From Prorocentrum cordatum (Eukaryota > Sar > Dinophyceae > Prorocentrales > Prorocentraceae), in NCBI GenBank assembly GCA_963575745.1, contig CAUYUJ010014565.1:16584-80583 (forward strand): a DNA stretch of 64,000 bases, given 5' to 3'. The notes beneath the pieces are model-generated. The model ran no database searches. It saw nothing but the letters and a program-made list of their open reading frames with translations, and was not told where the DNA came from. The translations under genes and the position numbers were made by a program. Of the stretch, positions 1 to 64,000 are shown piece after piece (the stretch's first letter is position 1; every line of letters starts with the position of its first letter).

Positions 1-108
1 CGCATCGGCGACCCGGCGCGACCCGGAGCCCGATCTTCTCGATCTCGTCGCCGCAGGATGCACCAGCGATGCATCGGCGGCGCGGTGCGGTTCTCCGTTT
101 TTCGAGTA
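1..108. repeat. Partial family G repeat at window edge
   Basis: The first ~110 bases carry the GCATCGGC / GATGCATCGG words and the GGAGCCCGAT segment seen in the intact family G elements at 5 kb and 33.7 kb. The left part is cut by the window edge, so orientation and ends cannot be fixed. Confidence 0.45.
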
Positions 109-374
109 GGAGATCGGTGACAACATGGACTTGCCCCAAATTTTACTCGCTCGTCGAATCGACGAACCAATACGTGTAATGTTCGCAGGTCTACGAACGT
201 TCTGCGCATGTGTCGTAGATCCGACGAAGCATTTTAATGTCAGGGTGAAACAGTTTTATTCCCTACCTAGGCTCTGCCTAGAAGGGTTCTTGCTCTCTTG
301 GCTAAAAGGGCCGGGCAGTGGAACCCGCCCCGGGCGGTTCCCCGAGTATCCGCTCCGCGGTTCCCCCGGTTGCG

Positions 375-780
375 TCCCCTTAGCTTAGCGTTGCTTATCT
401 CATCTTAGCTTAGCTTATTTCATCATAGCTTAGTTTAGCTTCATCTTGGCTCAGGTTTATCTTAGCTTAGCTTACCTTCATCTTAGCTTCGCCGAGCTTT
501 AGCGTAGCAGAGCACAGCATAGCACAACATAGCATAGCATAGCGTAGCATAACATAACACATCACATCATATCATAACATAGCCAAGCATAGCATAGCAT
601 AGCGCAGCATAGCATAGCATATCATAGCATAGCGCAGCACAGCACAGCACAGCATAGCATAGCGCAGCATAGCGCAGCATAGCATAGCATAGCATAGCAT
701 AGCATATCATAGCATTACATAGCATATCATAGCATAGCATAGCGCAACAAAGCATGGCATAGCACAGCATAGCATAGAAA
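375..780. repeat. Pentanucleotide satellite (AGCAT)n and TTAGC repeats
   Basis: About 400 bases of degenerate 5-bp repeats. The left part is built on TTAGC, and from about 500 the unit is AGCAT with scattered point changes. Frames through it give only Met-Leu-Cys-Tyr-Ala strings, so it is not coding. Confidence 0.9.
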
Positions 781-1161
781 CTAATTCTGCTTTCCTAGGG
801 GCTCCGACTTCTAGGTAGGAATGTAGTCAATCTCCTGTTCGAGACCTAGTCTACTCCGGCCCCACTTCGGAGGCCTGCACTTGTGCCCGCGAGCATGGCA
901 AGAAGGTGTGAGCAACGTTCGGCAGTAGCAGACGGTCTGTTCGTCCTTTCGCCAGCATGTCACTGTGCAGATGGCCGCGCTCGCTAGCGCTCGCTACTAA
1001 CGTCTGGTCCTCCGCTCTCCTCTTCCACCCCCCCTCGGCCCCTACTGCTCCACCTTTCCCCGTCCTTGCTCTTCGCTCGTCATTGCCTACTCCTTTCTAC
1101 GGTCTCGCGCCGCCGTTTCTGGCCTAGCCAGCTTCGGCGCGACACGCTGGCCATTTCCTGG
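781..1161. other. No recognisable feature
   Basis: Mixed-composition DNA between the AGCAT satellite and element A1. I see no coding signature, inverted repeat or copy elsewhere in the window. Confidence 0.5.
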
Positions 1162-1297
1162 TTAAGTCGGGCTTGTCCCTCTACAGGAGGAATAGTGGAA
1201 AATAGTAAAATATAGTCTGGGGACGATATTCTTATTAATTGTTGATTGTTTGGGGTATGTTGGTTTCTTTCCCTGTAGGAGGACATGCCCGACCTAA
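1162..1297. mobile_element. Family A inverted-repeat element, copy A1
   Basis: A short non-autonomous element with terminal inverted repeats built on TTAWGTCGGGC, followed by a GTCCCTCTACAGGAGG-like block. The AT-rich centre contains the shared phrase around AGTCTGGGGACGAT. Flanks TTCCTGG (left) and TTCCAGG (right) look like a slightly decayed target duplication. The family is assigned from eight copies in the window. It has no coding capacity. Confidence 0.75.
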
Positions 1298-1305
1298 TTC
1301 CAGGT

Positions 1306-1690
1306 CCCCAAGCGTCAACGGCCCGAGCTTACCCCAGTCTCCCGCCCGCTGGGCGGAGCGACAAGCTATATCCGCTTGTACGGCACATAGCGTTTCCCTG
1401 GGGCCGCCGCCGCGACACGCTAACTAAACATTCCCGACAGCTCCTCCCCCTCCCTCGCGATCATTGCCCTGCTCGACATCGGACTGTGCGAATAGAGGGG
1501 ATATCTACGCCATGGTAAGGGATGTGGGGAGGGGTAGGAGGTTAGATATGACGCGAGCGCACCTAGCTTGACTCCTCCCCCTCCCCCCATATACCCCCTC
1601 CTGCTCCTCCTCCTACCCCCCCGTGCGTTCGCTCACCCGCTCGCGCGTGTGAGGAGACCTGGGACCAGAGCAAGCGACGCATCCCACCCC
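1306..1690. other. No recognisable feature
   Basis: Pyrimidine-rich towards the right, running into the CCT tract. Short open frames here have no family resemblance I can recognise. Confidence 0.45.
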
Positions 1691-2110
1691 AGGTCATCCC
1701 CCCCCCTCCTCCTCCCTCCCCCTCCCCTCCCCTCCTCCCCCTCCTCCCTCCCTCCTCCTCCTCCTCCTCCTCCTCCTCCTCCTCCTCCTCCTCCTCCTCC
1801 TCCTCCTCCTCCTCCTCCTCTCCTCCTCCTCCCCTCTGACCTTAAGTCGCTCTACCCTTCCCCTCCCCCCTCTCTCCCTCCTTTCCCCCCTCCTCCCTCT
1901 CTTCCCCTTCCATCCTCCTCCCTTCTTCCCACTGCTCCTCTCTCCTCCCTTCTCCTCTCTCCTCCCTTCCTCCCGCCTCCCCCTCCTCCCCTCCCCCTCC
2001 TCCTCCTCCCCCTCCTCCTCCTCCTCCTCCTCCTCCTCCTCCTCCTGTCCTCCTCGGCACTCCCTCGGGTGCCTCCCGCCTCTCCTGCTCCCCCTCGCCC
2101 TCCCGGGCGG
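1690..2110. repeat. (CCT)n / polypyrimidine tract
   Basis: About 420 bases almost purely C and T on the plus strand, with long perfect CCT runs at 1755-1830 and 2005-2045. Open frames in all three registers give poly-Pro, poly-Leu or poly-Ser, and the opposite strand gives poly-Gly/Arg/Glu. Read as simple sequence, not as protein. A block starting at about 1834, containing CCTCTGACCTTAAGTCGC, recurs from about 3413, so the two tracts share ancestry. Confidence 0.9.
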
Positions 2111-2428
2111 TGGGCGCCCCGCTCCCCCCCCCCCCAAAGGGGCGGGCGGCCGCCAGGCCTCTCCCTTTCGGTCGCGGCCCCGTCCTGTTCACGAGAGGGA
2201 CGGCATCCCAAGCTGGGAAAGAGCGCGTTCTGTGGTCGCTTGGAGGGGGGGGGGGTTGGAACCGTACTCCCCCCCCCCCTGGATGGAGGGGGGGGGGGTT
2301 CGAATCCCCGCTCTCTCCAAGCTAGGGACGTCCAGCCGAAGTCGATGTCGGTGACCCCGTCGCTCCCTCCCCGCGTTCACTCGGACAGCGCAGCGGGCGC
2401 CGGAGGACGAGAGCGGCAGCAGCCAATT
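2110..2428. other. Poly-G/poly-C segment, no gene seen
   Basis: Contains homopolymer G and C runs at 2246-2256, 2269-2278 and 2287-2296, and one chance tRNA T-loop-like word near 2298. No coding signature. Confidence 0.5.
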
Positions 2429-2429
2429 A

Positions 2430-2605
2430 CGGTGGGGGCGTTCGTTAAGGAAGGTGCCCAGGAGGCTTCAGACCCTGGAGGGTTCCTTATCTGATGAGGG
2501 CGGCGGTGATATCCATGGCCAGTTTACGATTGGAATTCTGCCCGCTTCCAGACCCCACATTCCTCATCAATGGTTTCCCTATCCAATGCCATCACCGTAA
2601 CCTTT
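2430..2605. repeat. Repeat V, unoccupied LINE target copy
   Basis: Homologous to 25456-25560 plus 25791-25844. Both copies share GGTGGGGGCGTTCGTT, GGCTTCAGACCCTGGAGG and CTATCCAATGCC-type words. Here the sequence runs unbroken through ATGCCATCACCGTA at 2586-2599, whereas at 25.8 kb the same place is occupied by the LINE. This copy is therefore a paralogous empty site for that insertion. Confidence 0.75.
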
Positions 2606-3060
2606 CAGGTGACCCGCTCCACTCAGGCACCGTGAAACACAGATACCTTTCAGTCAGATGCGATGGTCCCCCCCGTTCTTCGACGAGAACGTTAGGGGCC
2701 ATGGGCTCCATGTTAGGGGCGCCTTCGAGGTTCAAGGGAGGTGTGGGGTTCTCGCATCTTTTTTTACAGTAAGTTCTTGACGGTCTTCGGCATCGGAGTG
2801 CTCTCCAGCAGCTGCGCCTCGCCGAGGGCGTTCCGGGAGTGTCGGCACCGTCCCGAACGGCCGCTTGGGATTCGAGGTATGACCTGAAAACCAGGAGCCA
2901 TCATCAGCGGGGGATAGGCTGAGGGGGGATGCACCGACCCCTAATCGCCCATTCGTCGCCGATAGAGGCCCGATAGCCCACCTGGCCAAGAACTCGTGGA
3001 TTCGCCGGAGGCCTATCTCCGATCTACCCCCGTCGTACCGCCGATTCCAGGTTGACGTAA
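2606..3060. other. No gene seen; small repeat shared with 49.2 kb
   Basis: The segment 2790-2830, with CTCCAGCAGCTGCGCCTCG, recurs near 49248-49266. The rest has no copy that I noticed and no coding signature. Confidence 0.5.
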
Positions 3061-3159
3061 TTACCCCCCCCTGAACTGGTCCCCCACTCTCGTTCCTTCT
3101 CCCTCCCTCCTACTGTCCCCCCGTCGCGCTCGCCGTCGTCGTCCCGCTCTCCTCCCCGG

Positions 3160-3650
3160 TTTACCTCCTCCTCCTCCTCCTCCTCCTCCTCCTCCACCCT
3201 CCTCCTCCTCCTCCTCCTCCTCCTCCTCCTCCTCCTCCTCCTCCCTCCACCCTCCTCCTCCTCCTCCTCCTCCTCCTCCTCCTCCTCCTCCTCTCCTCCT
3301 CCTCCTCCTCCTCCTCCTCCTCTTCCTCCTCCTCCTCCTCCTCCTCCTCCTCCTCCTCCTCCTCCTCCTCCTCCTCCTCCCTCCTCCTCCTCCTCCTCCT
3401 CCTCCCCCTCCCCTCTGACCTTAAGTCGCTCTAGGCCCTTCCCCCTCCCCCCTCCCTCCTTTCCCCCCCTCCTCCCTCTCTTCCCCCTCCATCCCTCCTC
3501 CCTTCTTCCCACTGCTCCTCTCTCCTCCCTTCTCCTTCTCCTCCCTCCCTCCCGCCTCCCCCTCCTCCTCCTCCTCCTCCTCCTCCTCCTCCTCCTCCTC
3601 CTCCTCCTCCTCCTCCTCCTCCTCCTCCTCCTCCTCCTCCTCCTCCTTGT
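3160..3650. repeat. Long (CCT)n tracts
   Basis: Two near-perfect CCT arrays (3160-3405 and 3555-3645) flank a non-perfect polypyrimidine block that is homologous to 1834-1985. The tract ends at a break into mixed GC-rich sequence at 3650. Confidence 0.95.
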
Positions 3651-3952
3651 CATGGGCGCCGTCCTCCCGCTCCGCCCCGCCGGTGCCATCGCTGCTTCAG
3701 GGGCAGTCGGGCGGCCCTCGGCCCGAACTCGGCACGGCCTGCGCTCGAATGCACATGCTCCAAGGCGCTCGTCGCCGTCGGCGCCGTCGTTCGCATTTTT
3801 CCCCAGGCAGTGCTTGCCCTCGGGAGATCTCGCTCAGGTTCCTGAAGGCATCGCGGGAACGCGGGGGGGGCCCAGCGCGGATCCAAGAAATCCGCGCGGA
3901 GCGCCAACGGTGTATGTTTATGGCGTTTTTCTTCTTCCATCATAGCTTGCGC
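3650..3952 (+). mobile_element. Right half of a family C element
   Basis: From about 3860 the sequence matches the right arm of family C elements: GCGCGGATCCAAGAAATCC, GCGCGGAGCGCCAA, then a T-rich end and CATCATAG. The left arm of the hairpin is not present, so this copy is truncated or rearranged. Its right end resembles a 3' splice site, as in the intron copy at 58.9 kb. Confidence 0.6.
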
Positions 3953-4190
3953 CGCATAGCTCACACACATCACATAGCTCACATCACACAGCTTACACAA
4001 CATAGCTCACCCCGTATAGCACAGTGTGCACATCATTTAGCATACACACAACACAGGTGGCACCGCAGAACTCACACCGCGTAGCTTACGTCGCAGAGCT
4101 TGCACAGACTAGCTTACACCACAGATCTTGCACCACCATAGCTCACACCGCATAGCTCATTCCACATAGCCTTCACCTCCACTGTGCAGT
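3953..4190. repeat. Degenerate short satellite, CATAGCTCACAC unit
   Basis: Irregular repeats of about 14-17 bases built on CATAGCTCACAC and CATAGCTTACAC, with many substitutions. The ATAGC core is shared with the satellite at 375-780. Confidence 0.7.
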
Positions 4191-4314
4191 AACTCACTGT
4201 TTTGGGGTCGGCGCTGGCTAACTTTCACAGATGTCGCCGCGCCGCTTGTTCCGACGCGCGGCCCCCCGTCCTGGGGAGGCCGCCGCTGGCACCAGGGCAA
4301 ACGTCGCCTCGAGC

Positions 4315-4430
4315 GCAGGGGGCTTGCCGTGGGCTTGCCGCGGTGCCGGCCTCGTCTGCTTGGGGCGTGGGGCGCAGGGCCTGCTGTGGGTTAGCCGTGG
4401 TGCTGGTGTCGTCCACCTGGACTGATGGGC
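4315..4430. repeat. Two-copy diverged tandem repeat
   Basis: Two similar blocks of ~55 bases, both with the pattern GGCxTGCxGTGGG...GCCGxGGTGCxGG...GTC. Apart from this, 4190-4480 shows nothing recognisable. Confidence 0.4.
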
Positions 4431-4482
4431 CTGTTTTTCACCACCATAAGTTGGAGGGGGGAAGGAGGTCGAGGAGGAGGAA

Positions 4483-4535
4483 GGAGGAGGAGGAGGAGGA
4501 GGAGGAGGAGGAGGAGGAGGAGGAGGAGGAGGACC
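4483..4535. repeat. (GGA)n microsatellite
   Basis: Near-perfect GGA repeats of about 50 bases in GC-rich DNA. 4540-4778 to its right holds no recognisable feature. Confidence 0.9.
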
Positions 4536-4778
4536 CCCTCCCCCTCCTACTCGGGGTGGTGGCGGCGGAAAACAGGCCCACCACGGGCGCGTCGAGGGCA
4601 GGCGGCGCGGCGACAGGTGTACCCACACCCGTGTATGCGTACCACCAGGCGCCCTCCAGCGGGCCTCGCCTTCGGCGGCGCCGACCCGCCCTCGGCGGCG
4701 GGCGGCGGAGGGCCCGCGGAGGCCGGCGGCCAAGCGGAACGGCGGCCGGCCCGCCGGCGGAAGGTGGGCGGAAGGTCT

Positions 4779-5260
4779 CGGGGTCTCCCAGATGGGGTCG
4801 GAGTAGATGTTCTGCACGAGCGAGATGGGCACGGAAAGAATGGGCACGATGCCCAGCAGCGGATTTGGTTCATTTTGAACAGGACTCGCCCTCCGCGCCG
4901 CCGCGGCCTGTGTCCGTTTGAGACAGAAGGCCGCCCGCCCAACAGCGGCCGCTGCCGGTTTGGGACAACATTTGTTGTTGGGCATTGTACGCATTCTTTC
5001 GGTACCTATTTCGGGCGTCCAAATCGGGGTCTCCCAGATGGGGTCGGAGTACGTACATGTGGTCGGAGGATAGCGCCGCATCGCCACTGCATCGCCGATG
5101 CGGTTTGATGTGGAGCCCGATTTGCTTCACGTCGACGTCGCCAATGCATCGCCCACGTCGACGATGCATCGCCAGTGCATCCCCGAGGCATCGCCGATGC
5201 ATCGGCGATGCGGCGCGATCCTCCGACCACATCTACTCCGACCTCATCTAGGAGGCCTCT
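4779..5260. mobile_element. Family G element G2, interrupted by H1
   Basis: Family G is a long inverted-repeat element. Its arms carry CAGATGGGGTCGGAGTA and GGATCGCGCCGCATCGCC, and the right end reads CCATCTAGGAGGCCTCT in intact copies. The centre is a variable set of GCATCGCC words around GGAGCCCGATTTGCTTCACG. Here the left end (4779-4809) is separated from the body (5022-5260) by element H1, and a ~28-base block ending in GGGGTCGGAGTA is present on both sides of H1. Confidence 0.7.
4810..5020. mobile_element. Family H inverted-repeat element, copy H1
   Basis: A palindromic element of ~210 bases. Its ends are built on GGACGCCCGAAATGGG and, further in, AATGCCCAACAGC and GCGGCCGCTGTTGG. The centre holds a CGCCGCGGCCTGTGTCC block beside GAACAGGACTCGC. 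It sits inside family G element G2. It has no coding capacity. Confidence 0.75.
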
Positions 5261-5309
5261 TAGGTCGGCGGAAGACTGCGGATGTACAGATTAGATGTCA
5301 GGTGAGACG

Positions 5310-5465
5310 CAGAGGAGGAACAGGTGTCCGTACTGCTACCCTTCGCCCTTTGCCCTCTGTCATGGCCTTCCGGGAGGCCCACGTCGCCACCGCTGGGATT
5401 CGCCTCGAAAGTCTGGTCAGAACGCTCCCCAGGAGAGGTCCGGGGAGCAGCGGTGTCGGTACCTC
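5310..5465 (+). mobile_element. Family F element, copy F1
   Basis: Matches F2 (40150-40285) and F3 (63256-63410) through CGTACTGCTACCCTTCGCC, GGCCTTCCGGGAGGCC, CACCGCTGGGATTCGCC and GAGAGGTCCGGGGAGCAGC. The ends are GTACTGCT and AGCAGCGGT, a short inverted repeat. Copy F3 lies next to a probable exon. Confidence 0.7.
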
Positions 5466-6069
5466 TTGATTTCCTCGTGGACGTCACCATTTTGGGATGC
5501 AGGGTTCCCAGAGTCGGCCACGCACACCGTTCCTGACAGTCCTCTGTGCCTCGTCTGCTTCGTGTTTTGCACCCTCTGTGTTCTGCTGCTCTGCCGCAGC
5601 TTCTGGACTCGTGAGTCCGCATTGGCGGGTAGACGGATGAGCACCGCAAGTTGAGTCATCGACGTCAACATCAGCAGCATCTTGAAGGAAAACACTGGAC
5701 AGGATGATAGGGGGAGGGGGAGCAGGCGACGCAGTGTGCTCCCCAGCTTTCTTCACGATCCAGCCCGATGCCCATCGCACCCTGGCCCACCGACGCGATG
5801 GTGCCCAGGAGGAAGAGGAGATCGCGGAGCCCATGCGGCAGATCCAGTGCAACCCGCCGAAGAAAGGCGCCCGCCGCCCCCCCCCCCTGCACTCCGTCCC
5901 CCCCTGCCAGCGCGAGCGAGCTGCGCCCGGCCGCGCGGAGCGCCCGGCCGCGCGGAGCGCCTCGCGACGGGGCCGCGGCAGGCATCGGCCTGCTTGGCAG
6001 ACCGCCCGAACCGTGCGCCTGGGCGGCGGGAACCTCCAAGCCGGCGCATCCCAGGCAGCGAGTTCTGGG
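5466..6069. other. Unresolved; open frames on both strands
   Basis: A minus-strand frame stays open for 199 codons (6083-5484), and a plus-strand frame of 140 codons overlaps it. Around 5800-5870 both strands show G/C-rich third positions, so one short exon is possible (plus reading near MRQIQCNPPKK, minus reading near FFGGLHWICRMG). I recognise neither and cannot choose a strand. Confidence 0.25.
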
Positions 6070-6070
6070 G

Positions 6071-6222
6071 TCAGGTCGGGCACGTCCCCCTGTAGAGGCG
6101 GATTTCGGAGGAAAACTAAACGATAGTCGAAACATATTCCCGATGATCAAACACAGTCAACACATCGTCCCCGCTCTGGAAAAAATTGTTGAATTTTCCC
6201 CCCGTTGAGGGACATGCCGAGA
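6071..6222. mobile_element. Diverged family A element, copy A2
   Basis: Keeps the end word GTCGGGCACGTCCCCC on the left and a decayed GGGACATGCCGAGATC on the right, with an AT-rich core that contains the ACACAGTCAACAC region. It is more diverged than A5-A8, so probably an old copy. Confidence 0.55.
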
Positions 6223-6235
6223 TCAGTACATTTTA

Positions 6236-6476
6236 TTATATCTATACATATATATATATATATATACATATATACACAGGACATTACTCGGGCCCCAGGA
6301 CCCTCGCATATCGATCCAGCTCGACGAATGACGCAGAAACATGGGGTCCGGGGCTCAGGGCGTGACTTTCTGCGATGTTTCAATTTTTTGGCTCCGCCCC
6401 CCCCCCCCCCCCTCGAGATCATGACTTATCTATGGATTTATTTATTTGTTATATATATATATATATATAGATGCTC
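6236..6476. repeat. (TA)n stretches and poly-C
   Basis: Alternating TA runs at 6240-6272 and 6448-6470 and a 14-base C run near 6400. The separating sequence shows no other feature. Confidence 0.8.
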
Positions 6477-6624
6477 AGGGCAGGACACGCCGAGATCCGT
6501 ACATCTGCTTATGCGTGGCAGCGCAGCGGAGGCCGGCCGCACGCGCGCGCGCAGGCTGGCGGGCAGGGAGAGACAGCAGGCGCGAAGTGTGCCCGGCAGA
6601 GCAGGAGGGCTGGAGAATCAGGGC

Positions 6625-6850
6625 CTAAGAGACGGGGGGTCAGTGCAAACGGGGGTCAGCCAGAGCGCCAGATCCTGCAGGATCCTGCGAAGGCCCCCTC
6701 TGGCTGACCCGGGTTAGCGAGCCGCTCGTGGCCGCGAGGCGGCCGCGCATATTGGCTGACCCCGGTTTGCGAAGATCTGCGTTGCCGTCTTGCATTGCAG
6801 TTTTTGGTTTCTTGCTGACCCGGGTCCGGATTGACCCAGGTCAGAAGATC
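6625..6850. mobile_element. Family I repeat, copy I1
   Basis: Shares GGTCAGCCAGAGCGCC, ATCCTGCAGGATCCTGC and GACCCGGGT words with copies at 42.05, 51.07 and 51.24 kb. The internal CCTGCAGGATCCTGC words make several short palindromes. Ends were not resolved. It adjoins H2 directly. Confidence 0.65.
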
Positions 6851-6869
6851 CCCGAGAGAAGGGCACGCA

Positions 6870-7078
6870 CGTCGGCACGAACGAAGTGGGTAGGGAAAGA
6901 GTGGGTGCAATGCCCAATAGCGGATCCTGTTCGTTTTGAACAGGACTCGCTGTCCACGCCGCCGCGGCCTGTGTCTATTCGGGACAGACGGCCGCCTGCC
7001 CAACAGCGGCCGCTGTTGGTTTGGGGTAACATTTGTTGTTGGGCATTGCCATCTTTTGCGTACCCACTTCGGGCGTCC
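6870..7078. mobile_element. Family H inverted-repeat element, copy H2
   Basis: Same structure as H1 and H3: AATGCCCAATAGC on the left, GCGGCCGCTGTTGG in the right half, and end GGGCGTCC at 7071-7078. The left terminus is more diverged (CGAACGAAGTGGG). Confidence 0.7.
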
Positions 7079-7086
7079 AAAGCATG

Positions 7087-7431
7087 TTAAGCTGGGCACG
7101 TCCCTCTACAGGAGGAGCATTCAAAAATAGGAAAGAATAGTCGGGGGACGATTTCCCGATTGTTTCTTACAGTCAACGCGCTTAGTAAGGACGCGCGCCT
7201 TCATCTAGGGTGCCCTTGTGTCCTTGCCTCTGAGGCTCGTCCTTGCCATTATCACTGGTCGCCCGCCGCCCTAGAAAACCCGACTTCGGCCTCCGAGGGT
7301 CTTGCGTCCTTCTCACCCGTCCTCAATCTACGTTTTGACTGTAGTATTCTCGAGTCTGGTTCACATTTTTTTTGGTTTTAATAATATTTTTTCGCCCGAG
7401 AGCCGCCTGTAGGAGGACACGCCCGACCCAA
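7087..7431. mobile_element. Family A element A3 containing B1
   Basis: The left end TTAAGCTGGGCACGTCC and right end GGACACGCCCGACCCAA define a family A element. It is about 175 bases longer than other copies because mariner-like element B1 (7170-7341) sits inside it, so B inserted after A. Confidence 0.75.
7170..7341 (+). mobile_element. Family B, Tc1/mariner-like MITE, copy B1
   Basis: A ~172-bp element. Its ends are CAGTCAA and TTGACTG, flanked on both sides by TA, the target duplication typical of Tc1/mariner transposons. The inside carries AGTAAGGACGCGCGCC on the left and GGGTCTTGCGTCCTT on the right. Three other copies (34.6, 53.0 and 57.1 kb) have the same design. No transposase frame is present, so it is non-autonomous. 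Confidence 0.85.
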
Positions 7432-7560
7432 CGCGACCGCGCGGCCGCGGGGGGGACGGAAAAACGGGGGGAGTGGAGGGCGCTCACGGGGCGAGGGGTG
7501 CATCCGCCTGGGAGCGGCCAGGCCCGCCCTTTGGGCCCCCGGAGTGTCGGCGTGCACTTG

Positions 7561-7689
7561 GCATCGCTCGGACGCGTGCATTTTTCCTTCGGCGAGGACC
7601 ATCGAGGAGCATCCTGGATCATGTGGCGAACAAGCCACGCACGAAACCGAAAAACACACAGGGAATGGACGTCCGAGCGATGGCGAGGT
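7561..7689. mobile_element. Family P inverted-repeat element, copy P1
   Basis: The ends CATCGCTCGGACG and, on the opposite strand, CATCGCTCGGACGTCC are inverted. The inside has TTCGGCGAGGACCATCGAGG and ACGAAACCGAAAAACACAC. The second copy lies at 50312-50441. Confidence 0.7.
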
Positions 7690-7799
7690 CCTGGGCCCTG
7701 GAGTGTCGGCGTGCATGCTGCACGGCCAGGCCAGGCGCTCTCCCCGGGTCTCGGAGCCCAGGATGGGCCTGGCCAGGGTCGGCGCATGCGCATCTCGGG

Positions 7800-8010
7800 G
7801 GCGGGAAAGAGGGGGGTGACGACTGGGGGGGGGGTGGATACCATGGCGGGGGCCATGATCGTTCCCCAGATTTCATGGCGCCTCTTCGTGTTTCATTACG
7901 TCCCTGGCCCCCCCGCTGGGCCGCGCACATGCCGCCCGTCATGATTTGCACCCCCCCCTCTTGGACACCCCCCTCTTGGCCGCTTCCGAGCATCGTACAC
8001 GGTGTTCTTT
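7800..8010 (+). mobile_element. Family J element, copy J1
   Basis: Shared with J2 (24355-24560) and J3 (52990-53370). It contains GGGGGCCATGATCGTTCCCC, CAGATTTCATGGCGCC, GGGCCGCGCACATGCCGCC and a C-rich right arm ending near CCCCCTCTTGGCCGC, which pairs loosely with the G-rich left arm. J3 holds a B element at the position that is intact here. Confidence 0.7.
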
Positions 8011-8019
8011 CTTCAGGGT

Positions 8020-8344
8020 GTGGGGTTTCACTGTGATCCGACGTTGCGAAGCGCTTGCAACGTCGCAGAAAAATCACGGTTCGAGCTCTGGACCCCATCT
8101 TTCTCCATCATTTTTCGAGCGGGATCGATCTGTGAATGTCCTGGAGCGTGAAATGGGGCGAAAACGTCTGTTGTGCAAGAAGTTGCAACGCTAGGATCTC
8201 AGGGTACCCATCGGGGCGGGGTTTCGGACGGGGCCAGGACCAGGATACATCCGTTCCAGAGCGTTCCAGGACGCTCTCAGAGCGTTCCGGAACGCTCTGA
8301 GAAGGCCGCAGCGCCCGACATATTCTCCAGAGCCGCCGGATATC
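8020..8344. other. No gene seen; 26-bp perfect palindrome
   Basis: 8276-8301 is a perfect palindrome (CTCAGAGCGTTCC and its complement) inside a set of repeated GAGCGTTCC words at 8256-8300. Nothing else is recognised. Confidence 0.7.
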
Positions 8345-8530
8345 AGAGATTTTGGATTTACCAGTGGAAGCCCATGCCAAGAAACACCCTGCTTGCCTCC
8401 AGGGTGCCCTGGGCTTCTTGGGCTTCGACGGTTTTGCCGTGGAAGGCGTGACCGTCCCACACCAAGAACCAACGGGGACGTCCTGGGGTCTCAGGGTTGG
8501 GCTTCCTGTAGAAGCTTCCCTGTGCACTGG
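8345..8530 (+). mobile_element. Family N repeat, copy N1
   Basis: Matches N2 (40280-40460) and N3 (42978-43150) through GCCAAGAAACACCCTGCTTG, CCAGGGTGCCCTGGGCTTC and GTCTCAGGGTTGGGCTTCCT. The first part forms a hairpin: CCAAGAAACACCC against GGGCTTCTTGG. N2 lies directly upstream of a probable exon. Confidence 0.7.
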
Positions 8531-8584
8531 CCTTCACTGCATCGCCACCCGATTTGATCCTCGTCCTGTCTTCGTCCCAGGGTG

Positions 8585-8785
8585 CGGGACGGGAAAATGA
8601 CCACAGCCACTGCTTCTCGCTTGCGCCGCCTTCCAGCCAGCCGAAAATCAAGCAGTGGTTGTGGTCATTTCCCTGGTGCCAAGCTCAACGAAAATGACCA
8701 CAACCACTGCTTTGTTTCTGCTGGCTGGAAGGCGGCAACAAAAGAACGCAGTGGCTGTGGTCGTTTTCGCGTCCCGTACAGGGCT
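8585..8785. repeat. Two nested hairpins, AATGACCACAxCCACTGC arms
   Basis: Four copies of a ~20-base arm alternate in orientation at 8594-8614, 8660-8682, 8690-8712 and 8748-8768. They make two hairpins in a row. The loop words GCCGCCTTCCAGCCAGC (first) and GCTGGCTGGAAGGCGGC (second) are also complementary, so the whole block is one larger inverted repeat. Confidence 0.85.
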
Positions 8786-8789
8786 ACCG

Positions 8790-9202
8790 AGCGGGACGCC
8801 CGACAGCCCCGAGCCAACTGCGGAGGCGGGGCGGACGCCAGTCGGGGCGCTCCGGCGCAAGAGTGCCCCTCGCCCGGAGGCTCCCACGGTCCGCGGCGCC
8901 CACCGCCCTGCCGGGGCGGGGTTGTGACGGGGCTCCCCATGCCTCCGGGGACCGCGGGGCTCCAGGCCCCCCTCGCTCCCTCCTCCGCCACCTCCTCCCT
9001 CCTCTCCCTCCTCCTCCCTCCTCCGCCTCCCTCCTCCGCCTCCCTCCTCTCCCTCCTCCTCCTCCGCCTCCTCCCTCCTCCTCCTCCTCCTCCTCCTCCT
9101 CCTCCTCCTCCTCCTCCTGCGAAGGCCGCGGCGCGGGTCCCTTTGCCGCCGCGCCCGCGCTTGCGCCCGCTCTGAGCTCCAGGAGCGTCGCGACGACACC
9201 TC
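8790..9202. other. GC-rich flank with CCT tract (8990-9120)
   Basis: GC-rich sequence running into CCT repeats. Long frames here are low-complexity. It lies 3' of the minus-strand reverse transcriptase and may include its 3' flank, but no element end was seen. Confidence 0.45.
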
Positions 9203-9238
9203 CCGAGCGGGGTGCGGGCAAGCCCGGACCCCGCTCGG
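9203..9238. other. Perfect GC hairpin, 17-base arms
   Basis: Arms 9203-9219 and 9222-9238 pair fully except for one G/G opposition, with a two-base AA loop. It lies ~500 bases downstream of the minus-strand reverse transcriptase stop, so it may be a 3' UTR structure of that element. That role is inferred. Confidence 0.6.
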
Positions 9239-9740
9239 CTAGTCGCCCAGCTCCTCCAGCTCAGTCAGCGAGCGGCGCCCCGGCGCAGCCCGGCGCCGCA
9301 GCAGCCCGCCGCGGCAGCTCGCAGCTCGGCGGCCCGGCCGGCGCCGTCCACCCCCCGCCGCCGGGCGCGCCGCTTCCGCCGCGCTGGCGTGGGGCGCGCG
9401 CCGCGCCGCCGGGCGCCGCCGCGGCCGCCGCCGCCGCGCGGCGGTTGCCGCCGGTGCCGCCGCGCCTCCAGCCCCGCCCCGGGCAGCCGCCGCCGCCGCC
9501 GCCGCGCGTCTGCCAGAGCGCCGGCTCCGTCCGCCTGGCGGCCGCGCCCAGCTGCAGCGCCGCCCCCGCAGCCGGCGCCGCCCGCGCAGCCCGCCGCCGC
9601 TGCCCAGCGCGCCGCGCCCGCCGCAAGCGCCGCCGCCGCCCGCCGGGCGCCCGGCGTCGTCAGCTCCAGGTGCCCCTGCGCCCGGGCGCGGCGCGTGCGC
9701 CGCGCCCTGCGCGCGCCTCAGCAGCAGGCCGCCCCAGCGC
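9239..9740. other. GC-rich sequence 3' of the reverse transcriptase
   Basis: Very GC-rich. The plus-strand frames across it are antisense or alanine/proline/arginine-rich shadows. It is probably the 3' region of the minus-strand element, but no A-tail or target duplication was found. Confidence 0.4.
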
Positions 9741-12452
9741 TCAGCGCCTCAAGGGGCGCGGCCGGGCGCGCCGCCCCAGTGGCCACACCGAGGCGTTGTG
9801 CGCCTCGGCGTTGGCCCGCTGCAGCGCGGCGGCCATGCTCTGGCGCGCCGCCGAGAGCACAGCCGCGTCGCCCGCCGCCCAGGTGCGCAGGAGGTCCTGC
9901 GCCTCGCGCCCAGGCCGGCCCAGCGTCTCCAGCGCGAACGCGCACAGCGCCGCGCCAGGGTAGCGGCGGTGCTTGCGCTCCTCCGCAGCGGCCGCCGCGG
10001 CCCCGTTGCGCCAAGCCCTGCCCCGCCCCGCCGGCGTCGCGGCCCCGGCTGCAGCGTCGGTCACCACGACGTCCACGTACGCGGTGCCGACGACCGGGTC
10101 CACGTAGGTCACGTCGAGCCGCGCCGCCTCCAGGCTGCCGTCCTGGCGGGCCCTGTCCCAGGCGGGGACGAGCTGCTCGGTGTCCACGCCCCTCGCCCCG
10201 CGCCCCTTCAGCCAGCGCGCGAGCCAATCGCGGATAGCGTTGTGGCGCGCTATCGTGCCCGCCCCAGCATGGCAGCCCAGGGGGTGAGTCGGGGCCCGCG
10301 CAAGGTCCGCTCCGCAGAGGTGCCCGTCGGCGCGGCGGCGCTGGCAGGTGGCGCAGGCGTCGGCAGGCCTTGGGAGGCGGAGGCGCAGTGCCAGCGCCGT
10401 CAGGTAGTGCTCGTCCGCCAGGCGGTGGTCGTCCTGCGTCGGCGGGAGCAGCCAGCTGCCGGCGCCTTTCCCGCTGGCCGAGCGGAGCTGGGCAGCCTGC
10501 TCTGGCGGCAGCCCTGCCAGGAGCCGCTTCCGGTTCTCGTCTCGTTCGTGGTGCGCGAGCGCCTTCTGTGCCTTGCGCTTCGGCTCCACCGCGGCCCGGT
10601 GCCACTCGCCGGCGCCAAGCCGGAGCTCGTTGCCCGCCCGCTCCGCCGCGCCCCAGAGTGCCGGGCAGCTCGAGGCGAACGCCGCCAAGCTGGCTTCGCC
10701 CAGCTCCCGCCGGACGTCTGCCAGGCAGCCGAGCCACGAGCCAGCGAAGGCGGCGAGCCGGCGTTGGGACATGCTGTGCAAGCCCACCCCGCCCTCTGCC
10801 AGGGGAAGGAAGAGCTGCGCCCGCGCGTCCGGCGGCAGAGGGCGCCCGAGCAAGCTCTCCAGGTGCCCCACCACCTTGTTGTCGTAGTCCTGGCACCAGT
10901 CCTCGCCAAGGAGGTGCGCCCGCGCGTGGTGAAGCGCCGCCCCGTTCGCGAAAGTCCGGACGAGGACCACCTCGTCCTGCGCAGTGAGCCCGTGCGCCCG
11001 CAGGCCGCGCAGCTTCCCGAGGTAGGCGGTCAGGTGCTCGGTCGCTGCCGCGGGGGCCGCCGTCGGCAGGAAGCTCACCCTCGCTGGGTCTGCGCTCAGC
11101 CCTTCTGCCGCCGCTCCGCCGCGCACGAACGGCAGGAGCGACCCGAGGCACTGCATCTGCGGCACGACCTTCCCAGCCAGGGACGCCGGGAGCTGCAGAC
11201 CCCAAGGGTTCCAGACCTGCGTTTTGTCGTCGTTCACCCTGAGGCCGACTCGGCCGAAGGCGGCGGGGGCGGCGGCGTACGCTGCCTCCAGCGCCACCGG
11301 CGTAGCCTTGAGGTAGCTGTCGTCCAGGTAGGCCAGCAGGCGCGCTTCTGGGTCGACGGCGGCCGCCGCTTCGAGAGCGAGGTACACGTCCGCCACGGCG
11401 ACGGCGAAGAAGGCCGGCGACAGCGGGCACCCTTGGTCAAGGCCACGCTCCGCCCGCACCGGCTGGACGCTCCCTTCTGGCAGGTGGGCTCCGTGCGTCG
11501 TGGCGCCCCCGTACCACGCGGCCGCCAGGCCGGCTAGCGCGGGCAACTTCGTCGACACCGCCTGCAGCACAATGTCCCGGTGGACCTCGTTGAAGGCGTT
11601 CGACACGTCCAGCTTGAGCAGGGCACTGTCCGGCGACTTCTCCACGGCGCCGGCGACCACCCGCTGCATGACCTCAGTGCCGTTTTTCCTGCCCACCCCA
11701 AACTGCCGGGGCCCCACCGCTGCGGCGATGGCAGTCTTGTGGGCGTCGGTGGCCGCCTTGCCTGCCATGCGCCTGAGTGTCTCGCCGCACGCCAGTGGGC
11801 GGATGCCCGCGGGCGGCTTGCGCAAGGGCAAAAGCCTGCCTCCCAGCATGGCCCGAGCCGCTCGCTCCGGCATCTGGCCGCGCAGGATCAGCTCCAAGAC
11901 TTGTGCAACGACCTCTGGCCCATCCGGACGCCCGCGGATCGCCGCCCAGTGCTCGAACCGCGCGCCCGTCAGGCCCGGCCCCGAGTGTCTCGGGAATTTG
12001 TTCAGGGCTCCAGAGATCTTGGTGGCCGCCTCTCCCTCCCAAGTCGTGGGAGCCACGCGTGGCGGGGGGCCGCGAGGCGCGGGCGCCGTCGGGAACAGCT
12101 GCGCCAGCTGGTCCGCCACGCCGGCGCCTGTGGCCAGCCTGTTGGGCCCGGCCGCCGCCGCAGCAGCCCGGCTGACCTCACCCTGCATCAGGAGCTCATG
12201 CACGCGGAGGGCCTGAGCTTCCATGCTGCGCTGCGGCTGCGCTGCCCCCGTCTCCGGCTCGCCTGGGCGCGCGGATTCGGCCCACAAGGCCGCCCAATCC
12301 CCCGCCCAAGCCTTGCGTAAGCGGTTCGCCACCACCTTGGTCGCGGAGTTCCGGTCTTCGTCGCTCTCGGAGCGCGGCGGGATGGCGAAGAGCATCCGCG
12401 GGAGCATGAGGAGCTGCGCCCAAGCCCCCTCGTCGCCTGGCCGGGCCGCCAC
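9741..12452 (-). CDS. R2-like non-LTR retrotransposon reverse transcriptase/endonuclease
   Basis: This intact 903-codon frame encodes a reverse transcriptase that would copy its own RNA at a nicked DNA target. Finger motifs are RHSGPGLTGARFEHW and KPPAGIRPLACGETLRRM. Palm motif A is LKLDVSNAFNEV (near residue 280), motif B is GLDQGCPLSP (near 338), motif C is AYLDDSYL (near 374), and motif D is LRVNDDKTQVW. The C-terminal part has a CATC...HPLGC zinc-finger pattern (near 698-725). It is followed by RLDVTYVDP, YVDVVVTD (near 795) and EERKHRRYP (near 828), as expected for the PD-(D/E)XK-like endonuclease of R2/CRE-type elements. No APE endonuclease or RNase H is present. The start at 12452 is the first Met of the frame; the DNA before it is CT-rich, so 5' truncation is possible. 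The catalytic residues looked for are present, so it may be recent. The clade is inferred from domain order. Confidence 0.9.
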   Translation of the reverse strand: MAARPGDEGAWAQLLMLPRMLFAIPPRSESDEDRNSATKVVANRLRKAWAGDWAALWAESARPGEPETGAAQPQRSMEAQALRVHELLMQGEVSRAAAAAAGPNRLATGAGVADQLAQLFPTAPAPRGPPPRVAPTTWEGEAATKISGALNKFPRHSGPGLTGARFEHWAAIRGRPDGPEVVAQVLELILRGQMPERAARAMLGGRLLPLRKPPAGIRPLACGETLRRMAGKAATDAHKTAIAAAVGPRQFGVGRKNGTEVMQRVVAGAVEKSPDSALLKLDVSNAFNEVHRDIVLQAVSTKLPALAGLAAAWYGGATTHGAHLPEGSVQPVRAERGLDQGCPLSPAFFAVAVADVYLALEAAAAVDPEARLLAYLDDSYLKATPVALEAAYAAAPAAFGRVGLRVNDDKTQVWNPWGLQLPASLAGKVVPQMQCLGSLLPFVRGGAAAEGLSADPARVSFLPTAAPAAATEHLTAYLGKLRGLRAHGLTAQDEVVLVRTFANGAALHHARAHLLGEDWCQDYDNKVVGHLESLLGRPLPPDARAQLFLPLAEGGVGLHSMSQRRLAAFAGSWLGCLADVRRELGEASLAAFASSCPALWGAAERAGNELRLGAGEWHRAAVEPKRKAQKALAHHERDENRKRLLAGLPPEQAAQLRSASGKGAGSWLLPPTQDDHRLADEHYLTALALRLRLPRPADACATCQRRRADGHLCGADLARAPTHPLGCHAGAGTIARHNAIRDWLARWLKGRGARGVDTEQLVPAWDRARQDGSLEAARLDVTYVDPVVGTAYVDVVVTDAAAGAATPAGRGRAWRNGAAAAAAEERKHRRYPGAALCAFALETLGRPGREAQDLLRTWAAGDAAVLSAARQSMAAALQRANAEAHNASVWPLGRRARPRPLRR

Positions 12453-12462
12453 GCCACGGCAC

Positions 12463-12800
12463 GCGGCCGCTCCTCCTCCTCCTCCTTCTCTCCCTCCTCC
12501 TCCTCTACCTCCTCCTCCTCTCCTACGCTCGGCTCCTCCTCCTCCTCCTCCTCCTCCTCCTCCTCCTGACCTGCCTTCTCCTCCTCCGCCTCCTCCTCCT
12601 CCGCCTCCTCCGCCCTATCCTCCACCTTTTCCCTCCATCGCCTCCCTCCTGGTCCTTCTTCTCCTCCGCCGCTTCCGCCTTCTCCTCCGCCTTCTCCTGC
12701 TTCTCCTCCTCCTTTCCGCCTCCTCCTCCGCCTCCTCCTCCTCCTCCACCTCCACCTCCCCCTTTTTGTTCCTCCCCCCTCCTCTTCCTCGCTTCTTTTC
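12463..12800. repeat. Imperfect (CCT)n tract upstream of the reverse transcriptase
   Basis: CCT-rich sequence with interspersed CTC, CGC and TTC. The element's frame starts abruptly next to it, so the tract may be the flank of a 5'-truncated insertion. Confidence 0.85.
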
Positions 12801-13700
12801 ACCTTTCCGCGGTGCGTGCCATAGGAACAGTCGATCATCTCTCGGTTACGGAGGCAGGGGACCAACTCCTGTTCCTCCCCCTCCTTCTCAGTTTCTGATC
12901 CTCCTCTTCCTCGCGTCTCCTCCTCCATCCTTAGGCCTTATGGATGTTAGCCAGCGTGGGCCCCAAGCAGCGTGTTGCTAACACTATATGAGGTGCAAAC
13001 TTCGCGTGTAGTTGATGTAGTTCAATATATGTGGTGCCATCTATGCGTGCGTTAAACAAGCCTGCTCTGCACGTGACCACCTCCTACGCCCGTGCAGATG
13101 TCCCGCTCTCCACCCGCACCGTAGCTGCAACACCCGTGCGGCGGCGATTGCGATGGCTGCCTGGCGCGGGCTGGCGCGTCGCCGCAGCCGCGCCTGCGCG
13201 CGCAGGCTCGCGCGCAGAGCGACCAGTCGGTCTGGCGCGGCCGGCGCGGCCGTGGTGGCGCTGACCGCTGGGCACTTCCCAGCGCGCCTTGCACGCCGCG
13301 CTGACGCTCGTGCGCGTCAGTGCGAGCCAGCGCCTCGAGCGGGCGCGGTATACCATGGCGACGTCGACAGCGGCAGACACCATGATAGTAGTAGCGATGC
13401 TGGTGACGACGATGACGATTCGGGTATGGCCAGGACCCCAGGTAAGGGGACCCGGTTAGTGGTAGGGCCTTGGAGCCTTCGAATTGGCCGGAATCGCTAA
13501 ACCAGGTTTGCCATGGCTGACGTTTTTTCGGGTGACGGCAGTTCCGGTTAGTGGGAATGGGACGGGGAGGCGCCCCCGGTACAGATTCATGAACCAGGTT
13601 CCGCTAAACCCAGTTCTGCCAACGCCCGAACGATGACGACGGCAAGGCCCAAGACGGCACCGATGCTGATCACGCGTGTCGGCGATGAAGGTCGAAGATG
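12801..13700. other. No recognisable gene
   Basis: Mixed GC-rich DNA. 13380-13660 has repeated GACGACGATGACGA-like and CCAGGTTYGCC words. Short frames lack a consistent coding signature. Confidence 0.4.
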
Positions 13701-13774
13701 GAGTTCGACATGCGCACGCGGCCGATTCGCGCGGGTGGCCCGCATGTTTCTACTTGGCAGGGATCGTGACCCCC

Positions 13775-13830
13775 CCAACATACGCGCAAGGGCGTGTGAA
13801 TGATTTCGACATGCGCGCGACAGGCACATT
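13775..13830. repeat. CGCGCAAGGGCGT repeat, first copy
   Basis: CGCGCAAGGGCGTGTGAATG followed by ATTTCGACATGCGCGCG recurs at 15147-15186. It belongs to a set of AT-rich blocks separated by CGCGCG words in 13.7-15.4 kb. Confidence 0.6.
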
Positions 13831-13934
13831 TGGTCGCACGTGAGGAACATGCTGAAAACACGGTATTCCTAATACTCAGCAAGAGCTCGCGCGCTGATTG
13901 CTCAGAGGATTCTTGTTGCACATCCGTTTCTACA

Positions 13935-14345
13935 TGATGCAGCTTTTGTGGTGCAGCATCAGTGGCGCAAAACGCGCGGTACGTGTCCGTGCAATGTATG
14001 TGGTGCAACATAGTATGTCGTACAATCCATGCTCTGCCAACCATGTCGTGGAATCTGTGTGGTTCGGTCGATGTTGTGCAATGCATGTGGTGAAACCTAT
14101 GTTGTGCGGTCTATGCGGGGCAATCCATTTGGAGCAGCATCAGTGGTGCAATCCGTGGTGGAATCTATGTGGTGCGATTTCTGTGGTGCGTGCTATGGGG
14201 GGGCATTCTATGCGGTGCAATCGTTGTTGTGTAATGTGTATTATGTGTTCAATGTTGTGCAACCGATGCTGTGCAATCTAGGTGGTGCAGCCCATATGGT
14301 GCAATCTATGTGGTGCAATCTATGTGGTGCAATCCACTCTGCTAA
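13935..14345. repeat. Degenerate satellite, GTGGTGCAATC unit
   Basis: Irregular repeats of ~14-15 bases built on ATGTGGTGCAATCT with many changes. A few copies also lie at 15590-15655 and 62085-62115. Frames give Cys/Met/Val-rich strings without domain character. Confidence 0.75.
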
Positions 14346-14419
14346 ACTTGAAGTCGTCATCTGCACTGCTCGCGCAAACATCCCACCCACCGACCCGCAA
14401 CTTGGTTTGCAAAACCTCT

Positions 14420-14965
14420 TAAGACCGACTACGACGACACCGACGACAACGACTACGACGACACCGACGACGTCTCCGACGGCTTCGACGACGACAACGA
14501 CGCCGACGCCGACGACGACGAATACGACGACGACGACGCCAACGAAGGCGACGACGAGGGAGGAGGAAGGAAGACGACGGCGGCAACGACGACAACGACG
14601 ACAACGACGAGGGAGGAGGGAGGACGGCGACGACGCGAACAACGAAGAAGGAGGAAGGACGGCGACGCCGCCGACGACGACGACGAGGGAGGAGGGAAGA
14701 CGACGACGACAACGACGACGACGACGACGACGGCGACGAAATAGGAGGGACGACGACGAGACGCCGACGACGGACGACGACGACGACGAGGTAGGAGGAG
14801 GAGGAAGGACGACCACGGCGACAACGACGACGGAAACGACCACGCCAAAGAGGACGACGACGACGACGAACACGAGGAAAGACAGAGGACGACGTAGGCG
14901 ACGACGACGACAACCTCGGGAGGAGGGAGGACGGCGACGACGACGACGAGGACGCAAGAGCGCGC
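14420..14965. repeat. (GAC)n-rich trinucleotide array
   Basis: About 545 bases of GAC/ACG repeats with blocks of GGAGGAAGGA inside. Open in several frames on both strands (poly-Thr, Arg, Asp, Val, Ser), which shows it is simple sequence. Confidence 0.9.
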
Positions 14966-14984
14966 GCGCACGCTTTGGTTGAAA

Positions 14985-15400
14985 ATCCGTGTTGCGAAAC
15001 CTTAGGTTTTTTTAAAGGTTTTTTGGACACACGATTTTGAAATCCTTCCGAAACCGATGGGTTTGGAAGGTTTTCGGCATACGCGCGCGACGACGCGCGC
15101 GCTTGCACTTCGTCCCATTTTTTGCAAAATCTTCTCGCGACGGCACACGCGCAAGGGCGTTCGACAGATTTCGACATGCGCGCGCGAAGCCCGTTTAATA
15201 GCATTTTGTGAAAATCTGGATAAACCGATGGTTTTCTTAAGATTTTGCAAGAGCTCGCGCGGAAGTTGTTTTAGCAAATCAGTGTTGCGGAACCCAGTGT
15301 TTTTGTATGTTTATTGGAAACTCGATTGCGAAATCCTTCCGGTACCGAGGGTTTTTGAAGGATTTCGGCATGCGCGCGCGAAGACGCGCAGTGTTATGTT
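14985..15400. repeat. AT-rich blocks punctuated by CGCGCG words
   Basis: Repeated GGTTTTTxAAGGxTTT and AAATCCTTCC words alternate with GCGCGCGC runs. The region carries the second copy of the 13.78-kb repeat. Similar phrases (GAAATCCTTCCAAAACC, TTTTCAACAAAAAA) recur in the 761-bp units at 17.8-22.4 kb, so the two are related. Confidence 0.6.
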
Positions 15401-15664
15401 AGAACAACATATTTCACCGCATAGTTTTTTACAAGGGAGCCTCAGGGGGGGATACCGGTTGGCATTTGACATTGTGATTTTATATTTAGGATGGACATGT
15501 GGTCATAATCATACATGATTCACATACCCGAAAGGTGAAGGGATAACTCCGGGGGGGGTAGATCCAATTCTGTTTTTAGAAAGGAGAATCCATGTGGAGC
15601 AGCCGCTGTGGTACAAGTCTACGTGGTGCAATTTACGCGGTGCAATCAGGCAGTCACCCGCCGT

Positions 15665-15835
15665 CACGTGGACCGGCGGCGACCCCGCCGCCAGCGTGCA
15701 ATGCTGAACGCTGCTGGCGACCTGGAGTCGATCGATGTTGAAGGATCTGACGTTTCGGGAACGGCTGATCGTTCAAGGCTGAACGATCCTCGCGGTGTCG
15801 GGAGCCATGGTCGGGGGGTCTTCACGACACGGACC
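15665..15835 (+). repeat. Repeat AA, unoccupied copy
   Basis: Homologous to 58202-58565 inside an intron of the membrane-protein gene. The stretch GTTCAAGGCTGAACGATCC at 15772-15790 is continuous here, whereas at 58.3 kb the same position carries element A7. It is therefore an empty-site paralogue. Confidence 0.65.
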
Positions 15836-16462
15836 TGTTGTACTTGCGAGAAGGGACCTGCGCAATGGCCGCAAGCGGTGATCGCAGTAGCCACGGCGTT
15901 GGGCTTGGGGCCGATGCTCCGGGGGCCGCCTCGGGTTCGGGAGCGGCTTTGGTTTTCGAGCTGCTCCTCAGACCTAGATCGGGGAATCGATTCGTGGCCG
16001 AGGTTCGCCGTGGCGAGAGCGCCCCCGCCGTTCCTCACGACTTGGCGTTCCTTTCCTTGTGGCAGTGCAAATGACTGCAGCAGGCTCGATCTGCACGGCG
16101 GGGGGCAGTTCTCCAGATTTCTCGCAGGCACCGCGTCGTTGTCGGGGAGGAGTGTCGAATCGGTCTCGCTCGGTGTTGTCGGGGAGGAGTGTCGAATCGG
16201 TCTCGCTCGAGGGGGGGTGGGCGACGCTGAGTCTGCAGTCGGGACCCTTGCTCAGCGTGCCGCGCCGCCAGTTCTGGCACGCCGCGCCTCGACGCGACGC
16301 ACCGAGCACCTTCCAGTCCCCACGCGTCCGCGCCCCGAGCTCCTCCTGGCCCCCCCCAAACCCCGCGAAGCAGGGCGACACACCATCGGCTCGCAGGTCG
16401 CCCTTCGCGCGTCGCAGGGCGGCCGCCGCCGCGAGGCGCGGAGCACGAGCTCCCGACAAAAG
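15836..16462. other. Possible exonic DNA, unresolved
   Basis: Contains a tandem duplication of a ~46-base block (GTCGGGGAGGAGTGTCGAAT at 16141 and 16177). Around 16255-16360 a plus frame reading SVPRRQFWHAAPRRDAP has mostly G/C third positions and could be an exon before element D1. I do not recognise it. Confidence 0.25.
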
Positions 16463-16625
16463 TCAGGAGGGGAAAAAAACACACAGACACAATTAATCGT
16501 TTGTCGATTCCCTAGAAAATATGTGAAAATATGGGAAGTGGGGGGGAAGACAAAAACCCAGAAAATATGGGGAAATGTGGGGAATATTTTTATTTGTGTG
16601 TATTTATTTGTGTGTCCCAGGGCCC
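16463..16625 (+). mobile_element. Family D element, copy D1 (possible intron)
   Basis: AT-rich element of ~160 bases. Its left end is AGGAGGGGAAAAAAACACAC and its right end is TTTGTGTGTCCCAGGGCCCC. The ends are imperfect inverted repeats (AGGGG...ACACACA). Copies lie at 41.5, 42.3 and (diverged) 49.87 kb. The right end provides a pyrimidine/T-rich stretch and CAG, like a 3' splice site, and a probable exon follows. Confidence 0.7.
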
Positions 16626-16790
16626 CTTCAAAAAGGTCGCCCGCGGGTGCGCCCCCGCCCGCCGCCGCCGCGCCGCCTCCTGGCAGGCGCGGGGCCGGAC
16701 GCCTTCTTCACCTTCGAGACGAGCATCGGCCTCGGGGACCCCTACCAGGAGCGGGGCGGCGCCCGCTTCCTCCTCGTCGTCCTCCTCCTC
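16621..16790 (+). CDS. Probable exon, unknown protein
   Basis: A plus frame reading PDAFFTFETSIGLGDPYQER (16698-16757) has G or C at every third position over more than 25 codons, the signature of the confirmed exons at 55-60 kb. It starts either right after element D1 (CAG at 16618-16620) or after GGCAG at 16682-16686, and runs into a CCT tract where the end cannot be fixed. No domain is recognised. It could belong to the same unknown gene as possible exonic DNA left of D1. Confidence 0.5.
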
Positions 16791-16985
16791 CTCCTCCCCC
16801 TCCCCCTCCCCCTCCCCTTCCTCCTCCCCCTCCTCCGCCTCCTCCTCCTCCGCCTCCCCCTCCTCCTCCTCCTCCTCCTCCTCCTCCGCCTCCCCTCCTC
16901 CTCCTCCTCCTCCGCCTCCCCCTCCTCCTCCTCCTCCGCCTCCCCCTCCTCCTCCTCCGCCTCCTCCTCCTCCTCCTCCGCGGCA
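16780..16985. repeat. (CCT)n tract
   Basis: CCT/CTC repeats interrupted by CGC, directly after the probable exon. If transcribed with it, the frame would continue as poly-Leu/Pro. Confidence 0.9.
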
Positions 16986-16989
16986 CAGG

Positions 16990-17411
16990 AGAACCAGGGA
17001 AGCGGCGCTCCCGGGGGGGTGCGCGTCGCCGCCGATCGAAGAAGCAACCGCTGCATGAACAGAAGCACGCGGAGCGCGCCAGGGACGGGGGGGTTTGGCG
17101 CCGGCCCGGGACATCTGCGCTGAGCTCCGAAAGTGTGTGCTCATGCAGGCAAGCGTCTGATCGAGAAGCTTCCTCCGCCAAAAGCTGGGCCAGCGCTTCT
17201 CAACCGACTTGCCAGAAAGCTGGCCCGGTTCCTTGAGCGCGTTTGCCCCTCCAGCGTTAACGCGAGAACCTGGCCCAGGCTTTCCATAAGACATGTCCGG
17301 GAAGGTTGCCAAGATTGCTCAACTGTGAATTTGTTTTTCCTTCTTCCTCGTCGTCTCAAGTCCCGTGGAGGCTGAGCGGGTGGGTCGGGCTGCTGCCCTC
17401 TCAGTGCCCCG
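16990..17411. other. Unresolved; weak open frame
   Basis: A plus frame (17133-17375) reads RLIEKLPPPKAGPALLNRLA and looks protein-like, but third positions are not G/C-rich and a minus frame overlaps it. I leave it unassigned. Confidence 0.25.
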
Positions 17412-17604
17412 TTCCCAGACCCACGACATCGTGATCTTTTCACGACGCCGACTCCTCGAGGTCCCGGCCCCATGCCCCGGAGACCGGCGTTTCGTCCCGA
17501 GTCGTTTCTTGACGGCCTCTGGAGGCCCGGCAAGGGCCTCCAGAGGCCGAACATAGCGAGAAGCCCTCCGTCGTGATGTTTGTGTGCGCGCGAGGGGGTC
17601 GGGG
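17412..17604 (-). mobile_element. Family E inverted-repeat element, copy E1
   Basis: Family E is the most abundant element here (13 copies, both orientations). In its forward direction it opens with CGACCCCCTCGCGC and a CACGACGGGAGG block, then GGCCTCxGGGGGCCCTCGCC, GGGAAGGGGTCCAGACCTC and GGGGTCGACGCTGCGA. It ends GACGTCGGGGGTCTGG. The ends are inverted repeats. This copy is reversed. Confidence 0.75.
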
Positions 17605-17799
17605 TTCGCCGCGTGCCCGGTGGTCCTCTGCCGCCCAGGGGGCCGCGGCCCCTCCTCTTGCCCAGGAGGGCGGGCCGAGTCGCCGCCTCGCCCATGCCAG
17701 GGCGGGTGCGCGGGCAGCGCTGCGCGCGGGGTGCTCGGCACGCGAGAGGAGGGGGGCCAGAGATCCGACGCTCCCCCAGAAAATTGGAGCGGGCGTTTC

Positions 17800-17800
17800 T

Positions 17801-17838
<38 letters not shown>
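17800..17838. repeat. (GTT)n microsatellite before unit K1
   Basis: TTG repeats of ~38 bases that end exactly where the 761-bp unit K1 begins. Confidence 0.95.
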
Positions 17839-17839
17839 G

Positions 17840-18600
17840 AACATTATTTATTCTAAAGAATAATTATTGTTGGGCCCCCTGGTGCGCGCCCCCCCTGCGC
17901 CGCCTAGGCCGCAGCTACATTTTCATCATTTTCGTGAGGAAGCCTCAGAAAAGAGGGTGTGTACAGGATCCGGTTGTTTTGTTGTAATCCGCTTTCCCTT
18001 GCAAAAAACAATAGAAAATGACATTTCTTGTTCTAATATAATCAAATTTCAAGAATCCCTTGCAAAAAATAAGGTAAAGTGGACATTCGCGCGCGCAAGA
18101 CGAAATCCTTCCAAAACCTTAGTGTTCGCAGCGATTTTAACATAAAAACATCAAAAAACCAATGGTTTTTCAACAAAAAATTGTCAAAATCTCATCCCGC
18201 GCGCTCTTGCGGATTCGTAGGAAACCCAACACTTTTTAAACATTTCTGTCAAACGGGCTTTTGCGAGCAACTTTTTCGAACTTCTGCGACAACGGTTGCG
18301 CACCTGCCAGGGCCATCATCCCTGTCAAATAATACCATGCGGGACACATTCGTTTTTTCTTCGCGCGCGCACGCCGTCGTCGTCGGCCGCGGGGCCCTGA
18401 ATAGTAGCCACGGTCGTCCGCATGCCACGAAGTGAAGTGTCCGAACGTCATAGGGCGGGAAGCTGGGTGTGGGTGGTGGCGAAGAGTCGTTTGGAAATTT
18501 GGTAGAGCTTGAACCGGCCCCCCCACAAAGTGGGGGTATTGCCCGCCTCCTATGAAAACCCTGGCACTGGTGAGAACGGAGTGTCCCCACGTGCTAGTAA
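17840..18600 (+). repeat. 761-bp unit K1
   Basis: First of four near-identical units. Each begins AACATTATTTATTCTAAAG and ends GTGCTAGTAATT or an equivalent. Each is preceded by TTG repeats: long before K1 and K4, short before K2 and K3. Three GCGCGCGC words sit at fixed places inside. The right half (CATGCCACGAAGTGAAGTG to CCTATGAAAACCCTGG) is the best conserved. Short frames of 96 and 113 codons on the minus strand repeat in three units only because the DNA does. Confidence 0.85.
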
Positions 18601-18606
18601 TTGTTG

Positions 18607-19364
18607 AACATTATTACTTCTAAAGAATAATTATTGTTGGGACCCCTGGTGCACGACCCCCCTCCAAAACCTAGGCCGCAGCTACATTTTCATCATTTTT
18701 CGCGAAAGCTTCAGAAAAGTGGATTGGTCCGGATCCGGTTGTTTTGTTGTAATCCGTTTTCCCTTGCAAAAAACACTATAAAATGAAAATTCTTGTTCTT
18801 ACTTGATCAAATTGCAAGAATCCCTTGCAAAAAATAAGGTAAAGTGGACATTCGTGCGCGCAAGACGAAATCCTTCCAAAACCTTAGGTTTCGTAACGAT
18901 TTTAACATAAAAACATCAAAAACCCAATGGTTTTTTAATAAAAAATTGTCAAAATGTTCTTCCGCGCGCTCTTGCGGATTCGTAGGAAAACCAACACTTT
19001 TTAAACATTTCTGTCAAACGGGCTTTTGCGAGCAACTTTTTCGAACTTCTGCGACAACGGTTGCGCACCTGCCAGGGCCATCATCCCTGTCAAATAATAC
19101 CATGCGGGACACATTCGTTTTTTCTTCGCGCGCGCACGCCGTCGTCGTCGGCCGCGGGGCCCTGAATAGTAGCCACGGTCGTCCGCATGCCACGAAGTGA
19201 AGTGTCCGAACGTCATAGGGCGGGAAGCTGGGTGTGGGTGGTGGCGAAGAGTCGTTTGGAAATTTGGTAGAGCTTGAACCGGCCCCCCCACAAAGTGGGG
19301 GTATTGCCCGCCTCCTATGAAAACCCTGGCACTGGTGAGAACGGAGTGTCCCCACGTGCTAGTA

Positions 19365-19365
<1 letters not shown>
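18607..19365 (+). repeat. 761-bp unit K2
   Basis: Second unit. It differs from K1 by scattered substitutions in the left half (for example GGGACCCCTGGTGCACG) and is nearly identical in the right half. Only TTGTTG separates it from K1. Confidence 0.85.
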
Positions 19366-19430
<65 letters not shown>

Positions 19431-19433
19431 GAA
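19366..19433. repeat. (GTT)n microsatellite after K2
   Basis: About 68 bases of TTG repeats. They are followed by a fifth, truncated unit start (AACAATTATTATTGTTGG, about 19447-19465), which then breaks into unrelated GC-rich sequence. Confidence 0.9.
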
Positions 19434-19644
19434 CCTTAATTACTAAACAATTATTATTGTTGGACCCCCTATATTCGCCCTGGCGCTCTCGCCGAGGCGC
19501 CGGCCGCATTTCCTCTGAAATTGAGGCTCACGCTCAGGCGTTTTGGGGTTCCGCCAAAACCGGCCCCCCAACAACAACAACGCTCCGGCTCGAGACTTCC
19601 TCCTTTTTTACTCGGGCTCGGTGCTCTTGCTCGCCGCCGAGAGC

Positions 19645-20180
19645 GGCTCCCGGGCCGGACGCCCGGGTCGGCGCCCGAGCCGGCGCCCGGGCGCCGGAAA
19701 ATCGAGTTCCGAGGCGGCGCCGAAAAAAGGCCATTCCAATACACATTTTTCTTTCGAAAATGCTGAATTTCTGCTTCCGGCGCCCGGGAGGGAGGCCGTC
19801 CGGGCCGATTCCGGAGCTCGGGCCGGCACCCGGCCCGGCTCCCGGGCCGGACGCCCGGGTCGGCGCCCGAGCCGGCGCCCGGGCGCCAGAAAATCGAGTT
19901 CCGAGGCGGCGCCGAAAAAAGGCCATTCCAATACACATTTTTCTTTCGAAAATGCTGAATTTCTGCTTCCGGCGCCCGGGAAGGCCGTCCGGGCCGATTC
20001 CGGAGCTCGGGCCGGCACCCGGCCCGGCGCCCGGCACCCGGGCCCGGCTCCCGGGCCGGACGCCCGGGCAGTTCCGATCGCGCCGAAAAGAGGCCATTCC
20101 AATACACATTTTTCTTTCGAAAATGCTGAATTTCTGCTTGCGGCGCCCGGGAAGCCGTCCTGGGCCGATTCTGGAGCGGC
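19645..20180. repeat. Three tandem copies, ~192/171-bp period
   Basis: The anchor ACACATTTTTCTTTCG occurs at 19741, 19933 and 20104. Spacings of 192 and 171 are both multiples of three, so frames stay open on both strands. GC-rich halves (GGCGCCCGGGCGCC palindromes) alternate with the AT-rich anchor. No protein family is recognised and both strands are equally open, so I treat it as a tandem repeat. Confidence 0.75.
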
Positions 20181-20820
20181 TGTGGGCCGGACGCCCGAGC
20201 CGGCGCCCGTACGTGGTGCTTCTCTGCTTCTGGCGCCTGCGCAGCTTCCCGAGCCGCTTCTGGAACCATATCTGGGCCGGTCCAGCGATAGGTTTCCTGG
20301 ATGTGCTGAACCATCCAACTTTTTGAGACTTCTGCGTCTCAAGGATAGGGAGAGAAGACATTAAAGGAGGATCAAAAAGCAACGTCGCTATGAACGCTTG
20401 GCTGCCACAAGCCAGTTCTACTTACTTGGACTACTACTACTACTACCGTTACCACTACTACTAGTGCTACAGCCGCAACAACAATATCATCGACTGCTGC
20501 TACTACAACTACTCATCCTTCCTCCCCCTCCTCCCCCTCCCTTCTCCTCCTCCCCCTCCCTAGCTCTCTCATCTCCCCCTCCTCTTCCTCTTCCTCTCCC
20601 TCTGAGATGCGGGGCATGCGCAAGGCGATTGCGAAGGCGATGTGCCGTCCGAGCTATGGATGTTGAAGTTCCTCGGAAGAGGTGGTGGCCAAACCTTCTT
20701 GGGCGGGATATCTGGGTGAGGGAATATCGGATCCCGCATGCCAGAAAAATCCCCCATGATGGGGTGTGTTATCCAGATGGATGCATGTGTCATGTGGAAG
20801 CATGGCGCATGAGGGTAAAA
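20181..20820. other. Spacer with CTA microsatellite, no gene seen
   Basis: 20430-20470 holds CTA/CTACTAC repeats and 20515-20600 is CT-rich. 20640-20815 is unique and lacks coding signature. Confidence 0.5.
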
Positions 20821-20838
20821 TGATTGTTGTTGTTGTTG

Positions 20839-21596
20839 AACATTATTTATTCTAAAGAATAATTATTGTTGGGCCCCCTGGTGCGCGCCCCCCCTGCGCC
20901 GCCTAGGCCGCAGCTACATTTTCATCATTTTCGTGAGGAAGCCTCAGAAAAGAGGGTGTGTACAGGATCCGGTTGTTTTGTTGTAATCCGCTTTCCCTTG
21001 CAAAAAACAATAGAAAATGACATTTCTTGTTCTAATATAATCAAATTTCAAGAATCCCTTGCAAAAAATAAGGTAAAGTGGACATTCGCGCGCGCAAGAC
21101 GAAATCCTTCCAAAACTTAGTGTTCGGAGCGATTTTAACATAAAAACATCAAAAAACCAATGGTTTTTCAACAAAAAATGTCAAAATCTCATCCCGCGCG
21201 CTCTTGCGGATTCGTAGGAAACCCAACACTTTTTAAACATTTCTGTCAAACGGGCTTTTGCGAGCAACTTTTTCGAACTTCTGCGACAACGGTTGCGCAC
21301 CTGCCAGGGCCATCATCCCTGTCAAATAATACCATGCGGGACACATTCGTTTTTTCTTCGCGCGCGCACGCCGTCGTCGTCGGCCGCGGGGCCCTGAATA
21401 GTAGCCACGGTCGTCCGCATGCCACGAAGTGAAGTGTCCGAACGTCATAGGGCGGGAAGCTGGGTGTGGGTGGTGGCGAAGAGTCGTTTGGAAATTTGGT
21501 AGAGCTTGAACCGGCCCCCCCACAAAGTGGGGGTATTGCCCGCCTCCTATGAAAACCCTGGCACTGGTGAGAACGGAGTGTCCCCACGTGCTAGTA

Positions 21597-21599
<3 letters not shown>
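20839..21599 (+). repeat. 761-bp unit K3
   Basis: Almost identical to K1, including the GTGAGGAAGCCTCAGAAAAG block. It is therefore closer to K1 than to its neighbour K4. Confidence 0.85.
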
Positions 21600-21659
<60 letters not shown>

Positions 21660-21660
21660 G
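21600..21660. repeat. (GTT)n linker between K3 and K4
   Basis: About 60 bases of TTG repeats joining two 761-bp units. Confidence 0.95.
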
Positions 21661-22422
21661 AACATTATTTCTTCTAAAGAATAATTATTGTTGGGGCCCC
21701 TGGTGCACGACCCCCCCCCGCCGCGCCTAGGCCGCAGCCACATTTTCATCATTTTCGTGAGGAAGTCTCAGGCAAAACGGGGTATACCAGATCCGGTTGT
21801 TTTGTTGACGCCCGCTTTCCCTTGCTATAAAATGAAATCTCTGTTCTAACATAACCAAACTTCAAGAATCCTTTGCAAAAAATGACACGAAGTGCACACT
21901 CGCGCGCGCAAGATGAAATCCTTCCAAAACCTTAGTTTTCGTAGCGATTTTAACATAAAAACATGAAAAACCCAATGGTTTTTCAAAAAAAAAAGTTTCA
22001 AACATTCATCTTGCGCGCTCTTGCGGATTTCTGAGGAAACCCAATATTTTTTCAACATTTCTGTCAAACGGGCTCTTGCGAGCAACTTTTTCACGTGCTT
22101 CGAACTTCTGCAACAACGGTTGCGCGCATGCCAGGGCCATCATCCCTGTCAAATAATACCATATTGGACACATTCGTTTTTTCTTCGCGCGCGCACGCCG
22201 TCGTCGTCGGCCGCGGGGCCCTGAATAGTAGCCACGGTCGTCCGCATGCCACGAAGTGAAGTGTCCGAACGTCATAGGGCGGGAAGCTGGGTGTGGGTGG
22301 TGGCGAAGAGTCGTTTGGAAATTTGGTAGAGCTTGAACCGGCCCCCCCACAAAGTGGGGGTATTGCCCGCCTCCTATGAAAACCCTGGCACTGGTGAGAA
22401 CGGAGTGTCCCCAGTCTTAAAT
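21661..22422 (+). repeat. 762-bp unit K4, most diverged
   Basis: Fourth unit, with more substitutions in the left half and an altered end (CCCCAGTCTTAAATG instead of CCCCACGTGCTAG). A (GTT)n run follows at 22424-22473. Confidence 0.8.
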
Positions 22423-22423
22423 G

Positions 22424-22473
<50 letters not shown>
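22424..22473. repeat. (GTT)n microsatellite after K4
   Basis: About 50 bases of TTG repeats leading straight into a partial family E element. Confidence 0.95.
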
Positions 22474-22612
22474 CATGTTCGGCCTCTGGGGGCCCTCGCC
22501 GGGCCTCGGGAGCGTCAAAAAACGACCAAGGACGAAGCGCCGGTCCCAGGGCATGGGTCCGAACCTCTGGGGCCCACGCACCGGAAAAAATGGAGCAACC
22601 CGATGACTGCGT
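22474..22612 (+). mobile_element. Partial family E element, copy E2
   Basis: Contains GGCCTCTGGGGGCCCTCGCC, GGGCCTCGGGAGCGTCAAAA and a changed right part (GGGTCCGAACCTCTGGGG). The left end is lost at the GTT run and the right terminus is not recognisable. Confidence 0.6.
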
Positions 22613-22671
22613 GGGGGTGACAGGGGGGTGGTCCGGAACCCGCCGTGTGTCCGATGTAAGGTTCCAGTGTA

Positions 22672-22830
22672 GCTGAAGTGCCCCCAGCCCCTAGCCCAAG
22701 GTGCCCCCAGGCTTTCCAAGGAGGCTCCTACGGCCTCTGGAGCACCCCTCACGAGGCCCATGGGGCTCCAAAGTTGAGCGGAAACCGGGAGCACCGTGAG
22801 CCAGAGGCAGATTTCAATGACCCCCGAGAT
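22672..22830 (+). mobile_element. Family Z element, dispersed copy of intron 1
   Basis: Aligns with 55530-55698, the first intron of the membrane-protein gene, through GAAGTGCCCC, GCCCAAGGTGCCCCC, ACGGCCTCTGGAGCACC, CACGAGGCCCATGGGGC and GACCCCCGA. The surrounding sequence is different, so this is a dispersed repeat and not a gene duplicate. No exon is recognised beside it. Confidence 0.65.
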
Positions 22831-22984
22831 GGGCTCGCGCAGACGGGCTCCCAAGAGATGGCACAGCCTTCGGTTTCGTGTGAAGGCGCGGTGCAGGTGC
22901 GCCGTTGCCGTTCTGGGCTGCAGTTCGCCTCGCACCGCTCAGACCAAATCGATGGCCAGTCCCCGCAGAGAATCTGGCGAGGGG

Positions 22985-23215
22985 GAAGGAGGAGGAGGAG
23001 GAGGAGGAGGAGGAGGAGGAGGAGGAGGAGGAGGAGGAGGAGGAGGAGGAGGAGGAGGAGGAGGAGGAGGAGGAGGAGGAGGAGGAGGAGGGGGATGGGG
23101 AGGGGAAGGAGGAGAAGGACGGGGGAGGGGGAGGAGGGGGAGGGGGAGGAGGAGGAGCAGGAGGAGGAGGAGCAGGAGGTGGAGTAGGAGGAGGAGGTGG
23201 AGGAGGAAGAGGAGA
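22985..23215. repeat. (GGA)n tract
   Basis: A near-perfect GGA array (22985-23095) and a less perfect GGA/GGGGA continuation. Frames give poly-Glu, poly-Gly or poly-Arg. Confidence 0.95.
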
Positions 23216-23600
23216 CGGACCAGCGTGGTGGCTCAGGCAGTGCAGGCTCGCTCTTGGGGATGCCGGGTCGGCCGCAGCCATACGTGCACCCTTCGAGATT
23301 GTGCCCTCTTGAGTCGGCACGCACGCGGCTTCCGTGCCAGATTCGTGACGCTGCGCCTTCCACCACTGGTCCATCCAGAAACGATACCCAGCTGAGTTGC
23401 ATTTAGCACGGAAGTGTGGGGTCAAGTTGTGGGTCAAAGCGGGGGGGTGGCAGCCGTCGAACCGAGGCGCGGGACTGGCTTGAGCGGATCCAGGAGTCAA
23501 CCATCAATATTTTCGCAGATTGTTCGATGTGGGAGCCTCTTGGAAGTTTGGGCTATTTTGTAGGACGTCGGGCACAACAGGGGGCGGGCTAAGCCCTCCC
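23216..23600. other. No recognisable feature
   Basis: Mixed-composition DNA between the GGA tract and the S repeats. No copy elsewhere and no coding signature were noticed. Confidence 0.4.
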
Positions 23601-23624
23601 TGTCTAATCCTGCAGCAACGCGTT

Positions 23625-24250
23625 TGGGGACCTTCCAGAGGCGCTCTTGGGGCACTCTTGGGGGGGGGGGGCACTCTTGGGGCGCTCTTGGGGCGCTCTT
23701 GGGACCGCCTTGGCGCTTTTATCGTCCCCTCTTTGGGCTCTCCTGGGCGATCTTGCGGCCGCAAAAAGCACGTCGGGAACGAACCGGGCGAGAAGGCACA
23801 GGCCGTGGACAAGCAATACACGCTGCTGAATACGCGCTGGGCCGCTCCCGAGGCGCTTTTGGGGCACTCTTGGGGCGCTCTTGGGGGCGCCCTTGGGGCC
23901 GCCTCGGCGCTTTTATCGTCCCCTCTTGGGGCTCTCCTTGACGAACGAACAACACACATCCATACCCACAGGGGGGTCGTTGGGAGGAGGACTGGCTATG
24001 GGTATGGGTGCGGGTTGTCAGACCCTGGGGAACGCTCCCCTTCGAGCGGGGGCCCCCATCCGACAACACGCGCCCATAGCCCGCTCCGACCCCCCTATGG
24101 GTATGTGTGTGTTGTTGGTTCGTCACTCCTGGGCGCTCTTGTGCGGCCGCAAAAGCACGCCGGGAGCGAACCGGGCGAGAGGGCAGAAGCCGTGGACAAG
24201 CAGTACGCTGTGTTGCATACGCGCTGGGCCGCTCGGGGGGGCGTCTTTCG
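23625..24250 (+). repeat. S repeats: GGGCGCTCTTG units in tandem
   Basis: Two blocks (about 23730-23860 and 24120-24245) share GCGGCCGCAAAAxGCACG, CGGGAxCGAACCGGGCGAG and ATACGCGCTGGGCCGC. Around them short GGGGCGCTCTTG words repeat. The right block is split from its left part by element T1. Confidence 0.7.
23941..24131. mobile_element. Family T inverted-repeat element, copy T1
   Basis: The ends ACGAACGAACAACAC and GTTGTTGGTTCGT are inverted, followed inwards by CATACCCACAGGGG and CCCCTATGGGTATG. An inner hairpin uses TATGGGTATGGGTGCGGGTTG. It sits in an S repeat: CTCTCCTTG on the left and ACTCCTGGGCG on the right correspond to the uninterrupted CTCTCCTGGGCG at 23726-23737. That implies a ~7-8 bp duplication. 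Confidence 0.75.
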
Positions 24251-24354
24251 GAGGCTCTCCGAGGCCAGCTGGAGCCGCCTCGGGGTCTCGTCGTAGGCAT
24301 GCTGGGAATTCATCCGGAGCCAGCTTGGGCCATCTGGTGTCATTCGGGGGTGGA

Positions 24355-24560
24355 AAAGAGGGGGGGATGACTAGGGGGGGGGATTTCATGGCGCGGGCCA
24401 TGATTTTTCCTCAGATTTCATGGCGCCTCTTCTTATTTCATTACGTCCCAGGCCCCCCCGCTGGGCCGCGCACATGCCGCCGGTCATGATTTGCACCCCC
24501 CCCCTCTTGGACACCCCCCTCTTGGCCGCTCCCGTGTCGTCGTGGGCGCCATCGGAAGGC
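24355..24560 (+). mobile_element. Family J element, copy J2
   Basis: Same blocks as J1, with GGGCCATGATTTTTCCTCAG uninterrupted at the site where J3 carries a B element. Confidence 0.7.
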
Positions 24561-24667
24561 ATCTCGGGCTGTCCCAGAGCAACGCTGGTTCATTCCTATC
24601 CCAAGGTTGTGCCTGACCGAAGAAGAAGACGCCCAAACTCTTTACACCCCTTTGGGAGCTGTCCAAG

Positions 24668-24760
24668 GAGCAGGAGGAGGAGGAGGAGGAGGAGGAGGAG
24701 GAGGAGGCGGAGGAGGAGGAGGAGGAGGAGAGGAGCAGGTGGAGGAGGAAGAGGAGGATA
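24668..24760. repeat. (GGA)n microsatellite
   Basis: About 90 bases of GGA repeats with a few interruptions. Confidence 0.9.
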
Positions 24761-24897
24761 TTGATTGTTTCTTATGCAGATGTGGTACCACTTAGCGTCC
24801 CTCCGTAAGAGCCCGAACAGTCGCCTCTCGGGGCCCTTTTCGGACGCCGCTGTGGCGTTGCTGGTCCCTCTGCGAGCGGTCTTGGTGCCCTCATGGC

Positions 24898-25135
24898 TGC
24901 CTCCCTCCTCCTCCCTCCTCCGTCCTCCCTCCTCCTCCTCCTCCTCCTCCTCCTCCTCCTCCGCCTCCTCCCTCCTCCTCCTCCTCCTCCTCCTCCTCCT
25001 CCTCCGCCACCTCCACCTCCACCTCCACCTCCACCTCCAACTCCACCTCCACCTCCACCTCCAACTCCACCTCCACCTCCACCTCCACCTCCACCTGCAC
25101 CTCCTCCTCCTGCTCCTCCTCCTCCTACTTATTCA
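24898..25135. repeat. (CCT)n and (CCACCT)n array
   Basis: CCT repeats (24900-25005) change to a CCACCT/CCAACT hexamer array (25007-25098) and back to CCT. 25136-25455 to the right has no recognised feature apart from GC-rich filler. Confidence 0.9.
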
Positions 25136-25455
25136 GAAACGAGGTGGTACCAGTCAGCGTCCCCCCGTCGGAGCCCGCACAAGCGCCCCTCGGGCCCCTC
25201 TTGGGACGCTCCTTCGGTGCCCTCTTGGGCGCTCTCGGGGCCGCCTGGGCTTCCTTTTCGTGGTCCCCTCCCGAGGCTCCGAGGCCCTGGAAGCCCACCG
25301 GAAGCGCACGGGCGAGAAGACAGCCGTCGCTGACACGCACTATGAGTTTGGCCTTCAGAGGTTTCGTTGTGAGGCTTCGTGCCTACTTGAGCCCGTCTCG
25401 GGGTGGTCGTTGAGTCTCTTGCAGATACCTTAGAGGCCACCAGTTATCTTGGGAT

Positions 25456-25844
25456 ACGGTGGGGGCGTTCGTTGAGGAGTGTGCCCAGGGGGCTTCAGAC
25501 CCTGGAGGATTCCTTATCCCATGAGGTCGGTAGTGATTCCCATGGCCGATCCACGAGTGGCGTTCCACCAGCTTTCAGACTTATGATGTTCCAACCTACT
25601 TTAGCCTTGATCACTACAAATTATTTCGAGCCCCACAAAAATACCGAAACTCGATGATTTTCGCGTGTCGGGCCCTGGGAGACACTCGTCCGACACTATT
25701 TCGACATTCTTTCGACACTCTTTCGACACTTTTCCGGGGGCTCGAAATTATTTATGGGATGTGGTCCTTAAGTAGGATGCGGCCAACATAATTCCAGACC
25801 CTGGATTCCTTATCCAATGGTTCCTTATCCAATGCCCTCACCGG
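25456..25844. repeat. Repeat V, occupied LINE target copy, with W1
   Basis: Homologue of 2430-2605. It contains an extra block W1 (about 25575-25785) that recurs at 49455-49645. W has TTTCGACAC repeats, GTGTCGGGCCCTGGGAGACAC and GGATGTGGTCCTTAAGTAGG. The V sequence resumes at CCAGACCCTGGATTCC and runs to ATGCCCTCACCGG (25832-25844), where the LINE begins. Confidence 0.7.
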
Positions 25845-25975
25845 AGCCGTTTCGGCGCGAGCTGGAGTTCTTGAGCTGGAGACAGCTCGCGTTTGTGCCC
25901 ACTTACTTCGAAGCGGCGTAGTGGGCACGAGCCAACTTTCACGACGACGGCCCCACCCGTGGCAGCCCGCGGGCC

Positions 25976-27046
25976 ATGGCGCCGGCACAATCGGACACTG
26001 GCATCATCTCAGGCGCGTGTAAGACACCCCTCTGGTCTTGCTCCTGCGGCTGTGATGGCAACTGGGCTTCCAGGACGCGCTGCCGCCAGTGCTGGAAGGC
26101 TGCTCCCTCCCACGTGGTGCAGGCAGCCAAGCTCTCGGCAGCAGCAGCCAACGGGCCAGCACCCAGCACGTCTCGCCCGCGCGGGGCCTGGGCTCAGGGC
26201 CCGCCAGGACAGGGACAGCTTCTGGCGCAGCTGCAGCAGCTGCAGAAGCAGGTGGCAGAGCTCAAGGGCGAGGCCCCGCCCCCGTCGGAGCCCTGGAAAG
26301 GGCGCAAGCCCCCGCCCAGGAAGTCGGCCGAGGCGAGTGCTGGCATCTCCTTCAAGGACGTACGCACCTTCTTGGCGAAGGAGGGGCTTGACACCAGCGC
26401 GGTGGAAGAGGCAGAAAAGGCTGCGGAGTCGAAGACGCTTGAGAGCAAACAGCCTACTGCTCAGACGCAGCGCTGGAGGGTCAAGGCCATGCGAGACAAG
26501 ATCAAGAAGCTCGAGGCCCGCGAGTCAGCCATCTTGGAGCAGCAGGCCGCTCTCGACCAGGAGCTCCTGGAGCTCAGGGCTTCGCTCGGCGACGAGAACC
26601 AGAAGCTCTCAGAGGGGGAGGCCAAGTTGGTCAAGTTGCAGGCCAGCGAGTTCCCCGACCCGATTCTGGCAGTCGCAGCTGGACTGGATGAGGACGTCGC
26701 CGCCAGCCAGGAGGCCAAGGACGCCCTCGCGGTCCTGGCCCGCCTGCAGAACGCAGCCAGCGCCAGCAAGAAGGCTGCTGCCGCTGCCAGGGCCGCTGCT
26801 GCTCCTCCTGGTCCTGCTGCTGGGGAGTCAGACGCAGGCGGCGAGCACAAGCCCGTGCCAGAGTCAGACGACATCGACATGGAGCTGCTGGGAGGAGAGG
26901 GCTGGGAGGAGAAGCGCGAGGAGTGCGCTGCAGCCTCAGCAGCCCTCCGTGAAGCGACCCCCGAGCAGCGAGATGAGGCCAAGCGCAAGTTGCGCGATGT
27001 CTTGGACGCGCTCTGGGCAGCAGGCAAGCGGCCTCGGCATCTTTGA
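25976..27046 (+). CDS. LINE ORF1: zinc-finger, coiled-coil RNA-binding protein
   Basis: A 356-codon frame. Residues ~15-45 (WSCSCGCDGNWASRTRCRQC) form a CxC...CxxC zinc ribbon of the RanBP2 style. A basic/proline segment follows, then heptad-like coiled coils (around LQQLQKQVAELKGE and again MRDKIKKLEARESAILEQQ to about residue 225). The C-terminal half is Ala/Glu-rich with a final basic RPRHL. By position it is the ORF1 of the LINE and would bind element RNA. The start at 25976 is the first Met after the leader and gives the finger intact. The stop overlaps the open frame of ORF2. Confidence 0.75.
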   Translation: MAPAQSDTGIISGACKTPLWSCSCGCDGNWASRTRCRQCWKAAPSHVVQAAKLSAAAANGPAPSTSRPRGAWAQGPPGQGQLLAQLQQLQKQVAELKGEAPPPSEPWKGRKPPPRKSAEASAGISFKDVRTFLAKEGLDTSAVEEAEKAAESKTLESKQPTAQTQRWRVKAMRDKIKKLEARESAILEQQAALDQELLELRASLGDENQKLSEGEAKLVKLQASEFPDPILAVAAGLDEDVAASQEAKDALAVLARLQNAASASKKAAAAARAAAAPPGPAAGESDAGGEHKPVPESDDIDMELLGGEGWEEKREECAAASAALREATPEQRDEAKRKLRDVLDALWAAGKRPRHL

Positions 27047-27047
27047 C

Positions 27048-28119
27048 CCCAGGTACAACGGGAGCCTGGAGGAGCAGCGTGGCCAAGAGACTGGCGGTCC
27101 GCAGCCCAGCCGAGGGCCCATATGTAATAGTGGGTTGCTCTTTCAGGATGGCGCGGCTGCAGGCTCGGGCGTGAGTCCCCCCTTGGACCTCGTATGCACG
27201 GCGAAGCGCCGTCCCCAGCCCAGGGCTGAGGAGGCAGGCGCGGTGGTGCCCGCCGCGGCCGCATGGCTCCAGCTGGCCAAGCTGGTGCGGCCTTCGGCGC
27301 AGCAGGGCGCCAGCTTCCTCAGCATCAACGGCTCCACTTGGGCCGAGTCCCAGACGGCACTCGAACAGCTGCTGGACGAGAAGGTCAGGGACGACGTGTA
27401 CCTCATCCAGGAGACCCGCTTCACCTCGGCGTTGGCTGAAGGCTCGGCCCGTGCCTGGTGCAAGCGGAACGGCATCGACGCGGCCTTCGGAGAGTGCCGC
27501 AGCACAGGGACGGCGGTCCAAGCCGTCTCTTCTGGGGTCGCCGCGCTGGTCGGCGAGCACCGCGGAGTGGCCTCGATTGACCAGGTCTGGGGCCAGCACG
27601 CCCCAAGGATCGTGGCGAGGCGCGTCGCCTTCGGGGACCTGGTCGTGGTGTGCGTCAGTCTGTGCCTGCAGTGCTCGGTCAAGCTCAGTGGGACCAACGT
27701 GGACCTCTTGAGCGAGCTGCAAGGTTTCCTCCTGGGTTTGCGGGGGCCCTTCGTAGCAGGGGCGGACTGGAACTTGGAGCCCAGCCTCCTCAGCAGCTCG
27801 TGGTGGCCACGCGCGGTGGGGGCGGTGATATTGGCGCCTGACGAGCCGACCTGCGGAGATAGCACATATGACTTCTTCGTGATCTCGGACGTCCTGGCGG
27901 GGCTAGGGCCGAAGGTGTCGGTGCTTAGACAGGCGACCACGCACCCGCGCGTCCCCGCAAGGCTCACCTTCGAGAAGCTGAGCAGCCAGGCAGGAGTCTG
28001 GGTGCAGAAGGGCCCCAAGCCTTTCGAGCTGCCTGCGGCCAAGCAGGAGGGGATCCAGCCTGAGCCAGAGGAGGGGGACTCGCTGACGGACTGGAAGGCG
28101 CCGCTCCTGGATGAGTGGG
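27048..28119 (+). pseudogene. LINE ORF2 part 1: APE-type endonuclease
   Basis: This frame carries an apurinic-endonuclease-like (exo-endo-phosphatase) domain that would nick target DNA. Visible motifs are FLSINGSTWAE (near 27317), DDVYLIQETRF with the metal-binding Glu at about 27411, VAGADWNLEP (near 27755, Asp and Asn), YDFFVISD (near 27868) and THPRVPARL (His near 27941). The frame is open upstream of ORF1's stop, so the start is not clear. Between about 28110 and 28125 (GAGTGGGGGCCC) the protein continues in the +1 frame as GPNKAIIEFFDQ, so a one-base frameshift separates it from the reverse transcriptase. Confidence 0.85.
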
Positions 28120-30453
28120 GGCCCAAACAAGGCGATCATCGAGTTCTTCGACCAGGCGGAGGAGCGCCTGATACACCTCCTCGGCATCAAGGACGGCGCC
28201 GAGTACAGAGGCAGGGCGCAGGGGCTTAAGAGGGTACCCAAGCAGCTCATCCACCTCCTGCGCTCGGAGGAGGTGCGCAGGACCAGCCCGCTTACCCGCT
28301 GCTGGATGACTTTGGGGCGCCTGGCCACTCAGCTGGCGGCCGCGGCGTCGGTGCCCCACCCCTCGCCTGGGCACCACGAGCACGTCAAGCGTCTGCAGGC
28401 GGCAGCACTAGGCTTGGTCCCCAAGTTTGAGGCAGCGGGCTGCGATATGTTCGGCGGCACCAAGATGGCGACGATGATGGCGGAGATCTCGGTCAGGTCA
28501 CAGCAGGGCGGCATCTTCCTCCATGCCATCAGCGCCGCCATTGATGTCAAGCGCAGGGGGGGCGTGAAGCTCGCCAGGCAGCGCTGGAAGGAGTTCATGG
28601 CCGAGGCCCTCAGTGGGAACGGGAAGGGCGCCCACGCGATCAGCAAGCAGGCCGACCTCGAGACCTGCTCCATCCTCGGCCCTGGCGAGGGCGAGGCCCC
28701 CCCAGTCCCGCTGGTGGGGCAGCAGGCCCTGGACGGGATCCTTCAGGAGTGGAAGGCGCTCTGGCACAAGGAGGGCTCCGCCAGCGTCCGCCCCGAGAAC
28801 TGGGGCGAACCCTTGGGTCTGGACGCCATCACGGCGGAGGAGGTGCTGGCAGCGGCGAAGACCTTTCCCAGGAAGACGGCTCTGGGATGGGACGCCTTCC
28901 ACCCCAGGCTCATCCTCAGCTTAGGCAGGGTGTACGCAGACAGGCTGGCTGAGATCTTGACAGCCTGGGAACGGCACCCCCAGCCGTCGGAGCTTTTCAC
29001 CACGATCATCGTCTTCCTGGGGAAGCCCGATGGGGGCCGCCGCCCGATCGGACTCCTCTGCATGTGGCTGCGCATCTGGAGCCGGATCAGGCGCAAGTAC
29101 TGCGCGGGATGGGAGCGGGACCACAAGCTCCCCGAATACTGGGGGGCAGACTCGGACACCTGCTGCGACAGGGCGGCCTGCATCCACAACCTCCTGCTCG
29201 GCCTGGCGCGCGAGAAGAACTTCGAAGCTGCGTCGGTCTACTTCGACATCAGCAAGTTCTACGAGCAGATCAGCCACGGGCTGCTCCTCGAAGCGGCGCG
29301 GGGCTGTGATTTCAACACTGGGTTGATCCAGGCGCTGTGCGTGCTGTATTCGGGCCCCCGCAGGGCCAGGGCCGACCAAGCCCTCAGCGAGCAGCTGGTC
29401 ATCGACGACACCGTCATTGCTGGATGCTCCTGCGCGACGACCATGGCGAGGATCATGCTGTACGACCTCCTGCTGCAGTCGAGGAAGTTGCTGCCTATTG
29501 GCAGGGTGGTCAACGTGATTGACGACATATCGGGGCACGCCATCGGCACGCGCGGGCTGGTCGTCGAGCAGATCGCCAGGTTCGCGAAGGGCATCGCCAC
29601 CATGCTGGGCGACAAGCGGCTCCCCATCAACTGGGGAAAGACCCAGGCACTGGCCTCCTCGGTGAAGCTGAGGAGAGAGCTGCAGCAGCACGCCGACTGG
29701 GTCCTCGCAGACGAAGCCTTCGTCGCTGGCCACCGCGACCTTGGAGGCGACGCGACGGCGGGCAGCCACCGCAGGGTCGGGGCGCAGGTGGCCAGGGAGC
29801 TGGCGGCGCTGCGGCAGGGCAACAACCTCACCAGGATCTTCGGCTCGGGGATGAGGCAGGCCAAGATCCAGAGGGCAGGCCCCGCTGCCAAGGCCCTGTG
29901 GGCCTCGGCCATCAACGGGATCCCGCCTGGGCGCATGAGGGCGCTCAGGATATCTGCGGCGAAAGCCGCCTGCAACCTGCCGACGGGCGCCGCGCTGACC
30001 TTCTGCTTGCAGTGCGCGCCCCAGGGCTGGAGGCAGGATCCGCTGGTGATTGCGACGGGCATGGCTGTCCAGGCTTTCGTGGCCATGAGCTGGTCTGGCC
30101 AGGCCCCTCCTGCCGCCGTGCAGGCCTGCCTCAGGGACAGCAGCCGTCTGGCCTCGCTGCAGAGGCCGTGGGCCGCGGTGCGCGACCCCGCCTCGGCGCT
30201 GGTGCTCGCGCTAGGGCGGGTCGGCTGGGGTATCAGAGCTGGCGGGCGCGTCCTGACCGACAGGGGGGGCAGCGAGTTTGACGTCAAGAGGTTCTCGCCC
30301 GCCTTCCTCGCCGCCAGGGTCAAGGAGGACGCGCGTCAGGCGGCGTCGCTCGAGGAGTACGTCAGCAGGCCCGAGACCTTCTGGCAGTGGCGGCTGCCGC
30401 CGTGGTGGACGCCGATCAACCAGCTCCTCGGCGCCGAGGAGTCGGAAACCTAG
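28120..30453 (+). pseudogene. LINE ORF2 part 2: reverse transcriptase
   Basis: A 770-codon stretch with the reverse transcriptase domain. TALGWDAFHPRLI and FLGKPDGGRRPIGLL are finger motifs. VYFDISKFYEQI (catalytic Asp near 29245) is motif A, and NVIDDISG (near 29512) is motif C. The usual QGxxxSP motif B is replaced by AGCSCATTMARIML. The aromatic residue before DD is Ile here. LPINWGKTQALASS fits motif D. A connection region follows, then a TAG at 30451-30453. The same frame stays open after this stop into the RNase H, so the stop interrupts one long ORF2. Confidence 0.88.
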
Positions 30454-32520
30454 ACGGCTCACCACAAAGGGTGCCTGAGACGCTTGGCGTCGCTGGCCAG
30501 CTGGCCCCAGGCCCGACTGGCGAGGCATGGGCGTGAGATTGACCCGTTCTGCAGGCTCTGCGGCGCCGCCCCTGGGACGATGCACCACAGACACCACGCG
30601 TGCCCAGCCTGGGCGGCCTGGAGGCGGGACTACTGCCCGTACCAGGTGAGTCAGGCAGCGGAGCAGGCCCACCGCATGGGGCCCCCCTTCGACGAGCTAT
30701 TCAGTCAGGGGCTTTTCGCCGACATCAGCCTCCTGGTGGCCAGGCCAGCCTGGGATGCCAGCTGGGCGCGGCGATCCTGCGGGTGGGGGGGCGGCATCCT
30801 GGTGGTGCCCGACGGTTCCTTTGTTTTCACCGACGGCTCGTGCCTGAACGGGGACTTCCCGCACGTCAGGAGCGCTGGCTGGGCGGTCATCGTGCACGGT
30901 CCCGAGGGGAGGCTCATCGCCGAGGCGTGGGGCGCAGTGCCCCCCAGCGACCTCCCGTCGCAGACGGCCAAGGCGGGAGAGGACTACGCTGCCGCCATCG
31001 GCCTCGCCGACATCATCGGGAACTACACGCTGCTCAGCGACTGCCTGAGCACGGTGAAGGCTGCGTCTAACCTGACCAAGGCCTGCGGCCCCAGCTCCCT
31101 GCACGCCCACGTGTGGGCCAGGGTGGGCGATGCAGCGGAGAGCGTCATCATTCGCCACGTGCCCGCCCACCGCACCGAGGCCGCGGTGCAGGACGGGGAT
31201 CTCACCCTCTTCGACCTCGTGGGCAACAGGCGCGCCGACACCAGGGCAAAGGAAGGAGCGGCATTCCACGCCATCGCGGAGCATGACGCCCTGATGTTGG
31301 AGGGCTGCCTGGCTCGGGCGAAGGAGGTGGCCAGGTGCGCGGCGGCCCTGGAGGTGCACATCGCCGAGTCGGGGCTCAGGGATGCCTGGCCGCTCACCGC
31401 CTTGGACCTCGTGGACCTGGACCCCTTCGCTCCGTCGCCCGCCCTGGAGCCGCTGCTGGAGGCCGAGGAGTCGGCTGCCCGTGGCCCTGGCGGACTGGCG
31501 GCCCTGGGGGCGGCAGCAGCGCTGGCGACGGCAGCGGCGGCCAGCCAGGGAGCCCAGGCCCAGGTCCAAGTCGACACGAAGGTCCGCGAGAGGAAGGAGT
31601 CAGGCGAGGGGCCCGTCGGGCCCAGTGAGCCAGTCGCTGATGCGTCGAGCGCGTCGGCGGCCTTGCTTCGTGCGGTCCAGCGCCGCCTCGCAGAGAAGGC
31701 GGAGCGGGCAGCGCCCTCGGCCGCGGGCGCTCTGAGCCCGCCCCCGTCGGCTGCGTCGCAGCCCCCTCTCCCTCCTTCCCCTGCGGCCTCCCCTGCTGCT
31801 GCGGCCGCCGCTCCGCCTCCGCGAGCCCTCTCAGGCCCAGCTGGCCAGGGGAGGACCCCAGGGCCCCATTTTGAGACGCCAGACTCTGGCCAAATGTCGG
31901 GGGTCTCTATTTCGAGTGTTTCGCGTGCTTGCCCGTCCCAGGACGATCCTGTCGAGTCGGGAGTCTGGGAGGTCAACGGCCACCGTCTTCGTGAATCGCG
32001 CGTTTCTGGCGGTGACGGCCCTGAGTTTTTGGTGTGTGTGGCGTGCTGGATGTATTGCTTGAAGCCCCAGTACTGCCACAGGGGCCTAGCCAAGGCCTGC
32101 AGCGGGGCACAGCGCGCTGACGACCCCAGGGCCAAAAAGGGCTCCAGGGCGCAGGCGCGAAACGATTTCGCGAAGTCGATCCTGCCTGGGAAATCCAAGC
32201 AGCCGATCGACCAGCTGGCTCGGCCCACAGCGGCCACCCGAGCCAGGTGGGCCGAGGCGCTTGGCTCGGTCGCGGGCACTGTGGGCACGGAGGACCCAGT
32301 GGCCCCTGCAGGCTCCAGAGCCCCCGCCTTGGAGCCCCCAGAGGTGCGGGATCGGGCACCCGCCCCGCCTGCCCCAGGGAGGCTGTTTCGCCCAGGTCTC
32401 GAGGGAGCCCTGGGCGCTTTCGGCTTTGCCAGCGCTGCTGAGGCTCAGGAGCGAGGCAGGGCCGCCAGGGCGGCCAGGATGGCGGACCCCAGGCCAGTGG
32501 TTGGTCTGAGCGCGGAGTGA
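30454..32520 (+). pseudogene. LINE ORF2 part 3: RNase H and zinc-binding tail
   Basis: It opens with a CxxC...HHRHHxC-type segment (FCRLCGAAPGTMHHRHHACP). The RNase HI domain follows: VFTDGSCLNG (Asp near 30831), KAGEDYAAAIG (Glu near 30978), TLLSDCLST (Asp near 31036) and NRRADTRAKEGA (Asp near 31237), with RHVPAHR between. All four catalytic acids are present. A low-complexity Ala/Pro linker leads to a second Cys/His cluster (CVACWMYCLKPQYCHRG, near 32033-32083) and a basic region. It is in the same frame as the reverse transcriptase, separated only by the 30451 stop. The first internal Met is at 30484. Confidence 0.85.
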
Positions 32521-32658
32521 CGGTCGCGCTTCGGGGTCTGGGCCTGGTCGGCCGCGGGCCCGTGCAAGCTCTGTTTGCGGGGCCGTAAGACGGCGTCCGA
32601 ATTGGTTTGTGCATGATAAGCCCCAGGGTGATAGGATAAAAAAAATGCCCTCACCGGT

Positions 32659-33299
32659 CGGCGCCCGCCCGCTGCCCCACGGCGGCCGCTGGGCGCCTCG
32701 CCCGCTCTTGCGGGCCCCGGCGGCTCGATGGAGGCCTTCGTGCTCTTCACTGCAGTGACGGCGCTTGCGGAGGATCGCTGGGCGCGGGCGCGCGGCGCTG
32801 GATGGCCCGCCTTCCTGCAGCTCGCCGCCCCCCCGCTCCTGCCCCTCGACCTCTCGCTGCTGGAGATGCTGCTGGCTGGCCTCGACCGCCCGGGTGCGCT
32901 GGTGCCCTCCCGCCTGGCTGCTGGGCGCGGCACTGGCCACCCAGGGGCGATGCCCCTTTTTCCCAGGGAGTGGCTTCGGTGGACTGCCCCCTTTTGGGGG
33001 CGGCACGGCCTGGTGGGCGTCGCGTGCGGTGACGCCCCAGGTGACGCCGCAGACCTGGATGTGCGCGCGGGTCGGGCCGCGTCGCAGCGGACGCTACGGG
33101 AGGGCCGCGGGGACTGCTGAGCGGTGGACTGCTGAGCGGCGCCGTGGGGCTCGTAGTGGTGCGGTGGCCCAGGTCTGGCTATGCCCAGGTCTGGCCACCG
33201 CGGTGCCGTGCTCGTGGGGCGGGCCGTCGCCGTCGTGTCGTCGTCGTCGTGAATGCATGCATGACCACGTGGGTTCGCCTACTCGAAGAGTTATAAAAA
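32659..33299 (+). mobile_element. Second insert at the same target site (641 bp)
   Basis: Bounded by ATGCCCTCACCGG on both sides (32646-32658 and 33300-33312). It ends GAATGCATGCATGACC...GAGTTATAAAAA, resembling the LINE 3' end (TGCATGA, ~40 bases, A-run). A 130-codon frame (32728-33120) has no recognised domain. It is probably a non-autonomous or heavily 5'-truncated element mobilised by a LINE. Confidence 0.6.
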
Positions 33300-33312
33300 A
33301 TGCCCTCACCGG

Positions 33313-33497
33313 CCCTGGCGGCGGCGCGGGACCGCGGGCGCGAGGCCCGCGCCGAGCGCGCCGCGGCTGCGCGCGGGGCCCGTGGACCCCGGGAGGACGA
33401 GCATCGCCCGTCTTGAGGTGCTCGCTCCTGGGGGCCCCGCCCGCACGATGCATGAGGAATACATGCGAGGGCGCTTGCGCCCGCGAGTATTAACAAA
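33313..33497 (+). mobile_element. Third insert at the same target site (185 bp)
   Basis: Bounded by ATGCCCTCACCGG (33300-33312) and TTGCCCTCACCGT (33498-33510). It ends GATGCATGAGG...GAGTATTAACAAA and has a hairpin GCGAGGGCGC/GCGCCCGCG near its end. It is the third and shortest member of the series. After it the host repeat resumes with CCGTATCG, comparable to CCGTAACC at 2596. Confidence 0.55.
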
Positions 33498-33738
33498 TTG
33501 CCCTCACCGTATCGTGTGCCAGCTTCGGGGCCGGGGCCTGAAGCCATCTTCGAGGCATACCCGGCCACCTTCGACCCTCCGACCCCTCGCGAACCTGTCG
33601 TCCCGGCCCACGGGGGGGACTCCCCCCAACAGGCGACGGGACCGGCGTGCCGCGGACTCCAAGACGATCCGGCAAGACAAGGCAAGGCAGGGCAAGATCA
33701 GTCAAGACGAGAGAAGAACTGGCAATATACGCCAGTCT

Positions 33739-33980
33739 AGGCCTCCCAGACGGGGTCGGAGTAGATGGGGTCGGAGGATCGCGCCGCATCGCCGATGCAT
33801 CGTCGATGTGGCTCGATGTTGAGCCCGGTTGGCTTCACGTCGACGTCGCCGATGCATCGCCGATGTCGACGTTGCATCGCAGGTTCATCGCCGATACATC
33901 GCCGATACATCGCCGATGTATCGGCGATGCGGCGCGATCCTCCGACCCCCTCCTACTCCGACCCCATCTAGGAGGCCTCT
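33739..33980. mobile_element. Family G element, copy G3 (intact)
   Basis: The most complete copy. The left end TAGGCCTCCCAGACGGGGTC and right end CCCCATCTAGGAGGCCTCT are inverted arms of about 50 bases, including GGATCGCGCCGCATCGCC and its complement. The middle holds GAGCCCGGTTGGCTTCACG and several GCATCGCCGATG words. Confidence 0.75.
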
Positions 33981-34639
33981 AGCCAAGACAGCTTCCAGGT
34001 CGGCGCAAGACGGCCCCAAGAGGCCCGAAGAGGACCCCTGCGACGCCAACCTATGTCGAACATATTTGGAACATCCCTTGTTTTTCTGTATTTCCTTTTT
34101 TTTTCGATTCGCTCATAAACGTGATGCCCATACGCGCGACCCTTCGACATTGAAGGTTGACGGTTATAACGTCCAAGGAGATCCGAACATGCAACTGTAC
34201 ATATATATGTATATGTGTATGTATATTCCATTCCGACGCGGGAAGTTCTGCAGTGAAAGAACATGCGTTCCTTCCAAAGAATCGCCCGCGAGGATCAGCA
34301 CATTCCGCACGCAGCCGCTGTATGACACTATGTATAACTTTCATTTTTTATACCTAATTTCATCTTTTGTATTTGCAGGTGCATCACCTATTAATAAGAT
34401 TATATTTGTTTTTTTGTTGGCCTCATCGCCGCACACGCACTGCGCCGTCAACACAAATACAGACACCAATATTTGAGGCCTTCGCTGCTCCGATGGCCTG
34501 CGCACTTTGGCAGTCCCATGCTGCCCTCCTGTCCAAAGCCACGTTTGTGGCATGATCGGCGTGCGTATTGAAAGACCTGCTGTGCCCCTCGATGAAGTCA
34601 GCCGTGTCCAACCGAGGTCGGAACACACCATCCAACATA
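33981..34639. other. No gene seen; AT-rich with TA repeats
   Basis: Lower GC than its surroundings, with a TATATGTATATGTGTATG run near 34200. Short frames give no recognisable protein. Confidence 0.45.
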
Positions 34640-34812
34640 CAGTCAGCGCGCCTAGTAAGGACGCGCGCCTTCATCTAGGGTACCCTGGTGTCCTTGCACC
34701 TGCGGCTCGTCCTTTGCCGCTTTCACGGGTCGCCCGCCGCACGAAAACTCCCGACTTCGGCTTCCAAGGGTCTTGCGTCCTTGCCACCCGTCCTCAATAC
34801 ACGTTTTGGCTG
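34640..34812 (+). mobile_element. Family B mariner-like MITE, copy B2
   Basis: CAGTCAG...GGCTG ends with TA on both sides (34638-34639 and 34813-34814). The internal blocks are identical in order to B1. Confidence 0.85.
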
Positions 34813-34814
34813 TA

Positions 34815-35425
34815 TATACAAGCACACAGGCCACCCTGACACATGGAGGTCTCAAGCTATCATTCGTCAGTTTCGCGCCACCATCAAAACTGTGCTCCAG
34901 GCACTGGCAGTCCGTTTGGATCCACACTCTCTTTCCGCCCTCGTCACAAGGCAGCTCCTAGGGGTTGTCTGGCATTCCGCAGGCCAGCGTCTAGCTGCAC
35001 AGTTGTCCGCGCATCGTAGGCCGTCGCAGTGTCCGCGGCAGGAATGGGATGACCCCGTTGTCTACGCAGTTCTTTTTCGAAATTCGAGAGCGCTCCCATC
35101 CATTATTCTTTTGTGCAGCATCTACTGAGTTTGTCGTGCCAATGTCTATGTGCTGTTTTTCTCCCTCGCCTTTTCGCTCCCGAAGAGCTCCTAGAGGCCT
35201 CCAGATGGCTTCCGAAAGGGCCCAAAGGGAACCCACTGGACGGGCCCTGGAGGGGCCCAAGACGGCCCCAGATACCCCCGAGAAGGCGGACCCCAAGAAG
35301 GCCCGACGTCGATCCAAATTCTTGAAAGGCCAGCAGCGTCAAGTGTTCGTAGAGCGCCAAGACTGCCCTAATAGGCCCCCGGGGCTTCCAGAGGGGCCCC
35401 CAAGATGCTCCCGCGCGCCACCTCT
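34815..35425. other. No recognisable gene upstream of the RGG gene
   Basis: 35160-35400 has repeated GGGGCCCxxAGAxGG-like words. A frame across it is open but without G/C third-position bias. Confidence 0.4.
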
Positions 35426-35441
35426 GCAGCCATTTTGGCTC
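35426..35441 (+). promoter_or_regulatory. Relict dinoflagellate spliced-leader sequence
   Basis: GCAGCCATTTTGGCTC matches the 3' part of the dinoflagellate spliced leader (GTAGCCATTTTGGCTCAAG) with one change, including 14 identical bases in a row. A second partial TGGCTC follows directly at 35442-35447. Spliced leaders are added to mRNA by trans-splicing, so a genomic copy 75 bases before a start codon points to a gene re-integrated from a mature mRNA. Chance occurrence of 14 matching bases in this window is unlikely. Confidence 0.65.
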
Positions 35442-35515
35442 TGGCTCCAGCCAGCTTGGCGCAGGCTAGTTTTTTGCCCAGCTCCTTCGAGCGGGGTTGT
35501 CGAAGCAGCGGCGTC

Positions 35516-36208
35516 ATGGGCCGCTACAGTAGCCGCAGCCGCTCCCGTGGCGGAGGACGTGGTGGCGGAGGCGGCGGCCGGGATCGCATCCAGCAGATGG
35601 TAGACGAGCGGGAAGCGCTCCGCCGCGACCGCGACTATGACAAGGCCGACAGGCTCCGCGACGAGCTGAAACGCATGGGCGTGAACATCGACGACACAGA
35701 CAACACATGGCGCGGCCCTGACGGCATGGGGGGTGACGTCAGGAAGGGTGGTGGAAAGGGAGGCGGTGGCGGTAGCTATGGAGGCGGTGGAGGGCGCGGA
35801 GGTTACGTCGATGACCGCGGCGGAGGACGTGGTGGCGGCGGCGACCCAGACCGCATTCAGCAGATGGTGGACGAGCGGGAAGCGCTCCGCCGCGACCGCG
35901 ACTACGACAAGGCCGACAGGCTCCGCGACGAGCTGAAACGCATGGGCGTGAACATCGACGACACAGACAACACATGGCGCGGCCCTGACGGCATGGGGGG
36001 TGACGTCAGGAAAGGTGGCGGCAAGGGCGGCGGTGGTGGCAGCTATGGAGGTGGCGGAGGGCGCGGAGGTTACGACGATGGGCGCGGCAGCCGCTACGAC
36101 AACAGCCCACCGCGCCGGGGCGGCAGGGGTGACGATCGCGATCGAGGCGGGCGCCGTGGTGGCCGAGACTACTCCGAGAGCCCGCCTCGTCGTGGCGGCC
36201 GGTACTGA
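35516..36208 (+). CDS. RGG-box protein with duplicated CysRS-like helical module
   Basis: A 230-residue intronless frame starting MGRYSSRSRSRGGGRG. Two 89-residue modules follow each other (DNA period 267). Each has DRIQQMVDEREALRRDRDY, then KADRLRDELKRMGVNIDDTD and NTWRGPDGMGGDVRKGGG, ending in a Gly/Tyr-rich spacer. The helical part resembles the C-terminal segment of cysteinyl-tRNA synthetases (ADxLRDEL...GVxIxDTxxxTxWR). The tail is Arg/Gly-rich with SPPRRGGR repeats. RGG boxes usually bind RNA; the cellular role is not known. An upstream Met at 35405 would add a signal-peptide-like stretch, but that part is encoded by the relict leader, so 35516 is the better start. The near-identical modules imply a recent tandem duplication. 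Confidence 0.85.
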   Translation: MGRYSSRSRSRGGGRGGGGGGRDRIQQMVDEREALRRDRDYDKADRLRDELKRMGVNIDDTDNTWRGPDGMGGDVRKGGGKGGGGGSYGGGGGRGGYVDDRGGGRGGGGDPDRIQQMVDEREALRRDRDYDKADRLRDELKRMGVNIDDTDNTWRGPDGMGGDVRKGGGKGGGGGSYGGGGGRGGYDDGRGSRYDNSPPRRGGRGDDRDRGGRRGGRDYSESPPRRGGRY

Positions 36209-36279
36209 GAAGTGATTATGACGATAACCCAGCTTGCGCAGTTGGCATGGTTCGGTAGCAAATCATTGGAGCCTTGTGT

Positions 36280-36440
36280 ACCCTCCTAATTCCGTCTCTA
36301 GAGTGCACTTGCGTCGATAAGCGTCTGGTAGTCGATGGGATAGCGCCGTCGACTCAGCGTCGATCAGCGTCAATTTACCGAGCGTCGGTTTAGCGTCGAT
36401 TAGCGTCCACTCGCGTCCACTCGCGTTCATTTGTGTCGGT
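36280..36440. repeat. Degenerate GCGTCGATTA short repeats
   Basis: Repeats of about 10-14 bases built on AGCGTCGATTAGCGTC directly downstream of the RGG gene. 36440-37205 beyond has no recognised gene. Confidence 0.6.
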
Positions 36441-37205
36441 TCAAAAGAGCCAGCGAGATGGTATGGGAGGCTCCCATGAGTTGCCACCGAAGGTCGAGGG
36501 ATGCGTAGGGCAAGTATTCTTTCTTGCAATGGTTTTGCGAGGCATGCGGGTGTGGCAGGGGTGGTGTTGGAAGCGACCGTTCTCACTATTTGGCGGCGAC
36601 GGTTCCAGAGCACCGCGAAGTTTCTCGGTTGTGCTGGTAGACAAAAAGTGGGAGGCTCCCACGCGGCCCCTAAGAGGTCCCCGAGATGCTGCCGAGCGGT
36701 TCCCGAGCGGCACCCAAGCGGCCCCCGAGAGGCCCTCAGCAGACTGCGCTTGGAGGGAAGGATTCCATTCGTCTTGGGTGAGGTACTTCCGTCTCGGGCC
36801 CGGCGGTGGCGCATTCGTTAGTTCGTCGAGGCGAGGTTGATGGTCAGTTATTTTCCCGCGACAGTGTAGCTATCCACCGTTTGGTGTTGGGCTCTTTATC
36901 CAGCGATTCCTTGTGAGTGCGCATCGCTGCGTCTGGCGCGCAGCACCGCGTTCACGACGGCCGAACGGCGCTGTGCGCGTACGCTGCGGCGGCTGCTGCT
37001 CATCAACGTTGTCTTTTGTCGATCAGGTATCCGTAGCCTCAGCTGTCGTAGTTGAGCCTCAGTGAGGGTGTGAGGGTTCCATGCCAAGTATCTGATGCGT
37101 CCCTTTTTCCCTCCCTTCCTTGGAGGTGGGGACTTATTCACAACCACCGTCTGGGGGATCGATGTTCAGTGACCTCGGCAGGCGGCTGATATGGACCCGA
37201 AAATG
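36441..37205. other. No recognisable gene
   Basis: Includes GGCCCCxGAG-type repeated words at 36655-36735. Frames on both strands are open for 100-180 codons but lack third-position bias. Confidence 0.4.
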
Positions 37206-37225
37206 AAGATGGATATGGATATGGA

Positions 37226-37264
<39 letters not shown>

Positions 37265-37295
37265 GTAATATATACTATATATATATATATATAGA
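37206..37295. repeat. (TA)n array
   Basis: Two long TA runs (about 37209-37262 and 37276-37293) separated by CTGTAATATATACT. Able to form a cruciform. Confidence 0.95.
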
Positions 37296-37788
37296 TTCGT
37301 GTCTTGGGGGTGGCACATGTGTCTCTATCCACCGCCTGCCGAGGTCCCCGAAGCTCGATCCCCCAGGTGGTGGTTGCGGAGAGATCCCCAACTCGCAGTT
37401 TCGGGCCGCACGAAAGGGTAGACTAGGGAAATGGGGGGGACGAAACCTGCTGCATGCAGCTGGTTTCCGCCCCTTCGTCGGGCCCATTCCTTGATGCATG
37501 GGCGCCTCCCAGCACCAGGAAAACCAGCTACGTGCGCTGACTTTCTACCCTGCCTTAGTGGGCCCCAGAAACGGCAGGGCCGTTGTTTCACCGTTTCCGA
37601 AAAAAGTGTCTCTTGAAAATGGAAGCGGCACAAAAAACTGCGACAGGAAACGGCCAAAACATGGCTCCAGGATTGGGGCCGGAGCCAGGAACGGCAACAA
37701 CCGGCGACGGAAGCGGTCACAAAAACGGCGTCGGAAGCGGCAGCAGAAGCGGCAAGACGGAAACGGTAACAGAAACGGCCCTGTCTTT
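37296..37788. other. No gene seen; GGCAACGG/GGAAGCGG short repeats
   Basis: 37660-37780 repeats xGGAAxCGGxxAxAG words. No inverted ends or coding signature. Confidence 0.4.
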
Positions 37789-37995
37789 GGACGCCCGAAA
37801 TGGGTACGGAAAGAATGGGCACAATGCCCAACAGCAAATGTTGTCCCGAACCAACAGCGGCCGCTGTTGGGCAGGCGGCCTTCTGTCTCAAATGAACACA
37901 GGCCGCGGCGGCGTGGACAGCGAATCCTGTTCGAAATGAACAGGAACTGCTGTTGGGCATCGTACCCGTTCTTTCCGTGCCCATGTCGGGCGTCC
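37789..37995. mobile_element. Family H element, copy H3 (intact)
   Basis: The ends GGACGCCCGAAATGGGTACG and CCCATGTCGGGCGTCC are inverted over more than 40 bases, continuing through AATGCCCAACAGC and GCTGTTGGGCAT. It is the best copy of the family. Confidence 0.8.
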
Positions 37996-38159
37996 AGACT
38001 GTCGCTCCCAGGGCCCACCTCGAAGTGCACCCTGCCCGTTGCTGCCTCCCGCCCTCTGCGGCCTCCGCTCCTGGCAGGGGCCGGGGCGCGTGCTCCCCGG
38101 AAGAGCAGCCACCACCGGCTGGCCAGAGGGGGTGGGAGGTGCGGAGGACAGCCGGCGCG

Positions 38160-38361
38160 AGCCAAGGCCCTCCGAAAGAAGGGGTACGATGCCCAACAGC
38201 GGATCTTGTTCGTTTTGAACAGGACTCGCTGTCCACGCCGCCGCGGCCTGTGTCCATTCGAGTCCGAAGGCCGCCTGCCCAACAGCGGCCGCTGTTGGTT
38301 CGGGACAACATTTGCTGTTGGGCATTGTACCCTTTCTTTCCGTGCCCATTTCGGGCGTTCG
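38160..38361. mobile_element. Family H element, copy H4
   Basis: The right end GTGCCCATTTCGGGCGTTCG is intact. The left terminus is altered (CCGAAAGAAGGGGTACG). Only ~165 bases separate it from H3. Confidence 0.7.
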
Positions 38362-38375
38362 AAAATCCAAAAACG

Positions 38376-38592
38376 AGGGGGGGAAGTGGGAAGGAGGAGG
38401 CCTTCGCGCGAAGGAAAAAACAGCTCCGCGCGGATGTCTTGGATCGGCGCCTGGGGCCTCCTCGGCGGCGCCTCCGGCGCCGCTCCTGGCGCGCTCCAGG
38501 CGCCAGGGAGGGGGGCCTGCGCGGATCCACGAAATGCGCGCGGAGCGCCAAAAGTTTGTGTATATGCAGTGTTTTTCTTCTTCTATTCTCAG
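38376..38592 (+). mobile_element. Family C element, full hairpin copy
   Basis: The left end is GGGGGGGAAGTGG...AAAAAACAGCTCCGCGC. The core is GGCGGCGCCTCCGGCGCCGC and TGGCGCGCTCCAGGCGCCAG. The right arm is GCGCGGATCCACGAAATGC and GCGCGGAGCGCCAAAAG, and the T-rich end is TTTTTCTTCTTCTATTCTCAG. It has the same order as the introns at 57.5 and 58.7 kb. The right end looks like a 3' splice site. No exon was confirmed beside it. Confidence 0.75.
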
Positions 38593-38739
38593 GAGGCTCG
38601 GGAGTCCTCCAGCCTCCTGAGAATTTGTCTCAAGCCTTCCCCGAAGACGCAGAAGAAGACTTCGCGGATGGCGCGAGGGCTTCTGAGAAGTCCTGCCGCC
38701 TTCTGCGAGGACCTTCTCCTTCTTACTCCCTTCCATCGC

Positions 38740-38872
38740 TCGCCGCCGACCGGGGACTCTCGCCAGGCCTCGAGACCGTCAACAAACGACTCAGGTTGAA
38801 AAGCCGGTCCTTGGGAATGGGTCGAGACCTCCTGGGGGGTAGACGTTATGAAGAAGTCATGACGTCTGGCGT
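38740..38872 (+). mobile_element. Partial family E element, copy E3
   Basis: Has GGCCTCGAGACCGTCAACAA, GACTCAGGTTGAAAAGCCGG and GAAGTCATGACGTC. The left end is not recognisable. Confidence 0.6.
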
Positions 38873-38959
38873 TATGCAGCTGGGGGCCGAAGGGAGAGGC
38901 GTGGGCTCGTGTGGGGCTGGCTGCCTCACCACCCCGGAGGCTCTGGCCCGGCGACCTCT

Positions 38960-39163
38960 CACAAGATCGCACCGCATCGCCGATGCATCGACGATGCGGC
39001 TCAGTGCGGAGCCCGATGTTCTCCACGCCGACGTCGCCGATGCATCGTCGACGTCGCCAGTGCATGGGCGATGCCTGGCCGATGCATCGCCGATGCATCG
39101 TCGATGTATCGGCGAGTGAGATCCTCCGAACACGTCTACTCGGACCCCATCCAGGAGGCCTCT
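38960..39163. mobile_element. Family G element, copy G4
   Basis: Carries GATCGCACCGCATCGCCG, GGAGCCCGATGTTCTCCACG, several GATGCATCG words, and the right end CCCCATCCAGGAGGCCTCT. The left arm is shorter than in G3. Confidence 0.65.
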
Positions 39164-39229
39164 ATCATCATCGGGGGGGATGGGGCGCGCGCTGGGCTGC
39201 CGCCTACGTCAAGCAGGGGCGAACCGTGT

Positions 39230-39660
39230 CCTGGTTGGCCTGCAGGCTCACCAGAGAATGTTCTATGAACTTGCTTGGTTGCCTGCACGAGGTGTTCTCG
39301 GATCCTTTCTTAGATCATTTCCGGCTGAGGTGTCTTGTTTCAACGCCTCGGGCTTGTGTTCTAAGGACCTTGCTCTTGCTTTCAGTCAAGGGCAGGAAAA
39401 ACGCACCTGTCCTGGTTTACGAGGCGCTGTGCGCTGAAACTTCCGTGGGCTGACAGGGCAAACCCTGCGTGATGCGCCGCGTCCTGGCGGCTCTAGGCTT
39501 TGGGGGTTCCCAGGAGGTTTACAGACCACGCACTTATAACCCAGGGTAGGGTCGTTTTTTTCATCCCTCAATTTAAGAGCATTCGTGGGTTCTAAGAACA
39601 TGTCGCGTCAGGCCTCTGGGAATGCCGGGACCGTCGGCCCCTGCGCAGCTGTGGGGCGCG
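39230..39660 (+). repeat. Repeat AB, occupied by element O1
   Basis: Shares TTCTAAGGACCTTGCT, GGGTTCTAAGAACATGTCG-like and GGGAATGCCGGGACCGTCGG blocks with 51884-52080. O1 lies between CTTTCAG and TTTAAGAGCAT. In the 52-kb copy the sequence runs straight through at GGTTCTTCAAGCATC. Confidence 0.65.
39389..39567. mobile_element. Family O inverted-repeat element, copy O1
   Basis: The ends GGGCAGGAAAAACGCACC and GGGTCGTTTTTTTCATCCC are inverted for ~30 bases (GGGxATGAAxxAACG...CCTGG on each strand). TCAA stands on both sides. Internal blocks such as GAGGCGCTGTGCGCTGAAAC and GGGGGTTCCCAGGAGGTTTA are shared with O2. Confidence 0.75.
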
Positions 39661-39945
39661 GCCGGTGCGCTGGCGCACCTCCGCGAGCGGAGGCGGGTGC
39701 GCCCCGCTGGGCACGTGGTCTGGCCAGGAGCTCGGGGCGGGCACGGCCCCTGGGCGCAGCCTGGGCTTACCAGCCTCGAGCGTATCCCTATCCCTAAGAT
39801 TGACACGCCACAAGGCGATGACAATCCTAGGGATTCGCCCTCAAGAAATCAGGGAATCCTTAAGATTTGCATCGTGATGAGGAGGTGCCCAGCAGAGGGA
39901 TAGGGATCTGTTCCAGGCTGGTCATTTTCGGAGGGGGACAAAAGG
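39661..39945. other. No recognisable feature
   Basis: GC-rich on the left and mixed on the right. Nothing repeated was noticed apart from short AB-related words. Confidence 0.4.
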
Positions 39946-39965
39946 CACCCATACCGCTGCCCTTC

Positions 39966-40152
39966 ACAGACCTCCTCGCGCTGTGACAACAGAATCACGA
40001 CGGGCGGCTTTTCGCTAGTTTCGGCCGTCGGCGGGCCTCTCCTGGGCCTCGGGGCCGTCAGAGAGACGGCTCGGGATGAAAACCTGGTCCCGGGGAAGGG
40101 GTCCAAACCTCTGGGGGTCGACGCTGCGAAAAAAGCCACGACGTCGGGGGTC
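39966..40152 (+). mobile_element. Family E element E4, inserted into F2
   Basis: A complete copy. The left end is CAGACCTCCTCGCGCTGTGAC and the right end is CACGACGTCGGGGGTCTGGG. The 14-base word TACCGCTGCCCTTC stands immediately on both sides (39952-39965 and after 40152), so E4 lies within or beside family F sequence with a duplication. Confidence 0.75.
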
Positions 40153-40285
40153 TGGGTACCGCTGCCCTTCCTCGTTATTCCCTTTGCGGGCCTCCTGGGG
40201 GGCCTTCGTCGCCACCGCTGGATTCTCCTCGAAGGCTTGGGGTCAGGACGCGCCCCGGGGGAGGTCTGGGGAGCAGCGGTACAGT
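40153..40285 (+). mobile_element. Family F element, copy F2
   Basis: Starts TACCGCTGCCCTTCCTCG and ends GGGGAGCAGCGGTACAG. A duplicate of its first 14 bases lies left of E4. Confidence 0.7.
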
Positions 40286-40460
40286 GGAAACCCATGCCAA
40301 GAAACACCCTGCTTGCCTCCAGGGTGCCCTGGGCTTCTTGGGTAGCGTGACGCTCCCGCACCAGGAATCGGTGGACGCCCTGGGGTCTCGGGGTTGGGCT
40401 TATCCTGGAGGGTTTCCTGTGGTCGAGCTCCTGCAGTATCGGTTCCCTGTGGTCCCCCCC
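40286..40460 (+). mobile_element. Family N repeat, copy N2
   Basis: Same order as N1, including the GCCAAGAAACACCCTGCTTG hairpin and GGGGTCTCGGGGTTGGGCTT. It ends shortly before the CCTGCCCAG that precedes a probable exon. Confidence 0.65.
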
Positions 40461-40472
40461 CACCTGCCCAGC

Positions 40473-40553
40473 GCGCGAGGACGCGAGCTACGCCATCAAG
40501 AAGGGGAGGGTGCAGCACCTGAACCCCGAGGCGGCGTTCATGCCGCCCGGCAA
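40473..40553 (+). CDS. Probable exon, unknown protein
   Basis: Reads REDASYAIKKGRVQHLNPEA and continues AFMPPGK. Nearly 30 codons in a row end in G or C. A pyrimidine-rich CCTGCCCAG precedes it and AAG followed by GCGGGG ends it, which would be a GC-type donor as used in some dinoflagellate introns. The family is not recognised. It lies right of repeats F2 and N2, consistent with those being intronic. No partner exon is identified. Confidence 0.5.
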
Positions 40554-40570
40554 GGCGGGGCGGCCACCCG

Positions 40571-41011
40571 CCCCCTTGCGCTGCGCCCCCCTGTTTGTCT
40601 GGTCTGTGCAGTGATCGGGGGTGGACAGATACCCCAACAGTGACACGTCGATTAGTGAGTTGTCCGTTTTCGGTTCTCGAGATGGCGCCGTGGCCGTTAT
40701 TTTCCAGGCTTGCGCCCGCCAGGTTTGGGCCTCAGGTCGTTTTCACCAAACCACGTTTTACTAAAGGGGGGTCTGTCCATCCCAGAAGTGACTGGGGGAG
40801 GCGGGCCGTCGCCCCATCCCAACATCATAGGGGGGGTGCGGAGGCCCTGGCGACGGGAAGGGGTGGGCACGAGCGGGCAGCACAGCCGGCTCAGACATCA
40901 AGAGAGGCGTCATAGCCTCAACATCGACATTCTGGGATTGATCCACTCACAGATCCAATTCTAATGATTGCACCATTGACTTCATTCCATGCGCAGCATG
41001 CTTTCCCCTCT
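40571..41011. other. No recognisable feature
   Basis: Mixed composition. The GGTCGTTTTCACCAAACCA region resembles a phrase near 49730 (GGCCGTTTTCGCCAAGG), so a diverged repeat pair may exist (40675-40775 and 49660-49770). Confidence 0.4.
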
Positions 41012-41190
41012 CGTTGTGAAACAATCGCGACGGGAGGTTTTGTTGCCAGTTTCGGCCTCCGAGGGGGCTCTCGCCGGGCATCGGGACCGACAACAAAAAC
41101 GACTCAGGATGAGAAACGGGTCCTGGGGAAATGGTCGAGGCCTCTGAGGGACGACGTTATGAAACAATCATGACCTCGGGGGTCCGGGTC
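41012..41190 (+). mobile_element. Family E element, copy E5
   Basis: Contains AATCGCGACGGGAGGTTTTG, GGGCATCGGGACCGACAACA, GGGTCCTGGGGAAATGGTCG and AATCATGACCTCGGGGGTCC. Both ends are slightly decayed. Confidence 0.7.
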
Positions 41191-41336
41191 AGTCGCGGCC
41201 AGGCGCTCATATTGAACACTACTATCTGGAAACATTGATGGAATTACTACGATCTGAATGGGAACTCCATCGGAAATCACATTTGATGAGCTTGCAGAGG
41301 TGCGGCACCAGGCCTTGTCGCCCAGGCGGGGCCCCA

Positions 41337-41520
41337 GGCGGGGCCCCTCGCAGATCGATCTCTGGCTCGACACGTGCCGCAGGAGGCCGACGCCAGAAGG
41401 ACGCCATGGGCACAAGCTCGTGGCGCTCCGCGCGGACTTCCTGGATGGCGCTGCTGCGTCTTCTGCACACGAGGGAGGCCCCCCGGACATCAGGCGTTCC
41501 GATCTTCTCAGTGCGCGGCT
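41337..41520 (+). mobile_element. Left half of a family C-like element
   Basis: GGCACAAGCTCGTGGCGCTC and GCGCGGACTTCCTGGATGGC match the left arm of family C. The palindromic core is replaced by unrelated sequence and family D element D2 follows immediately. Confidence 0.5.
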
Positions 41521-41680
41521 CAGGAGGGGAAAAAACACAGACACAATGAATCGCCGATTCCCCAGAACATGTGGGGAAATATTGGCATTCGGGGGGGGAG
41601 ACAAACACCTAGAAATGCGGGAACATATGGCAATCCTGTTATCTGTGTGTCTTTATTTGTGTGGCCCAGGGCCCCTTCAG
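41519..41680 (+). mobile_element. Family D element, copy D2
   Basis: The left end AGGAGGGGAAAAAACACAG and right end TTTGTGTGGCCCAGGGCCCC match D1 and D3. The AT-rich interior has CATGTGGGGAAATATTGGC. Confidence 0.75.
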
Positions 41681-41791
41681 TGGCCCCCCCCTCTGGATCC
41701 CTCGACCCCCTGCCCCAGGGCCCCGGCCTCTCGTCCCCCCGTCGCTGTGTTGACGGCCGTCGCCGTTTCGCTGCCTCCGTCTCGTTGTCGT

Positions 41792-41905
<114 letters not shown>

Positions 41906-42047
41906 CCCGCCCGACCCGACCCGCCCATTAGGGTCAGCCCGCCTGGCCCGACCCGCCCGTTGCGGTTCACGCGTGCTCGCTCTTGTATGTGGACTAGCCA
42001 GAGGCAGATCATGACGGCAAGCCGTCCGCCTTGATTTTTTCGAGGAT

Positions 42048-42225
42048 CGGGGCTCAAGAGACGGGGGTCAATGCAAACGAGCGTCAGTCAGAGCGCCAGA
42101 CCGTGCAGGATCACGCAGGGCCAGGGGCGCACTGACCCGGGTTTGGGCGCAGGATCCTGCAGGATCTTGCAGAGCCTGGTCCAGAGTGACCCAGGTCAGC
42201 AGATCCCCGCGTCTTTTGACGGTCC
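42048..42225. mobile_element. Family I repeat, copy I2
   Basis: Begins TCAAGAGACGGGGGTCAATG and holds GTCAGAGCGCCAGACCGTGC, GCGCACTGACCCGGGTTTGG and CAGGATCCTGCAGGATC. It closes with GGTCAGCAGATCCCCGCG. Confidence 0.65.
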
Positions 42226-42307
42226 CGAGGCCCGGAATGGACTCCAGAGGCACATGATAACGGCAATTGGCCGCCTTGTTGAGGGGCCAGATATTTGGGT
42301 TTAGAGC

Positions 42308-42475
42308 TCTGGCTTCAGGAGGGGAAAAACACACAGACACAATTAATCGTCGATCCCCCAGAAAATATGGGAAAACATGGGAAATGGGGGGAAGACAAAA
42401 ACCCAGAAACTATGGGAACATATGGGGAATATTTTTATTTGTGTGTATTGATTTGTGTGTCCCAGGGCCCCTTCA
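42308..42475 (+). mobile_element. Family D element, copy D3
   Basis: AGGAGGGGAAAAACACACAG to GTGTGTCCCAGGGCCCCTTC, almost identical to D1, including AATTAATCGTCGATCCCCC and two GGGAATATTTTTATTTG-type blocks. Confidence 0.8.
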
Positions 42476-42580
42476 AAGTCGTGCTTCCTCGCGGCGGTGT
42501 TTTTTTTGTCTCGCGGCGGCGGCCCCATGAGGCCACCGAGAGCCTGTGACGGCCGCTCGTGGAGGGAGCCGATGCGAGGG

Positions 42581-42705
42581 TTATGTCGGGCGTGTCCCCC
42601 TACAGGGGGATTTTCAACGAAAATGAAAAAATACATCCAAAATACCCCGAAACATAGTCCCCAGACTATTTTTGGAGTATTTTTTTTGTATTTTTCATTT
42701 GTCCC
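42581..42705. mobile_element. Family A element, copy A4 (right end missing)
   Basis: The left end TTATGTCGGGCGTGTCCCCC is perfect and the core ACATAGTCCCCAGACTATTTTTGGAGTATT is typical. No closing CCGACATAA-type end is found, so this copy is truncated. Confidence 0.65.
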
Positions 42706-42752
42706 CAGAGTCTAAGATCGATGCCGAGTCTAAGATCGATGCCGAGTCTAGA

Positions 42753-42950
42753 TGCCCAGACCCCCGACGTCGTGTGTTTTTGCAGCATCGACCCCCAGAG
42801 GTCTGGACCCCTTCCCCGGGACCGTTTTCTCATCCCGAGTCGTTTCCTGGCGGCCCCGAGGCCCGGGCGAGGGCACCCGGAGGCCGAAGTGAGCGCAGCG
42901 CCTCCCGTCGCGATTCCTGCACCGCGCGAGGGGGTCGGGGTGGGATGCCC
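42753..42950 (-). mobile_element. Family E element, copy E6
   Basis: Reversed copy. Its left side reads CCCAGACCCCCGACGTCGTG and its right side GCGCGAGGGGGTCGGGG. GATGCC occurs just left (42748-42753) and just right of the ends, a possible short target duplication. A 17-base AGTCTAAGATCGATGCCG repeat lies directly left. Confidence 0.7.
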
Positions 42951-42977
42951 CCCCTGTCGGCGTCGCCCCAACATGCT

Positions 42978-43150
42978 ACAGTGGGGGCGCGTGCCAAGAA
43001 ACCAGTTGGATTTTGCCAGGGTGCCCTGGGTTTCTTGGATCCTGATGGGCTCCCAATCAGACCTTGACGATTTTCGATCGACACATGTGGATTTTCACCG
43101 AACGAATCGCGTATTTCAGGGTTGGGTTTCTTGCGGAGGTTTCTTGTGGC
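42978..43150 (+). mobile_element. Family N repeat, copy N3
   Basis: GTGCCAAGAAACCAGTTGG...CCAGGGTGCCCTGGGTTTC repeats the N hairpin. It continues with CAGGGTTGGGTTTCTTGCGG. It is the most diverged copy. Confidence 0.6.
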
Positions 43151-43158
43151 CGAGCCCC

Positions 43159-43235
43159 CACTATAGTGCCAGGTGTGCGTCGCCCCCCCCCCCCCAAGGG
43201 CCAGTGGGCGACGCGCGCACCTGGAACTCCTATAG
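43159..43235. repeat. Inverted repeat around a poly-C loop
   Basis: TATAGTGCCAGGTGTGCGTC pairs with GACGCGCGCACCTGGAACTCCTATAG across a C-rich loop. Confidence 0.7.
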
Positions 43236-43300
43236 TACGCGCTCCGTGGGGGGCGCTTGCCGGCCATGCCGCTGTGGAAACGAGCTGCGACAAGAGTCAA

Positions 43301-43477
43301 GGGCATGAAAAACGCCCCTACCCTGGTTTACGAGGCGCTGTGCGCTGAAACTCCTGTGGGCTGACAGGGTGAACCCTGCGTGATGTGCCGCGTCCTGGCG
43401 ACTCTAGGCTTTGGGGGTTCCCAGGAGGTTTACAGACCACGTGCTTGTAACCCAGGGTAGGGTCGTTCCTTCATCCC
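43301..43477. mobile_element. Family O inverted-repeat element, copy O2
   Basis: GGGCATGAAAAACGCCCC to GGGTCGTTCCTTCATCCC, with TCAA on both sides (43297-43300 and 43478-43481), as for O1. Confidence 0.75.
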
Positions 43478-43481
43478 TCAA

Positions 43482-44248
43482 CAGAGAGGCAGACTGTATG
43501 CCCAGGCCGGCAAGGGTATGCTACAAGATGGCTATACGACAGTTTTGGGTCGGGCGCACCGCCTCCAAGGAGGACACACAGTACGTACTCGTACGTGGGG
43601 CGTTCCGACACGGGCCTTACCTTCGAGGGCCGAGGGAGTTGCCATCCCTTCCGCGGCGGACGGCGGCGGAAGGTCGACGGAAGGCGGCAAAAGCAGAACG
43701 AGGCCGCCTCCGCCGGCGGACGCCGGCGGAAGTGCCACTCCCACAGGGGTGGGGGCGGAGCCGTCCCCGCAAGTGCCACTCCCACAGGGGTGGGGGTGCG
43801 CGGGAGCGGGGTTGAGGCCAGTCGGGCCTGCCGCTCCGCACCCGCTGTCCGTTCCAGGGCCTCGCTTCCGATTTTGAAACGCGCCGCGTCGTTTTCACGG
43901 TAGTGCTGGTGCCCCGGCTAAATTTCCGAAGCGAAGCGTTTTTCGGGAATACAAGCCCGAGTTACCCCGGGCCCGAGTTACCCCGGATAGTCCTTGTGCG
44001 TCCCGTCGCGTGCCACGGCCCCAGCAGCGAGTGCGCCAGCGCGGCACGGCGTGCCGCGCCCCGCCATGGCCGCGGCGCCCGCCGCCGGGGCGCCCCCGCG
44101 GGCACGCCCCCGTCGCGCGCATGGCGGCCGGGCCCGGCGCGCACGACGGCCTGCAGCGCACCGAGAGCGGGGCGACGCCCGGCTCGGAGGAGAGCGGCCG
44201 TCGGGGAGCAGGAGGAGGTTGGCCTCGGAGGAGGAGGAGGTGGTCTCG
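43482..44248. other. No gene seen; AAGTGCCACTCCCACAGGG duplication
   Basis: A ~40-base block with GTGCCACTCCCACAGGGGTG occurs at 43731 and 43771, and CGCCGGCGGA words repeat nearby. 43990-44200 is GC-rich but has stops or no consistent third-position bias. Confidence 0.4.
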
Positions 44249-44375
44249 GAGTTGAGGAGGAGGAGGAGGAGGAGGAGGAGGAGGAGGAGGGGGAGGAGGG
44301 GGAGGAGGAGGAGGCGGAGGAGGCGGAGGAGGAGGAGGAGGAGGAGGAGGCGGAGGAGGTGGTCTCGGAGTCCCC
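44249..44375. repeat. (GGA)n tract
   Basis: GGA repeats with GGGGA and GGC interruptions, directly left of family E element E7. Confidence 0.95.
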
Positions 44376-44394
44376 CCGGGTCTCGTGGTCTCGG

Positions 44395-44575
44395 AGGAGG
44401 TCGGCCGTCCCAGACCCCGCCGCGCTGTGAAGAGACCGCGACGGGAGGCTTTTTTCTTTTGCCATTGTCGGCCTCTCGGGGGCCAATGCCGGGCCCTGGG
44501 GCCGTCAACAAACGGCTCGGGAGGAAGAGGAGGAGGAGGAGGAGAAGGAGGAAGAGGAGGAGGAGGAGGAGGAGA

Positions 44576-44624
<49 letters not shown>

Positions 44625-44714
44625 GGAGGAGGAGGAGTTTGAAAAACCGGTCATGGGGAAAGGGTCCAGACCTCTGGGGGTCGACGCTGCGAAAGAATCA
44701 GGACCCCGGGGGGG
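44395..44714 (+). mobile_element. Family E element E7, expanded by GGA/GAT repeats
   Basis: Starts GACCCCGCCGCGCTGTGAAG and GCGACGGGAGGC and ends GTCGACGCTGCGAAAGAATC. Where other copies read GGCTCGGGATGAAAA, this one has ~110 bases of GGA and then GAT repeats (44520-44637). The repeat expansion therefore grew inside the element. Confidence 0.75.
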
Positions 44715-46270
44715 ATGGGGTCTCGGAGTCCTCCTGGGCCTTAGTGGTCTCGGATGAAGAGGGTCGGGGAAACGTAAGACTCGAGTGCGCCAGAACTCGG
44801 GCTTGCCGACTCTCTTGGACGGTCGCGTCCTGGGCTTTGACGGTCCACTGTTCGTGGGATGTTTGAAGCGGGAGTTCGCATCAAATTTCAGGTTTGGTCA
44901 TCTTCCTGATGAATGCTGCCAGGTCAAACCGAGTCACCCAGTCCCGGGTCGAACGTCTCCCCGAGAGGTGATGGCCCCGGCGTTCAGGAGGAGGAGGAGG
45001 AGAAGGAGGAGGCGGAGGAGGAAGAGGAGGAGGAGGAGGAGGAGGAGGAGGAGGAGGCGGAAGAGGATGAAAAGCCGGTCCTGGGGAAGGGGTCCAGACC
45101 TCTAGGGGTCGACGCTGCGACACAAATCAGGGCCCCGGGGGGATGGGGTCTCGGAGTCCTCCTGGTCCTTAGTGGTCTCGGATGAGGAGGGTCTGGGAAA
45201 CGTGAGACTCGAGTGCGCCAGAACTCGGGCTTGCCGACTCTCTTGGACGGTCGCGTCCTGGGCTTTGACGGTCCACTGTTCGTGGGATGTTTGAAGCGGG
45301 AGTTCGCATCAAATTTCAGGTTTGGTCATCTTCCTGATGAATGCTGCCAGGTCAATCGCGACGGTCACCCAGTCCCGGGTCGAACTGTCTCCCCGAGAGG
45401 TGATGGCCCCGGCGTTCAGGAGGAGGAGGAGGAGAAGGAGGAGGCGGAGGAGGAGGAGGAAGAGGAGGAGGAGGAGGAGAAGGAAGAGGATGAAAAGCCG
45501 GTCCTGGGGAAGGGGTCCGGACCTCTGGGGGTCGACGCTGCGTCACAAATCAGGGCCCCGGGGGGATGGGGTCTCGGAGTCCTCCTGGTCCTTAGTGGTC
45601 TCGGATGAGGAGGGTCGGGGAAACGTGAGACTCGAGTGCGCCAGAACTCGGGCTTGCCGACTCTATTGGACGGTCGCGTCCTGGGCTTTGACGGTCCACT
45701 TTTCGTGGGATGTTTGAAGCGGGAGTTCGCATCAAATTTCAGGTTTGGTCATCTTCCTGATGAATGCTGCCAGGTCAGAGTCACCCAGTCCCGGGTCGAA
45801 CGTCTCCCCGAGAGAGGAGGAGGAGGCGGAAGAGGATGAAAAGCCGGTCCTGGGGAAGGGGTCCGGACCTCTGGGGGTCGACGCTGCGAAAGAATCAGGA
45901 CCCCGGGGGGATGGGGTCTCGGAGTCCTCCTGGTCCTTAGTGGTCTCGGATGAGGAGGGTCGGGGAAACGTGAGACTCGAGTGCGCCAGAACTCGGGCTT
46001 GCCGATTCTCTTGGACGGTCGCGTCCTGGGCTTTGACGGTCCACTGTTCGTGGGATGTTTGAAGCGGGAGTTCGCATCAAATTTCAGGTTTGGTCATCTT
46101 CCTGATGAATGCTGCCAGGTCAAACCGAGTCACCCAGTCCCGGGTCGAACGTCTCCCCGAGAGGTGATGGCCCCGGCGTTCAGGAGGAGGAGGAGGAGGA
46201 GGAGGAGGAGAAGGAGGAAGAGGAGGAGGAGGAGGCGGAGGAGGAGGAAGAGCAGGAGGAGGAGGCGGTT
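44714..46270 (+). repeat. Four tandem units of ~425/345 bp
   Basis: Units start at GATGGGGTCTCGGAGTCC near 44714, 45142, 45565 and 45910. Each contains ACTCGAGTGCGCCAGAACTC, a TTGACGGTCCACTGTTCGTG-type block and CTGATGAATGCTGCCAGGTC, then a GGA run of variable length and the right third of a family E element. The third unit lacks most of the GGA run. Frames inside give the same 60-100 codon peptides because the DNA is repeated. No family is recognised. Confidence 0.85.
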
Positions 46271-46880
46271 AACTGGAGCTGAAGTTTCCACTCGAGCAAA
46301 TAACGCGCGTTATGTTGCCTCCAACCCACTCACCCACCCACTTGATGACATCACGCCCTCCGCTTCATCCAACCCCTGGTGCAGCAGCGCCTGTTGTTCG
46401 GCTCGCTGGTATGTTGTTCGTAGTGTGCGCGCAACGTGTTATGTTATGTTATGTGCCAGCAGACCCACCCACCCAGCCACATAGCGCGAGTTATGTGGTT
46501 GAACGAACCTGAGCTCCTGGTGCCTACTCCTCTTGGTCTCGGAGGAGGAGGAGGAGGAGCAGGGCCTCGGAGTTGAGACAGCGGGAGTGGTCGAGGAAGA
46601 ACACAGACATCAACGTAAGTGTGCGGCTGCCCGCCCGGATATCTCAGACCGGCTGTCATAAGATCGAGCTTGACGCTCATGCAACGTACCATGATTGGAC
46701 TCCCTCCATGCCTCGCCTCACCGCGGCACGGTGCTTAGGTTTTCGGCGCCGGAAGCTGGAAACACTGTGTGCCGTAGCACTGCCGGGTCGAGGATCGACG
46801 ACGCCTCAGAAGATGCCAACGCGGCACAGTGCACAGTAGTCATCCGCGGAAGTCTCGGTGGGGGAGCTGAGACAACGGTT
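46271..46880. other. No recognisable gene
   Basis: Mixed DNA with a short GGA run near 46545. ACATAGCGCGAGTTATGT near 46480 and TAACGCGCGTTATGTTG near 46300 are small palindromic words. No coding signature. Confidence 0.4.
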
Positions 46881-47145
46881 GTTGTTACAGAAGAAAGCAA
46901 CGTGGATTTTTTTGTATCAGTGGTTCTTGAATCTTGCGGTCCGCTCCCATCTTCTCCCTCCCCCCCAAAAAAACATGGATTTGTTGTATCGGCTCTGCGC
47001 TCCCCTGGCGGCGCCTCCGGGCGCCGCCCCTGGCGCGCTCCGCGCGCCAGTGAGGGAGGCCCAGGTGCCGATGCAAGAGATGCGTGCGGGTCGTCGAGAG
47101 GCATTGCGTTCCGGCGTTTTTTGGTTCCTCTCATACCGCCAGTCA
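46880..47145 (+). mobile_element. Diverged family C element
   Basis: Retains the palindromic core TGGCGGCGCCTCCGGGCGCC and TGGCGCGCTCCGCGCGCCAG and a T-rich right end (GGCGTTTTTTGGTTCCTC). The outer arms are strongly changed. Confidence 0.6.
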
Positions 47146-47168
47146 GAGGAGGGGGGGGGAATTGAGCC

Positions 47169-47377
47169 TAGGCCTCTCAGATGGGGTCCGCGTAGGTGGG
47201 GTCGGACGATCGCGCCGCATCGCCGGTGCGTCGGCGATGCGGCACGATGCGGAGCCCTATTTTCTTCACGCCGACAGCGCCGATGCATTGTCGACGTCGC
47301 CGTGTATCGCCGATGTAACGGCGATGCGGCGCGATCCTCGGACCCCATCTACTCGGGCCCCATCTAGGCGGCCTCTA
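47169..47377. mobile_element. Family G element, copy G5
   Basis: The left end TAGGCCTCTCAGATGGGGTC, GGACGATCGCGCCGCATCGC, GGAGCCCTATTTTCTTCACG and right end CCCCATCTAGGCGGCCTCT keep the full family design. Confidence 0.75.
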
Positions 47378-48002
47378 AGGATATCGTCAGTGAGAGGAGG
47401 GGGATTTGAGGCAACGGTAGTTGGCCTGCGGGGGCCCCTTCGTTGTCACGAGATGTTTCTTATTTGCTCTGGCGCGTGGCGTCCCCCCCTCCCACACGTG
47501 GGTAACGGCAGCGATCATACGCAGTGTGGGGGGGGGGCCTTGACTCCCCCTCACACATGCTGGTGCTCGCCCGCATACTTTGGCTATCGCAGCGCGTTTC
47601 CGCCCCAACGTTCCCCACCCCGCCCAAGCGATACTGTTACCCGAGGCCCCCGCAACCCCTTCGGGCAGCGACCGTTACCGGGAATCTAGCAAAAAGCGCA
47701 ATCTCCGCGGCCGGTCGCAGCTCGAACCCCTGATGCGTTCGGATTCTGGGAGGAGGTTGGGGGACCGAGTTTGAGCTGCCGTTGTCTCAACTCGCCTTGC
47801 CCTCGGAGGGAGGAGGTGCGACACCAACACCACCAGGGGGGCCACCTCCAGCGAGGAGGTCCACGATGCCTCCCCGAGCTGCAGGCGGGGACGTCTCGAG
47901 CGAGAGGGGGAACCACACCACCAGGGAGACCCCCCCCGCCCCTCGCATCTCCTCGCCCTGTTGGTGTTAGTCCCGCCTTTCCTTGTTCCCATGCCCCGAG
48001 TC
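47378..48002. other. No recognisable gene
   Basis: Short inverted blocks CCCTCACACATG and related words near 47490-47560. Otherwise mixed sequence without coding bias. Confidence 0.4.
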
Positions 48003-48155
48003 TTATGTCGGGCGTGTCCCCCATACAGGGGGATTTTTGACGACAAATATTTTAAAAATTGTCCCCTGACTATTTTTGGAGTATTTTTTGATTTTTGTGG
48101 GGGGTATTTTTTTATTCGTCGAATATTCCCCTGTAGGGGGACAGGCCCGACTTAA
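48003..48155. mobile_element. Family A element, copy A5, perfect 8-bp duplication
   Basis: TTATGTCGGGCGTGTCCCCC on the left and GGGGACAGGCCCGACTTAA on the right. CCCGAGTC stands on both sides (47995-48002 and 48156-48163). Eight-base duplications are typical of hAT- and P-type transposons, so the family may be mobilised by such an enzyme. Confidence 0.85.
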
Positions 48156-48339
48156 CCCGAGTCAGAGAACCCAGGTCTCTGGCGATCTGACTTTCTCGGT
48201 GCCTGCGTTTGTCCTGGACCTCGGCCCTCGGGGGCCCTTTCGGGCCCTCCGGGGGCCATCGGGACGGGACCCTGGACGCGACGTGCCGCCCGGGGTGTGG
48301 GTTCGGGACCTCTCAGCCACGCGCAGAGGGGGGTGGGGG

Positions 48340-48455
48340 GAGGGGGGAGGGCTTCTTAGAAGCACCCCTGCTTCTTAGAAGGCGCGGCCCTTATCTGTCA
48401 ATGTGAGGCCGGCGCCTTCTAAGAAGGAGCCTCCTTCTAAGAAGCCCTCCCCACT
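48340..48455. repeat. Compound palindrome with four CTTCTTAGAAG words
   Basis: GGGAGGGCTTCTTAGAAG and CTTCTTAGAAGGCGC on the left pair with GCGCCTTCTAAGAAG and CTTCTAAGAAGCCCTCCC on the right. Each CTTCTTAGAAG is nearly self-complementary. The loop is CGGCCCTTATCTGTCAATG. Confidence 0.8.
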
Positions 48456-48805
48456 CCCTCCACCCCCTGTGGCGCGCCGCCAAACCTCGCCGCGGACTGA
48501 ACAAATGACACCGTCGGGTGTCTCTGGAGAGGAGGAGGTGCCGCTGCTCGTCCCGGAGAGCCCTCGTCGACACAGCCGGGATCGCGTCGAGATCTGGGCC
48601 AGAACGCACCTCGGGGGGGGAGGGTCGGGGGAGCCGCGGCAGCGCGCTCCCCCGCTGCCCCCCCCCCCCCCCCCCGCCCTGGATCGGCGGCGCGCACGCC
48701 CGGATCTCCAGCGGCACGGCCTGTCGGTCCCCGCGTTTCTCCGGGGAGTCGGCCTCTCAGGGCCCACCCACTCTCGGGCCCCGTGGCCATCCGACATGGG
48801 TGACA
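48456..48805. other. No gene seen; poly-C run at 48657-48675
   Basis: GC-rich. An open frame of several hundred codons crosses it, but it spans unrelated repeats on both sides. Confidence 0.4.
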
Positions 48806-48807
48806 TG

Positions 48808-49003
48808 GATCGTGGCGATCGAACAACACGCACCCATACCCAGAGGGGGGACGGAGGAGGCTATGGGTGCGTGTTGTCGGATGGGGGTCCCCGCTCGAAC
48901 GGGAGCTTCCCCCAGGGTCCGACAACTCGCACCCATACCCATAGCCAGTTCCCCTCCTTTCGACCCTCCTATGGGCATGGGTGTGAGTTGTTCGCTCGTC
49001 AGA
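48808..49003. mobile_element. Family T inverted-repeat element, copy T2
   Basis: CGAACAACACGCACCCATAC on the left and GTGTGAGTTGTTCGCTCG on the right are inverted. An inner hairpin uses TATGGGTGCGTGTTGTCGGA and TCCGACAACTCGCACCCATA. Same design as T1. Confidence 0.75.
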
Positions 49004-49359
49004 TCGGGTGTGAGAAGCTGCCCCTGGGGAAGGGGTCGGGATTTCTGTGGCTGCGTACTGAAGCATCAGACCGTGGGTTGTCTGGGCAGAGTGGCCCCTC
49101 GCTGGTTGTTGTCCAGCCTCGGCGTGCGTTCCGGCAGCTGCGGCTGCATGTGAGTGTGACCCTTTGCCGGAGAGAACTTTGGTGCCCGGCTGCGCGCTTT
49201 CGGACGCTTGCGTCAGCTGCTGGAGGTTCTTCAGCCTCGGGGTGTGCTCCAGCAGCTGCGCCTCGCCGACAGCTTTCACTGGGGGTGCCCCGAGCTGCCG
49301 CTGGAGGCCTGGCGGTGACCCTAGGGGGCCACATGCGATACCTACCCCTACCCCCCACG

Positions 49360-49437
49360 ATTTCTGAGGGGGAGGGTGGGGTTCACTTCGTTCGGGAGCT
49401 CCCGAGCGAAGTGAACCCCAACCTCCCCCTCAGAAAT
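49360..49437. repeat. 78-base near-perfect palindrome
   Basis: Two 39-base arms meet without a loop at GGGAGCTCCC (49394-49403). Only one mismatch (49376/49421) and one G-T wobble (49391/49406) were found by pairing base by base. The outer parts are CTGAGGGGGAGGG and its complement. Confidence 0.9.
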
Positions 49438-49454
49438 GCGCCGATCCTGGGCTC

Positions 49455-49645
49455 GGGTTATGATTCTCCAACCTACTCAAGCCTTGATCACCAGGAAGAA
49501 TTTCGAGCGCCCAGAAAAGCACCCCAAAACTCAAGGGTTTTCGCGCGTCGGGCCCTGGGAGACACTGTTTCGACACTGTTTCGACAGTCTTTTGACACTC
49601 TTCCGGGTGCTCGAAATGGGATGTGGTCCTTAAGTAGGATGGGAA
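49455..49645 (+). repeat. Repeat W, copy W2
   Basis: Homologous to 25575-25785: CAACCTACTCAAGCCTTGATC, GTCGGGCCCTGGGAGACAC, repeated TTTCGACAC words and GGATGTGGTCCTTAAGTAGG. Confidence 0.75.
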
Positions 49646-50311
49646 CAACAGAAGGCCGTGTTCGGTTCGCGAGAGGGCGTCGCGGCCGTCATTTTTGCGG
49701 GTCCAGGTCCGTCGGTTTCGGCCCCGGGCCGTTTTCGCCAAGGGGGGGTTTATTAAAGGGAGGTCTGTCCACCGCCGATACGCGCATGCGCCGATCCTGG
49801 GCTCGGGATTCGTGCACTCGCGCTCCTGGCCCAGCCAGGAGGGCGTACAGGCAGCCCGCACAGTGAGGATGAGCAGGATGGGAAGCAGGGGCGAAGACGA
49901 GAATCCATAATCTGTGTGAAACTCTTGGGAATCCTGGGTTTGTGTCTATTCGTGTGTGTGTCCCTGGGCCCCTTTATAACCACACAGTCCACCCGCACAG
50001 TAATCGGGGGAGCGTAAGACCCGGGTTTGCCGGGACTCGGGTTCGCCATCGTTTTTTGACGACCGCGACTCGGATTTTGACGAGGAGGAGTTTTGTGGGA
50101 TGTCTGCAGCGGGAGGCCTCGTCAAGATGCAGGCTCGGCCTCGTCATTTTTTTGACGACCTCGTCGGGGATTTCCGAGTCCCCCGTACCCAGGTCTTACG
50201 TCTCCCCGAAGTAAGGATAAAAGCAGCTTCCCGAGGTTGCCCCTGCATCCTTCCCCTTCGGCCCATCCTTGGCCGCCTCCGCCGGCCGCGCCCCCGCTCC
50301 CAGAGTGCTTG
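49646..50311. other. Diverged D and R repeat fragments, no gene
   Basis: 49870-49975 resembles the ends of family D (GTGTGTCCCTGGGCCCCTTT). 50040-50180 resembles the central part of the 45-kb tandem units (GATTTTGACGAGG, GTGGGATGTCTGCAGCGGGA). No coding signature was found. Confidence 0.5.
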
Positions 50312-50441
50312 GCATCGCTCGGGCGTGTGCGTTTTTTTCCTTCGGCGAGGACCATCGAGGAGCATCCTTGATGTTTGGGCGAAAAAACGCGCACGAAACC
50401 AAAAAAAAAACACAGGAAATGGACGTCCAAGCGACGGCCAG
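50312..50441. mobile_element. Family P inverted-repeat element, copy P2
   Basis: GCATCGCTCGGGCGTGTGCG to GGACGTCCAAGCGACGG, with TTCGGCGAGGACCATCGAGG inside, as in P1. Confidence 0.7.
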
Positions 50442-51066
50442 AGTGTCGACATGGCCTCCAAGGCCCTGACATCCTGCTCGTGCGCCCTGATTCTGCGGGC
50501 TGGCTGTATCTCGGCGTCGCTCGGGCGCGCGCGTGTTTCTCTGCGAGGTCAGCGCCAGGATCGGTGGAAACGTATACAGTCGGGGCCCTAAAGAAGGAAC
50601 GCTTTTCGTTGGGGAGGGGCTCGGTGTTCCTTGATTGTTTTACAGTTTGCCTCAGGTTTTCCTTATGTTTTCGATGGGGAAGTCGAAGTGTAACTTCTGA
50701 AGAAAAGGGGCCTCGTTCCTTATTTTGGGTTCCTTAGGTCAACGCCCCGACGGTAGTTGGCGCCCTCTTGCCCTCCCGCGACGTCCCGTCGGCGCGCACC
50801 ACGGGGCTTCTTCTGCCCGCACGGGCCGGGGTGAGTGTGAGACTCGAGCTCGCCGCAATTCCGGCCGGCCGACGTGCTCCAGGGGTGGGGGTCAATCACC
50901 GCCCACAAAACCACCCCAACCCAACCCGAAGGCCCCAATGCGCCCTCGATTCCCAGTGTGCGGGGCGGGGAACATTTGGACAAACACATATATGAAGCCC
51001 GTACCCCCCACCCCAACCCAAAATTTGGGTGTTCGGGTTACGTTTGGGGTGGTCTGGTAGGTTGTC
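50442..51066. other. No gene seen; repeat shared with 54.75 kb
   Basis: 50898-50945 (AACCACCCCAACCCAACCCG and the following GCCCTC block) recurs at 54750-54790. The rest is unrecognised. Confidence 0.45.
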
Positions 51067-51415
51067 GTCAACGCAAGCGAGGGTCAGCCAGAGCGCCGGG
51101 TTTTGCAGGATCCTGCCGAGCCCGGGGCGCACCGACCCGGGCCAGGGCGCAGGAGCCTGCAGGATTCTGCTGGATCCGCAAAGCCTGACAGACCCGGGTC
51201 TGGATAAGTCCTGGTCAGTAGATCCCCGACGGTTTCGGGGCTCAAGAGACGGGGGCCCATGCAAAGGGGGGTCAGTCAGAGCGCCAGATCTTGCAGGATC
51301 CTGCGGAGCCAGGGGCGCACTGACCCGGGTTTGGGTGCAGGATCCTGCAGAAGCTTGCAGGATGCTGCAGAGCTGACCCGGGTCTGGAGTTGATCCGGGT
51401 CAGGAGATCCCCGAC
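51067..51415. mobile_element. Two family I repeats in tandem (I3, I4)
   Basis: 51067-51236 and 51237-51415 both contain GGTCAGxCAGAGCGCC, CAGGATCCTGC, GCGCACxGACCCGGG and GATCCCCGACG. The pair is head-to-tail with ~175-base spacing. Confidence 0.7.
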
Positions 51416-51539
51416 GCTTTTTGACGGGCCTGCCCTGGATTTTGACGGCCTTGTTTTCGTAGGGTGTCTGCAGCGGGAGCTCGCGTCAAATGTCACACTG
51501 GGTCTGGTCATCTTCCTGACGGCCCAGTCAGGCCAACCC

Positions 51540-51830
51540 ACTTCCCCCGAACCCAAAGCCAGCTCGATGTGGAGTCCAATGCGCTCCGCGCAGGCGTCGC
51601 CGATGCGTCGCCGACGTCGCCGGTGCGTCGCCCAGGCATCGCCAAGGCATCGCCCAGGCATCGCCAAGGCATCGCCCAGGCATCGCCAAGGCATCGCCCA
51701 GGCATCGCCAAGGCATCGCCAGTGCATCGCCAGTGCATCGCCAGGACATCGCCAAGGCATCGCCGGTGCGTCGGCGGTGCGGCTCGAGCTGCCTGCCCCG
51801 GCTGCTGCCATCCCGTACAGGAGGCCTTGA
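51540..51830. mobile_element. Family G element G6 with expanded 22-bp array
   Basis: The centre of this G copy (51630-51770) is a tandem run of GCATCGCCAAGGCATCGCCC, about six or seven 22-bp units. The outer parts keep CGATGTGGAGTCCAATGCGC and the right end GTACAGGAGGCCT. It shows how the GCATCGCC words of the family expand. An 11-bp unit without unique spacers excludes a CRISPR array. Confidence 0.7.
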
Positions 51831-51883
51831 TCGATCGAGCAGCGGCGAAGCGTCCTGGTTGTGCGTAGGCACACCCGTCAGTG

Positions 51884-52080
51884 TTCTCTAAGAACCTTCT
51901 TGTGGTTTCTGCGGAGTGTTCTCAGAACAGTTCTGGCTGGGACTCTGTCTCGTGTTGGTGTATCGGGCTCATGTTCTAAGATAAGGACCTTGCTTTGGTT
52001 CTTCAAGCATCTTTGGGGGGTTCTGGGAGCATGTCGTGGTAGGCCCACGGGAATGCCGGGACGGTCGGTCCCTGCTCAAA
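51884..52080 (+). repeat. Repeat AB, unoccupied copy
   Basis: Matches 39230-39660 but lacks the O element. The place of O1 corresponds to GGTTCTTCAAGCATC near 51999-52013. 52080-52281 to the right is GC-rich with no recognised feature. Confidence 0.6.
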
Positions 52081-52281
52081 CCGACGCCGCGCACCACGAG
52101 GGTCGCTCCCGCCCACGCGGGCCGCGCACGCAAAGGGGGCCGCGCGCGCCAACACCTGCGCGCACACAGGCTGCCCGCGTCAGGCCGCGCGGCAGCGCCC
52201 CTCGCTGCCAATCTGCCGTAAAGCCGCGTCGGCGGCTCGCGGAAGCCGCCGCGTGAGGCCGCTGTGCCATCTTGCGCAATG

Positions 52282-52472
52282 GAGGATGACGATTAATAAA
52301 TGACCAGGGGTCGTGTTCACGCGGCGGCGCCGGGGATGACGATTAGAAGAAACCAGCCGCGGGCTGGACAACTATTTTTTATCTTTCTCCTCCAGCCAGA
52401 AAATTGTGCAGAAATAGTAGAAACTAATTTTTTAATCGTTCTCCCCCATTTGTTTAATTAATCGTCATCCCG
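52282..52472. mobile_element. Inverted-repeat element, single copy (AC)
   Basis: GGATGACGATTAATAAATG on the left and TTTAATTAATCGTCATCC on the right are inverted. GGATGACGATTAGAAG recurs once inside at 52333. The interior is AT-rich. No other copy was seen in the window. Confidence 0.6.
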
Positions 52473-52514
52473 CAGGGCAGCTCCCCAGGCCCCCCCGAGG
52501 AAGGAGCAAATCAT

Positions 52515-52675
52515 GAGAAGGGAGGTCTTTTTTGCCATCTTCGGGCATCGGGGGGCCCTCGCCGGGCCTCGGGACCGCCAGAAAGCGACGCAGGGTGCGA
52601 CACTGGTCCCGGGGAAGGGGTCGGGGCCTCGGGGGGTCGACGCTGTGACAAAAGGGTGACGTGGGGGGTCCGGGT
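52515..52675 (+). mobile_element. Family E element, copy E8
   Basis: AGAAGGGAGGTCTTTTTTGC, GGGGGGCCCTCGCCGGGCC, GGGGAAGGGGTCGGGGCC and GGTGACGTGGGGGGTCCGGG. The left terminus is decayed. Confidence 0.7.
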
Positions 52676-52989
52676 CTTGCGTGCAGCCGAGAGGAGCCGG
52701 TGTGCCGGCGAGAGAGGACCGGCGGGGTGGGGTCAAAAAGGGCGCCGCCCGTCCGGGCAGCGCGGGGTCTCGTGGGCCAGGCCTGTGCCGTGGCCCCGGG
52801 CTCGGCATCCCTGGGCTGGTGGCGGCCAAGAGGGGGGCGACCAGCGGCGCCGCAATGGGTGCTCACTGATAACGGGTACTTGTGGACAGCTCTTCCTGGC
52901 ACTGCGGCGGTGCCCACAGCGGGCGGGGAGGATGGGGTTCGCCAGGTCGCTGGCCAGAGTGCCCGTGAGTGGAGTCCCCGCTAGGGCGC
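52676..52989. other. No recognisable feature
   Basis: GC-rich filler between E8 and J3. Short frames only. Confidence 0.4.
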
Positions 52990-53370
52990 TGAGGTGACGA
53001 CTTAGGGGGGGGGGATATCATGGCGGGGGCCCTGATACAGTCAAAAACCCTAATAAGGACGCGCGACTTTGCTCAGGGTACCCTTGCGTCCTTGCTCTTT
53101 CTTGCTCTTGCGTCCTTGAGGTTTTCGTCGTCCGCCGCCCCAAAAATCCCAACTTCGGCTTCCAAGGGTCTTGCGTCCTTACCGCGCATCCTTGTTAGGG
53201 TTTTTGATTGTATCTCCCCAGATTTCATGGCGCCTCCTAATCCACTACGTCCCCGGCCCTGCCTTGGGCCGCGCACATGGATGGTGCCGCCGGCCATGAT
53301 CTGCGACCCCCCCCTTCTTGGACGCCCCCCTTCTTCGACGCCCCCGACTGGGGTACGACATCGCCCAACG
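52990..53370 (+). mobile_element. Family J element J3, interrupted by B3
   Basis: GAGGTGACGACTTAGGGGGG and CATGGCGGGGGCCCTGAT lie left, and CCCCAGATTTCATGGCGCC and GGGCCGCGCACATGG lie right, of a B element. J1 and J2 are continuous at this point. Confidence 0.75.
53038..53210 (+). mobile_element. Family B mariner-like MITE, copy B3
   Basis: CAGTCAAAAACCC to GGGTTTTTGATTG with TA on both sides (53036-53037 and 53211-53212). Its ends form the longest inverted repeat of the four copies. Confidence 0.88.
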
Positions 53371-54058
53371 AGTCGCGCCCAACGAATCATGAGCGTTCCG
53401 CTCTTTCCCTCTTTCCTCCTCCTCTTGTCTTCCCCCTCTGCAAATGTCACACTCATCGTAGTTTTGTTCTCCCAGGCCACAGTTCATCGCATGAGCTCGC
53501 CTGTGACAGGTTTGTTCGTGCAGCGTTAACTGGTCGAGTGGCGATCGTCTGCTTCACGCAAGGATGTCAGTCACGCCGTTTTGGAGGCCTAGAGGTTGAC
53601 AGCAACAGCAATATCGGCGGTGTGCCTCCACCGAGGGAAGACGATCTCGATCTCGGTGATAGTGGCGATGCTCGGGCTCCCTGGGTGGTCAGCAGATTGC
53701 CACCAGCATCAACGATCCAGGATCATCTTCCCCTGGTTGAGGCAGCCCCCTGTGTTGGTTATGGTGCGCGTGTCCAGAGCCATGCCGACCGCACCCGAGC
53801 GACGCGACAGATACACAAACGGAATCGACTGCGCGGGCACTCGTGCGCGAGGCGCCCTCGCAGGTTCGCGCGCGTGGGCGCCCTGGTCTCCGCGCGGTGT
53901 GCCGCGCTGCCGGCCCCGTCGACTGGCTTCCGTGCCATTTCGCGTGGGAGCCGTCTGTTTTCGCTTCTCACCTGCCTGCGGCCTCTGTCGGGTCGCGTGG
54001 ATCTGCGAGGCTGGCGCCGAGGTTCTGTCCGGGCCTGGTCCCGGTGTTGGGCCTGGTC
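53371..54058. other. No recognisable gene
   Basis: Lower third-position G/C than true exons here. A 336-codon frame begins in J3 and ends in the GGA tract, so it is probably chance. Nothing repeated was noticed. Confidence 0.35.
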
Positions 54059-54059
54059 C

Positions 54060-54405
54060 CAGAGGAGGAGGAGGAGGAGGAGGAGGAGGAGGAGGAGGAG
54101 GAGGAGGAGGAGGAGGAGCAGGAGGAGGAGGACGAGGAGGAGGAGGAGGCGGAGGAGGAGAGGAGGAGGAGGCGGAGGAGGAGGAGGAGGGGAGGAGGAG
54201 GAGGATGAGGAGGAGGAGGAGGAGAGGAGGAGGGAGGAGGAGGAGGAGGAGGAGGAGGAGGAGGAGGGAGGAGGGGGAGGGAGATGAAGGAGGAGGAGGG
54301 AGGAGGAGTGAGGAGGAAGCTGAGGAGCAGGACGAGGAGGAGGAGGAGGAGGAGGAGGAGGAGGAGGAGGAGGAGGAGGAGGAGAAGGAGGAGGAGGACC
54401 CTCGC
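54060..54405. repeat. (GGA)n tract
   Basis: About 345 bases of GGA with GGC, GAC and GGGA interruptions. All frames give low-complexity peptides on both strands. Confidence 0.95.
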
Positions 54406-55061
54406 GGATTTCTGGAACGCTCCCTGGCGGGGGAAGCTCGTGGGCCTCTCGGGGGCTCCGGGGCGGGGTGCAGACGCCCGCTTGTGGAAGATGTGCGGCG
54501 GGGGCGCCCGCAGAGCTTCGGGGGGTGGCGGGCTCGCTGCCCCCGCCAACGGGCGCCCGCAGTTGACCCCCGCTTCCTGGCCGGGCGGGGGGCCCGGGCC
54601 TCTCCAACAGTGCCCTGATGACATCCAGGGCGCTTTTGGTTGGGGGGGGGGTCGGTCGGGTGGGAGGTGGGGTGGGGGGGGGGGGGCATTGTTCGGCCTT
54701 GGGAGTTGGGGGGCGGGATGGGGCAGTTTGCGCCCTGTTACCACCCACCGAACCACCCCAACCCAACCCGCAGGCTCAAAGGTGCCCTCCATTTCCATTG
54801 GGGGGGGGCGGGGGAGCATCGGGAAACTACGTGTGGAACCTGTCCCCCCCCCAACCCGACATATTGGGGCCTTCGCCGCGGAAGCTGCTGCGGCGCCCGA
54901 AGTTTCGGGGGGTGGCGGGCTCGCTGCCCCCGCCAAGGGGCGCCCAGGCCTCTCCAACGCCTTGATGCCATCAGGGCGCTAGCTTTTTTCGGGGGGGGAG
55001 GGCTGGGGGGTCGGTCGGGGGGGAGGGGGGAGGGCATCGGCCTTCTCAGACCCCCTCGAGC
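54406..55061. repeat. Two diverged copies of a GC-rich repeat
   Basis: GGGGGGTGGCGGGCTCGCTG and the following CCTCTCCAAC block occur at 54520-54640 and again at 54908-54980. Between them are poly-G runs and the AACCACCCCAACCCAACCCG segment also present at 50.9 kb. No coding signature. Confidence 0.6.
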
Positions 55062-55216
55062 AAGGACAAAGTCATGCTTTTTGCCATGTGCGGCCTCTTG
55101 GGGCCCTCGCCGGGCCTCGGGAGCGCGCAAAAAGGATTCAGCATGAGAAACCGGCCCCGGGGAAGGGGTCGAGACCTCTGGGGGTCGACGCTATGACAAA
55201 CTCATGACATCGGGGG
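55062..55216 (+). mobile_element. Family E element, copy E9
   Basis: Starts CAAGGACAAAGTCATGC and ends AAACTCATGACATCGGGGG, with GGGGCCCTCGCCGGGCCTCG and GGTCGAGACCTCTGGGGG between. It lies ~110 bases upstream of the first exon recognised in the membrane-protein gene. Confidence 0.7.
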
Positions 55217-55324
55217 TCTGCGTTGTTCGGCCTTGAGAGGTAGGGGGGGGTAGTTTTCGGCCTCGGGGGGACTGGGTCGGGGCCCCAGGATCGTCACGGG
55301 ACTGCCCAGGACGAACAGCAGAGC

Positions 55325-55529
55325 ATGCCCCGGGCCTCGACAGCACTGCGAGCCCTCGCGCACCGAGCGTGGGACCCTGGCGGGGCCGAGCCAGGACCCG
55401 CGCGGGCGGATGTACCGTGGGCGCCCCCTCTCCCCCGGAGGAGCCTGATCGGCGTCATCTCGCGCAAGAACCCCGACTTCTGGGACGACTTCTTCGCCGG
55501 CCCCCGCGGCCTGGACCCCGAGCTCGGGC
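55325..55529 (+). CDS. Membrane-protein gene, exon 1 (or first visible exon)
   Basis: The frame ends SRKNPDFWDDFFAGPRGLDP-ELG, with strongly G/C third positions from about 55440. An ATG at 55325 starts it, but the frame is open further left, so the true 5' end is uncertain and an upstream exon is possible. It joins exon 2 in phase: one base (C) before the GT at 55530-55531 plus CG after the AG at 55697-55698 gives Pro. Confidence 0.65.
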
Positions 55530-55698
55530 GTTGCTCGAAGTGCCCCTGACCCAAGGTGCCCCCCCCCTGGGTGTCCGAGGAGCCCCCCCCCCTCCCCACG
55601 GCCTCCAGAGCACCCTCCACGAGGCCCAGGGGGCCCCAGGGGGGCTCCCAAAGGGGGCGAAACGCTGGGGGCACTTTGGGCCAGGGAGTGACCTTCAG
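55530..55698 (+). other. Intron 1 (GT-AG), a family Z inverted-repeat element
   Basis: 169 bases, GTTGCTCGAAGTGCCCC to GGGAGTGACCTTCAG. The two ends are imperfect inverted repeats: CCCTGACCCAAGGTGCCCC pairs with GGGGCACTTTGGGCCAGGG. A copy of the whole element lies at 22672-22830, outside any gene I can see. Confidence 0.75.
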
Positions 55699-57064
55699 CG
55701 ACCCCCGACGAGCGCATGCCCCAGAGCGTGGCCGACTCCGTGGCCCTGCGCCGCTCCAGCACGGCGCGGCTCCGCCCGCCGGCGGGCACCAGCGGCCGCC
55801 TCTCCCCCGCCGCCCCCCCGCCGGCCGCCGCCCCCGCGCCGCCGCGCAGCTCGCAGGCCGGGCCTGTGCCCGGGGAGCCGGCCCTGGACGGCCTGGACGT
55901 GGTGCGCCAGGTGGCACAGCTGGACAAGACGCGCTGCACGTACCGCGGGTACGTCTGCAGCTGCTGCGTGGTCACCGTGTGCACCTCCATGGCGACGGTG
56001 CTGCTGTGGTCCAGCATCGGCGTGGGCGGCCGGGTCGTGGGCGTGGGGCACGAGGTCGTCCAGTGGCTTGAGGACCACGACTTCCTGAGGGTGTACACGC
56101 TGGGCGCCGGCAGCCTGATCCTCGCCGCGCTCCTGCTGCTCGACTTCTTCAGCCCGCCCCACCTCCCGGGCTCCACGCGCAAGCTCTGGGAGGGCGACAC
56201 CTGCGTGGGGCCCTCCCTCTTCGCCCTCGCGGTCGTCTGCTTCATCGCGTCTGGCTTCCTCATGGCCAAGGACCTCCCCAGCCTCCCCCTGCTCCTCACG
56301 GTGGCCCTCTCGCCCATGAGCGTGGCCGCGATCCGGGAGGCCACGCGGCCTGCCCGGATCTCCGAGCACACGAAGGACGCCGTGGTGCTGTCTGGGAATC
56401 TGGCCGCACAGATGGCGCTGCTCGCGGCCATCTCGGAGAGAGAGGACGACCTCATCAACTTCTTTCGCGGGGGCAGGGCGGGCTTTGTGCTGAGTTTCAT
56501 AATGAGCTTCGCCTGGTGGCTGTACTGGGTGGTATCCACGCACCAGGTCACGCACTACGTCACGCAGGAGGGGCTGGACGAGGGAGAAATGGAGCTGGAA
56601 TACTTTCTCTGGGCTGCGCCAGTGATCGTCGGCTGCTCCAACATGGTCTTTGGATTCTTCATGGGCCTCCGCCTCCTTATGCACGACACATACCTGGTCA
56701 CCGATAGGCACAGGAACCAGCTCATCGCCTGCGCGATGAACGAGTGGAAGAGTCCCGAGATGTCGAAGAAGGCCAAAAGCATGGTCATGAAAACGATGCG
56801 TGGTCGCAGACGAAGGAAGATTAGTGAGGAGGAAAGGGAGCGCCAGGCGTCCGAGCAGTACACGGTGGCCGTGGAACAGATGTCGAAGATGGTGAAGGCG
56901 ACCTGTTGCGTATTTTTTTTTGTCTTCGGCATCTTCTACATCGCCGGGCAGCTCCTGTACACCGACATGAAGATGGCCGCCACGTTCGTGGCGCTGGTCG
57001 TGGTCTTATTTGTCACCTTCATCTCGGAGAAGGGCCAGTTCAGACAGCGGCGGATCCGCTCAAG
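55699..57064 (+). CDS. Membrane-protein gene, exon 2 (multi-pass region)
   Basis: 455 codons, almost all ending in G or C. A Pro/Ala/Arg-rich head (TPDERMPQSVADSVALRRSS) is followed by many hydrophobic segments, including CCVVTVCTSMATVLLW, LGAGSLILAALLLLDFF, LFALAVVCFIASGFLM, AGFVLSFIMSFAWWLYWVV, WAAPVIVGCSNMVFGFFMG, CCVFFFVFGIFYIAGQLL and ATFVALVVVLFVTFI. A basic loop (MRGRRRRKISEEERERQ) lies between the last groups. I do not recognise this part as a named family. It ends RQRRIRS + AG before GTCGGT at 57065. Confidence 0.85.
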
Positions 57065-57336
57065 GTCGGTCCTCCGAGTTCTTCTGGGGTCTATCCTGGC
57101 TCGTCCTTCGATGCGTACAGACAACGCGCCTAGTAAGGACGCGCGCCTTCATCTGGGGGGCCCTCGTGTTCTTGCCTCTGCGGCCCGTCCTTTGCCGTTT
57201 TCATTGGTCGCCCGCCGCCCAAACAATCCCAACTTCGGCCTCCAAGGGTCTTGCGTCCTTGCCACCCGTCCTTGATGTACGTTTGGACTGCATCCCGCCG
57301 TGGCGACGAGGGGCCTCCGGGAGGCCACACGAGAAG
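57065..57336 (+). other. Intron 2 (GT-AG) carrying mariner-like element B4
   Basis: Donor AAG/GTCGG and acceptor GAGAAG/G give an in-phase joint RIRSR-KAPGLAAAVWTD. Element B4 (57118-57290, next entry) makes up nearly two thirds of the intron. Confidence 0.8.
57118..57290 (+). mobile_element. Family B mariner-like MITE, copy B4
   Basis: CAGACAACGCGCC to GTTTGGACTG, with TA on the left (57116-57117) and CA on the right (57291-57292, a changed TA). It lies in the same orientation as the gene. Confidence 0.85.
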
Positions 57337-57499
57337 GAAAGCGCCTGGGTTGGCCGCCGCCGTCTGGACGGACCCCCCTCCGACCATCGTGTTCATGTAC
57401 AAGTCCTTCAAGCGCATCATGGCGGACATGGGCAGGCGCATGGCCGAGCACCCCGTGGGCAAGATGGTGCGCGGCGTGGCGGCCGCGAGCTGGGCGCGG
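57337..57499 (+). CDS. Membrane-protein gene, exon 3
   Basis: Reads KAPGLAAAVWTDPPPTIVFM, then YKSFKRIMADMGRRMAEHPV and GKMVRGVAAASWAR. It is a cytosolic-looking amphipathic segment with strong third-position bias. The right boundary is not certain: a GCG word at 57500-57502 recurs at 57717-57719, so the exact splice point can slide within it. Confidence 0.75.
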
Positions 57500-57716
57500 G
57501 CGCTGCTCTTCTGGGGGAGAGAAAGAGTGACATACACATGACAACTCGGAGGTCCGCGCGGATTTCTCGGATCGGCGCTGGACCCCCCTCCCTGGCGCGC
57601 GGAGCGTGCCAGGGGCGGCGCCGGAGGCGCCGCCGGGGGGCCCCAGCGCCGATCCGAGAAATCCGTGCGGACCTCCGAGTTTTTAAGCTTATGCCACTTT
57701 TTGTTCCCCTATCCTC
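57500..57716 (+). other. Intron 3, a reversed family C element
   Basis: Its body is a hairpin with 37-base arms (57545-57581 and 57643-57679, one mismatch) around the family C core. Read on the minus strand it matches intron 5: ATAAGCTTAAAAACTCGG corresponds to ATAAGCATAAAAACTTGT. Removing 57500-57716 joins SWAR to AFLPLVPLVV in frame, but that junction has no AG. A GA-AG choice (57519-57687) is also in frame, giving FWGTYATFCSPILAFL. A transcript is needed to decide. Confidence 0.6.
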
Positions 57717-57925
57717 GCGTTCCTGCCCCTGGTCCCCCTGGTCGTGGCGGCGTCGTGGCTGAACCAGCGGGTCCGGCGGGCGCGGCGGCTCTACAAGCGC
57801 ATCCCCGTGGAGCCGGACGCCTCCGACGAGCCCGTGCCGGCGCGCAAGGCCCTCCGGGCCGCCCGCGCGGGGCCGAGGCGTCGGTGGAGCGCGCCGCACA
57901 GCGCCGACGCATCGGCGGCGGGGCT
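57717..57925 (+). CDS. Membrane-protein gene, exon 4 (right end uncertain)
   Basis: FLPLVPLVVAASWLNQRVRR begins with a hydrophobic segment and continues ARRLYKRIPVEPDASDEPVP in a charged stretch. The third-position bias fades after about 57860. The donor was not identified; GCAAG/GC at 57847 and GGCG/GT at 57882 are candidates. Family A element A6 begins at 57932. Confidence 0.6.
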
Positions 57926-57931
57926 CCACGT

Positions 57932-58114
57932 TTGAGTCGGGCCTGTCCCCCTACAGGGGGATTTGCGACGAAAAATAAAACAATACCCCCCAACATAGTC
58001 GAGCAATAATCCAAAACTAGTCCGGGAATCATTTTTTGAGCATGGGGGTATTCTGGGGGATATTTTTTGGTTTTTCGTCGAAAACCCCCCCTGTAGGGGA
58101 CACGCCCGACATAA
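57932..58114. mobile_element. Family A element, copy A6
   Basis: TTGAGTCGGGCCTGTCCCCC to GGGACACGCCCGACATAA. CTCCACGT is repeated exactly on both sides (57924-57931 and 58115-58122). Confidence 0.88.
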
Positions 58115-58322
58115 CTCCACGTGGCGCCCGTTTTTTTTTTTTCATCCCGAGGTTGCATCGCTGATGGAGCGCGCTCCTCCGACCCCGTCCGCGGCAGGCT
58201 CGCGTCGCGTCGACGGGCGGCGGCCCCGCCGCGGGCTTGCGAGGTTGAGTGCCGCAGATGGCCCAGGATCGGCCTATATATGGAACGATCTGGCGATCGA
58301 AATGCCGCCGATCATTCAAGGT

Positions 58323-58508
58323 TGAAGTCGGGCGTGTCCCATTACAGGGGGATTTTCGGCGAAAAATAAAAGATACCCCAAAAATATGCAGAAATAGTCC
58401 AAAAATAGTATGGGGATTATTTTTGGAGTATTTTTTGACCTTTTTGGAGTATTTTGTTTTTATATTTTTAGTCGAAAATCCCCTTGTAGGGGGACACGCC
58501 CGACATAA
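58323..58508. mobile_element. Family A element, copy A7, inside repeat AA
   Basis: TGAAGTCGGGCGTGTCCC to GGGGACACGCCCGACATAA, flanked by TTCAAGGT on both sides (58315-58322 and 58509-58516). The empty paralogue at 15772-15790 reads GTTCAAGGCTGAACGATCC without interruption. Confidence 0.88.
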
Positions 58509-58556
58509 TTCAAGGTTGAACGATCCACGTGGTGTCAGAAGCCAACTCAGGGGTCG

Positions 58557-58735
58557 TCGTGACGCGAGCCTGCCGTGCTCGAGCCCCGCCCGGGCGGCCC
58601 TTCCGGAGGAGTGGTCCAGCTGCATGTCCAGCCTGGCCGCCCTGCCGCTGACGCCGCGGGTGTACTTCGCGCTGGCCCACGTCTGGGAGAACTGGCCGTG
58701 GCTGAAGATCTTCCCGCTCGTGTACGTGTTCTGCG
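58557..58735 (+). CDS. Membrane-protein gene, exon 5
   Basis: Reads EEWSSCMSSLAALPLTPRVY, then FALAHVWENWPWLKIFPLVY and VFCG. Third positions are almost all G or C. The left edge is uncertain (an AG near 58567 is possible). The right edge is after G58735, giving Gly with GC of exon 6. Confidence 0.75.
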
Positions 58736-58943
58736 GCGCTCGGGGGAGAAACACAAGCAGCCATAAGCATAAAAACTTGTTTGGCGCTCCGCGCTGCTCT
58801 CTTGGATCCGCGCCCGTGCCCCCCCCCCCCGCCTCAGGCAGCGCCTCCGGCGCCGCCCCTGGCGCGCTCCGCGCGCCAGGGAGGGGGGTCCGGCGCGGAT
58901 CCACGAATCCGCGCGGGACGCCAAGAGTTTTGTCTTCTTCTAG
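58736..58943 (+). other. Intron 5 (GC-AG), a family C element
   Basis: 208 bases from GCGCTCGGGGGAGAAACAC to TTTTGTCTTCTTCTAG. Exon joint VFC-G-VYLCYAV is in frame. The GGCG word stands at both ends, like a short target duplication. The core GGCGCCGCCCCTGGCGCGC and arms GGCGCTCCGCGC / GCGCGGGACGCC make a hairpin. GC donors are known in dinoflagellate genes. Confidence 0.78.
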
Positions 58944-61489
58944 GCGTGTACCTGTGCTACGCCGTGTGCCCCGTGCTGCTCAACGTGCTGCTCGCCTGGC
59001 TCACCAAGGTGCTCTCCGCCTGGCCCTTCGAGATCATCATCCTCGCCGTGTTCTTCACGGGCATCGGCGCCTTCCTCCTGCCGTGCGTGCCCGGCCTGAC
59101 GGTGTACATCTTCGGAGGCCTCGTGCTGTCCAACACGTGCCCCTGGGGCGCGGACCCCGACGCGCGGTTCTGGGTCGGGGCCCTCGTGAACGTCGCGGTG
59201 AGCTGGTCGCTGAAGCTGGTGGCCTGCGCCGTGCAGCAGAAGTGCATCGGCGAGCTGCTCGGGAAGAGCCTGTCGATACGCAGGGCCGTGGGCGTGCACA
59301 AGCCCATGATCCGGTGCATCGAGGCCGAGCTGAGGCAGCCCGGCTGGACGGTCGGCAAAGTCGCCATTCTCTGCGGCGGGCCAGATTGGCCCACCTCAGT
59401 GCTGGCGGGCGTGCTGCGGCTGTCGCTGTGGCAGTGCGAGCTGGGCACGGTGCCCATCATCTTCTTCGTCATCCCGTGCGCCCTCACTGGCTCCTTCTAC
59501 CTGAAGAAGGGCTCGAGCCCGATCTGGAGCAGGGCGGCCAACCTGATGACGCTCTTCTCGCTCTTGGTCAGCCTGATGCTGTGGATGCTCGCGCTGTGGG
59601 CCATCCAGGGGCGCCTGGAGAAGGACCACTTCGAGCTTGAGCGGCCTCTGCCTCAGAACGCAGAGCTCGAGTGGCTGGACTTTCGGGATGCAGAGGTGGC
59701 CCGCAGGAGCGCCATAGTCTGGGCGGACGTGCCGCGGCTAACCCGCTGGACGTTCGCCCTCGGCGCTGTCGTTCATGTGCTGGTGTGCCACGTGCTGTGC
59801 TGGATGAACGAGCGCCTCTTCGGCAGCTTCAACGTGTCCGACGACATCGACTCGCTGAAGTGGTACGGGGCCGACGGGGGACTCTTCAACGTGTGGTCGG
59901 TGGCCACGCTCGCGGTGTACGGCGTCGCCTTCCTCGCCTACTTCCAGTTCAGCGCGTGGCACAGGCTGCGCCAGTCGGGGGCCCGGGCGAGCGCCGTCCG
60001 CGAGGTCGAGGCGCAAAAGGAGGCCTGGCTGCAGGACTACGACGAGCGCTGCCGGGCGGCGCTCGGCGGCTGCGGCGGGGTCCCTCCGCCCTCCTCCTGC
60101 CACCATCTCCTCCTCCTTCTCCTCCTCCTTCTCCTCCTCTTCTTCCTCCTCCTCCTGCTCCGCCCTCCTCCTCCTCCTCCTCCTGCCACCATCTCCTCCT
60201 ACTCTTCCTCCTCCTCCTCCTCCTCCTCCTCCTCTTCTTCTTGCTCCTCCTCCTCCTCCTCGTCCGCTCTCCTCCTCCTCCTCCGCCCTCCTCCTCCTCC
60301 TCCTCCTCCTCCTCCTCCTCCTCCTCCTCCTCCTCCTCCTCCTCCTCGTCCGCCCTCCTCCTCCTCCTCCTCCTCCTCCTCCTCCTCCTCCGCCCTCCTC
60401 CTCCTTCTCCTCCTCCTCCCTTCCTCCGCCTCCTCCTCCTCCTCCTCCTCCTCCTCCTCCTCCTCCTCCTCCTCCTCCTCCTCCTCCTCCTCCTCCTCCT
60501 CCTCCTCGTCCTCCTCCTCCTCCTCCTCCTCCTCCTCCTCCTCCTCCTCCTCCTCCTCCTCCTCCTCCTCCTCGGCACCCGACGCCCCGCCGCCGGAGCG
60601 CCACCAGCCCGGAGGCTTCGGCGGCGACGCGGCGTGCGACGGCGGCCTCGCCCCGCCAGCCACCTGCAGGGCCGCGGAGGACGGCGCCGCCTCGCCCCGC
60701 ACGCCCCCGCTCGAGCGGCGCCGGAGCTCGAGCGGCGCGGGCAACCTGGGCAGCCCCAGCGGCCTCTGCTCCGACGAAGACGCCCCGCCCCGCGGGGGCG
60801 CGCCAGGCCTGGCCTTCGCGGGCCGCGCGGCCGGGGGAGGCTCGGCGGGCGCGCGCGGGGAGGGCGGCGGTGCCCAGCAGGAGGAGGGCGAGCGCGCCCG
60901 GGCGTCGCAGGGCTCCGCCGCTGCGCCCGCGTGGGCCGCCGGCGACAGCGAGCCCATCGCCCTGGCCGCCGGCGAGCCGTCCGCCTGGGCGCGCGGCGGG
61001 GCCGCGGCGGCGGCCGTCGCGGGCATGCCCCACCTGGGCACGCTGTCGGTCGGCACTCGCGGGGCCGGGCTGGCCGACCCAGGCCCCGCCCCGCTGGGCG
61101 GGCGGAGCCGTGGCGTCGGGGCGGCCCACGGGGACAGCAGCGCGCTGGCAGCTCACGCCGGAGGCGTGCAGTTTGCCGCGGCAGCCCCCGAGTCTGCCAC
61201 TCAACCTCTGCACGAGTCCTCGCAGGGGTGCCCCGGCACGCCGGCGCAGGCTCGTCCGGTGCTGCGCCTGGTGGCACGTTGGTGCGGCAGCGGCAACGGC
61301 TCGCCGGCCTCGGGCAAGGACTCCCCCCTTCCCGTGGGCGGGAAGCGTATGTCCGTGTCGACAGCCTCGTGGCGCAGACTCCCGGCCTCGACCCAGGGCA
61401 CACTGGGCGGCTCTGCGCGGCCGCCCCGCGCAGAACGCAGCCCTGAGGGAAGGCTCCCCCTCACCGCTGCTGATGGAATGCCCCGCTAG
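58944..61489 (+). CDS. Membrane-protein gene, last exon: VTT-like domain and Ser-rich tail
   Basis: The exon begins VYLCYAVCPVLLNVLLAWLT. ILAVFFTGIGAFLLPCVPGL, TVYIFGGLVLSN and LKLVACAVQQKCIGELLG resemble the VTT (DedA/TVP38/TMEM64, SNARE-associated) domain, which in other eukaryotes acts in lipid scrambling and membrane traffic. Further hydrophobic segments follow (VPIIFFVIPCALTGSFYL, LFSLLVSLMLWMLALWAI, WTFALGAVVHVLVCHVLCW, WSVATLAVYGVAFLAYFQF). From about 60080 to 60575 the frame crosses a CCT array (Leu, Pro, then long Ser runs), then a disordered Ala/Gly/Ser tail with ERRRSSSGAG and CSDEDAPP up to TAG at 61487. The domain call is by motif only. The function is inferred. Confidence 0.75.
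60090..60575. repeat. (CCT)n array inside the last exon
   Basis: About 485 bases of CCT with CGC, TTC and GTC interruptions. The reading frame stays open throughout, shifting from Leu to Pro to Ser runs as single bases slip. The bias of true coding sequence resumes at APDAPPPERHQPGGFGGD. Copy number probably varies between individuals. Confidence 0.9.
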
Positions 61490-61562
61490 TATAGTTATTT
61501 TTCTCGTCCCACCCACGGCCCCAAATTTCCTACGAATGGGCAGGTTCGAAGGCCCTGTGAGC

Positions 61563-61752
61563 CCAGGCCCCCGACGTCGTGATTAGTTTCGCAAAGTCGA
61601 CCCCCAGACGTCTGGACCCTTTCCCTGGGACCCCTTTCTCGTACCGAGTCATTCCTTGACGGTCCCGAGGCCCGGCGAGGGCCCCCAGAGGCCAGAAATG
61701 TGGAAAAGCCTCGACGTCGTGACTTCCCCACAACGCGAGGAGCTCTGGGTGT
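61563..61752 (-). mobile_element. Family E element, copy E10
   Basis: Reversed copy starting CCCAGGCCCCCGACGTCGTG, 75 bases after the stop of the membrane-protein gene. It ends near CACAACGCGAGGAGCTC. GGCCCTGTGAG on the left resembles GGCCCTCCGAG right of it, a possible duplication. Confidence 0.7.
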
Positions 61753-62329
61753 GGGCAGGGCCCTCCGAGCGCCCCCCTGGCATCGCGCCTATCCCCGCGG
61801 GGCGGCGCCTCGGTGCCCCCGGCCGCGATCGGCGGGGGCGCGCGCGAGGCCGTGCTCGGCGCTCGATCGCGGCCCCCCCCTTCCCGGGGGCCCCAGGAGG
61901 CCGCCCCGGCCGCCCTGCCGCCGCTGCCGCTCCCGGAGGCGGCCCGGGCGGGTCGCCGGCCCCAGAGAGACCCCCTCGCCCCTCGCAGCTGTGACCGCGG
62001 ACGCGCCAACGGCGATGCACCCAGCGATCCAGCGCATGCGGACAAAATCAAGACTCCGGCCGACCCCAGAAGGGGGGTCCAGCGACGAGGGTGTGGTGCA
62101 ATGGATCTGGTGCCATAGATGTGTTGGGTAGGAAGCTATCTGTGGCGTGCAACACATTCCCGGGCGTCAATGCGTTGCTGGATTTTCGCGTGCACTGCAT
62201 TCGTCGCAACACAGTGTGGTACAGTTCTCTGGCGCAGTACATTTGCAAAACAATTGCCCCAAACCTATTGCACCACCCCCTTTCAGCTGGACCCCCGTTT
62301 TGGTCAAGCAAAGATCCAACGTAGCGGAA
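61753..62329. other. No gene recognised
   Basis: 61750-62000 is GC-rich, with frames open on both strands. 62085-62115 has two GTGGTGCAATGG-type satellite words. 62120-62320 is mixed. A short exon near 61740 (EELWVWAGPSERPPGIAP) is possible but unsupported. Confidence 0.35.
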
Positions 62330-62500
62330 AAATCAAGACGCACGTTTTCCGCAAATTTCGGCCCCTGGGGGCCCTCGCCGGGCCTCGGGACCGTGAACAA
62401 GAACGGCTCGGAATGAAAATCCGGTCCAGGGAAAGGGGTCGAGGCCTCCGGGGACCGCGCATTGAAAACCTCATGACGTCGGATCTCTGGGGATGTAGGT
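62330..62500 (+). mobile_element. Family E element, copy E11
   Basis: AAAAATCAAGACGCACG on the left and CTCATGACGTCGGATCTCTG on the right, with GGGGGCCCTCGCCGGGCCTC and GGGAAAGGGGTCGAGGCCTC inside. 62500-62734 has no recognised feature except two CAGGCATCGCCGT words. Confidence 0.7.
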
Positions 62501-62734
62501 AGCGATTCGTAACGGCGATGCAGGTTTCGGCATTCCAGGTGGGGGTGGTTCGTGGCCCAGCCAACTGTAGGAAAGCGTGGTTCTCATTTTCCTCCAATTC
62601 GCTGTGCCGTTTGCGCTCGGTACATCCGTGCATTTGAAATCTACAATTGATTCTGCGCGAGTTCGGCGTCGCAAAAACCATGTCCCAGGCATCGCCGTGA
62701 ACCAGGCATCGCCGTTAGCGTGGCCTTGGTGTGA

Positions 62735-63106
62735 CACAACGAATCACGACGGGAGGCCTCTCGCTGTTTTCGGCCTCCGGGGGCCCCTGCTGGGCCTCGG
62801 GGCCGCCAGAGAACGACTCGGGATGAAAAGCTGGTCCCGGGGAAGGGGTCCAGACCTCTGGGGGTCGACGTGGTGTTATGTCGGGCGTGTCCCTCTACAG
62901 GGGGATTTTGAACGACAAATGGAAAATACTTCAAAATACCCCCAAAAGGCAAAACATATGCAAAAAATAGTCCCCAGACTATTTTTGGATTATCTGTTGA
63001 TAAGATTTAGGCTATTCTTTATTCTTCGTCGAAAATCCCCCTGTAGGGGGACAGGCCCGACTTAAACGTTCTGCGAAAATCACAGAACGTCGGGGGGTCT
63101 GGGACA
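62735..63106 (+). mobile_element. Family E element E12, interrupted by A8
   Basis: E12 runs CACAACGAATCACGACGGGA ... GGGGTCGACG, is broken by A8, then resumes with TTCTGCGAAAATCACAG and GTCGGGGGGTCTGGG. Its end lies four bases before the CAG that precedes a clear exon, so E12 is probably most of an intron. Confidence 0.8.
62876..63065. mobile_element. Family A element, copy A8, inside E12
   Basis: TTATGTCGGGCGTGTCCC to GGGGACAGGCCCGACTTAA, with ACGTGGTG left and ACGTTCTG right (six of eight identical). It lies exactly in the GTCGACGCTGCG region of family E. Confidence 0.82.
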
Positions 63107-63110
63107 GCAG

Positions 63111-63245
63111 GTGCCGGAGCTGGCGCCGCTGGCCCCCTTGGCGCCCACGCCGCCTTCCTCGCCGCCGGTGTCGCCCACGGTGCTGACGAGGGCCCTCGCG
63201 CTGGTGGACCACGGGCCGGTGCACCACGAGGCGGAGCCGCGGAAG
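63111..63245 (+). CDS. Clear internal exon, unknown protein (45 codons)
   Basis: Begins after ACAGCAG and ends at GCGGAAG before GTGCGCC, a phase-0 exon with good AG and GT sites. It reads VPELAPLAPLAPTPPSSPPV, then SPTVLTRALALVDHGPVHHE and AEPRK. Only one or two codons end in A or T. A Pro-rich linker followed by a helix-like stretch; no family recognised. E12 with A8 lies upstream and F3 lies ten bases downstream, so both of its introns contain repeats. It could be part of a gene that continues past the window. Confidence 0.65.
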
Positions 63246-63255
63246 GTGCGCCGAG

Positions 63256-63410
63256 GGGGAGAAGGTGACAGATGCCGCTATGGAGCCCCTCCCTCGTCTT
63301 CGCCCTTCGGGGCCTCCCGGGAGGCCCTCGTCACCGCTGGGGATTCGCCCCAAGATCCTGGTCAGAGCGCACCCCGGGAGAGGTCCGAGTGGTGCAGTGG
63401 CATGGGCGAG
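63256..63410 (+). mobile_element. Family F element, copy F3
   Basis: GGCCTCCCGGGAGGCCCTCG, CACCGCTGGGGATTCGCCCC and GCACCCCGGGAGAGGTCCGA match F1 and F2. Ends are changed (GATGCCGCTATGG and GGTGCAGTGGCATGG) but still inverted. Confidence 0.68.
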
Positions 63411-63424
63411 CCGGTATTTTCCTA

Positions 63425-63545
63425 CGCGGTCCCTGGAAGTCCCGACTCGTTCCTGGGCCCTGGCTTTTCATCCTGAGTCGTTTTCTGAACCCCTGGAGGC
63501 CGAACACCACCAGAAACCTCCCGTCCTGATTTGTTTCACGACGCC
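63425..63545 (-). mobile_element. Partial family E element, copy E13
   Basis: Reversed: GACTCGTTCCTGGGCCCTGG, TTTTCATCCTGAGTCGTTTT, CTGGAGGCCGAAC and CCTCCCGTCCTGATTTGTTT. The end carrying the GTCGACG block is missing. Confidence 0.65.
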
Positions 63546-64000
63546 AGCATGTCTGGGGCGGCATCGGCGACCAGGTATCTTGTGGCTTCCTCAGGAGCTC
63601 GGCAGGCTGTACAGGCTGTGAGGGCGCCGGTTGCCACGGCTGGCGGCGCCGGAGTCCCCGCGCGGCGTGCGGCGCCGCGCAGGCTTCTGTCCGCCCCGTT
63701 GGCGCCTGAGCTTCCCCTCGCACAGCGTCTGCTGGAGCGAGCGGCCTGGTCTCCCCAGATCCGGGCACAGCAGAGCGCCACGGCCACAGCCGAGTGGACT
63801 CTCCGGGAGGGCCCCTCGCGGGAGAACCCCCTGACCTCGGCGCGGGCACTCCGGTTGTGGCTGTGGTCGCTTGCTGTCCCCGCGCCAGACGTGCCCGCGT
63901 CGTGAAACGAGTCGGGGCGGGAGGCGTTTCGTCGTTGTCGGGGAGCCCGTACAGTCAAGCCACATAGTAGGGATGGGCATTCTTCCCGAGGGTACGCTTG
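63546..64000. other. No gene recognised at window end
   Basis: 63640-63860 is GC-rich and open on both strands, so a further exon of the gene at 63111 may lie here. 63895-63940 has a short family E-like phrase (GAAACGAGTCGGGGCGGGAG). Nothing certain. Confidence 0.3.

Follow-up and report, generated by a model that had tools for sequence, protein, structure and literature searches.

The preliminary description of this DNA from Prorocentrum cordatum, in which all five introns of one gene were reported to carry repeats with other copies in the window (the whole stretch of 64,000 nucleotides analysed here), largely holds, and the elements concerned belong to the introners, which have been described in dinoflagellates before. 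Several of these elements lack all the usual splice signals, and this points to a further way of removing introns that has not so far been described for the alga. The account that we consider probable is that insertions of short non-autonomous DNA transposons (MITEs) are removed at their direct repeat, by way of U2 sites where the target duplication supplies them and otherwise non-canonically with the aid of a hairpin.

Inserted elements and intron structure of the gene

The exons, introns and inserted elements of the gene are arranged as follows.

55325..55519, + strand: exon 1 (proposed), with an ATG at 55325 and an open frame joining exon 2 in frame, without homology support
55519..55713, + strand: intron 1, family Z element at 55524-55708, 185 bp, ends TCGGG...CCCGA
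55714..57020, + strand: exon 2, homologous from about 55863 onward; over 1011 bp its DNA is 82.9% identical to that of paralog Q
57019..57388, + strand: intron 2, element at 57024-57383, 360 bp, ends TCGGAG...CTCCGA
57116..57292, + strand: B4, mariner-like, nested within the element of intron 2, with TACAG at its start and CTGCA at its end
57386..57506, + strand: exon 3, from comparison with homologs and paralog R
57507..57716, + strand: intron 3, non-canonical, family C element at 57512-57711, 200 bp, ends TGGGGG...CCCCTA
57717..57815, + strand: exon 4, from homolog comparison, right limit uncertain
57816..58608, + strand: intron 4, provisional limits, one canonical GA-AG solution among several (template P0002, canonical mode)
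57924..58122, + strand: A6, cargo of intron 4, element at 57932-58114 flanked by 8-bp duplications CTCCACGT
58315..58516, + strand: A7, cargo of intron 4, element at 58323-58508 flanked by 8-bp duplications TTCAAGGT
58609..58735, + strand: exon 5, 89.6% DNA identity to paralog Q
58735..58947, + strand: intron 5, family C-related element at 58740-58942, 203 bp, ends TCGGGG...TTCTA
58944..61489, + strand: exon 6, without introns here; the same stretch has three introns in paralog Q and at least five in paralog R

The gene product matches the VTT domain below the Pfam cut-off (PF09335, E 0.036, 15 bits against 33.9), and TVP38 is the name carried by paralog P0032. Four introns (1, 2, 3 and 5) are whole inverted-repeat elements inserted in coding sequence and flanked by 5-bp target duplications. 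Since all four start with T(C/G)GG, end with C(G/T)A and have duplications of the same length, one common transposase type may lie behind them, and the description of the families as unrelated was too strong. At E 1e-6, 48.5% of intron bases versus 0% of exon bases are repeated at some other place in the window, the window-wide baseline being 27% of bases (132 of 319 tiles of 200 bp have a copy). The proposal that the families arrived either as whole introns or as later cargo is borne out on both sides, by the terminal inverted repeats (TIRs) and duplications of introns 1, 2, 3 and 5, of which the last three are missing from paralogs, and by B4 (intron 2), A6 and A7 (both intron 4) as cargo; among the five introns, an element origin is shown for all but intron 4. 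Copies in the window were likewise recovered for introns 2, 3 and 5 and for A6 and A7, and weakly for intron 1, and were not recovered for the repeat termed AA or at 15.7 kb.

Intron 1 possesses a perfect 5-bp duplication, CGAGC (55519-55523 and 55709-55713), and taking out 190 nt preserves the frame, as do two canonical options, GA-AG at 55520-55712 (one residue fewer) and GT-AG at 55530-55698. Its copy at 22.67 kb is genuine but weak: without the low-complexity filter the match is 71% over 97 bp (E 3e-9), and with the filter no match appears at E 1e-6. Exon 1 has no blastn match in paralog Q.

Five homologous proteins and two paralogs, Q and R, served to test the joints of introns 2, 3 and 5. 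Intron 2 is flanked by TCATC (57019-57023) and CCATC (57384-57388) and is non-canonical at all equivalent cuts; 365 nt are taken out with 5/5 homolog templates, with an identical cut in three of them. Its element is present at the same position in paralog Q, and the site is empty in paralog R. The mariner-like B4 inside it (57116-57293) has the expected copies at 7168-7341, 34638-34815 and 53036-53194 (74-86% identity). B4 was rejected as the maker of intron 2, since it sits nested inside the larger element; that the whole intron is one element had been overlooked. B4 is not named among the features of intron 2 of paralog Q.

Intron 3 is flanked by TCTTC (57507-57511) and TCCTC (57712-57716). 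Homologs favour a length of 202 nt and paralogs one of 205 nt; the former was set aside on the paralog lengths, removal of 205 nt giving a length equal to that of Q and R, both without intron 3. A GC-AG intron at 57489-57687 was rejected, as the conserved SWARALL segment would be lost. Intron 5 lies between GGCGC (58735-58739) and GGCGT (58943-58947), and its spliced form is GC-AG at 58736-58943; 208 nt are taken out with 5/5 templates, the cut being GC-AG-compatible in four, and the site is empty in Q and R. By contrast, introns 2 and 3 appear removable only with non-canonical ends, as judged against the homologous proteins and paralogs.

Introns 3 and 5 belong, as first proposed, to one family in opposite orientation (57554-57693 versus 58916-58762, 77%); further copies lie near 3.9, 38.4 and 47.0 kb. 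Genome searches with the two elements yielded 2022 and 2674 first-look candidates respectively, and 40 were scored per search. Across 30 loci the family C duplication matches in 74% at length 5, compared with 26% in random pairs; lengths of 2-4 and 6-10 give about the chance level (in this count the L001 row is one base out of register). Copies of 94-96% identity indicate recent activity. Most genomic copies examined lie outside recognisable coding sequence, and L007 was set aside as a coding insertion on account of its unclear frame. Family C and its close relatives occur as introns 3 and 5, in paralog R, in a KH gene (L041), a mitoferrin (L047) and an ADP/ATP carrier (L072), and at L083.

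In intron 4, A6 and A7 are inverted-repeat elements that recur near 42.6, 48.0 and 62.9-63.1 kb. The copy proposed at 15.7 kb was not recovered, the only match at E up to 1 within 15.0-16.5 kb being 21 bp at 16.3 kb; nor does the separate repeat AA stand, as 58118-58315 has no window copy at E 1e-6. Paralogs Q and R continue through the linker at this region without an intron.

Taken over the gene, paralog R of the same genome lacks introns 2, 3 and 5 and paralog Q lacks 3 and 5, while a separate family C copy in R interrupts a codon that the window gene and Q have intact. P0001, the published protein of paralog Q, begins downstream of the two non-canonical introns of Q. Among the matches listed there was no protein identical to the host's own that might represent a transcript.

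Canonical and non-canonical joints

In a small survey of joints, 23 introns fit GT/GC/GA-AG, with AG|G in 23/23. Twelve of these came from runs without a splice rule and also show AG|G in 12/12, which serves as a method control; the other 11 came from rule-based runs or were set by hand (Qg, Qz, citrate 1, two in the ADP/ATP carrier, KH3 and five in an uncoupling-protein-like gene). For twelve other introns, in the window gene, its paralogs, the mitoferrin and a citrate carrier, no canonical option preserves the conserved protein, the non-canonical intron 2 copy of paralog Q being counted once together with that of the window gene. The scan of L066-L071 and L074 was confined to coding stretches; L086 and L087 were left out, and the introns in L073 and in parts of L062-L064, Q and R have provisional limits. 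Prp8 as a survey gene yielded only exon pieces of 28-37 residues. The match between element ends and splice sites, on which the preliminary description was to stand or fall, is mixed: many ends give GT/GC/GA-AG by way of the duplication, and the 12 cases have no fitting canonical site.

Forcing canonical sites cut the alignment score by 80-143 in the window gene (5 templates), by 63-122 in the mitoferrin (6 templates) and by 34-43 in the citrate carrier (5 templates). At one of the mitoferrin joints, 25/25 homologs among the matches listed read KTRLQ or KTKLQ and then TQ (or RTRLQ), which is also what the exact join gives. In each firm case the nearest canonical alternative changes at least four residues (added, lost or replaced) or breaks a conserved motif; mitoferrin c and the aspartic protease L050 were dropped from the non-canonical set, their canonical alternatives costing 3 and 2 residues. 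The non-canonical L085 is supported by one of three templates.

A strict direct repeat of at least 3 bases was found at 9/12 non-canonical joints, versus 20% of random pairs, and one of only 2 bases at the remaining three (intron 3, R216 and L083a). For the canonical class repeat length is weak evidence, because all its members have AG|G and random canonical pairs reach at least 3 bases in 66%. The direct repeat contains ATC or ATG in 7/12 non-canonical versus 0/23 canonical cases (Fisher 1e-4), an enrichment noticed in the very sample used for counting; the corresponding figures are 1/24 for genomic family C copies and 7.1% for coding 5-mers.

The predicted RNA ends pair at 27 or more of 45 positions in 7/8 short non-canonical introns, and canonical ones pair too; pairing is not stronger in the non-canonical class (medians 32 and 26, P 0.27) and is absent in three folded non-canonical introns (Qa, R216 and Md). 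Pyrimidine content 5' of the 3' end does not differ between the classes either, so nothing so far separates their machinery. U1 snRNA has 35 matches in the genome, 14 of them above the cut-off, and its 5' end is normal, with ACUUACCUG in 7/8 copies read. The medians of U1 complementarity were 3 and 4 of 9, in a comparison that is partly circular.

Possible routes of intron removal

In the proposed mechanism, MITEs with terminal inverted repeats insert into coding exons of P. cordatum and duplicate a 5-bp target, and the RNA would then lose the whole element with one duplication copy, leaving the protein unchanged. If G|G(T/C/A) and AG|G come from the duplication, as in intron 5, the U2 spliceosome with the dinoflagellate GT/GC/GA-AG sites would remove the intron. 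If they do not, as in introns 2 and 3, the mitoferrin, the citrate carrier and several paralogs, removal would still take place at the direct repeat, where the intron ends match no GT/GC/GA-AG pair. Pairing of the inverted repeats in the RNA may bring both repeat copies together, and the cut could be made by a relaxed spliceosome or by a separate hairpin-guided activity favouring ATC repeats. The elements, their duplications, the empty sites, the conserved frames and the lack of canonical sites at the joints are observed; removal is read from these frames, and cutting at the joints, the part played by the hairpin and the machinery are proposed.

Ordinary introners might suffice, if U2 splicing at GT/GC/GA-AG operated throughout and the non-canonical joints were alignment errors, the mRNA gaining or losing a few residues. 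This explanation, which we consider unlikely, accords with the 23 fitting joints, with the canonical options costing 1-3 residues at intron 1, mitoferrin c and L050, and with the in-element canonical sites altering protein length that the accessible part of one report describes in Aureococcus (PMC9860276), yet in the 12 firm cases even the cheapest canonical option within 60 nt changes conserved segments. The cost amounts to 4 residues lost at intron 2, 5 lost at the family C insertion of R, 9 lost at Qa and 9 gained at citrate carrier intron 2, and the canonical route at mitoferrin a replaces the K of PVDTIKTRMQ.

That the non-canonical insertions are dead or dying copies, unspliced and breaking their genes as pseudogenes or unfixed alleles, is decidedly improbable. 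Several paralogs exist, and the 94-96% identity among family C copies betokens recent activity, as such a reading would have it; against it, the window gene has no stops or frameshifts relative to Q and R over 393-442 codons upstream and 405 downstream, with dN/dS of 0.26-0.37 after one segment compared with Q in a wrong frame was left out, intron 2 is non-canonical alike in the window gene and in the diverged Q (dS 0.30-0.47), and the mitoferrin with five such insertions retains its exons. Minor-spliceosome introns (AT-AC, U12-type) are scarcely credible and were rejected as a class: several of the introns start with AT if cut before ATC, but none of the 5' ends listed for the non-canonical introns reads ATATCC, and their 3' ends vary. 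Removal of MITE insertions at the direct repeat stays our preferred reading. A bolder form of it, which we advance only tentatively, is that this free-living photosynthetic dinoflagellate has a second, large intron class missed by annotation, namely transposon-made hairpin introns with a direct repeat favouring (C)ATC and without a GT/GC/GA donor or AG acceptor, which would be removed exactly at the repeat by a distinct activity or a strongly relaxed spliceosome.

Relation to known introns and implications

Introners have been reported both from dinoflagellates and from eukaryotes of other groups (Gozashti et al. 2022, PMC9860276; Roy et al. 2023, cited in PMC11453091 and PMC10666404), and the introns of P. 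cordatum are reported to show an enrichment of introner elements, which are defined there by their inverted and direct repeats (Dougan et al. 2023, PMC10666404). As in the accessible parts of these accounts, repeated elements act as whole introns at many sites, with TIRs and short target duplications that partly supply splice sites; in P. cordatum, family C copies lie as introns at unrelated positions, and the elements end at exon joints. Those descriptions use annotation-called splice sites, whereas here about a third of the joints lack GT/GC/GA-AG; the gene models of Dougan et al. recognised GT, GC and GA donors, and the available text of that paper was not found to describe non-canonical joints (PMC10666404). 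Published RNA-seq exists for the same strain (PMC10666404).

Closer in kind are the RNA-seq-supported non-canonical introns of Amoebophrya A25 and A120, in which U1 was not detected according to the portion of the report at hand (Farhat et al. 2021, PMC7789003). They share ends without GT-AG, inverted repeats, direct repeats of 3-5 nt over the boundaries, an exon-joining hairpin and transposon-like spread (PMC7789003). In P. cordatum, 12 joints fall outside GT/GC/GA-AG by homology, with direct repeats over both boundaries; unlike in Amoebophrya, U1 is present, the repeats favour ATC and the introns are predicted from genomic sequence.

Euglenids and diplonemids belong to a eukaryotic supergroup other than that of the dinoflagellates. 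Nonconventional introns are described in both, to judge from the sections available (PMC4770533, PMC6221363, PMC12621601). The tunicate Fritillaria borealis likewise has a conserved U1 5' end alongside many introns that depart from the GT/AG rule; it differs in being an animal, and a U2-type spliceosome is stated, in the available part of the report, to be necessary for all its intron classes (PMC13326754).

If the joints are real, gene models of the 4.1-Gb genome would be cut at such introns, as in protein P0001 of paralog Q. Moreover, new introns could then spread without carrying or finding splice signals, which would be part of the answer to how intron invasions are tolerated.

Repeat elements within a predicted membrane-protein gene

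The gene under study lies in the window (G000:C13716:16584-80583) and spans approximately 55325 to 61489 on the forward strand, while the genome searched comprised 4.13 Gb in 21,875 contigs, the published P. cordatum assembly being described as 4.15 Gb with 59.7% G+C (PMC10666404). Its predicted product is a multi-pass membrane protein, for which a protein search returned 36 homologs, including the Prorocentrum cordatum relatives P0001 and P0032. The C-terminal part is weakly VTT-domain-like, under the Pfam cut-off, and one paralog bears the name TVP38. The exon joints were set by alignment of the query with 11 of the 36 homologs. Repeats with copies in the window had been described in all five introns, which was borne out for introns 2, 3, 4 and 5 and is weak for intron 1; bases with copies elsewhere in the window make up 48.5% of the introns, against 27% of the window and none of the exons.

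Elements found in the introns of the window gene
Intron 1: family Z element between two copies of CGAGC
Intron 2: element with the ends TCGGAG...CTCCGA, between TCATC and CCATC, with the repeat B4 nested within it
Intron 3: family C element, between TCTTC and TCCTC
Intron 4: repeats A6 and A7, each with its own 8-bp duplications; more than one set of limits possible
Intron 5: family C-related element, between GGCGC and GGCGT

Family C was examined in 30 genomic loci, where the element is bounded by TAGGGGAAC...GTTCCCCTA and duplicates 5 bp of target, as the flanks match in 74% at this length against 26% for random pairs and stay near chance at all other lengths tried. A family C relative also made one intron of a KH-domain gene (L063), which consists of repeated KH-like units and has several GT/GA-AG introns at direct repeats.

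Other repeats were observed in the window. About 480 bases of CTC-type repeats within exon 6 (60100-60580) are read as Leu/Pro/Ser tracts that are absent from the annotated paralog protein P0001, and may represent an expansion or a piece of an unrecognised intron. An intergenic repeat (GGGGAAGGGGTCGAGACCTCTGGGGGTCGACG...) with many further window copies flanks the gene at both ends in opposite orientation (55076-55223 and 61559-61751), and four tandem-like copies of a 300-bp repeat, 95-100% identical in parts and with TGT runs between them, occupy 17966-22398.

Intron boundaries and their controls

The boundaries were placed by a purpose-written spliced protein-to-DNA alignment, in which introns were either free anywhere or restricted to GT/GC/GA...AG; introns were termed non-canonical when no such pair keeps the conserved protein. 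Intron 5 resolves as GC-AG. Intron 2 measures 365 nt with all five templates, and no equivalent cut offers a canonical pair; intron 3, likewise non-canonical, measures 202 nt with four of five templates and 205 nt against the paralogs Q (C13811) and R (C19386). The canonical-only mode cost the window gene 80-143 score units.

A mitoferrin gene, reached via a copy of a related element, harbors five introns, four of them firm as non-canonical. In the free run, introns a, c and d were placed by length with 6/6 templates and b with 4/6, while the fifth was placed with 1/6, its joint agreeing in 25/25 homologs among the matches listed. The third was rejected from the firm set since it can also be read as GC-AG with a gain of three residues, as was an aspartic protease intron, for which the GC-AG option costs just two residues. 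The citrate carrier contains one canonical-capable and one non-canonical intron, and further non-canonical introns were found in Q (one), R (two) and the loci L083 and L085 (one each).

AG|G is the dinoflagellate pattern, and it was present in all 23 introns fitting GT/GC/GA-AG, 12 of which came from rule-free runs (AG|G in 12/12) and 11 from rule-bound runs or by hand; the method thus recovers expected sites where they are present. Strict direct repeats of at least 3 bases accompany 22/23 canonical and 9/12 firm non-canonical introns, against 66% and 20% of random pairs, respectively. Exact removal of 24 genomic family C copies would by chance yield GT/GC/GA-AG in 6 of 48 strand readings. ATC or ATG occurs in the repeat of 7/12 non-canonical and 0/23 canonical introns, a pattern spotted and counted in one and the same sample, compared with 1/24 genomic family C copies and 7.1% of coding 5-mers.

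Empty sites in the paralogs

Both paralogs were found by protein search of the genome. R is uninterrupted at the sites of introns 2, 3 and 5 (FFITFIVFAYKSF, WARAFLFAFLP and TFCGVYVCYA), Q lacks introns 3 and 5, and the linker holding intron 4 is uninterrupted in both, while intron 2 with the same element is common to Q and the window gene. Conversely, the stretch forming the uninterrupted exon 6 carries three introns in Q and at least five in R, and R's own family C copy sits inside the codons TTC ATC, which are whole in the other two genes. Because of these empty sites, introns appear to have been acquired one element at a time after the three copies, separated by a dS of 0.30-0.52, diverged. 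Loss in one copy may explain individual cases, yet insertion is what the duplications indicate.

The joined coding sequences of the three genes contain no stops, and dN/dS amounts to 0.26-0.27 (window-Q), 0.37 (window-R) and 0.42 (Q-R), which argues for removal of the introns, short of proof. The published Q protein P0001 begins with MDADASW; in L079, the Q locus, three introns (two non-canonical, one GT-AG) lie 5' of this start, and this model lacks the gene's upstream half.

Splicing machinery and relation to known introners

The non-canonical introns may be removed by a relaxed spliceosome or by something else. U1 snRNA gave 35 genomic matches, 14 above the cut-off, and the normal 5' end ACUUACCUG was present in seven of eight copies examined. 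Neither predicted end pairing, frequent in both classes, nor pyrimidine content 5' of the intron 3' end separated canonical from non-canonical introns. One U1 copy (L089, G000:C563:32900-33090) is flanked by two 14-bp direct repeats (CGGACAAGCTGTAG), resembling a retroposed snRNA copy. The PROCN domain of Prp8 matched just in short stretches of 28-37 residues, in some cases separated by over 8 kb (G000:C21409 and G000:C3763), and this core splicing gene thus appears to be broken into tiny exons.

Introners, transposable elements that form introns, are mentioned as already known in dinoflagellates (PMC11453091 and PMC10666404, both citing Roy et al. 2023), and in Amoebophrya, hairpin introns with non-canonical ends and direct repeats have been described (PMC7789003). 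For free-living dinoflagellates, no report of non-canonical introns of this class was found in a literature search covering mainly the main texts of open-access papers. The observation is real and of a known kind, introners, and what sets it apart as a novel variant is its boundaries. On the evidence of homology and paralogs, the strong claim would be that of a second class of introns whose excision needs no GT/GC/GA-AG signals.
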